Of a stretch of DNA of 64,000 nt, positions 1-64,000 are shown piece after piece. The DNA comes from Aphrocallistes beatrix (lineage: Eukaryota > Porifera > Hexactinellida > Sceptrulophora > Aphrocallistidae). The translations under genes and the position numbers were made by a program. The stretch covers positions 3,154,968 to 3,218,967 of the forward strand of contig OY725497.1 in assembly GCA_963281255.1 (NCBI GenBank), in the 5' to 3' direction. How positions within the stretch are numbered: position 1 is the first letter of the stretch; every line of letters starts with the position of its first letter. The notes beneath the pieces are model-generated. The model ran no database searches. It worked only from the letters and a program-made list of their open reading frames with translations, and was not told the DNA's origin.

Positions 1-730
1 CTTATTCATTCCAAAGTATTTACGATGATATCAGTTCGGTGTTGTTACAAAACCCTAAAAAATGTTTGGCTACTGGTGATTGGTAGACTTTAAACTTCTA
101 GTACTTATCTAGTCAATTAGATATTACAACAGGTGATCTCATTAATAATTCTGACCAATTTTTGCTAGGGGTTAAATTTTCTGAATTGCAAATCCCAAAT
201 ATTCTATTGGAGTACACAAATATTTAGCATTCCTTAATGGAAGTCCAGCTCAGTCAGCTGGCAGTCAGATGAGTGGGTCAGGAAATATTTTTCATGTAAT
301 GTTATCAATTTTTCGTTCTAACTGTTACGTTCTGAGGGATTATATTATATGCTTAGTATTAGGGAAAGTAATTCACACGTAAAGTGGTGTTAATGTTCCG
401 CGCAACAAAATTGGAATAATCTTACATTCTGGAAAATTCCTACTTGGCGAAATCTAGTTTCCTTTGAGAGGAAAATGACCCCAATTATTTTATGGTATTT
501 AGTAGTCAAATATATTATGTCAGCAACCGATTCGATAGATAAATGATAATATGCTCAACAGAGATATCCTACTGTTCATGACGAGTCAAAACGCTAGTCT
601 GAATGAAATGCTGGCTTTATAGTCACTTTGCTGGTCAGCTGGTTTTCAACTGGTACCGAAAATGCTGGTCAAACCAGCATTTGACTGATCACTTGGGGTC
701 TATGCAATACTGTTTTGGTATCCACTAAGG
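1..730. other. AT-rich intergenic DNA without a recognised gene
   Basis: No convincing open reading frame, exon or RNA gene was seen on either strand. Around 630-690 a short stretch repeats the word gctggtca and its complement, which gives weak inverted-repeat character. The region ends where a hAT-like terminal repeat begins. Confidence 0.5.
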
Positions 731-1560
731 CAGTGGTGGGCAACCCGTGGCCCGCGGCCCATTTTGATGGCTCGTGACCTCTTCAAACACTCTATAATGG
801 GGCCTGCCTAATTTGTTTGTGAAATTGATGCTAAATATAAATTTTACTTGGTTATTTTTGCTTCTACGTAAGTTGTGTATGTCTATATCTATCTATCTCC
901 ACAACGAATTGATTGAAGAAATTGCCAGACACAGAAAGCTGATTTTTGGCATGTTGGAGTCTTTTGACTATGGTTCTGGCCTCAAACGAAATGTCGACTC
1001 ATCATGGGATTATGGCGTCATTGTCACCTTTTTATTATTAGAAATTTCGACTATAACCATTTTAGGTGAGAGAAGGCTGAAATTTTAATAGACTACGTAT
1101 ATTAATATTCTTCACATATGATACAACTATCATCAACAAATTATGACATCATTATGTTATGACGTCATGAAAAATTGGCAAATTTTGTGATTTTTCGAGT
1201 GATATCGATTATAACAGTAAGACAGACGTATTTAGAAATGTTATCTACCTTATAATTAATCAATGTGAACCTATGCCCCCAAAGGACGCCTCCGGCGGAC
1301 ACAAAGTGTCCACCAGCCGCGCAGCGCAAGCAAGCGAAGTGCGCTTATTGTTATGAAAATAGCTTTTGAAAATTATCATTCAATTAATATATTGTTTTGT
1401 TGTAAGTTCTGCGTTATACATGTAATACCAAAATATGTCAGTTCTTGCTATGGCCATAGTGATGTGGGCGTATAGCAAGAACTGACAGATTTGGGGGCCC
1501 GCAGAACCCCACGCGGACCCCAATTGTGGCCCACTTCAGGAGTAAGGTTGCCCGCCACTG
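731..1560. mobile_element. hAT-like non-autonomous element in the ISY1 promoter region
   Basis: The left end begins CAGTGGTGGGCAACCC and the right end reads GGTTGCCCGCCACTG, a matching terminal inverted repeat of hAT type. The flanking 8-mers, cactaagg and cgctaaag, agree at 6 of 8 positions, as expected for an old 8-bp target-site duplication. It carries no transposase. Much of the interior is a Helitron-derived block (about 866-1347). The right end is only 50 bp from the ISY1 start codon, so the element may contain or overlap the promoter. Confidence 0.6.
866..1347 (+). mobile_element. Non-autonomous Helitron-like copy, 5' end unclear
   Basis: The body shares the family words cgaattgattgaagaaa, tgatttttggcatg and atgacgtcat with the intact copies at 9794, 43052 and 56402. 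It ends in the same GC-rich 3' segment (ggcggacacaaagtgtcc, then caagcaagcgaag), here decayed to gcgctta. The 5' TC terminus was not found and 866 is approximate. Confidence 0.55.
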
Positions 1561-1610
1561 CGCTAAAGCATTTAACAATAGCATTATACAGGAGTAAGAT
1601 TTAGAGAAGA

Positions 1611-2453
1611 ATGGCTCGTAACGCAGAAAAGGGACAAACTATGCTGAATCGGTTCTACAAGGCGAAGCAGCAGGAAGGGAAAGTGAAGGAATTGCGACCT
1701 TATTTGGCTTCGGATTGCAGTAGTCTCTTTAAAGCCGAAAAGTGGCGAAGACAAATAATCGGTGAAGTTGTGAAGAAGGTCTCTCAAATACAAAATGCGG
1801 GACTCGGAGAATTTCGCATCAGGGATTTGAATGATGAGATCAACAAACTAATGCGAGAAAAGGGTCACTGGGAAGATAGGATCATCCAACTGGGAGGACC
1901 AGATCACAGGAATATGGGTCCAAAAATGATCGACCACGATGGCAAAGAACTCCCGGGGAACAGAGGGTACAAGTACTATGGAATGGCTAAGGAGTTGCCA
2001 GGAGTGCGTGAGCTATGGGCACAAGAGCCCCCTAAGCCGACCAAACGCACGCGAGGAGAGCTGGCAAGACTGGTTGATGCGGACTACTACGGCTACAGAG
2101 ATGACGACGACGGCATTCTGATCCTGCAGGAAGCGGAGCAAGAGAGAGCCGCGATAGCTCGAGCTCTGCAGCAGCAGGAGCTGAGCGGTGCCAGACGGGG
2201 TGAAGGGGAAGAGGGGAACATCTACGCGGTAGGAGCAGACAGTGACTCGGAGGGGGAGAGGGGAGGAGAGGAGAGGGAGGAGACAGGTACTAAGGAAGCT
2301 GGAGAGGATGCCTACGTGAAGGTACCTACACAGGAAGAAGTGGAGCAAGCTCTCCTGAAGAGAAGGAAGATGGAACTACTTGAGAAGTATGCGAGTGAGA
2401 CTCTCCTCGCTCAAGGAGAAGAAGCGAAGACACTTTTAGGATTGATGAATTAA
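1611..2453 (+). CDS. ISY1: Pre-mRNA-splicing factor ISY1
   Basis: The 280-residue single-exon product is close in length to animal ISY1 (about 285). ISY1 is a spliceosome component, associated with the Prp19 (NineTeen) complex, that acts in the catalytic-stage spliceosome in the nucleus. The conserved N terminus (MARNAEKGQTMLNRF) runs into the typical block with EKWRRQIIGEV, EFRIRDLNDEINKL and HWEDRIIQLGG. A second conserved patch, GYKYYGMAKELPGVREL, follows near residue 120. The C-terminal third is Glu/Arg-rich with a QEAEQERAAIA helix, as in the family. The start is the first ATG before the conserved N terminus. A possible splice acceptor (ttatacag) lies about 20 nt upstream. NME5 follows 206 bp downstream on the same strand. 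Confidence 0.95.
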   Translation: MARNAEKGQTMLNRFYKAKQQEGKVKELRPYLASDCSSLFKAEKWRRQIIGEVVKKVSQIQNAGLGEFRIRDLNDEINKLMREKGHWEDRIIQLGGPDHRNMGPKMIDHDGKELPGNRGYKYYGMAKELPGVRELWAQEPPKPTKRTRGELARLVDADYYGYRDDDDGILILQEAEQERAAIARALQQQELSGARRGEGEEGNIYAVGADSDSEGERGGEEREETGTKEAGEDAYVKVPTQEEVEQALLKRRKMELLEKYASETLLAQGEEAKTLLGLMN

Positions 2454-2659
2454 TTTAATTCGAACCTTGTATTAATTAAAAATGAATCAAATTATGTCTA
2501 TGTTGAATTCCAAAGAAGAAATTATTAATTTTAATTGAGTAAACATTTTTACATCAAAGAGCTAAATAAGGTATTTTGTGCTTGGATCTTTTCAACAGTT
2601 ATTAAAAAATTTGTTAAAGTAATCCAATATCCTTTTCTTATCTTGAAAAATTGGATTAG

Positions 2660-3295
2660 ATGGACTCTACTAATCCAGGTGTTGAGCAGACGAAAAAATT
2701 GAGCGATGGTTTGGAGAGAACGCTGGTATTGATAAAGCCTGATAGGATAGCAATAGCGGATCAGATCATTCCTGATGTAGAGAAGGAAGGGTTCGTTATA
2801 ATTCAGCAGAGACGCATCAGATTCACTCCGGAGCAAGCTTCCGACTTCTACGGAGAGCATTACGGGAAAATGTTCTTCCCTAGCCTCATTGCCTTCATGA
2901 GCAGCGGCCCCACCCTGGCCCTGGTAGTTGCTAAGAGGAACGGAATCGAAGCTTTTCGGAAGCTATTAGGCCCTACCAACCCCGATCAGGCGAAGGAGAC
3001 ACATCCTAGGAGCATTCGCGCTCGATACGGAACCGACACTCTCAAGAATGCGATGCACGCTAGCGAGTCTCAGCTGGCTGCCGAGAGGGAAATCCGGTTT
3101 ATCTTCCCCGATTCGATAACAGAACCGATAATGAGCGGAGAAGACGCAACTCAATTCCTGGAGAAGAGAGTGAACCCAACTTTAATAAAAGGACTGACAG
3201 AGCTGTGTAAGAACAAACCTGCACAGCCGATCAAGTGGCTGGCTACCTGGCTACTGGCCAACAATCCCAATCAGCCTAAAGTCACGCCTCCCTAG
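2660..3295 (+). CDS. NME5: Nucleoside diphosphate kinase homolog 5 with C-terminal Dpy-30 motif
   Basis: The 211-residue product matches the usual NME5 length. Residues about 20-155 form an NDK domain (LERTLVLIKPD, then GPTNPDQAKETHPRSIRARYG and NAMHASES). The histidine of NAMHAS corresponds to the phosphohistidine of active NDKs. The C terminus (VNPTLIKGLTELCKNKPAQP and the following helix) is a Dpy-30/RII-like dimerisation motif. In other animals NME5 is an axonemal, radial-spoke-associated protein, so a ciliary role is likely here; whether it still has kinase activity is uncertain. The ATG lies directly after a possible acceptor (ttggattag). The coding sequence has no intron. Confidence 0.93.
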   Translation: MDSTNPGVEQTKKLSDGLERTLVLIKPDRIAIADQIIPDVEKEGFVIIQQRRIRFTPEQASDFYGEHYGKMFFPSLIAFMSSGPTLALVVAKRNGIEAFRKLLGPTNPDQAKETHPRSIRARYGTDTLKNAMHASESQLAAEREIRFIFPDSITEPIMSGEDATQFLEKRVNPTLIKGLTELCKNKPAQPIKWLATWLLANNPNQPKVTPP

Positions 3296-3754
3296 TATTC
3301 CGGTGTATCAGTCTCTTCTTGTTGTCAGCACTTATACTGTATCACATATCCTTACTCACTTATTATTATAACAGCTGATTAATATGATATACTAAATCCT
3401 TTTAGTCCTGTCATAAACAGATGTCCTATTCCTATTCCTAGTGTACGGAAAGTATCAGATAAAAAATAGATTTCTCTGCTGAAATTTTTCCGATAAGAAG
3501 AGACTTTTTCTATTTTTTTGTCTTGCAAAGAACAAAATTAGAAGAACATATCACCCGAAATGGTAGAGATTATATCGAAGAGTTAGGAAATTCATTAGAG
3601 GCAGAGAATACTCATTTCACTCTAATATAAATATTTCCGAAAATACGATATTCGGAATCTGCACCCTAGGTAATTCCACGAGACTGTATATTTTGATCAA
3701 CGCATGATGTAGGATTGTGATCAAAGATTATCGATGTGCATATGTTGAGTCGCC

Positions 3755-3953
3755 GGAATAAGGCCTAATTTGAAGTAGGAATAAGACATAAACCGACTAA
3801 GTAGGAATAAGACCTAAAACCTGTCAAAAATGATTAAAACCTAAAATCCCACAAAGTACCCCTTCAAGATATAAAAATACAAAACGCTCACTTTCGCTCT
3901 CCAGCCAATTTTGGGTCTTATTCCTACTTAGCAGGTTTTAGGTTTTATTCCGA
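3755..3953. repeat. Imperfect foldback repeat
   Basis: The left half repeats the word aagtaggaataagac in the + orientation. The right half carries its complement, gtcttattcctactta. Both outer edges read cggaataa toward the centre. The arms are imperfect and about 70 bp long. No coding potential. Confidence 0.5.
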
Positions 3954-5400
3954 TTCCCCCTAAAATATACAGTCCCGATTCTACCCAATCTCTACCATCT
4001 GCTGATAAATCCTTCAAAAATGTGAAAAGGTACACATCTTAATCCTGCTTAGTATGCCCTTGGATGAATGTAGCATACAAGCAAGCTCCGTTGCGTGGCT
4101 AGCGGACACTTTGTATCTGCAACAGACGGCCTGCGGTGGCTATTATGACTTACATTTTTAAACCATGGATATATGATCTTCAAAATTCGAAAATTAATGA
4201 CGAATATCATTCTGTAAACTGTGTTGATTTTAATGTTTACATCGCTTATATTCTCGAATTATGGCCCAACTATGATCTTATTCAGTGACTCATCACAAAA
4301 TGAAATTTCGCGAAAAATATTTGATACACATTTACACCATAAATGATCCCACCAATGATTTCGATATAAATCGGATTATTAGATTTCATAGCATCGCACG
4401 GACGGACGTAAAGAGATAATGCAAGTAAACGAATAAGAGAGTTTAAGAATATACAAATGTTACTGAACTGTCAATAATAAATAATTTGGATTATTTAGCT
4501 CACTGTTGATAAGAGATTTGTTTTATTTTTTCTGAGGAAGCGAGTCTCTCTATTTCATCATCATTGTTTAATTACTTTTAATCACATCAGTATATTTAGC
4601 CTTATTACCGGCAGCATTGGTATACTATGAAGGTTATGATATACGTAATAGATTTACAATGAAAAAGTGAAAATAATTTATCAATAATTGTCAATAAAGA
4701 CATCAAGGTGCGATGCCACAATTATTAGCTGGTACAGGAGCTAAAACAAGTTTCCTCTAATATATAGAACTATATTTTGAGTATTTACTGATAGAATTTA
4801 CACATTTGCTAAATTTGCCACATAGAAAGATTATTGAAAGATATCTTCGCTCATCAACCCTCACACATGTGCAATTCGTATCTGCAGAAACATATGATTT
4901 GGTTTTGATTGAATCTGTAGGAGCTGATAACATTGAAATGTAAATTTCATGTTCATGACCTACTCAGCCAGAGAAATCTCGAATAAACTTTAACATGGGT
5001 ATTAAGTTCACTTGTTAGTTCAGACGTGTTCTACTTGTAGAGATAAAATTGTTCTCAAAGTAACAACATTTTTACCTAGGAATTGAAGTCCGTATTATCA
5101 ACAGATTTCTGTATTAGGATGGAAGGAAGCAATTTTTTTTTCAAAACTAAGTGTTAAATTTCAAATTCATCACGAAAGTTCAGAAATGGTGGAGAATCTA
5201 AAACAAGTGGGTTCAAATTGAACTGTATTACTAATTCATTAATTCGAATATTCCTATCTCGATTCAAGCGGAGTTCGGCTAATCAAAAGTTAGCACGATA
5301 TTAATTAGGTCAAGATCTTTCCAGCAAAATACTTAAGTCAACAAACTATAAACCAAAGCATCACCAAAACCTTAACCTAACTTAAGAGGGTGACATTATA

Positions 5401-5539
5401 CAGTGGAATTCGTTTTTTAGCAAAACAGTTGCTAATAATATACGAAATTGCTTATAGGGGAATAGAATTGATACAAAATCTAGAATTTGGACTTTTGTTG
5501 CTAATAAAGCAATGTTGCTCATAGGCAAACTCTCCACTG
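5401..5539. mobile_element. pogo-like MITE with TA target duplication
   Basis: A 139-bp element begins CAGTGGAATTCG and ends in the complement of CAGTGGAGAGTTTG, flanked on both sides by TA. The inner sequence about gctaataata is shared with the MITE at 49965, so the two look like one family. This termini pattern is typical of pogo/Tigger-type Tc1-mariner MITEs. Confidence 0.65.
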
Positions 5540-6312
5540 TAACTTGTTGATTACAACAGATCCAAATTCAGCGGAACTCAGCCTAAAGCTATGATTCCTG
5601 TGTTTGCTGTGATTTTGTACTCTCATCCCAGACAACGTATTATAGAGGATAATAACTCAAATTATTCGTCGCGCCAAATCCCTATGGACCCCACCGGAGC
5701 CAACGCCTAAGAGGTGTACAATGTCTTTCCGTGTGTATAATCCTGCGAAATCTAACAGTCCGATTTCTACAAAATTTGACATTTAGAATCTTTTTATGGT
5801 GATGTGTTCTGCTATTTTTTCGCAAAATATCACTGCTTCAGGTTTTTATAAAATAATTATCTTAAACTTTGGTGCATGTGTTATTCTGAAGCTACATTAT
5901 CGGTCTACCGACTTAGGATCTTCGTGTCTGCCCTAATTATGTTTTTTTTTGGAAGCAAGTCCCGATCCCGAAATAATTTCTCATTCTCAGACATATATTT
6001 TTAGACAAATTTATGTTCAAACATCTAAAATTTTATTTTTGCTCGCCGCTATTTCATGTATATTATTTAATGAATGATTTCGCATCTCAAGATGTAAAAA
6101 ATAATCGCACTGACATGAGTTGAACAATAGCAAGGCTTTGGCCTGGAGAATGAACTGTCCACTTATTAAGGTGTCAAGGGATTGCAGCTTTTTTATCCTA
6201 AATTGATTCACTATACAGGAGTTGGTAAAAATTGGTCATCAAATGAATTCGACACATGGAATTGAGTTTGTAGGAGACAGTATAACTATGTAGACTTCAC
6301 CTTCCTAGACTG

Positions 6313-7656
6313 ATGCATCCATACGGTCTCAGTGGGGGGCCTGTAGCCAAGCAGCCCCTGCTGTGGCAGGACCGGAGAGATCGAAATGCACCTGAGAAGA
6401 CGGAAGATCAGAAGTGGTGGCTGAAATTCAAGAAAAAATCAGAATCACAGCTTGTACCCCCTAATAGGGTGTTTTCAATGGACAAGGGGGTGTTGGGGGG
6501 TAGGATGGTGATGAATTTAGCAACTGGGCCTGCTAATACTAAACCTCACAGCAACCAACCGCGATTGTTCCATAAGGAAAGCCAGGATGAAGGACCAACT
6601 CGTCCTCAACTCAACCTCCGAGATATCGAATCACAGTTCAGACCTTTGGATGAGTTCGTAAAACCAACAAAGTCCGAGACATTCATGCTCCACACACCTG
6701 ATGCCACATCCTCTGGAGAAGAATCCGCGCCCCTCCAAAAGACTGTAGAGACGGCACATAACCTTCTGTCCAATCTACAATACCTCAATCATATGAAACG
6801 GAGAGATTTGAAAACTTCCAGTGAGACAGACATTATCAGACCCCCTTCTCCCTTCATGGACTCCAAACGAAGGAGACCTCCCCCTGTCCCCAAGGAGGGA
6901 CTCTCTGAGCCAGCCCCAGTTCAGGACGAGGTGCGACCGAGGAGGAAACTAACCAGCACGTCGCGTCCGATCTCCCTCTCAGAGCACAGCAAGACTCACT
7001 CCGTGAAGGATGCGATCAGCTTGTTCGAGAGGAAAACTCCCAACTACGCCACTGCAGCGACAGGAGAACTCCTGTCAATCAAGATTCCTAACAAAGCTAA
7101 GAACGTAAGGCAGAGATCGCGTGGTCCAAGTCGCACCCCTTCTGACCTGGACCTGTCCATCAGACAGCATGCCTCCCCACAGGACATCAGCCCGGGGGAG
7201 GGGGCCAATCGAATGTTTTTTGGAGAAAAAAGACTTTCAGAATCGTACGACTTCTGCAACACAGATGCGATCGAGCATGCTCACTCTCGAGATCGCTCTT
7301 TCTCAGACGCTGCCAGTCTAGACTCCACTCTCGACTCTCTGGAACCTCAGGTGAAGGAGAAGAAGGCATCCTTGTTTCGAGGTTTCATCAACGCTACTCG
7401 GGGCAAGATCGGGATGGATTCAGAAATCTCGCAAGAGAGATCCAACACAGAACCTTTTCGCAGGAAGGCGAAGCGCTCTTCTTCCTCAGTCAAGCCTGTG
7501 AAGAGCGAGATAACGATGGGGGAGCTGGGCGATCTCGCGTATGCGGAGAGGACTTCTTCTTTCGGGATCAAGCGTAAGAAGAGCAGGAAACCCCGTCACT
7601 TAGAGTTGAAGGAAGGATTCAATGTAAAGGGGTTTGACAACTTCATGCTGTATTGA
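6313..7656 (+). CDS. Unrecognised basic, low-complexity 447-residue protein
   Basis: I do not recognise this protein. The single long frame has coding-like composition, far more GC-rich than the flanking DNA. The product is rich in Lys, Arg, Ser and Pro and looks mostly disordered. Visible features are an N-terminal KWWLKFKKKSESQL basic patch, a proline/arginine run (KRRRPPPVPKEG) near residue 193, the segment ASLFRGFINATRGKIG near 355 and a basic C-terminal cluster (IKRKKSRKPRHLE). There is no signal peptide or membrane segment. A good acceptor (cttcctag) sits 4 nt before the ATG, which suggests an untranslated first exon or a trans-splice site. TM2D3 follows 246 bp downstream on the same strand. 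Confidence 0.75.
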   Translation: MHPYGLSGGPVAKQPLLWQDRRDRNAPEKTEDQKWWLKFKKKSESQLVPPNRVFSMDKGVLGGRMVMNLATGPANTKPHSNQPRLFHKESQDEGPTRPQLNLRDIESQFRPLDEFVKPTKSETFMLHTPDATSSGEESAPLQKTVETAHNLLSNLQYLNHMKRRDLKTSSETDIIRPPSPFMDSKRRRPPPVPKEGLSEPAPVQDEVRPRRKLTSTSRPISLSEHSKTHSVKDAISLFERKTPNYATAATGELLSIKIPNKAKNVRQRSRGPSRTPSDLDLSIRQHASPQDISPGEGANRMFFGEKRLSESYDFCNTDAIEHAHSRDRSFSDAASLDSTLDSLEPQVKEKKASLFRGFINATRGKIGMDSEISQERSNTEPFRRKAKRSSSSVKPVKSEITMGELGDLAYAERTSSFGIKRKKSRKPRHLELKEGFNVKGFDNFMLY

Positions 7657-7902
7657 GCAGAGGAATCTTGTTTTTATTGATAACTAATTGTGTATTTACT
7701 CTATTTGATATCGCATTGTATTGGAATAATGATTCGGAATCCCAGTTCGGATTCATTTCGCGTATATCCCATACATCCCTTTGTATCTGCAAAACGATTT
7801 TACTATTTCTTCCAACCCTGAATTTATCCATGGTTGAAAACTTGAACCAAGTTTCCAATCTGTCAGATAACAAATGATCCTATTAATATCCGTAGCAAAA
7901 GA

Positions 7903-8634
7903 ATGATGGGACTTATCTTGGTTCTACTCTTCTACTCTCCACTTCTGGTAGCCCAGTCAGTTACATACAATTCGAGTACACAGATAGCACCTCCACAGAG
8001 GTATGCATTCCTTCCTTACAACTGTTCAGGACAGGGTGATGTTCCGTGCGTACAATACTTGCAGTGCCTCACGTGTGTAGAAAACACTACCAAGTCAAAC
8101 TCATCCAACTGCACAATCGGGAATAACTCATCTGCACAGTGCACATACCCAGCAACTCTCAGTTGCACAGGAGAGAAACAGTTCACACAGAAAGTAGCAT
8201 GCTTATATTGCTTCCAAGTAATCCCACTCTCTGAAGGCGCCCGTCACCAGAACACGTCCGACTACCTCCCAGGAAGGGACTACGTCTGTGCTAACTTCAC
8301 AGGCAATGAGTCTATACACTGCCCTTCTGTCGCCACGCCTGCTGCTCGCTTCATCTCACAGTGCCGAGTATTGCCTCACGTGTCTTGCCTAGGCAACAGG
8401 ACTTTCTTCGTACTGCGGCCCTGTAGCCACACGTCTGGTTACAAGAGGAGCACCGCTTTCATCCTCAGTGTCCTGCTGGGGGGGTTGGGCATCGACAGGT
8501 TCTACTTGCAACACTGGGGATCTGGAGTCGGGAAGTTCATCAGTTTCGGTGGACTGGGGGTATGGACTCTACTCGATATCTTGTTCATCGGGACTGGATA
8601 CCTACAACCTAATGATGAATCACTCTACGTGTAG
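7903..8634 (+). CDS. TM2D3: TM2 domain-containing protein 3
   Basis: The 243-residue product has an N-terminal signal peptide (LILVLLFYSPLLVAQS), a cysteine-rich, heavily N-glycosylatable lumenal region (about residues 20-175) and a C-terminal TM2 domain. The domain has two membrane helices around a GIDRFYL turn, the DRF motif of the family. The block HVSCLGNRTFF before the first helix and the end SFGGLGVWTLLDILFIGTGY closely follow animal TM2D3 (fly almondex), which acts in Notch signalling and endolysosomal function. Human TM2D3 is of similar length. Two adjacent ATG codons open the frame and I took the first. The coding sequence has no intron. Confidence 0.92.
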   Translation: MMGLILVLLFYSPLLVAQSVTYNSSTQIAPPQRYAFLPYNCSGQGDVPCVQYLQCLTCVENTTKSNSSNCTIGNNSSAQCTYPATLSCTGEKQFTQKVACLYCFQVIPLSEGARHQNTSDYLPGRDYVCANFTGNESIHCPSVATPAARFISQCRVLPHVSCLGNRTFFVLRPCSHTSGYKRSTAFILSVLLGGLGIDRFYLQHWGSGVGKFISFGGLGVWTLLDILFIGTGYLQPNDESLYV

Positions 8635-8992
8635 AGTTGGGTGTTTCTGATGAAATATTTTGTTAATTTTAAATCAAATGGACCAAGAACTCATAATTAA
8701 ATTCATAACAAGTGCTATCATTCAAGTAATTCTAACTGAATATAAGTTTGAAAAGTCAGCTGATTATTTTAAAATACTGTTGTAAATGTTTTTGTTATTT
8801 TACTAAGCGTGAATTTTTAAACTGAATCGTTTCCATCCTGTGTTTTGAACTTAATTAAGTTCAGCTTACTCACTCCTGCCTGCCTTGGTAAATAAGTTTT
8901 TAAACAAATCTAGGTTTCTCTATTCTGACATTACTCCAAAGCTATTCATCCCTGGTTAGAGCTTAAGCTTGACCATTAAGCAAGATCCATCA

Positions 8993-9277
8993 ATGGAAGA
9001 GGCTGACGCTTGTTTCGAGAAGCTGTACTGGATCCGACAGGGCCTGTCTCTAATCCTGGGGACTGTGTGGGGGGTGGTTCCCCTCACAGGGATATTCGCT
9101 GTCCTAGGCTACTTAGCTTTGATATCTGCGGTTGTATATGTGTACACTGTGAAGGTAGAGGAAGTGGATATGGAAGATATGGGAGGGGTGCAAGAGGTGT
9201 TAAAAGATGGGTTGATGACTGGATTCGGGATGTTTATGATCACATGGATTATTATGTTCACTTTAATTCATTCTTAG
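8993..9277 (+). CDS. RAB5IF: RAB5IF-like small membrane protein (Rab5ip family)
   Basis: A 94-residue product with three hydrophobic segments. The stretch YWIRQGLSLILGTVWGVVPL matches the hallmark of RAB5IF (C20orf24), and a later GGVQEVLKDGLMTGFGMFMI segment matches its last helix. RAB5IF belongs to the Rab5-interacting family, related to EMC6, and forms part of the GEL complex of the ER multipass translocon. I start at the ATG at 8993. The frame stays open upstream without another ATG, and a possible acceptor (ccattaag) precedes it, so an upstream exon may add an N terminus as in vertebrates. It lies 358 bp after TM2D3. An AATAAA-like signal follows near 9309. Confidence 0.82.
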   Translation: MEEADACFEKLYWIRQGLSLILGTVWGVVPLTGIFAVLGYLALISAVVYVYTVKVEEVDMEDMGGVQEVLKDGLMTGFGMFMITWIIMFTLIHS

Positions 9278-9793
9278 AGCTATCTATTTGTTTGTAGGTT
9301 CATGTTGTTAATAAATAACTATAATGATTGTAATTATCACTATGTGTAACTACGAACTTAAACATATACAAACAGTACAAATTCCCGATAGATAAAGAAT
9401 CTACGTACGGCATACCTTACTCTTTTTCGGTTTATTTCTTTGGGCTCAAATACATATTTAGCTAACATCATCTGAGGAGTGTTCACTAACATTTCTACTA
9501 ACGTTCAACTTAAACTTAGCTAAAACTTGCAGTAAAGTTACGTAATTGCAACATGAAGAGATTACATCTCCCAGGAAAAAACTGTCTGATATTTCTAATG
9601 ATATTGGCTATACAAAAGTTGGAATACAGACAATTCGTGACAAGACAATTCGTGACAAGACATTTCGTGACAAGACAATTCGTGACAAAATTTCTAGACA
9701 TCAGGGGCCTTATTCTCAGATCGACTTAACTTAAACTAAGTATTTACTACTTAGTTTCGAGCAAAAAACTAAGTATGGATTTAAGTATAAGTA

Positions 9794-10800
9794 TCCTTAC
9801 TATTAAAACTCGATTAATGTGTATGTGTATATATATATATATATATAGTGGAACCTGTATATAACGGCCACCGAAGGGACTGGACAAAATTGGCCGTTAT
9901 ACACAGGTGACCGTTATATACAGGTGATTGTCTTAATCCCCAAAAGATATCAAAATAGTGCAATAAATATAAGTTTTTAGAAATATATTACTTGATGTAA
10001 TTACATAAACCTGTTTATCGTTCTTGACAGGTCCTGTAATAAACACATAAAAAGTTACAAAATGATGGCCGTTATAGACAGGTAGTGGCCGTTATAGACA
10101 GGTGATGGCCGTTATACACAGTTTTAGGGTCAGTAAGGGACTATAAAAGGGTGGCCGCTGGCCGCGTTGAGCAGGTGACCGCTATACAGAGGTTCAACAT
10201 TATGGAATTTCGGACGGGACTGTTCATTGGTGGCCGCTATAGACAGGTGGCCGTTATATAGAGTGGCCGTTATAGCAGGTTCGACTGTATATATATATAT
10301 ATATATGTAACGAATTGATTGAAGAAACTGCCTGGCGGAGAAAGCTGATTTTTGGCATGTGTGAGTCTTTTGGCTATGGCTCCAGTAAGTTCTGAGCTCA
10401 GAGCAAAATGTCGACTCATCATGGAATTATGACGTCATTGTCACATTTTTTAAAGTTAAGCAACACAGTTATTCGAGCATAACTCAGCCATTATAGGAGA
10501 TAGAAGGCTGAAATTTTAATAGAATCTGTATACTAACATGCCTCACATATGATGCAACTATCATCAAAAAATGATGACTCATCATAGTGTTATGACGTCA
10601 TCATTACACATCAAAAAAATTTTAAAATTGACAAATTTGGTGATTTTTCGAGTGATATCGATTATAACAGTAGGACAGACATATTTAGAGATGCTATCTC
10701 CCTTATAATTAACCAATGTGACCCCAGGCGACCGAAGGGAGCCTTAGGCGGACACAAAGTGTCAGCCAGCCGCGCAGCACAAGCAAGCGAAGCGCGCTTG
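9794..10800 (+). mobile_element. Non-autonomous Helitron inserted at A^T
   Basis: It begins TCCTTACTATTAAAACTCG directly after an A. It ends with a GC-rich segment that can form a CGCGC/GCGCG hairpin and finishes GCGCGCTTG directly before a T. There is no target duplication, as expected for a Helitron inserted at A^T. The same ends occur at 43052-43537. It encodes no Rep/helicase and contains a pogo-like MITE at 9847-10287. The CTTG terminus differs from the canonical CTRR. Confidence 0.8.
9847..10287. mobile_element. pogo-like MITE nested in the Helitron
   Basis: The left end reads agtggaacctgtatataacg and the right end is the complement of acagtcgaacctgctataac, in a TA repeat. The words ggccgttata and acaggtg recur through the interior in both arms. 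A second copy at 31789-32215 sits at the same place in another Helitron copy, so it may have spread as part of the Helitron. Confidence 0.7.
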
Positions 10801-11168
10801 TAGCTAAGAAAACTTAATGAAAATTAAGTAATTACTTAGTTTAAGTTAAGTCGATCTGAAAATAAGGCCCATGATGTCTAGAAATTTTGTCACGAATTGT
10901 CTTGTCACGAAATGTCTTGTCACGAATTGTCCTGTCACGAATTGTCTGTATTCCACAAAAGTTTAACAGAGATTTTGCTATTCTCTAATAAGTTTGTGTG
11001 TTTAAATTTGAATAATTTTCCTAAATTATAAACTTCTGTGAGTTATTTCATAAACTCCATACAAATAATGTGTACTCATAAGAGCAATATCATTAATATG
11101 GCATGTTTCAGTGCAGAGCAATTTATATACGTATATATATATATATTTAAGTGTGAATAAACACTAAC

Positions 11169-29200
<18,032 letters not shown>

Positions 29201-30690
29201 TGAACTAGTTGGCTACAAAGGTAGAGATTCATTATTTGATTTTGTAGGTGAGATCCTACATGACAAAATTATTATTAGTTTTTAGAAATAGCTTCCTTCC
29301 GTTGTATTACGGTCTATGGTGGGCAAAAATCAAAATCTAAAAAATCCAGAGCCAAAAATATATTAAATACATGATATACCTAGAAGCGCCACTTCATAAC
29401 TGGACTAGCCCCACTAGCAGGTATCGTGTACAGAGACTAGCAAAATGTTTATCACATGTCCAATACAATAGATCTATTAGGTGTCATTAATCCGCACCTG
29501 AGACTGAATGTTTCACGGATGAAGCTGCGTAGCACAGATTAGACATATCAGCAACGGTGCTGCCGCGCGGGCTTTGAGCGTTGCGGGCAGTGACGGACTG
29601 GCTCATCTGGAGAACGGGAAATTCCCAGGGGCCGCGGGAGGAGATGAGCCGGTCAAGTTTTTGAGCCAGTCCGTTACTGGTCGCGGGATTTTACAGCGGG
29701 ATACTTACCTAAAACCATTTTTTAAAAGAACAAAATTAAACTGATAGAATTTTATTACGCTCTATCTTATCTCAAATGTAGGCACTTTTAATAGAAAACT
29801 TGTTTCAACTCCAAAAACACCCCTAGTGAGCTAATAATTATATAATGATAATGAAATACCGCCCCCATTATCAACATACATAATTAAACTGATAATTTGA
29901 TCTACAACTTGACTACAAGTATAATCGATTACAAACATTAAATTAACGCAGCCTCAATAAACATCAAAAATGCTAGTTAAATCGACTGGTATAAATCCAA
30001 TCAATTGTAATCAAATATAATACTGATATTGATTGCGAAAATGGCAATAATTAAAATACATGCGGTAGCTAAATATTGATGTGGGTGGTGGAGCTGAAAC
30101 ATGTTTCCAACTAACAGTGGCCTATTACTATTAGTAACAAATAGAAATACAGTAGATAGTGATAGTGCCGGGGACAGGAAATTTTTGGTCAAATTATCAC
30201 TATATCCAATAAAATTAGTATGGAATGTCATCGCCTGGGACACCTCAAACCCAACAAAATCACTATATATATCACATATCCGGAACGGTCGTGTGACAAT
30301 GCGAGTTGCGGACTGCAGACTTGGCGGGGCGCAACACGTCTACGACGAAGTATTCGACTATCTTCGTAAAAGCTAGCTTGTAACAAAGCTCATACCTAAT
30401 ATTATGTAGATTTTCAATATGCACGAAATACTTCGTGTTGGAACTCCATTTCATCATGTAACTGAAACTAGTTTCAATCCACGTGACATGACGCAAATAA
30501 GATTGATCAAAGATAAATTTATTCATCAAGCAATAATCTGATTACAAGACATTCAACACTGTCAGCATCTATATAAGGATCCGCGTGAACAACCGAGAAT
30601 GAGATTTCATTACACCTACACAGAATTCTATTGCCAATAACAACATTTTCAAGATTACTTACCAGATAGTAGCAGGTAAGTTTTGTACTA
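29201..30690. other. Intergenic region upstream of the Ig receptor
   Basis: This is the 5' flank of the Ig receptor on the minus strand. A possible acceptor (cctttgtag) lies 12 nt before its ATG. A local inverted repeat is seen at about 29588-29690 (agtgacggactggctcatct with agatgagccggtc). No gene was recognised. Confidence 0.5.
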
Positions 30691-30728
30691 CCCTTACTAT
30701 TAAAACTCGATTAATGTTTATATATTTA

Positions 30729-31785
30729 CAAGCACGCTTTGCTTGCTTGCGCTGCGCGGCTTGCGGACACTGCGTGTCCGCAGAGTCGACCTGCGGGCGC
30801 CTGGAGTCACTCAATCAAACATATTTTGGGAGTTTTTTCCTTTATATAAATATTTTAAACAAAGGTCAACGAAAAATTTCTCATATGGATCCGAAAATAT
30901 AATATTGGAAATCTACAGCACTAAAAACTCCATGTCAACCGTTGGAAGCTAGTCTCTGGCCTATTTTTGTAATTTGTTTACTTTATGTATCTATTGTAAA
31001 CAAAAGTAAACAAATAATTCATCACATCGATCTGAAAATATGATATTCGAAATCTACACCCCTGAAAACCCCATGTCAACCGTTGAAAGCAAGTTTATAG
31101 CATATTTTTGAGTTTTATTTACTTTATGTATCTATTGTAAACAAAGGTAAACAAATTGATCTTCAAATTTACGTGAAAATATGATATTCGAAATCCACAC
31201 CCCTGAAAACCCCATGTCAATCGTTGAAAGCAAGTCTCTAACCCATTTTTGTAATTTGTTTACTTTATGTATCTATTGTAAACAAAAGTAAACAAATAAT
31301 TTATCATATAGATCTGAAAATATGATATTCGAAATCTACACCCCTAAAAACCCCATGTCACCCGTTGGAAGCTAGTCTCTAGCATTATTTTCAAAATTCA
31401 TCAAATGATGTGAAAATATGTATATAAAGGTGAGAAAATATGCAGATAATCTTTTTATTGCCATACACTATAATACATTTAAGATATCAAACATAAGTTG
31501 TGGCTTTGAAGTATTAATAACAATGACGATCTATTCATTGTAGTGTCGTACTTGTACAATGATCTCTATTGTGATAGTGTAGTCATGTATTTTGTATAGA
31601 AAAGGTGCGAAAAATTGTTTTCCATTTTTTTGCAGAGATGTGAAAATTTCGCTTAGATCTTAGAACTTAATCGTAGGCATATCATTTGACACCTACATGC
31701 CAATTTTCACACCTCTATGACTTCCCAATTCTTCAATCAATTCGGACAAACACACAAAAAAATCCTAGCATTTTAATATATAAGA
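30729..31785 (-). mobile_element. Second Helitron family, reverse orientation, with internal satellite
   Basis: On the minus strand it starts TCTTATATATTAAAATGC, shares the subterminal gaattgattgaaga with the first family, and ends with GC-rich sequence finishing GCGTGCTTG. It lies between A and T. It carries four tandem units of 141 bp. A related copy without its 5' end lies at 43567-44238. Confidence 0.7.
30893..31400. repeat. 141-bp tandem repeat, about 3.6 copies
   Basis: The word gaaaatat(g)atattcg recurs at 30893, 31034, 31175 and 31316, an exact 141-bp period. Each unit also carries accccatgtcaaccgttg-like and tttactttatgtatctattg segments. The array is inside the reverse Helitron, as known for satellite-bearing non-autonomous Helitrons. 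Confidence 0.85.
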
Positions 31786-31788
31786 TAT

Positions 31789-32215
31789 AGTGGAACCTGT
31801 CATCCAAGGGACTCAAGGGACTGGACAAAATTGGCCGTTATACACAGGTGACCGTTATATACAGGTGATTGTCTTAATCTCCAGAAGGTATCAACGTAGT
31901 GCAATAAATATCAAGTTTTTAGAAATCCATTACTTGAAGTAATTACATGAAACTTGTTTATCGTTCGTAACAGGTCCTGCAATAAACACATAAAAAGGTG
32001 AAAAGGGTGATGGCCGTTATACACAGTTTTAGGGTCAGTAAGGGACTACAAACGGGTGGCCACTGGCCGCGTTGAGCAGGTGACCGCTATACACAGGTTC
32101 AATATTATGGAATTTCGGACGGGACTGTTCATTGGTGACCGCTATAGACAGGTCCGCTATAAGCCGCTATAGACAGGTGCCGTTATATAGAGTGGCCGTT
32201 ATAGCAGGTTCGACT
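31789..32215. mobile_element. pogo-like MITE, second copy
   Basis: Ends agtggaacctg and caggttcgactgt match the element at 9847-10287 and its interior follows the same order (ggccgttatacacaggtg, agggtcagtaagggact, aatttcggacgggactg). It lacks some interior bases. Confidence 0.7.
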
Positions 32216-32218
32216 GTA

Positions 32219-32283
<65 letters not shown>
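32219..32283. repeat. (CTAT)n microsatellite
   Basis: About sixteen perfect CTAT units lie where the other Helitron copies have (TA)n, showing a variable simple-repeat slot in the Helitron. Confidence 0.95.
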
Positions 32284-33237
32284 CTGTAACAAATTGATTG
32301 AAGAAACTGCGAGGAACAGAAAGTTGATTTTTGGTATGTGGGAGCCTTTTGGCTATGGCTCCACTAAGTTATGACCTCAGACGAAAATGTCGGCTCATCA
32401 TGGGATTATGATGTCATTGTCACCTTTTTTGCTATTAGAAATTTCAGTTTTTCGACTATAACATTTTAAGTGATAGGGCGAAATTTTAATAAAATGTATA
32501 TATTAATATGTCTCAAATATGATACAACTCTCATAAAAAAATGATGACTCATCACTCTGTTATGACGTCATCATTACGCATCAAAAATTCGATAATTTTT
32601 CGAGTGATATCGATTTTAACAGTAAGACAGACATATTTAGAGACGTTATCTACCTTATAATTAAGCAATGTGAGCCCAGGTGCCCGAATGGTGCCTCCGG
32701 CGGACACAAAGTGTCCGCCAGCCGCGCAGCGCAAGCAAGCGAAGCGCGCTTGTTAATTATAATCTGTTTCATTCAAAGTATTACCTTGAACTTTGAAGGT
32801 GTGAACCACTGATAAATAAGATCGGACGAATTCCCAGTTCCCATAATCTGAATACCACTCGTAATATGTCATTGAAAAAGGACAATTAGTAAATTTGTAG
32901 GAGAAAAAAAAACAAAATAATACTTCTATTGTAATGATATCCTTTATTCTACACATGACGTACGTATATAGTCGTTTTCTCTGCTGAGTCGGGTTCATTC
33001 AGTCACTAATGGGATTCTTGAACTCAATTAACTGAAACAAGTCAGGATGGCTCTCTAAGCCTGAATCTGATGGATTTTCTTATTCTTTCGTCCGGTACTG
33101 TATACTTATACTTTCACTTGTTTTTGTTCACATAGGGTTTACGAGGGTGTGGAAATGCTATTTGATTTGTTTAAAGTAACTGATAAATGAAACAAATTTG
33201 ATACGATATATAGAGCCTGGCTTCTCTATAACTAAAC

Positions 33238-33305
33238 TTTGTGATGAGTCGCCCGGAGTGGCGACTTAGGGAGACACAAAGTGTCCGCCGGCCGTGCAGC
33301 ACGCA
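33238..33305 (+). mobile_element. Helitron 3'-end fragment upstream of the channel gene
   Basis: The words cgacttagggagacacaaagtg and gtccgccggccgtgcagc match the GC-rich 3' end of the Helitron family. The terminal hairpin is cut short. It lies about 130 bp before the channel start codon. Confidence 0.45.
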
Positions 33306-33433
33306 GCGCTATACCATACATAAGTAGAGCAGTTATCTAAAATCTGATTAAAATTTTTTTACAAACCAAGAGGAGACATTTGAATAGAATTTGTCATATT
33401 ATATTTACATTTTGTAGATCACAACTGGTTGTC

Positions 33434-36400
33434 ATGATAAAACTGAAAACAATATTTCTTTTCATTCGACTTGTTCTGAAACTAGGTTCTTGCATATTGT
33501 ACATTGCCCAAACTATAAGGGATGAAAATAAACTGGAAAGTGATTACATCTACCCGAATTGGTGCTGCCAAAACACTCACATTTTGCCTATGAATGGCAT
33601 CTCTATCAGCGCAGTCCTGAACAAGGCTGTATCACAAAATAACCTCTGTCCTGATTCTTATAGCTATAGCTACACCCTCTTGAATGACACCTTTCCCGAG
33701 TACAGCTCGTATAGACAATGGCATACACCAGGTTTCTGTCGCGCATTAATTCTGCCCGATCCTTCTTGCAACTGCACATTCCTTTGTGGAACACATCACA
33801 TATGCGGTATAATTGCCCATGTTCCAAACCCAAATAACACCCAGTTATTATGCAAATTTGATGAAGCAACTCTCGACCGGTCTTTTTACTTTTTGCTAAA
33901 GTTCATATTATACCCAAAAAGTGAACGTATTTGGATTGTGCAATCTGTGTTTGGAATTATGGATATGCTTGGTGCTATAATTAACATTGGAATATTGTAC
34001 TACTCGAACAGAAAATGGGTCAACTTTCTAGAATTTAACAATTTGATGGATATAGCACAAGGGCTGATGTTTATTGCTACGATTTCATTTCCCCCATGTC
34101 TGAAAAATATCTACATCCCAACTTTTCTCCAATCCATTCAATGCGTTTCAATAATCTCTCTGCTCGTGCTGGAAGTTGATACATTTACAACTCATCGCCG
34201 CTGGTTTACATACAACGTTCAGAAGAGCATCAGTGTCATATTCAACGTGTTTGCATTCATTTTCGTCGGTACATGCGCAATTGAATACATAGAAAGAGTC
34301 CGGGCGGGCGACAGAGACGATAGTCAGCCTAAAAACCTCCCAGAAGCGTTCTATCTCCTGCTCATTACGATCACAACTGTGGGGTATGGGGACTTCTCGC
34401 CTGGCACATGGTTTGGACGCGTTCTTATAATAGTAATAATTTCGGCTGTGTTGCTCTATTTACCTGGAATTATTGAAGAAATGCTTGAGACGGTAAAAGA
34501 GTCGGGGACACACAGCAAATCAATTCATGGTTTATATTTATCCAAGTACATCGTTGTTTGTCTATCCAATCCAAGATTTCATTTTTTGTTCGACTTCTTG
34601 AGTGAGGTGTATGCAGACGACAGCTCCAAGTTGGGAACGGTGATACTCTCCCCACGAGCATGCGACCGGATCATCGAAACGAGACTTAAGAGTCCAGTTT
34701 GGCAAAAGCGCGTTCTCCTGTTAACAGGATCAGCGCTGAAGTCGGTGGACCTTGAGAGAGCAGGCATAAAGAAGTGTACGGCTTGCTTTGTCATTTCAGA
34801 CAGACACTCCTATGACCCGGATGCAAGCGATCAGGAAACGATCCTTCGTGCCCACTCGATACACAGCTTTGCTCCGGCTTGTGACATTTACATTTATCTT
34901 CTAAAAGTAGAAAACAAGCCTCTCGTATCATTCGCAAGAAATATTGTTTGTGAGGGCGAATTGAAACACGCGATATTCGCAGCTAGCTGCATGTGTCCAG
35001 GCTTTTCTACATATATCAGTCTCCTGCTGCATACAACTTCATCATCACCCGTAGGAGAGAATGCACTTTACAATTATTGCTCCGGAAATGAAATATATGA
35101 TATTGTCCTAAGAGACAGCAGTCTTCTGCAAGATATGATAAGTCAAGACTTTCTCAACGCTGCTCTATTCATACACAAGAAATATGGAGTGCTGATTATT
35201 GCAATTCAAAAACACAAGAGTAAAGACATTCTGTTGAATCCTGGAGACAAGGTAAAATTAGAACCAGAAGATAGAATATTCTACATCTCTCAGACAAATG
35301 AAGAAAATAAGAAAGGAATGAAAGAAATGCTAAGAGAAAATGACAGTATCCAGCGAATCTCAGCTGCACAAAACATCTTCAGATTTAATATGTCCTTAGA
35401 CGAAGAATCAAGGGAAACCTGCGATACCTCAGGAACGAGTCCCACTACGACTTCTCCCACAACATCAACTAGCGACATGGGATATTCGAACACGAATGTA
35501 TTCGACTCGAATATGGGAAAAAGAGGGAAAGTACATTCGGATGGACAAGCAACAGTGCGAACAAGCGATTATTCTGTCAAACAAAAGGCTGGAAGGCAAT
35601 TAAGACTGGGCGCATTTACATTCAAAGGACAAACTGAGAGACTTGAAATACCTGATTTGAAAAGAGATTTCTCACCTGGGCAGAATAAAGTAGCACCATA
35701 CCCCAAACTTCAACGTACACAGCGTATCATTGAAGATGACATGATATCTGACCGTTCTATGATTTCATCACAAAAGGAAATTTCTCATTTTGGAATCCCT
35801 AAACAGTCCCTCTTCATGTTGCCTACTGGCAACGCGTACCACATAACAAAGCCTTCAAAGCTCTGCTGCCTGCAGGTGGGATGGAAATATACGTGTCATG
35901 AGGAAGTACGAGGGATTCCAGTGGCTAGGAAGCTCAACCCTCCTTTCGAACAAACTCTGTACCTCTACCATCACACGTTTAACGATGCGATTATTGTTAT
36001 TGCAGATGAAGCAGGACCTCAGCTCTACAACTTCATCCTCCCTCTACGAGCTGCTCACATCGCGACCAAGGATCTCGATCCAATCGTCCTCTTGCTCACT
36101 TCCAACCCACACTACCAATTCTTAGAAGCGATTTCGTTTTTTCCACAGATTAGATTCATGGTAGGAAATCCCAACAATGTGGAAGAACTCTTGATCGCAG
36201 GAATGATTTCTGCGAAATTGGTCATTCTGTGCCTGGGAGACGGGACACCAACTGAAAAGGAAGAACAGCATATGACTGATGCTACAAAAATACAAACGTT
36301 TCTCAAATTACAGCAGTTGTTCCCGAGGACAAGATTCCTTGTAGAAATATTTCATCGGTCAAATATGGAAATTCTCTGTTCTAAACGTAATAAATCGACG

Positions 36401-37048
36401 AATCTCAACGGCTTCCTCACTACCCCCCACTTCATGTCCGGTCAGGTGTTCAGTCCAAGTCTGCTCGATACTATTCTTTACCAATCAGCGGAGAAACATT
36501 ACATTATCCGGCTCGTTAGGATAATGCTTGGCCTTGAACAGGGCGCAGGAAACCGATCGCTTACCAGTATCAACAGAAATGTCCCTGAGTTGAAAAATCT
36601 ACAAAGCTACGGAGGCATCATGAGTCGAATTGCGAAAGAGTGGGGAATGTTGGCAATCGGTATATACCGCTGCGAGTATCTGGGCAAGAAAGATACCGAC
36701 ATTTTGGAAGAATACGAGCGGAATATTGCGCCTTATATCAGAGACAAGCTGTTCTGCATGAAACACAGTCACACACGAGGGAGAGGAGTGGAGAAAGGTA
36801 ACTATGCATACCAGGTGCTAGTAAATCCGATTGCAAGTATCAGTGTTCATGAGAGAGACGTTATCCTTGCTATCAATTCTACTGGCGACATACCGGATGC
36901 TGATACATCAGAAGAAATTTACGAACAATATCTTCGTAGTAATACTAGCCCCCAACTTTCTGTTAGCCATGAAGTAATCCGAGACAGTTTCGAACTGACA
37001 GAAGTTGTAGAAGAAAATCAAATCGTGAATGGCGAGATGACAAATTAA
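33434..37048 (+). CDS. SLO2/KCNT-like potassium channel alpha subunit
   Basis: This 1204-residue channel comes from one uninterrupted exon. S1 lies at about residues 5-28. An unusually long S1-S2 loop with nine cysteines follows, then S2-S6, with the selectivity filter TVGYGD. The long cytoplasmic tail has two RCK domains. RCK1 shows KYIVVCLSNPRFHFLFDFL, LTGSALKSVDLERAGIKKC and the SLO2-type YCSGNEIYDI and HKKYGVLII. RCK2 shows NDAIIVIADEAG, MVGNPNNVEELLIAGM and FHRSNMEIL. These match KCNT (SLACK/SLICK) channels, which in animals open on intracellular Na+ or Cl-, rather than BK (SLO1). The reading frame stays open 54 nt further upstream without an ATG. An acceptor-like tttgtag precedes the ATG. 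Ligand sensitivity cannot be read from this. Confidence 0.92.
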   Translation: MIKLKTIFLFIRLVLKLGSCILYIAQTIRDENKLESDYIYPNWCCQNTHILPMNGISISAVLNKAVSQNNLCPDSYSYSYTLLNDTFPEYSSYRQWHTPGFCRALILPDPSCNCTFLCGTHHICGIIAHVPNPNNTQLLCKFDEATLDRSFYFLLKFILYPKSERIWIVQSVFGIMDMLGAIINIGILYYSNRKWVNFLEFNNLMDIAQGLMFIATISFPPCLKNIYIPTFLQSIQCVSIISLLVLEVDTFTTHRRWFTYNVQKSISVIFNVFAFIFVGTCAIEYIERVRAGDRDDSQPKNLPEAFYLLLITITTVGYGDFSPGTWFGRVLIIVIISAVLLYLPGIIEEMLETVKESGTHSKSIHGLYLSKYIVVCLSNPRFHFLFDFLSEVYADDSSKLGTVILSPRACDRIIETRLKSPVWQKRVLLLTGSALKSVDLERAGIKKCTACFVISDRHSYDPDASDQETILRAHSIHSFAPACDIYIYLLKVENKPLVSFARNIVCEGELKHAIFAASCMCPGFSTYISLLLHTTSSSPVGENALYNYCSGNEIYDIVLRDSSLLQDMISQDFLNAALFIHKKYGVLIIAIQKHKSKDILLNPGDKVKLEPEDRIFYISQTNEENKKGMKEMLRENDSIQRISAAQNIFRFNMSLDEESRETCDTSGTSPTTTSPTTSTSDMGYSNTNVFDSNMGKRGKVHSDGQATVRTSDYSVKQKAGRQLRLGAFTFKGQTERLEIPDLKRDFSPGQNKVAPYPKLQRTQRIIEDDMISDRSMISSQKEISHFGIPKQSLFMLPTGNAYHITKPSKLCCLQVGWKYTCHEEVRGIPVARKLNPPFEQTLYLYHHTFNDAIIVIADEAGPQLYNFILPLRAAHIATKDLDPIVLLLTSNPHYQFLEAISFFPQIRFMVGNPNNVEELLIAGMISAKLVILCLGDGTPTEKEEQHMTDATKIQTFLKLQQLFPRTRFLVEIFHRSNMEILCSKRNKSTNLNGFLTTPHFMSGQVFSPSLLDTILYQSAEKHYIIRLVRIMLGLEQGAGNRSLTSINRNVPELKNLQSYGGIMSRIAKEWGMLAIGIYRCEYLGKKDTDILEEYERNIAPYIRDKLFCMKHSHTRGRGVEKGNYAYQVLVNPIASISVHERDVILAINSTGDIPDADTSEEIYEQYLRSNTSPQLSVSHEVIRDSFELTEVVEENQIVNGEMTN

Positions 37049-37759
37049 GTGTAGTATTTATAGTTCTTGGAAGTGCCGACTATCCGATCATTTCTTGATA
37101 TTTTTATTATTTATACTTAAGACTATAATAATAAAAACTTTGATAAATTTTTTAAAATGACAGGGATAATCAAGAGAAAGCGTGTACGTCATATTATATA
37201 TGTATTTTTATACCAGGCCTAACTGCGAAAATCGTTGGAAGAAGTATTAATGGGAATTGTCAATGTCATGACTCATATCGCTCATGAGAGATGAAAATGA
37301 AGTGTCTAACCTCGAGCGACAGCTACCAATTAAATACAATATCGTAGCCAAGGCTTTCTCAAACTATGGAAGCGAGCTCCTTCTAGTGGTACATGGAGAT
37401 GGAGGTATCTCATTCTACGTTAAAAGTATTTCAAAAGGAAGTATCGGTCATTATGGTGGTATGCGGTGTAAAAGTTTGAGAACCACTGTCGTTGTCCGTT
37501 AAATGATCCAGCAGCAAAACAATAGTAAACACCTGCTAAGAGGCATTAATTCTTAAAAAATGAAAACATTGTAATTTGTAAATTAGTACATTATTTAAGT
37601 ATATATAATACAGTATGAAATAGGCAATATAGTCAGTAAGGTCAGTGGAGAAATAGAAGAGATGAAATGAAGTAGCATTAAAGAGCTGCAATTTGAACAC
37701 AGGTGTCTCCATCTGCTATCTGCATGCTAGGGCCAATTGTAATGCGCTATCCTCTGAGC
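37049..37759. other. Intergenic region between channel and HMG-CoA reductase
   Basis: A hAT-like inverted-repeat stretch occupies about 37346-37487 (aaggctttctcaaactatgg at the left, agtttgagaaccactg at the right). A tRNA-like stretch lies at 37668-37762 on the minus strand and is treated under findings. No gene was recognised. Confidence 0.5.
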
Positions 37760-40700
37760 TCAGAGGTTGGGCACCTCCTTGACGGAGCGTAACTGGAGAC
37801 TGACGCTAGAGCGGTTGTGTCGGAGGTGGCTCTTCACCAGGTGGCCCGCCGCGAGGGCTGACATCAGACTCAGCTCCCCGGCCAGCACAGCGCCGCAGAT
37901 CAACCGTGCCAAGAGTCGGGAGTGTCCCCCGGAGCAGTCCAGATCCGGTCCCTCTACCCCCATCATCCTCAGACATGCGCTCTGCGCGGGGAGAATGGTA
38001 CCACCCCCGACGGTCCCAACCTCTAGGGAGGGCATGGTGCACGTGATGTAGAGGTCCTCCCCCGAGGGGCCACATGCCTCCATGAGTGTGATGCAGTTGG
38101 AACTCCCCACAACCTGAGCAGGGTCCTGTCCGCAAGCTATGAATATGGCGGAGACGACGTTAGCTGAGTGTGCGTTGTAGCCTCCTAGAGACCCGGCCAT
38201 CGCCGAACCGACGAGGTTCTTGGAAATGTTGAGTTCCACCAGAGCTTTGACCGAAGTCTTCAGCACTTGAGATATGATCTAAACGGACTATTATTATATT
38301 CTATACCTTATACGTACTACGTGCTAGTATCAGTGTTAATTGAGACATCGTGAACAGAGTAACACGTCCAATTGGAACAGTGCATACCTTCCCCGGAATG
38401 GTGGCTTCCGCCACGACACTCTTGCCCCTCCCCTCCAGCCAGTTTATAGCGGAGGGCTTCTTGTCCACGCAGAAGTTCCCGCTGAGAGAAAGAATCTCCA
38501 TGTCGGGGAATTCCTTGTTCAGCTGGAGCAGAGCTTTCTCCGTCCCCTTCCCGAGCATATTCATCCCCATCGCATCCCCTGTGTTGGCCTTGAACCGGAT
38601 GTAGAGCATCCTCCCAGCTAAGGCAACTTTGAGGTTTGTAAGTCTATGAACAACAAACAAAAACAATAATTATTGCTATGGCGCCTCTTTAAATGAGAGG
38701 AAACATGTGCATACCTTGCGTATCTGCTGGTAGAGTCAAACCACTCCTTCACTTTGATGAAGTTTCCATCTTCTTCCAACCACATCTTAACCTCGGCTGC
38801 TCTCACAGCTGACGGGAATCTGACAACAGGCCCGCGGCTCATGCCATCATTCGTGATACAGGATCTCACACCTCCAGCACTGGTGAGGGCACGACAGCCC
38901 CTGTTGGTACTCGCAACCAGACACCCTTCCGTTGTGGACATGGGGATGTAGTAGCTCAGTCCGTCCATCAGTAGGGGTCCTGACACTCCGATAGGAACAG
39001 GAATATAACTAAAGGGGAAAATAGTCTCAGATACTTCCTCAGTCTCATGACAGTCCGCGGACTCACCCTAGCACATTCTCGCAGCAGGCGCCCATCACCA
39101 TCTTGTAGTTGTAGTGCAGGTAGGGGAGGTCGTGGAGCGCCGCCGCGTCAGGAAGCTTCCTTCCTATCATCTCCCTCCTCACCCTCACCCCCCTCAGAGG
39201 GTCCTCGAGAGCTTCTTCCAGCTTGTATGCCTGGATGTGCCTCCCTTCCACCAGGAGTTCTACCTCCGCGTCGCTCAGCTGACTGGGTCCGGCCGTGTCT
39301 GAGTTGTACAGCTCCAAACAGGTCTCCAGGGAACGCGGCTCCGAAGGGGGGAGGGACGGCTCCTCGGACTCCACACTCATACTCGCCTGGTGGATGTCTT
39401 CAGTGGAGCTGCTGTTCGAGGTGCCCAGATAGAAGATCCCCTTCTTGGGGGGAGTGTCCAGCTCCTCAGGGGTCTGGGTGCTAGCGTCTGCTAGGAGGAC
39501 GCGCGCACCTGACGAGACTGACTCCCGCCCATTCTCGCCCGCATCTCCATTCTTAGCCCCCTTGTGCTCTGTCGGGGAAGGAGAGCGCTGGACAGTGGCG
39601 CTGTCGCTGTCCATGGTGTCCTGCTGGTCGATCAGCATGTACTTGAAGATGAGGGAGAGCAGGAAGCCCAGAGCCACGTACTTCTGCGGAGACAGGTGGG
39701 CGAGTTCGAACACCAGCTGCTTGATGACGTAGAACGCGTCAGGCCAGGGGATGTCCTTCCCGAACATAGAAGTGAACGGAATTCTGTTGTTCAAGTAGAT
39801 GACGGCGAGTCCAGCGAACATTATGAGGCGAAGCTAATAAACAATGGAAGTAATGAACTGTCCTGTAAGCTGTGAGAATGTCAGCTGTGACCTACCCTGT
39901 GCACCACGTAGCTGCGTCGGATCTGGTTGTTCCCAGCCATCGCCCGCGTGAGACTGTCCAGAGGAGTGAGGGGCTCGCCGCTCGGGCCCGACTCGAACAA
40001 GAGAGCGAGCGCAGCCGGCAGGAAGGTGAGAAACAGGAAGTAGGAGACGAGTATCCAAACAAACCCGAACACGCACAGCTCTCCTATTCCCGGCACGGTG
40101 TAGGCACTGAACAGCAGGACCAAGAGGAGGAATGCGGCCTCGATGGTGGCACCTGGCCCCACTGCTGCGAGGCCCTGGCGTACACGAGCACACGCTTCTT
40201 TCCTAGCAGAGCAGTATAAATAGCTGTCACTAATTGTCAGCCATCCGTGTAAACTTACTTGTTCCTAGACCCATAGGCGTAAATCCCCACTTGCTTGACC
40301 TTGCCTAGGTCCGTGATGAGGAAGAAGAAAGGCAAGGCTTGGTCACAGGAGGGGAGAGGAATTCCGAGGAGCAAGACGCATTGGAAGGTGAGCATGAGAG
40401 AGGTGAAGAGCATGAATACTCCGGCTATAGCCAGTGTGTACTTGAACCCGAGTTTCTGTAGCTGGTTGAACTGGGTGTAGAGGTAGACAGCTGCCAAGCA
40501 GTTGGTCACCAATGACAGTAGACCCTAAGGAGACATACGCTCGATAGTCAACACTGCTATGCATGGACGTTGAGAAGGGAGTGGCAGTTGCCATCCTCCC
40601 TAACCTGGGTTATTTATATATATTATCTAGAGAGGACGAAATACCAACACGTATTCTTATTAAAAGTTTGTTCGATATATCTGACTTGGTTATAACGTAG

Positions 40701-41054
40701 GTTGGCTGTATAATATTAAAAAAATCAAAACCTTCACTCAAAATATGCGGATTTTCTCACCTCTTCTTGTACAGGATCTTTAGCTGCGCTCTCTGAATCC
40801 TCCGCCACAATCCTGACCAGGCTGGAGCTGACGACACAGAGGGTGACTGTCACAATCGTACAGATGGCTTCCCAGGCGTGGGTGGCACAAAAGTAACCGT
40901 AGGAGCCGAGTATCCGCTCTAGCCAGGAGCAAACAGAACGAGGCACGAAGCTGTGATATTTCGATATATGTTTGCCCTGATTGTGGCTTTTCTCATTTAT
41001 CGCATTGTAATCTGGTTGTCCTTTCGTCACTTCAGGCTCAAAGCAATCTGCCAT
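37760..41054 (-). CDS. HMGCR: 3-hydroxy-3-methylglutaryl-CoA reductase
   Basis: Seven exons join in phase: 40761-41054, 40259-40524, 39896-40202, 39067-39833, 38715-39008, 38388-38643 and 37760-38278, giving 900 residues (human 888). The N-terminal half is a multi-span ER membrane region with a sterol-sensing-like domain. A Ser/Glu/Pro-rich linker follows, then the catalytic domain. Catalytic groups are visible: Glu in TTEGC, Lys in DKKPSAINW, Asp in ACGQDPAQ and His in [10 protein letters not shown]. The Ser after HNR corresponds to the AMPK-regulated site. The enzyme reduces HMG-CoA to mevalonate with NADPH. The TM2 motif that binds Insig in vertebrates (YIYF) reads YLYT here, so sterol-driven degradation may differ. 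Five of six introns are 56-109 nt. Confidence 0.96.
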
Positions 41055-43051
41055 CGTAAATATACTAATAGATCAATTGTGTGAATAGGATGAGCTGAAT
41101 ATATAGAATTTCTATCTGAATCACGCGTGTTGTGTGTGATGAACGAGCAAGTTCAGTGGGCTGATCATAACATGGAACGATAGTTTTGCTGACAGAACTA
41201 AAAGTTAGATCTGAAGAACGATCTTCTTATTTAGAAACTGAATTAAATTTTCCAAACTGCAAATCATGACCCAGTAGAAAGGTGATAAGTTGATTCATTG
41301 GGAAAGTGAAGTTCTGTGGGAATATTTTTGAATTTGTGATTAACTACAATTAGACTCAATGAAGTGTTTGTGTGAAATAGATTCCCGAATCAAATCTGGA
41401 GTGATCACATGAAGATTGAGTTACTATTATAGCCAGCCACCTCAAGGGTAACTCAATCTTCGTGTCTAGCTGATATTTAACCTTTTGTTTTCGATAAATG
41501 ACCCCACTTCATCCTGGTCAGGTTATATAATGTAGCACAAGGCACAAAAATACGGAACGAATACGACTACACTAGACTACACATCATAATCTGTAATTCA
41601 AGGTGTGAACTAAAATAAACAATAGAAATGAAGATACGTACTATAAAAGAAGTTCACTCACCATATGAGTTTGCGTAGAATAACTTGGACAGAATGACTC
41701 CATACAGTAGTTGCATATCAACGTGATAATAAAGTTAAAGCAAGAGAAATATTAATAATAAAGTAAATATATTCAATTTCAGCAGATTGTTCAATTTATA
41801 TTCTTAGAAAGTCCTACAAAGCATATTATTCACTTGCGTTACGCAGATCAACTGACTTAAGATACATGATTCAATTATTGATGAATCCAGCTAGCTAGTA
41901 ACTACTGCCACTTTTCAGCGTGGTATCTTAAAATAATTATATGTGGTAGGATATTTATAGTTTTAAACTCAAGAATAAATTTAACTTCTACACAGACTTA
42001 ACAATTATATTGAGCAATGTCCAAGCAAGTCTTGTCTTCAGTAGATGCAGGATATTGAGTCAACCAATATTGTGGATTATATGATCCAGAAATTAAATTC
42101 CATAATGAAAGAAATCGTATGCGCCAAATCATATTTTTACACTTCTATACATTTCTATGTCTAGACTAGACTCTGTTTAGTTAGGTCACTCTGAGAATAT
42201 GTTTGTCTGATGAATAATTAATAAGACAGGTCAGGCATGTAGTGATGAGAGCGCGCTTCAACTCGTGAGTAAAAACGGGTACTCGTTTCAGTAGAGCACT
42301 GGCTTGAAATAGAACAGAGTAAACAATGTCAATTTTGGTATCCCATATGTGTGTATGTCTTCAGTTTTAGGCCAGTGGCTCCCTAGATTATAATACGTAT
42401 ACTGTTCTCTTGTTCTAAGACTCGAAGTGAATCTCTGATCTAATATTATGCAACTTGTAGTTCCTATTTCAGAATGATATTTCACAAAACATGATTATTT
42501 GGTTCTATTTTGATTCCAAATCCTATTCTATTTCTAGGATCACCATATACATATTGAGTTAAGTGTTAATAGCCGTAATCAAGAATCCTTATAACTTATA
42601 ACTACAAAATAGAACCAAATAATCATGTTTTGTGAAATATCATTCTGCAATAAGAACTACAAGTTGCATAATATTAGATCTGAGCTTGCTAAGGATTCTA
42701 AGCGGATGTCTCAGAATTTCACGCAAGTTGTACATCCATGGTTATGTAGTATAAGAATCTCATGGATCTACGATCTCGCGAATCTACGCAACAGTCCTAA
42801 TTCTGACTTGTAGACGCTAGTCCTACTCCTAAATTGGCATTAGTAAAAAAATTATATTATTAGTGAATAGGAATTCGCCAATACCTATCATATGACATCA
42901 TTTATTAGTGCTTAGCACTTACAGTTATTGAGATATTGCCCAAGTTAGTCAGATTACGTTTCCCTGGCAACGCAGGAATGTGTGTACATTCTAATGAACA
43001 TTTCCACATATTTTTCAAATACTGGTTCAAAGTGAGATTCCCTACGCTAAA
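41055..43051. other. Intergenic region upstream of HMGCR
   Basis: No gene was recognised in 2 kb of AT-rich DNA. It holds the HMGCR promoter on the minus strand, where I saw no clear sterol-response element, and a strong inverted repeat at 42437-42680. Confidence 0.5.
42437..42680. repeat. Inverted repeat with 75-bp arms
   Basis: The left arm (42437-42512, gatctaatattatgcaactt onward) and the right arm (42606-42680) are near-perfect reverse complements around a spacer of about 93 bp. No coding sequence or clear target duplication was seen. Confidence 0.85.
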
Positions 43052-43537
43052 TCCTTACTATTAAAACTCGATTATTGTATATATACGTATATATATATGT
43101 AACGAATTGATTGAAGAAACTGCCGGGCGCAGGAGGCTGATTTTTGGCATGTGGGAGTCTTTTGGCTATGGCTCCAGTAAGTTCTGAGCTCAGACGAAAA
43201 TGTCGACTCATCATGGAATTATGACGTCATTGTCACATTTTTAAAAGTTATAGCAGATAGAAGGCTGAAATTTTAATAGAATCTGTATACTAACATACCT
43301 CACATATGATGCGACTTTCATCAAAAATGATGACTCATCACTTTGTTATGACGTCATCAAAAAATTGACAAATTTGGTGATTTTTCGTGCGATATCGATT
43401 ATAACAGTAGGACAGACGTATTTAGAGATGTTATCTCCCTTACAATTAACCAATGTGACCCCAGGCGACCGAAGGGAGCCTCCGGCGGACACAAAGTGTC
43501 CGCCAGCCGCGCAGCGCAAGCAAGCGAAGCGCGCTTG
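43052..43537 (+). mobile_element. Non-autonomous Helitron, short intact copy
   Basis: At 486 bp this is the cleanest copy without nested insertions. It starts TCCTTACTATTAAAACTCG after A and ends GCGCGCTTG before T, with a potential hairpin just inside the 3' end (cgcgc pairing with gcgcg). The short TA stretch near 43080 is where other copies carry MITEs or long microsatellites. Confidence 0.85.
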
Positions 43538-43566
43538 TTATATAATAATTATATAATAATTATATA

Positions 43567-44238
43567 AATTAATACTTCAAAGCAATAACTTATATGGATG
43601 TCTCAATTATATATTATAGTGTATGGCAGTTAAAAAGGTTATTTGTAATTTTCACACCTTTATATACATATTTTCACACCTTTATATACATATTTTCACA
43701 CGATTTGACGAATTTTGAAAATTATGCTAGAAACTAGCTTCCAACGGTTGACATGGGGTTTTCAGGGGTGTAGATTTCGAATATCATATTTTCAGATCGA
43801 TATGATAAATTATTTGTTTACCTTTGTTTACAATATATACATAAAGTAAACAAATTACAAAATAGGCTAGAAACTATCTTCCAACGGTTGACATGGGGTT
43901 TTCAGGGGTGTAGATTTCGAATATCATATTTTCAGATCGATATGATAAATTATTTGTTTACTTTTGTTTACAATATGTACATAAAGTAAACAAATTACAA
44001 AATAGGCTAGAAACTATCTTCCAACGGTTGACATGGGGTTTTCAGGGGTGTAGATTTCGAATATCATATTTTCGGATCCATATGAAAAATTATTCGTTGA
44101 CCTTTGTTTACAATATATATATAAAGGAAAAAAATTCCAAAAATACTTTAGATTGAGTAACTCCAGGCGCCCGCAGGGCGACTCTGTGGACACGCAGTGT
44201 CCGCAAGCCGCGCAGCGCAAGCAAGCGAAGCGCGCTTG
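43567..44238 (+). mobile_element. Satellite-bearing Helitron, 5'-truncated copy
   Basis: From aattaatacttcaaagc onward the sequence matches the reverse Helitron at 30729-31785. It carries about three tandem units of 140 bp (ggttgacatgg at 43746, 43886 and 44026) and ends GCGCGCTTG before T. The 5' terminus is missing. Confidence 0.75.
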
Positions 44239-44734
44239 TAAACATTAATACGTACTGTTATTTGTATTTTGCATTCATGGATTTTGAGTTATTGCTTTTT
44301 ACTTTAAAAGGTGTCTAATTTTGTCGTTTGGTGTCGCATCGAAAATCGTATAGTAACTTCGTCTGCCGATAAACAATCTACACATTGTGTCAAAATTTAA
44401 TTCACTTAATATTTATTGTATTCCTGAAATACCCGTTATGGAGGAGAAACTAAAAAAGGGAGGAACTCTTTCAAAGTTGGCCACGATACATAGTATTGTC
44501 GGCAATCTAAAAATTAGGCGGACCCATTTTGTACTAACACCCGGGCTCCATTATAGAGTGTTTAAGAGGTTGCGGATCATCAAATTTTGGCTCGCGGCCC
44601 ACGGGTTTGATATATACTAATTACATTCTTCCTGTCCAATTTAATGAAAAGACTAAATTCGTACGTATAATAATAAATAGATTAATAGAATATACATACA
44701 TAATTCCTAGTAATAAAACGGACTAAGAAATCCG
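44239..44734. other. Short intergenic region
   Basis: No gene is supported. A hAT-like word (ggctcgcggcccacgggtttg) near 44589 suggests a decayed MITE. Confidence 0.45.
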
Positions 44735-47700
44735 TTAAGCGAACCCGTCTAAGAAATCAGATTTCGGCTGTGCCATGAACTGCGAGGGCCTGAAAAAGAA
44801 CAGATAGAGGTTGTACACTTTAAGGACGAGAGATCTGGCGGGAACCTTGCTCGTGAGATCCTTCGTCCCTGCAGTGTCGAAGTATTGCGTGCGTCTGGCC
44901 GTGAGATAGCTGAACTGAAAATAGCAGAGCAATCCGCCTTGAATTAAAACAAGGATGTTGTAACTCCACATGGCGGTGACCCATGGCTCGTATGCCCACC
45001 CATACTTGAATACGTTGTACGGATGTGCGCTTTCTGACACCTTAGCTAAACTGATGTAGCCCATTACGAGCCAGAGGATGGAGCAAAGGAATACTAGCAT
45101 CACCATCAAGACAAAAGTGCGATGGTTTCTGTGTCCGACACAAGTGTTCATCCATACACAGTGGTGGTCAAAGCCTTTCACGCACCAGTCACACAGCTTG
45201 CAGTGCTTTGTCTTAGGCGGCTGGAAGATACCACAGGCAAAGCAGAATGTCATCTCGGGATGACGGTCTTTAGCGAAATGGCGAATGGTTGTCTCCTCCC
45301 TTAAATGTTCTTTCCTTACCACCCCAGGGTCCATGAACTTCGCTCGCAGATAGAGGTAGAGACCTAAGAATCCAAGCGACACTTCAAACGTGAGAATGTG
45401 TCCGTACTCACTCCATAGTAGCGGCACACCCCTGTAGATGGCACAGAAGGCAGAGTGGAAAAACCCAAGTAGCAGCCACCCCATTGCAGCGGGGTTGGGG
45501 GGGCTGGCAGGGTGCGGAATCCGATGAGTGTGGATGAGGAGCTGGGGAACTCCCAAGATGAGGAACGCAGCCATGGGGAGGGAGTACCAGAGAGAGTAGT
45601 AGGTGAGGAGGTAGAACGCTAGGGCCATCGCACAACCAGGTGTTAAGAAGTTGAACAGCCAGCTGTGGAACGGCCAGGCTATGCTAGGGTAGTTGACAAT
45701 GAATTCTGCATTGGCAGCTCTCACCTTCCCTAAGAAGGGGTCTGCGTTCCCCGCCAACTCTCCAGGAGTGTAGTCCTGGTCGTTCCGAATGCGGATCTGT
45801 TCGCTGCCTTTCCTCCGGAACAGCTCCCACAGAATCCTTCTGTTGCTCTCCGGGTCTTTCAGTGCGTAGTGCAGGGGGGTGTTGCCAACTGAATCCCGAC
45901 ACGTGGGGTCCGCGTGCAGTTCGCGCATGAGGTAGGTGACGGACTCGTAGCAGTTGGCCTTGACAGCCAGGTGGAGAGGGGTCTGTAGCCTTCCGTCCGT
46001 GGCTGCGCAAGAGAAGGAGTGCAGCTCTGTCAGGTAGAGCATTATCTCCACGCAGTTGTAGACAGCAGCCATGTGCATACAGCTCTGTTCTCCCGCGGCT
46101 AGCGAGTGCAAGTCTGCTCCCAGCTCAAAGAGCAAGTTGAGCAAGTAGAGGTTTCCCTTGATGACAGCCAAATGCACTGGATAGTTGTCTTCCCTGTCCG
46201 GAGTGTTTAGGTCAGCTTTGTTTCGCGCCAGCGTGGTCAAGAGGCGGGGCCTTTCCTCTCTAACAGCTTTGTGGACGATCGTAGCTCCTTCCAGATCGCG
46301 CGAGTTGACGTCTAACTTCTTCTGTTGCATCACTAACTCAAAGTCCTCCAGGGATCTCCCGTCTCTTGACACCAAGAGGTAAGCGTCAAAGACATCTTTA
46401 ATCTTGAAAAGAAAGATATATTAAGATAGCATTATCACACTCTTAAACTTGACAGTACATCTGGATAAGTAATTCAAAACAACATTGAATTAGATAGACT
46501 GTAGAGGATAAACAGCGTGGATACAGCTAATAGGAAAGAGAAATATAACCCGTCTAATAAGCTGGGAAGTGAGAAAAACCGCGTGAGAGGTGATTCCAAG
46601 CCTCGTAGCGACACTGACTGGTACAATGGATAGAAGACTTGACGAGGGGCGTAGCAGGGCTCCTGACAGTTTGGCGTGTGTTTGAGGTGGGAGCGTGGGA
46701 CGGGAGCGGAAGGGGCCAGTGGTACGGAAATGAACTCAGCACTTGTGGATACTGAAACGGCAAACTCTCCGTTGTTGTGTAAGAATGCCACCTCGTGGTA
46801 TTCCAGCTGAGCTGTGGCCCCGGTTACCTCTAGGATCTGGTAGCTACCGACATTCCCCGCGTGGGAGTAGAGGTAGCGCATGCGTAGGCGCAGGGGAAGC
46901 GAGCAGAGAGAGGAGTTGCTGGGGAAAGCGGGGGGTGGACGCAGGAGAGGCACCCATTGGTCAGGGCTGAGTTTGGAAGAGCGGCGGGAGCGGGCTACGT
47001 GTGTGACGGTGGGCAGCAGCTGACTGAACAGATCCAGTAAGTTCTGTCTGGCAGCCGAACAGCTGAAGTTGGATGGGAGGCGGAGAGTGCAACCTGAGAG
47101 CGCGTTGTTCTGAAACTCCACCTTCTTGAGAATGATGGCCGAGCAGAGTCCGCTAGAAGAGGAGATAAGGGAACCGTTAGCAGGGCGTATGTAACCCCTG
47201 CTACCCTCTTCTATGCCGAACAAGAGGCCTGCCCCCCGGATGTACCCTGGAAGCAGATTCTCATCTGCAGCTGTGTCGTAGGATGAGGCGTCAAGTGTGT
47301 CGGTAGAAGTGAATTCGTATGAGATAGCGTGCGACTGTATGACAGGAGTGATGGAGATGTTTGGAGGTAGGTAGAGAAGACGTATTTCTTGTTGTATGTG
47401 TAACACTGTGCCCTGGAACCAGGAGATAGCTGTATGCGAGGAGAGCAACAGGTGTCGACAGCTGTCAGAGGATAGACAGGAACGAATGTCAGTGGAACAT
47501 TGGTAGAAGTGAGCGCTGGGGGAGAATGCAATAAGGTGAGGAGAGTAGGGCGAGTATACTGCTACCCAGTCTGAGTAGTTAGCACAGAGGTAGCTAGGAG
47601 ATATGGATACGGGAGTGGGACTAGAGAGGGAAGGAGAGGAACAGGAGACATGAGAGCTGTGCAGGTAGCTGATAGGGGACAGGACGCAGGTACCGAATGG

Positions 47701-48231
47701 GCCTGTGGTAGCGGAATAAAGGTAGTGCGTGTAACTGTCAGTTGTATTGAGGAGAGCATCCCCGTACCTGTACTGGGATGAGGGGGTGAGGGGGGGCGAG
47801 GTACGAGGAGGGGGCTGGAATCGTTGGTTACGGGAGACAAGGGGGTCGAAGAGTTCCGAGGTAATGTTAGCTGGGTTGGGATAGAATAGGCCGAGGAAGG
47901 GGCTGTTATCTCGCGACACAGCTAGCAGCTGATGCGGAAAAGAACGCAGCGTGTCTCTAGCAACCGATGTGGGGGAACAGAATGTTAGATCCTGTGTGTG
48001 TTCACGTGCACAGTCCGTGTCACAGCAACAACTGAGTTCACAAGCATCCGTCACCAGATTACAGGGACAAGTGGTCTGAGTATCCAGAGCTCTGAGGAAG
48101 AGAGCGAGGAGGAGGACGCTGTAGTGGATCATGTGGTGGAGACGGAGATAGTATGTATGTATTTACAATACTAACAGAATTAGCATAATAATGAGGCATA
48201 AACTAACCTCCAGATTATCTATTCCATCCAT
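44735..48231 (-). CDS. Ankyrin-repeat DHHC palmitoyltransferase (ZDHHC17/13-like)
   Basis: The main exon (44735-46402) encodes 555 residues and opens with an acceptor (tttcaag). A 24-nt first exon at 48208-48231 (ATG, then GIDNLE and a GTTAGT donor) fits its phase, giving 563 residues and an N terminus that reads naturally into [10 protein letters not shown]. Four to five ankyrin repeats lie at about residues 30-200 ([61 protein letters not shown]). Membrane helices follow, then the cysteine-rich domain with the intact catalytic DHHC ([15 protein letters not shown]) and two more helices. Human HIP14 (632) and ZDHHC13 (622) are longer. The enzyme S-acylates proteins, mainly at the Golgi. The tectonic-like gene lies wholly within intron 1 on the same strand. 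Confidence 0.9.
46474..48132 (-). CDS. Tectonic family protein
   Basis: The 552-residue intronless product has a signal peptide ([14 protein letters not shown]). The tectonic N-terminal cysteine cluster follows at once ([20 protein letters not shown]), the family hallmark. The middle is Ser/Pro-rich with many N-glycosylation sites. The C-terminal part has [11 protein letters not shown] and [11 protein letters not shown] single C-terminal membrane helix ([19 protein letters not shown]) suits TCTN2/TCTN3-type proteins. Tectonics form part of the ciliary transition-zone (MKS) complex and gate membrane protein entry to the cilium. Orthology to TCTN1, 2 or 3 is not settled. The gene lies between exons 1 and 2 of the ankyrin-DHHC gene, in the same orientation. 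Confidence 0.88.
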   Translation of the reverse strand: MIHYSVLLLALFLRALDTQTTCPCNLVTDACELSCCCDTDCAREHTQDLTFCSPTSVARDTLRSFPHQLLAVSRDNSPFLGLFYPNPANITSELFDPLVSRNQRFQPPPRTSPPLTPSSQYRYGDALLNTTDSYTHYLYSATTGPFGTCVLSPISYLHSSHVSCSSPSLSSPTPVSISPSYLCANYSDWVAVYSPYSPHLIAFSPSAHFYQCSTDIRSCLSSDSCRHLLLSSHTAISWFQGTVLHIQQEIRLLYLPPNISITPVIQSHAISYEFTSTDTLDASSYDTAADENLLPGYIRGAGLLFGIEEGSRGYIRPANGSLISSSSGLCSAIILKKVEFQNNALSGCTLRLPSNFSCSAARQNLLDLFSQLLPTVTHVARSRRSSKLSPDQWVPLLRPPPAFPSNSSLCSLPLRLRMRYLYSHAGNVGSYQILEVTGATAQLEYHEVAFLHNNGEFAVSVSTSAEFISVPLAPSAPVPRSHLKHTPNCQEPCYAPRQVFYPLYQSVSLRGLESPLTRFFSLPSLLDGLYFSFLLAVSTLFILYSLSNSMLF

Positions 48232-48489
48232 GAAGCATTTACGTGCAGCTAAAGAGACAATTACTGAAATATTAAACTATAAATATGTCTGGCAGACACC
48301 AATATCTGTAGGCGAATCCGATATGAGAGTAAAGTAGTATATAGTATTAGAAAGTAATATTAATAATTAATAGAATATCCTATAAGTGCATAGTACAAAG
48401 AAACAGACCTAGTCGTAATCTAACAGATGCACTGTAATTGCCTACTAATTAAGTCAATTGAATGGACTATAATTATGACTTGACTACTT

Positions 48490-50616
<2,127 letters not shown>

Positions 50617-51913
50617 AAACTCGATTAGATGGAATAGGAATCGTAGTGATTTGTGCTATTTATCCTTCAGGTTTGCACATGTTTGGCACTGCCTTGTAAG
50701 AGCCTATTTAGAAAACATCTGAAGATATGCAGATTGCAATGATGTTCTTATGGAACTTGACTGAAAATCATTGTGACAAATCCAATTCCAAGAGTAACTG
50801 CTTTGTACGATTAAACCATTAAAACGATTGCATTGAATTATATAAATTGCACACATGTCAATTCTCTATATTCTCCTCTTGGCTGTTAGTGATGTACCCC
50901 AAAGGCGGGACATAATGGAAAAAATTCATGTAAAAACGGGGCACTCGTGAAAATTAGCTCAATGTAAAAGTGAAAAAACGAGACGGTTGGTATGTGTACA
51001 ATAAGGGTCACCCTAGGGCTCACTAGGTACCATACCCGCCAGGTTTGGTATTAGTTTCCAAAACTTAGCTTACAAATGACAGCCAGAAAGAACTAATAGT
51101 ATTAAGAGCTAAAATTTGCAAAGCTGGAAATGAGTGTTGGCGTCCAGCCGTCTAATTCCTATCAGGACAAGAGATTAAAGTTAATCGCTATAATATCTTG
51201 AATAGCTATAGTGTATGGACATGTGCATCTTCAATAGAGGCTAAATCAGGATTATAATGAATTAAGCGATTTTGCCATTGTCACCCCGCCCTCACCTACT
51301 CCTACACCTTGTGGCCACAGAAATGTCTGCCTGGCTGCAAAAGTTTCACATCAGCTATCGTCCGACAGATTAAATACAGCAGTATCATTGTATTTAAACA
51401 TTCTAACTACATCAGTCCTTACTATTAAAACACAATGGTTGTTTGTTCTTTAGCTTGTCTTTGTTTGTTTGTTTGTTTGTTTGTTTGTTTGTTTGTTTGT
51501 TTGTCCGTAATTAATAGGAAAGACCATACATAGTATAAAGCTGAAAATTTGTATACAGGGGTAATTTTACACGTCGACGAATTTATTGTTTTTTGAAGAG
51601 AAATTATGGGATTATGACGTCACAACGGGATTCGTTAATAACTTGTTAATTTTTAACATTATCCGCACGAAATTTAGTTACTATAGAGAACCACTTATGT
51701 TTAATCCTTCTAATAATTTTTTGTTTGTTCTTGAAAATTTGGTGAGTTTTGAATATAGTAGTTATAGGATACTTGTAGCGGATTGATGTGAATGGAATGG
51801 CAGGATAATTCTCAAAAACATCTAGAAAATCTTCATCAAGTAAACGTTTAATTTTTCGTGTTGATTACAACATATATTTTCAAATAAAGTGTAATTAATG
51901 CTACAAAAGTGAG
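50617..51913. other. Intergenic region between GLUD1 and cardiolipin synthase
   Basis: No gene was recognised. A Helitron-like copy starts at 51416 and includes a TTTG microsatellite. The rest (50650-51400) is unassigned. Confidence 0.5.
51416..51800 (+). mobile_element. Diverged Helitron-like copy, 3' end unclear
   Basis: The 5' end TCCTTACTATTAAAAC is exact, but the body has diverged. It keeps gctgaaaatttg and gggattatgacgtca words. A TTTG microsatellite (about 51460-51504) occupies the slot used by TA or CTAT repeats in other copies. No GC-rich 3' end was found, so 51800 is approximate. Confidence 0.5.
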
Positions 51914-52735
51914 TTATCCAAGTCTTCTCTTTTTCCTAATAATTCTATACCCACTCTTAAACCAGAGATAATCCACCGCACTCCAGACAGTGGTTGTGGC
52001 TGTGATGTACCAGAGGGCGGGGAGGGCTGGGTGGTCGGAGAGGTTGAAGACAGGTGCTAATAAACTGGCTGAGATGAGGAGCGCTTGGAGGACTGTGTTG
52101 ACCTTACTGATCGTAGAGGGAGTGGCTTGCACCGTTTTCAACCTCAAGTCGAAGTACTGGCGGAGGCTGACTGGTGCAGAAAGGGAGATATATCTGAGAT
52201 AGAATGAGAATAGGATAAGCCCGCCGTCCCGGAAAAGGAAAAGAGAGACGAGGGGTACTGGGAGGATTTGGACAATGGACAGCGTTACCATTGCAGTACC
52301 AATCATTAATTTGTCAGCAAGCGGGTCGATGATGGAACCGAGAACACTTGATTGACCTTTAAAATTCCTTGCAATATACCCGTCGACCAGGTCAGTAGCA
52401 GAGAGCAGAGCGAAGGTGGCGGCAGCATATGAGTGGAGGGAGTGCAGGATCAGATAGCCGAGGAAAGGGGTTGTAACCAACCGTCCCATGGAAAGTAGGT
52501 TGGGTAATGTAAAAATATTCTCTTTTGAAAAACTCTTAACCGATTGGAGTTTCGATTTAATTTTAATTTTCTGGTTTCCTAGTTTTTGAATCAACTTCTT
52601 ATTTGCTTGGACAATTCTACCTTTCTTGCCATTGGAAACTGAAACAGCAGGAACAAATCCTATGCGCAATCTTATAATGAGAGAGGAGACAACAACTCTG
52701 TTGCAATGAAGTGAATAGACAGATCTATGAAGCAT
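51914..52735 (-). CDS. CRLS1: Cardiolipin synthase, CDP-alcohol phosphatidyltransferase type
   Basis: The 273-residue single-exon product carries the family motif DGxxARxxxxxxxxGxxxDxxxD, read here as DGYIARNFKGQSSVLGSIID followed by PLAD. Several hydrophobic helices surround it. The N-terminal 75 residues are basic and Ser-rich, consistent with mitochondrial import, and lead into NIFTLPNLLSMGRLVTTPF. The enzyme condenses CDP-diacylglycerol with phosphatidylglycerol to make cardiolipin at the inner mitochondrial membrane. The length is slightly below human CRLS1 (301). The start is the first ATG in frame, 3 nt after an acceptor-like cacttag. Confidence 0.93.
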   Translation of the reverse strand: MLHRSVYSLHCNRVVVSSLIIRLRIGFVPAVSVSNGKKGRIVQANKKLIQKLGNQKIKIKSKLQSVKSFSKENIFTLPNLLSMGRLVTTPFLGYLILHSLHSYAAATFALLSATDLVDGYIARNFKGQSSVLGSIIDPLADKLMIGTAMVTLSIVQILPVPLVSLFLFRDGGLILFSFYLRYISLSAPVSLRQYFDLRLKTVQATPSTISKVNTVLQALLISASLLAPVFNLSDHPALPALWYITATTTVWSAVDYLWFKSGYRIIRKKRRLG

Positions 52736-53342
52736 TCGCTAAGTGATCGGAGTTCATCCTAAATGGGTGTGAATAAAATACTAGTAAATTGACCTGGCCC
52801 AATCAAAGTCGTGAGTCAGGTTATTGTATGTATGTACGTAGTTAATATTGGATCTGATTAGTAAGCGGATACGAAATACTACTGACTGACATTCGGTGGT
52901 CAAACAACTATCAAGTATTTGTCAGATTCAATTATAAGTGATGGAGAAAATCGGACAGAGAGACAGCCAAAGGTGATATATATATGTCTCTTTCAGACTC
53001 TGGGTAACTAAGGTCTTCTGAGCTGCACAAATTTGAATTATTCAATAATTCAATAGTCGAATCACTCATTGAATAATCCCTGACTAAATCTTTTTGGGAT
53101 TTGGGCGATGATTTAGATTGAGATTTTTCATAAAATTTAAGTAGCAAACCAAACCAAAATTGGATTAATTGAAAATTAACACATCATCATCTCATTTGTG
53201 AACATCCAATTCTTAATTAATAAATATGAAACAGTGGTTGCATACTAATTATACAAAAAGTACTCAATCAGGCAGGCAGACCTCTCCAGCAGGATAAGAA
53301 GTAAAAGTTCTCATGCAGGCACTATCCCGCGTTAGCACACAA
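52736..53342. other. Intergenic region between CRLS1 and NUB1
   Basis: A minus-strand frame of about 70 codons (52932-53147) has no ATG until midway and its composition is like the surroundings, so it is not called. Nothing else was recognised. Confidence 0.5.
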
Positions 53343-55214
53343 CTAGGAGAGAAGACCTTTGTAGTAAGTAAGTAGACTGGTTTCCTGGTCCAGAGAGATG
53401 TCCAAGTAGTCCTCTGACTGCTCCCAGTTGGCTACGAAATCTAACACCTCCTCGTCTTCAGGCTGAGGCAGCATAGCGTCAGAAGGTGGACTATCTCCAC
53501 CGAAGAACAGCTCAGCTATGATGGAGTGCAGCTCTCCGTTAAACTTCTCGATCGCTTCGCGAGCTCTCCCCTCCTCAGCTCCCAGCACCAGCAGCTGTGT
53601 GAGCAGCTCCTCAGGCGAGGGGACGAGTGGGAGGGGCGGAGCTACCTCTTCTTCAGGGCTGGCAGTAGCGGTCCCTCCCTCCTCCGAACCGCTGGCCTCT
53701 TGGGGAGGAGCAAGGGGAACGGGTGTCTCCATGAGCTGCTGAGCAGCACTCATCAACTGTATAGCCTGGTCTACGTCATTGTTAGACACTCGAAGCGACC
53801 GCTTGATGAGATCCTTGGGGAATCCCATCCCCTTCAGCAACTTATACTTATCCACATCCACCTGGGCACCTCCTACCGTCAGTCCTAGCTTCTGCTGCAG
53901 AAGCTTGAGTCGATACTCAGCTCTCTCCTTCTCCATGCGTGCTCGTATCGCCTCCTCTCTCTGCTGGATATGGTCGATAGCGGTCACCACATCCCCCTCG
54001 CACACTCGGAGCGAGAGTCGGGCGTCCTTGATCTCGAACCCCATGGAGACCAGGGATAGGAGAGAAGCTTCGTTTACTTTAATCTTATCCGAGAGCTCCT
54101 CTGATTTCAAGAGCTTGACCTTAGCGTTGAAATGGTCGTCTTTGTGGTACGCTACAATTCCCTGCATGAGGTAGAGGCGCACCAGGAGAGCGCACTCCAG
54201 GATGCTTTCTTTGCTCTTCAGCTTGTTCAGGCGAGAGAGGTCGCGGCCGTAAGAGCGGTAGAACGCGGTTTCACACCTCTTGAGTCTCTCGTCTGCAGAG
54301 CTGAGCTCTGAGATCTGCTGCAGGGTGAGGTAGCACCAGCAGAGGTCCAGGGAGAGGATCGCGTAGTTGTCTACCACGTCCAGGATGCTGCTCCTGCACT
54401 GGTTAAACTGCAGGTCCGCCTCACAGAACAGGACCAGCGCGTCCGAGCACTTGTCCGAGTTCATGAGCACCTTCCCCTTCTCGTGGAGGGCCATGGCGCA
54501 GCTCAGCGCCTCCTTCTCCTCCGGGGGCAGGGCGACCGTCTTCCCGTTCTGATCTTGTATCTCCAGAAAGTACTGGGAGTCGCTGATCCCTCTTCTTGCC
54601 AGTTTTTTTGCAGCTTGTTTGCTCTGCTCCACCAGCTGATTGCGGTCCTCTTGCTCACGCACACTCTCCCTATCCTTCAGCTCTTCCCTGGACAGACACA
54701 CACACATTATCTTACTCATGTGCTTCAGCCCCTGGTTGCAAATCAGGTCGTCTCCACTGATAATCTTCCCCTGGTGGATGAGCTTGATGGAGAGGGGTGG
54801 CAGGGCGTACATGCTGCTCACAAGAGTCACCAGCTCGTCCCCTGTCACCTGGAGGCTGCACTCCAGGTCTAGTGGGAGGTGCTCTGCACTCTCAGATTTG
54901 GTGGGTTTTATTTTGAGAGTGGCGATACCTGTCTCCTGGTACCTCAGCCTAGCAGAGAGCTTAGAAAGTGCGGTTTTTCGCAAGTGTTCACACGCTGCTA
55001 TGAAAGTCTCTTGGTCCAGGCATGAAGCTGTTACATACTTGTCGATGAATTCCTGTGCGTAGACACCGTCACTAATGAGGTCGTCCTGGTTTTTGGTGAA
55101 GGGAGTTTCCCACAGCTTCACACCTTCTTGATTGAGTAAGCGGCGGACTTTAGTCAAGACATCGTCTCCTACCTGAGCTGCCATCTGCTCAATCGAAAAA
55201 TAGTTAATTTCCAT
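53343..55214 (-). CDS. NUB1: NEDD8 ultimate buster 1
   Basis: The 623-residue single-exon product is close to human NUB1 (615). The N-terminal part (about 1-100) is helical. A ubiquitin-like domain spans about 105-180 (LECSLQVTGDELVTLVSSMY and SIKLIHQGKIISGDDLI). A helical central region follows, with ALHEKGKVLMNSDKCSDALV and KDDHFNAKVKLLKSEELSDK. Two or three UBA domains come next (ASLLSLVSMGFEIKDARLSL, YKLLKGMGFPKDLIKRSLRV, ELLTQLLVLGAEEGRAREAI). NUB1 binds NEDD8 and FAT10 conjugates and delivers them to the proteasome. The acidic C terminus with DEEVLDFVANWEQSE fits the family. The ATG chosen is the first in frame. Confidence 0.93.
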   Translation of the reverse strand: MEINYFSIEQMAAQVGDDVLTKVRRLLNQEGVKLWETPFTKNQDDLISDGVYAQEFIDKYVTASCLDQETFIAACEHLRKTALSKLSARLRYQETGIATLKIKPTKSESAEHLPLDLECSLQVTGDELVTLVSSMYALPPLSIKLIHQGKIISGDDLICNQGLKHMSKIMCVCLSREELKDRESVREQEDRNQLVEQSKQAAKKLARRGISDSQYFLEIQDQNGKTVALPPEEKEALSCAMALHEKGKVLMNSDKCSDALVLFCEADLQFNQCRSSILDVVDNYAILSLDLCWCYLTLQQISELSSADERLKRCETAFYRSYGRDLSRLNKLKSKESILECALLVRLYLMQGIVAYHKDDHFNAKVKLLKSEELSDKIKVNEASLLSLVSMGFEIKDARLSLRVCEGDVVTAIDHIQQREEAIRARMEKERAEYRLKLLQQKLGLTVGGAQVDVDKYKLLKGMGFPKDLIKRSLRVSNNDVDQAIQLMSAAQQLMETPVPLAPPQEASGSEEGGTATASPEEEVAPPLPLVPSPEELLTQLLVLGAEEGRAREAIEKFNGELHSIIAELFFGGDSPPSDAMLPQPEDEEVLDFVANWEQSEDYLDISLDQETSLLTYYKGLLS

Positions 55215-56282
55215 AACGCAGGCTTATTCCATGACATATTTCGTTGTGTATTTATACGAGCATAAAACACGCGTTACAAAGCCATGCAAAACAGTAAATA
55301 CCGTGAGTAATGTACTTTACGCACTAGAAAAAGAAAATTGCACTGAATGAAGCCCTCATCTATAATGTAAGAGCACGAGCTAATAGAAGTTGACCAGATA
55401 GCTGAATTTGTTATGAAGTAAAAAGCATTTCAAGTACAAAATTAACATTTGATGAAGCCTAAATTTTGTGTGAAATTACAGCTGTTTCAAAAATAGCAAT
55501 AAACTCGTGCAACTGTAAATTAGTGAAGTTTCAAGAAGTAAATGAGTTCGATTAATGAGATTCGCTTCGTTAGTAACATCAAATCGTACTAACAGAAAAA
55601 TATCTACAGGAAAAAAGAGTGCTTCAAAATTAATGAATAGGCACTAGGTGCACGAGGGGTATCTTAGGCGGACGCAGTGTAAGCTGAGCAAAAGTTTTTC
55701 TTTGGTTCAATAAAGAGCTTCTAAGTTAACTTAATTTGAATTGAATCCAACTAAAAAGATAACGATTGGGAGTGAAATTGCATGAAACAATATCTTTTTA
55801 CTTTTGTGTGATATTTTACACATCTTTGTAACGTTGTTCCACTTTTTTTCCATCATTACAGAGATAATAATCTTATTTATCAAGCCTCACTGGATAGCAT
55901 GCCATGGATTACATACAGAAACAAGTCAAAATGGTTACAAAGCAAAAATGCAGCAACCAAAACGGCTACAAACCTTAAGTGCGATGACAACATAATAATC
56001 AGTGGCATAGCCAGGATTTTGGATTGGGTCCTGAGCGAGCGAAGCGAGCAAATAAGGGGGTCTGGGGGCAAGCCCCAGAAAACTTTCAAATCTTAGACGC
56101 TGAAATATCGATTTACAATAGAGCAAAATTTTGATCTAATTTATCTCATTATTTATTTATTTTATGCATAAAATTCAAGACACAAAGTTAGAAAGAGACG
56201 AACTGAAACAAAAATTCTCGTTTTCTACAGGGTGCCTGAAAAGTTCTGCAACCAAATTCTGTTGATGAATTATACTTAGACC
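55215..56282. other. Intergenic region upstream of NUB1
   Basis: It contains a decayed Helitron 3' fragment near 55648-55685 (gtgcacgaggggtatcttagg, reduced) and a repeat at 56001-56110 (agtggcatagccaggatttt, then gggggcaagccccagaaa) related to the one in Ig receptor intron 1. No gene was recognised. Confidence 0.5.
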
Positions 56283-56423
56283 ATAAACTCCTTTAAGTAA
56301 GGACTGTAGGCGTTCGATCTCGGGTCCTGGAACTTGGGCCCATTATGCATTACTGATATATATATATTCGTAATCCGCTCAAGTTAGACATGGGAAATGT
56401 ATCCTTACTATTAAAACTCGATG

Positions 56424-56470
<47 letters not shown>

Positions 56471-57866
56471 GTAACGAATTGATTGAAGAAACTGCCGGGC
56501 GCAGAAGGCTGATTTTTGGCATGTGGGAGTCTTTTGGCTATGGCTCCAGTAAGTTCTGAGTTCAGAGCAAAATGTCGACTCATCATGGAATTATGACGTC
56601 ATTGTCACATTTTTAAAAGTTAAGCAACACAGTTATTCGGGCATAACTCAGCCATTATAGGAGATAGAAGGCTGAAATTTTAATAGAATCTGTATACTAA
56701 CATGTCTCACATATGATGCGACTTTCATCAAAAAATGATGACTCATCACTCTGTTATGACGTCATCATTACGCATCAAAAATTTAAAAATTGACAAATTT
56801 GGTGATTTTTCGAGTGATATCGATTAGCACAGTAGAACAGACATATTTAGAGATGTTATCTCCCTTATAATTAACCAATGTGACTCCAGGCGACCGAAGG
56901 GAGCCTCCGGCGGGCACGAAGTGTCCGCCAGCCGCGCAGCGCAAGCAAGCGCGAAGCGCGCATGTTATTGTTAAATAGGAAGTCATATTTTTGGAGTTCC
57001 TTCGTCAAGCCTTACCTCAACTATGCGTGGAATGTGAGTTTTACGGTTTTCACACCTGATTTTCAACAAATTTTAAATCGCTATTAGTGTATGATTTTCA
57101 GAGAAAATCAAGATGGTGACGGGTTGATTCGAAAAAATTAAAAATTTCTAATGGGATGTTGTTACATTCCAACGTTGCTATGGAAACGCATTTTTACCAA
57201 TAGTACCTATATCTTTAAAACCGTTCTAGTTAGACATTCAAATCTGAATGTATTTGATAGGCAATAAGAAACTCTCTATTAGCTCATAACACATTTTGTA
57301 ACATTAATATTTAGATTCTCGATATATGATGCAATGTACCAAATATGTATCATCAAATATATTGCGCCATATCTCGAAAATCTTAGGGCATAATGTTAGA
57401 AAATGTATGAGGAGCTAATATAAAGTATCTTATTGCCTGTCAAATACATTCAGAATTGAATGTCTAACTATAACGGTTTTAAAGATATAGGCACTATTGG
57501 TAAAAATGCGTTTCCATAGCAACGCTGGAATGTAGCAGCATTCCATAGAAATTTTTCAATTTTTTTCGAATCAACCCGTCACCATCTTGATTTTCTCTGA
57601 AAATCATACACTAATAACGCTTTAAAATCTGAACAGGTCAGAATATCATCAAAATTGATTTTTAAAATTGTGAAAATCAGGTGAGAAAAATAACTTACAC
57701 TCCACACATAGTTGAGGTAAGGCTTGTTCAAGGGACTCCAAAAATATGACTTCGTATTAACAATAATACATTTCCCATGTCTAACTTGAGTGGATTACGA
57801 GATAGCAATAATATTACATAACGGACCAGGACCCGAGATTGAACGCGTCCTTACTTAAAGGAGTCT
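56283..57866. mobile_element. Palindromic foldback element, about 1.0 kb without its Helitron insert
   Basis: The left arm (from aactcctttaagtaaggac) and right arm (ending gtccttacttaaaggagt) are reverse complements through almost the whole length and meet near 57350 with no real spacer. Conserved words in both arms include atctcgggtcctgg, tgacgggttgattcga, gctatggaaacgcatttttacc and ttagacattca. The left arm is split by the Helitron at 56402-56964. No coding sequence was seen. Confidence 0.85.
56402..56964 (+). mobile_element. Helitron inserted in one palindrome arm
   Basis: It starts TCCTTACTATTAAAACTCG after gaaatgtA and ends GCGCGCATG before Ttattgttaa. The uninterrupted right arm of the palindrome reads gaaatgtATtattgttaa on its complementary strand, the exact empty site. 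This proves both ends, the A^T target and the lack of target duplication. A (TA)n run of about 40 bp lies near its 5' end. Confidence 0.92.
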
Positions 57867-57877
57867 ATGACTTAGAC

Positions 57878-58032
57878 CAGCGCTGTCCAACAGGCGGCCC
57901 GCGTTGCCTGCTTCAATCTCTCCAAAATGCCTCTATCCATACCCATCCCGAGTGTACGCCCCTGTATTGCGGCCCGCCACTAAATGGTATGAAGCAGTTG
58001 CGGCCCGAAGTAAATATAGTTGGACAGCCCTG
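57878..58032. mobile_element. hAT MITE with perfect 8-bp target duplication
   Basis: The 155-bp element starts CAGCGCTGTCCAAC, ends GTTGGACAGCCCTG, and is flanked on both sides by acttagac. The inner sequence repeats cggcccgc near both ends. It touches the right edge of the palindrome. Confidence 0.9.
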
Positions 58033-59215
58033 ACTTAGACAAATAGATCTAACATCCGATAACTCTTTTTATTTAGAAATAATGAAGATTATCTTCATTA
58101 TTTTGCACTCCAATAGCCTGTAATCCTTAATTTATTTTCTATGGTGGATCAGATATATTTTTGTTAAAAAAATAATCAGGGCGACCATGGCCCCTGAGGA
58201 CGCGCCAGGACTTTCCTCTAGGGGGACAAATAATGAAATAGACTTTTTGATGGGGAGCACAACACCCAGTTGGTGTTCTGGGGGCGCTGTAAGCCCCCCA
58301 AAGTCCAGGGGATCAAGGGATTTGCCCTTAGAAGCGGACATTATTTTGCCTAAACAAATGCCCAAATCCCTCAAATTGAGCAAAATTTTCCAAAATTAAG
58401 CTTATTAAATTCTTATGAGTACGAAGTACTAGAAACTCTAAATATTTTCTCCAATGTGAGCATTGTCTCCCTCGTCTCCCGTGGCGATGTCCCTGGTCTG
58501 GGAGCATAGGCCCCAGATAATTTTTTAATTGCTGTAGCAGAAGACAAATTCGAAACTCTTTTGTGCAGTGATCTCTATCCACAGCATAAAAACACGGTAG
58601 TATACGTAATGAAAAATTTTTGCTCTACCAGTTTGGAGGGTCCTAGAATCCCCAGGATCCCCCCCACCTGTGTCCATTCATTTGGTAATATGTACTTTGC
58701 GGCAGCGCTAAGTAAGAATATTTCAAAGACACAAATTATTCCAATTTTGTTGCGCCAAGTAGGAATTTCTACTTGGTGCAACAAAGTCGGAACAATCTCT
58801 GTTTTTGAAATATTCCTACTAGCGCTGCGTAAAATTGGTATCTATTTGCAATTTATTTAGGGTTTACTGGGGTATCTGTGCTGCATACGTCAACTACGAA
58901 AATAAATGTATTTACTCATCGCGAAATATTTCATACAAATACCTAATAAATAAAAGTGTACAATGGATATAATTTTTGAAAATCATGCAGTTAAAGTGTA
59001 AAGAAATTCTATAGTAGTATTTTAATTTGTTATGTGTTATTTACACTTTCAAAATTACTCAGCTTTGAAAATTTAAATCAATTCTTTATCTCCATGTGAA
59101 TATACCTCAGATAGGTTAGATTGACCATGATTATATAAAATTGTGATTAATAATGACACAAAGTTGATAAATAATACGAGTGTGAAGTTGGCAGCGAAAA
59201 CAGCAGCGAAATCCA
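58033..59215. other. Intergenic region before the DDE/OTU element
   Basis: No gene was recognised. A small foldback lies at 58703-58829. A CC/GG-rich stretch at 58180-58330 (ggcgaccatggcccctgagg and following bases) looks like another repeat but was not classified. Confidence 0.45.
58703..58829. repeat. 127-bp foldback element
   Basis: The arms cagcgctaagtaagaatattt and aaatattcctactagcgctg are reverse complements, and the centre is itself palindromic (gttgcgccaagtagg against ctacttggtgcaac). The element can fold along its entire length. Confidence 0.8.
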
Positions 59216-59915
59216 TGTACACTTTAGTATGCGATAATTTGGAAACCAGGGCTGATATAAGGATTTCATTTAACTCAAGTTAAGAATACCTATGGTATAT
59301 TACATAGTAAAAATATTTTCCAAATCTGGCACTTGGTCATCTCGTGATGACTTTGCAAACTTTAACCATTTTTATGGATTTTTCTGTTTTTTCGATACTG
59401 TGTGCTCTTTTGTGTGCGATTATTTGGAAACCAGTAGAGATACGAGGAATTCCTTTCAAACAAGTAAGGAATACCTATGGTATATTGTTTTATTAAAATA
59501 TCAACTAAATCTGACACTTGGTCATCTCGTGATGACTTTGCAAACTTTAACCACTTTATGGATTTTTCTGTTTTTTTCGATACTGTGTGCACTTTTGTGT
59601 GCGATAATTTGGAAACCAGTAGAGATATGATGAATTCCTTTCAAACAAGTAAAGAATACCTATGGTATATTGTTTTCTTAAAATATCAACTAAATTCGAC
59701 ACTTGGTCATCCCGTGATGACTTTGCAAACTTTAAACCAGTGTTAACTTTAAACCAGTGATTCAGTGCCCCCTTCTCAACGTTCCCCACAACGCCCCTTC
59801 CTCTCCAGCGCCCCCTGAGGCAAGCAAACGCCCCCGTTGGGAACCACTGCTTTAAACATTTTATGGATTTTTCTGTTTTTTCGATACTGTGTGCACTTTA
59901 ATTACCGAAATAACT
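59216..59915. repeat. 185-bp tandem repeat, about 3.3 copies
   Basis: The word acttggtcatc(t/c)cgtgatgac recurs at 59331, 59516 and 59701, an exact 185-bp period. Each unit also has gcgataatttggaaaccag-like and aatacctatggtatatt segments. The last unit is split by a 95-bp hAT MITE. The array ends about 150 bp before the 2A-encoding exon and may be its 5' subterminal repeat region. Confidence 0.85.
59755..59849. mobile_element. hAT MITE inside the 185-bp repeat array
   Basis: The 95-bp element begins CAGTGATTCAGTGCCC, ends GTTGGGAACCACTG, and is flanked on both sides by the 8-mer ctttaaac. The interior is rich in cgcccc words. The left and right ends match only partly. Confidence 0.8.
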
Positions 59916-60061
59916 CTCACTTCACTTGTACATATTACCAAAATATGTAAACCTGGATTGTATATCAATGTTAACAACAAACAGATGAATGTCATTTCTT
60001 CTGAACAATTGTCTTCATTTGGAAATATTTTTGGACTGGTTTATTTTCTATTTATTGTAAC

Positions 60062-62949
60062 ATGATTCTGTTAAATGGCATAGGAAAGTATTTATTATTT
60101 GAATCACAGTCTGAGGACACATCCCATGGAAATCAATTAGGATATTTTGTGTCAGTCACCTTTTCAAATATATTTCTATTTTCAACCAAACTACTCTTGA
60201 GTGGTGATATTGAGTTAAACCCAGGTCCTTTGGGACCAGGTAAGTAATTTTCATTCTATTTATTTCTATCCGTATGTCAGTTACATCATTTTGGCAATTT
60301 TGATTTTCAGTTCCTAATGTCAACAAATTGATAATAAACACAGAACAACGACTATGCTGAGTTAATCGATTATGCTGATTCTGATTATTATATTCAACAT
60401 TTTTGCTCTCACTGCTAGTATTTGTAACTTTGATACTCAGTAATAAAATTGAATTAATGAACATAAAGCAAATACTAGTATTATTGTATTCTTATACATA
60501 CTATACATATAATTTATTTTAGAGAATATGGAAACTTTGTCTGCAAACGCAAAGATATCTGAAAAATTCATAAATGCATTGTCAATATTAGATTTGCCCT
60601 GGATCGAAATTAAATCAAAACTTAGAAACAGTAATTGGCGCGATTCTATGTCAATATGGGGGAAATTGTCTAAATTCATATTCAAAATGAATCGTCTAAC
60701 CCTGAGAAGAAAAGTTATGCTTTTTTGGTATCAAAATACTGATAAAATTAAAGAGCAAGTAAATTCTTGCCATAATTCGACAGAAATAATTGACAAAGAA
60801 TTAATACTGATTGTGAGTATAGATCTATCCAAATTGTTGGGTGCAAATTATACTCCAATACACCAAATGGATGAATTCTCAGCTATACAAAAATGTCCAT
60901 CTCTATCTTATCTTAACTTGGATAAATTACTTCCAACACAGATATCTTCGGGAAATGAATCAGAAATATCATCTTTAGAATCCGGATATAATGACCATAT
61001 AAATACAAATACTAGTGCAAACTCCCTAGGCCACCAAGACCATATTTCCGAAATTGGTATTGGTGATAAACTTACATCTTATGGTTCCTGGACGCCAAAA
61101 GCTGATCAAACAAAAATTTTTTTCTCAATCCTGAAGAGTGGGATTGTATTAAACCGAAAACTGGGTGTAACAAATTGGTTCCTAATTGGACATATACTTT
61201 TAACCAGGAACGTGTTTATTCCCTTACTGTGTCATCAAATTTTTATATCACCGAGTTAATAGCTATTCTGAATCTCGGAATTGTCCTTTTATAACAGCAC
61301 AAGCGATGTGTAAATTTAAAAGATGCTTCAAATTTTCAATTCGGATTGAAGAAATGCCTAAAGGAAAATCTGAATACGTATCTGTGGAAGTATTAGCTGA
61401 AGGTAATCTTTCAAATGAACATTTTGATCATATAACTGCACATAGTCGCAATGTATCAGGGGATCAACGAGAAGAGTTAGGAAAAAAGGTAGCTTGCAGT
61501 TCTGCAATAAATTATCATTATGATCTCTTTAAAAATTCACAAAATTTAACAGTTGCAAAGCATGGAAATTTGAATGAATACATTCACAAGAAGTTTTACG
61601 GAAGGTAAAGTCACAACATATGGAAAAGCAGCGATTCATGATATATGGCAGGATATAATTGTAACCAAGAAATCTTATGACAGTACTATTAAAGGAAAAG
61701 TTTTAAACGGCTATATTCAAATGATATCGAGATATCCACTTATACAAGTAATACATATGTATTGTGAGGAACAATTAGTTTTTTTGAAGTTAATAGAAAA
61801 GTCTAAGTTGAAGTTGCATTTAGATGCAACAGGATCTGTTGTCAGAAAGCTAGATCGTGATGAGAAGAATTTCTTATACTATGCTCTAACCTTACAACAT
61901 CCAATAGCGAAAATAAGCCCAATTCCCCTAGCTGAGATGCTAACAAACGAACAAACAAATGTTGAGATTACACATTTTTAAACAGATGGTACTACGATGT
62001 GAGAAGGATATTGAACCGGGATATTTGCCCTTCTCAAGTCGAAGTAGATTTCAGTTGGGCAATGTTGCATAGCATTTGCAAGATTTTCAACCGACAACAC
62101 CTAGAAGATTATCTTAATACTTGTTGGCAGTACATATACATACCTCTCAAACCGAAAAATATTGGGATAAAAGTATACTTCATATACTATGTTCAGCTCA
62201 TTTAATGAACCGTATTAGTTATAAACTTGAACATACGATGAAAATCAAGAAATCTATAAAAAGAATATTTATGTTTTTAATGGCAAGATTGGTAGCATGT
62301 ACAAATATTGGTGAATTCGAGCAACTTTTCACTGCGCTATGTATGGTCTGTTTGGCAAAAAGGATATACCCAGAGATTCAACAATATTTTTCTAAAATTG
62401 AGAAAGCTGTTAAGTCTAAAGAAGAAGATATCGATGAGGACTTTGATTATATCGCTGAATTGGATGAAGAACTCACAAATGATATGGGGGATAGCAATAG
62501 TTATAAAAGTAAATCGCCATTTGGGAGATATTTTAACAGGGTGTTAATTAAATGTCAAGAACGAATATATCATTTAGAAATACTGCATAAAACAACTTCT
62601 CTTGAAGAAAATGATAATTATTTCTTACCACGATTACCAACTTCTTTGGACCAGTTTGATTTTAGGTCCTGTTATGGCACCAAATGAAAGTGATGTAAGA
62701 TCTAGCAATGCCATTGTTGAAAACTGGATGCGAATTCTGAAAATCAATATTCTTCAAAATCAAACTAAATTGAGGCCAGGCGATTTCTTAAGAAAAATAC
62801 GTGAAGGATTGGAAGGAAGAATTAGAGCATTTGGATTTGCATTTGAGCCTCTGAGCTCCAAGATACTGAAAACTAAAGTTCCTCGTAAAATTAAGGATAA
62901 TAAATTAGCAGAAGAAATCTGGCAAAGGCGAAAGAAAAATAAAAACTAA
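60062..62949 (+). pseudogene. Decayed DDE/CxxH transposase with N-terminal 2A-like leader
   Basis: Exon 1 (60062-60239) encodes a hydrophobic leader ending LLLSGDIELNPGP. A GTAAGT donor and a ttttag acceptor at 60522 join it in phase to the downstream frame (METLSANAKISEKF onward). Later blocks are MCKFKRCFKFSIRIEEMP, then LHLDATGSVVRK (first Asp, codon 61823), EVDFSWAM (second Asp, 62047), CSAH (62190-62201) and NAIVENWM (Glu, 62719). After that comes the conserved tail LRPGDFLRKIREGLEGRIRAF. Asp, Asp, CxxH, Glu in this order suggests a Mutator-like (MULE) superfamily transposase; the exact family is uncertain. The parts lie in different frames with stops between them, so the gene is broken. 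Codon use is AT-rich, unlike the host genes. Confidence 0.75.
60206..60229 (+). other. 2A-like ribosome-skipping motif
   Basis: The eight codons read DIELNPGP, preceded by LLLSG. This matches the 2A consensus D(V/I)ExNPGP, where translation breaks between the last Gly and Pro. Such motifs also occur in animal retrotransposons and in some sponge and sea-urchin genes, often next to a hydrophobic leader as here. Activity is inferred from the motif alone. Confidence 0.85.
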
Positions 62950-63130
62950 TTCTCAAATGACTAGTAGGTATGCTTACGTAGAATATAACAAATAGTGAAA
63001 AAAATGGTAGCAAATCCACTAAAAAGGCCGAAATTCTAAAATCAGTAGGTAATACTTTTGGTAATAAACGAAATCCAATTATTGAAAATCAGACAAAATC
63101 GATAATTCTTAATTTTCGTCATTAGAGAAG

Positions 63131-63947
63131 ATGAATACCTCAGCACCTGCTATCGTAAGTTGTATCAATAGTGTAGTTTCAGGTGATTCTTCTCCGCTTG
63201 ATATTACAATGCAAGAAGTTACGTATTATGATCACGGTGACTTCTCACCAGTAAATCAAATTTGGCAGAGAGAAAAGTGTAAATTCTTACAGCTAACATA
63301 TGTGTGTGGTGTTCTTTACGAGAATGAATCAGCGGATAAAAACTCGCAAATTCGCGAGTTAAGGCCTTCGAAAGAAAAAAAGATTTCTCCTGATGGAAAT
63401 TGTTTATTCCGGTCAATCTCATATGTTATAACTGGGAGCGATCATAATCACCAAGAAATCAGAGAAGTATTGGTTCAAAATATGAAGGGAAAATATAGAG
63501 AATAATGCACTAAGTACTGTTACACACAAAATTGTTACACACAAAATTGTTGCTGGTTATGCCTAGTTGTGAAAGCCTTTTTAAAATTCAGTTTTGGGTA
63601 CCGTGTAACAGTACTTAGTGCATTATACTCTATATTTCACTGTTAGGCGGTGTTTGCTGTTCAATCGAACAATATATACAGAAGAGCAAAATAGATCGTA
63701 ATGGATCCTGGGGCACAGATCAAGAATTATTTTTAACTGTAATATTGTTGAAAACCGATATTTTGTCTATCGTGTTTCTCTATCCTCATGGGTTAAATTT
63801 ACGGCTCATGGATTTATTAACAAGCATGATGCTCATCCATTGACAGAAAAGAGATTATATTTTCGATTATAGTATATGGATCATTATCAACCTGTTGTTA
63901 AAGTAGACTCTATAGTGGAACTGAATAGAAAGTCAAATAGAGATTGA
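63131..63947 (+). pseudogene. Broken OTU cysteine-protease gene of the transposon
   Basis: The first 124 codons end in an OTU catalytic block, KKISPDGNCLFRSISYVITG, with the nucleophile Cys at 63401. A 119-bp MITE (63505-63623) interrupts the frame after KGKYRE. Beyond it, in other frames, come KSKIDRNGSWGTDQELFLTV (around 63690-63740) and DHYQPVVKV with the expected catalytic His at 63882. The conserved pieces thus lie in three frames, so the gene is inactive. OTU domains in DNA transposons (for example some MULEs) are known. Its place just after the DDE gene on the same strand suggests one element. The upstream part includes FSPVNQIWQREKCKFLQL, unassigned. Confidence 0.8.
63505..63623. mobile_element. 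119-bp MITE inserted in the OTU domain
   Basis: The terminal repeats are perfect over 21 bp, starting ATGCACTAAGTACTG, with TA on both sides as the target duplication. The insertion point lies within the OTU coding region. The perfect ends suggest a fairly recent insertion. Confidence 0.9.
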
Positions 63948-64000
63948 TGAGATCATGTGTTTAGATAGAAATTTGTAGATGAAAATTAGATTATCGTTTT

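Follow-up and report, generated by a model that had tools for sequence, protein, structure and literature searches.

Why would a gene that resembles a transposase begin with a peptide whose last residues look like a viral 2A sequence? The question is raised by a locus near the end of the 64,000-nucleotide stretch of DNA analysed here (the window), in which a 56-residue leader ending in a 2A-type (StopGo) motif is followed by a splice donor and, across a putative intron, by a broken, transposase-like reading frame. StopGo sequences are frequent in RNA viruses and seldom occur in cellular genes (PMC12846837, in excerpt), and outside viruses they are found, according to the excerpt of PMC11512398, in non-LTR retrotransposons and NLR proteins. 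Because retrotransposon proteins and some immune-receptor proteins are known to begin with such signals, the unusual part of this locus is the gene behind the signal and not the signal itself. The window is animal-like, with an actin frame, a Slo-type potassium channel frame, an ankyrin-DHHC transferase and pieces of glutamate dehydrogenase and HMG-CoA reductase. We hold with middling confidence that the leader was the first exon of a gene in a DNA transposon, since decayed, and that this gene gave a separate transposase. The features around the leader are as follows.

60062-60239, forward strand: putative exon 1, encoding the 56-residue 2A leader, followed by LGP and by one base of a further codon; it holds the only ATG in the open stretch 60005-60247
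60191-60229, forward strand: 2A/StopGo motif LLLSGDIELNPGP, with skipping predicted between the G codon (60224-60226) and the P codon (60227-60229)
60240-60522, forward strand: putative phase-1 intron of 283 bases, from CAG/GTAAGT to TTTATTTTAG, predicted from sequence
60523-61259, forward strand: putative start of exon 2 and opening part of the downstream protein, ended by a stop at 61257-61259

The leader, its 2A motif and the splice sites

From its single ATG at 60062, the open frame translates to 56 residues by 60229 (the last P counted) and ends in LLLSGDIELNPGP, just as the first-pass annotation had placed it. Across the six frames of the window NPGP occurs only here, within DIELNPGP at 60206-60229, which is an instance of the D(V/I)ExNPGP core of 2A/StopGo sequences. 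Under a first-order Markov model of both strands, the window is expected to hold 6.6e-5 copies of this core and 6.7e-8 copies of the longer LLxxGD(V/I)ExNPGP. When the window was shuffled and one mismatch was allowed, the mean number of motif matches was 0.03, and 3 of 100 shuffles had a match. The 2A-type motif is far beyond chance. A chance motif in non-coding DNA would suit a gene region that is decayed and has no known transcript, but it is extremely improbable given the expectations for the core and for the core with its upstream leucine pair, and given the perfect splice donor right behind the motif.

In F2A numbering, the leader reads S4, T5, K6, L7, L8, L9, S10, G11, D12, I13, E14, L15, N16, P17, G18 and P19, and the F2A key residues L7, D12, E14 and N16 are all kept. 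Activity of F2A is abolished in the mutants D12A and N16A and falls to 34% with L7A and 82% with L9A, and StopGo sequences prefer G at position 11 if position 12 is D, have L-rich motifs with (A/S/C)G at the end, and favor L, among other residues, at position 15 (PMC12846837, 2026, in excerpt). The leader provides this upstream context in STKLLLSG, with L7, L8, L9, S10 and G11. F4, L6 and K8 also influence F2A activity (PMC12846837, in excerpt), and the S, K and L found at these positions in the leader are mismatches that count against the reading we favor. Judged by its residues, the leader motif fits the published StopGo preferences apart from these three positions.

The last base of exon 1 is G and is followed by GTAAGT, so that a perfect donor, CAG/GTAAGT, stands at 60237-60245, within 20 bases after NPGP. 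This nonamer, CAGGTAAGT, is present in two copies in the window, where 0.44-0.45 would be expected, and 5 of 100 shuffles contain at least two. The chance that it starts in a given 20-base stretch is 7e-5, a figure that overstates the case because it was picked after the perfect 9-mer had been seen, looser donors being commoner. Between 60245 and 60532 there are six acceptor-like AGs preceded by at least 9 pyrimidines in 15 bases. Only the one at 60522, 5 bases before ATG 60528, is able to continue in the frame of that ATG, because the frame opens at 60513 and 60524 is out of phase. The resulting join, G/AG AAT ATG, is phase 1 and enters this frame; a join would be in phase by chance roughly 1 time in 3, and ATG 60528 could itself begin the downstream protein without exon 1. 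An alternative intron of 71 bases, ending at 60310, was rejected because it appears to run into a stop. The coordinates proposed earlier for an intron at 60240-60522, with a GTAAGT donor and in phase with the downstream frame, are correct, the splice sites being predicted ones.

The broken downstream gene and its surroundings

Beyond the first piece of the downstream protein, the following features were considered together with the leader.

61118-62946, forward strand: remaining transposase-like coding sequence, broken, with six more open pieces that change frame
63131-63502, forward strand: open frame for the first part of the domain of an OTU-like cysteine protease (Pfam PF02338 and PDB 4bop)
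63491-63637, no strand assigned: inverted-repeat insert of 147 bp, located where the OTU-like frame ends, with 35-nt arms 97% complementary
59216-59770, no strand assigned: three tandem repeats of 185 bp each, upstream of the leader exon

The downstream gene was read as seven pieces in all, coding-like to 62946, with at least six frame changes, whose positions are those where open frames give way to one another and not ones taken from an aligned relative. The downstream frame, broken in at least six places and with its first open piece stopping at 61259, is not intact. Elsewhere in the window, host frames of 376 to 1222 residues have no interruptions, and general sequencing error is therefore unlikely, while poor polishing of repeats could add indels to this gene.

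The assignment of the gene as a transposase is not borne out by a family match. Pfam, NCBIfam, PHROGs and PDB gave no transposase match. Profile searches, in which HMMER filters drop weak matches, returned no transposase family for the separate pieces (E 1) and no family for an X-joined reading (E 10); neither a MULE model nor an integrase model matched. The two PDB matches drawn by the X-joined reading (E 0.58 and 0.64), both to an inhibitor of RecBCD from a phage, are at chance level, and an AlphaFold model of one 126-residue piece was unusable (pLDDT 33.8). What suggests a transposase are the motifs LDATGS, VDFSW, CSAHLMN and ENW, which we take to resemble those of transposases of the MULE/NOF type, and presumably the upstream tandem repeats. 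These 185-bp repeats are possibly part of the element's terminal region. No pair resembling element ends was seen among 25 of the 31 inverted pairs in 57000-64000, and the element may pass the window end.

The OTU-like frame matches positions 2-39 of the 128 in the PF02338 profile (E 1.3e-4) with 22.9 bits, narrowly short of the cut-off of 23.3, and it matches 4bop, OTUD1, in PDB (E 1.7e-4). It contains DGNC, which we take to be the OTU active-site motif. OTU domains are known from DNA transposons, both Ginger1 (PMC2836005, in excerpt) and some animal elements of the Helitron type (PMC6431247, in excerpt).

Several other repeats were observed in the window. A short insert at 59730-59857, within a fourth, partial 185-bp repeat, has CAGTG.../...CACTG ends and is flanked by CTTTAAAC direct repeats (59747 and 59850, with a third copy at 59730); it resembles a small hAT-type element flanked by a target duplication of 8 bp. 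At 57006-57726 there is a palindromic element of 721 bp with the ends CAAGCCTTACC...GGTAAGGCTTG, of which 57067-57631 is 86% identical to its own reverse complement. Farther away, arrays of a tandem repeat of about 140 bp at 30822-31391 and 43719-44142 are 88-89% alike, in opposite orientation and about 12 kb apart. Two 4-copy arrays of a 15-bp repeat (9628-9688 and 10887-10947), also in opposite orientation and 99% alike over 81 bases, look like both ends of one element.

In the viral, phage and prokaryote collections searched, no second copy of the element was found. Five pieces used as queries against viral_contigs gave one locus, L001, judged a chance match (41% over 46 residues); it lies amid apparent phage genes on the other strand and has no NPGP pattern. 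One piece used against genome_contigs gave 180 pattern matches and no relative, and phage records gave no match to the transposase-like gene. Searches of prokaryote genomes (625 counted, some twice) yielded one weak match (E 0.256) in 1 of 7 genomes and none in the remaining sets (0/84, 0/156, 0/3, 0/250, 0/83 and 0/42); none of the collections searched could be expected to contain the element, and the empty answers are uninformative. The shorter pattern GD(V/I)ExNPGP was found in two stretches of viral_contigs, L002 and L003, both within open frames. Neither was counted as 2A; L002 has no leucine run directly before the motif, and its GDIEVNPGP (995-1020) stands directly ahead of a collagen-like GPT repeat.

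Retroelement leaders and rival explanations

As a control, LLxxGD(V/I)ExNPGP was scanned across 84,980 prokaryote genomes. The scan found eight motifs in seven contigs (L004-L010), presumably host contamination in symbiont and environmental assemblies, and all seven contigs are retroelements with an endonuclease and/or reverse transcriptase (RT) after the motif. Six are of the endonuclease/RT (non-LTR) type (L005-L010) and one, L004 (VGXS01000063.1), is Gypsy-like, with RT and integrase matches. A Pfam RT was found in six of the seven, in the motif's own frame in L004, L006, L008 and L010 and in the next frame downstream in L005 and L009; in L007, a frame of 172 residues matches an endonuclease. 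Among the non-LTR contigs, the motif is found at residues 29 to 101 of its open frame (cut off by the contig edge in L009 and L010), and in 6/6 the frame continues past NPGP, with endonuclease and/or RT in the same or the next frame. L004, filed under a planctomycete assembly, has two internal 2A-type motifs (1791-1828 and 4419-4456, minus strand) in one polyprotein frame of 2462 residues.

The leader in the window resembles these retroelement leaders, at 61% against L006 over 28 columns and 49% against L007 over 35. Similarity to the control proteins beyond chance level ends at the motif: nine control ORFs compared with the window by tblastn showed, past the motif, no endonuclease/RT match above chance. 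The leader is therefore of the retroelement kind with no retroelement behind it here, and the exon was rejected as part of an intact retrotransposon. Three weak matches elsewhere were taken for chance, namely the L009 RT frame upstream at 58637-58759 (E 0.39), L010 at 48898-49032 (E 0.39) and, on the opposite strand, L006 at 60087-60431 (E 0.25, from a permissive run listed only beyond 57000). The first-pass annotation was right about a 2A motif beyond chance, an excellent donor and an in-phase join, but it did not weigh how familiar such leaders are from retrotransposons.

That familiarity leads to the main rival explanation, in which the 2A exon was left behind by the 5' end of a non-LTR retrotransposon, or began some unrelated gene, and its position beside a broken transposon gene is accidental, with the transposase starting at ATG 60528. 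It draws on the retroelement identity of every control contig, on the independent start at that ATG, on the weak L009 and L006 matches, taken for chance though they are, and on the listing of non-viral 2As as non-LTR retrotransposons and NLRs (PMC11512398, in excerpt). It is nevertheless rather unlikely, since the frames of the six non-LTR contigs pass NPGP toward endonuclease/RT and nothing of this kind beyond chance follows here on the same strand, and it does not explain why a perfect donor immediately follows the motif or why the phase matches. Remnants of non-LTR elements that keep only the 5' end are also unusual. For a leader exon belonging to the decayed transposon gene speak the motif beyond chance, its StopGo fit, its likeness to retroelement leaders, the nearby donor, the in-phase acceptor and the OTU precedent; against it count the single copy, the failure of transposase models to match, the unusable AlphaFold model, the seven control contigs, ATG 60528 and the other AGs.

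We also considered dual targeting as in sea-urchin NLRs, in which the unskipped product would enter the secretory pathway through the leader and the skipped product would stay in the cytoplasm or nucleus. The first-pass annotation had cited precedent for such leaders and suggested a signal-peptide role. The precedent is sound: N-terminal 2A leaders of 26 residues in sea-urchin NLRs include SignalP-predicted signal sequences in 12 of 14 analysed, and one leader was tested (Roulston 2016; PMC4981915, in excerpt). The leader here does have a hydrophobic stretch, from about residue 26, but it is distant from the N terminus, acidic residues precede it, and its mean hydropathy is 1.61 for the best 15 residues (from residue 26) and 1.44 for the best 19 (from residue 29), so the case for a signal peptide, judged from sequence, is weak. 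The leader is also about twice as long as the sea-urchin ones, and the secretory pathway is of no evident use to a transposase. Taken together, dual targeting seems improbable.

If the leader was instead the first exon of the decayed transposon gene, all of these parts would belong to one element. Before that element broke, transcripts would have started upstream of 60062 and lost the 283-base intron by splicing, and ribosomes would have initiated at ATG 60062. At NPG/P the ribosome would release a 55-residue leader and continue with P-LGP-ENMETLS as a separate transposase chain. The leader exon would thereby supply the transcript start and the start codon, and skipping would leave the transposase almost without extra N-terminal sequence. 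The leader may derive from the 5' end of a retroelement, where such leaders are familiar.

Implications and comparison with known systems

More tentatively, we suggest a family of animal cut-and-paste DNA transposons with a spliced N-terminal StopGo exon of their own, in which the transposase is made by skipping behind a short leader; this is possible but short of probable. If true, it would extend the natural use of 2A from viruses, retroelements and NLRs to DNA transposons, and 2A leaders would seem able to move as an exon between unrelated mobile elements. It would also raise the question of why a skipping leader should stand ahead of a protein that must work alone. Among the literature matches listed, as titles and abstract openings, none described a 2A occurring naturally in a DNA transposon, though Rao et al. 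(2025), who surveyed 2As of viruses and eukaryotes, may already list such cases.

Known systems each share a part of this arrangement. The likeness to Mutator-like and NOF/Foldback elements would consist of short motifs and upstream tandem repeats, whereas here no MULE model matched and no terminal repeats were found among the inverted pairs listed. APE-type non-LTR retrotransposons, in which Odon et al. reportedly described 2A leaders in 2013, have in L005-L010 the same LLxxGD(V/I)ExNPGP leader early in the open frame; their frame goes on past NPGP toward endonuclease/RT, whereas here the motif is followed by a splice donor, and no retroelement protein is seen.

F2A and the L-rich viral StopGo sequences share L7, L9, G11, D12, E14, N16, P17, G18 and P19 with the leader, as well as an L-rich run ending in (A/S/C)G, but they separate the parts of a polyprotein, and in place of F4, L6 and K8 of F2A the leader has S, K and L (PMC12846837, in excerpt). 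In Ginger1 and animal Helentrons, an OTU domain accompanies a transposon gene (PMC2836005 and PMC6431247, in excerpt), much as the OTU-like frame lies near the transposon-like gene here; the OTU domain of Ginger1 is C-terminal on an integrase-like transposase (PMC2836005), whereas here the OTU-like frame is separate and no integrase model matched. SpNLR2A has, like the leader described here, a D(V/I)ExNPGP core at the N terminus, before a single large protein (PMC4981915, in excerpt). There it ends a leader of 26 residues in host immune genes, whereas here it ends one of 56 residues, in a separate putative exon ahead of a transposon-like gene.
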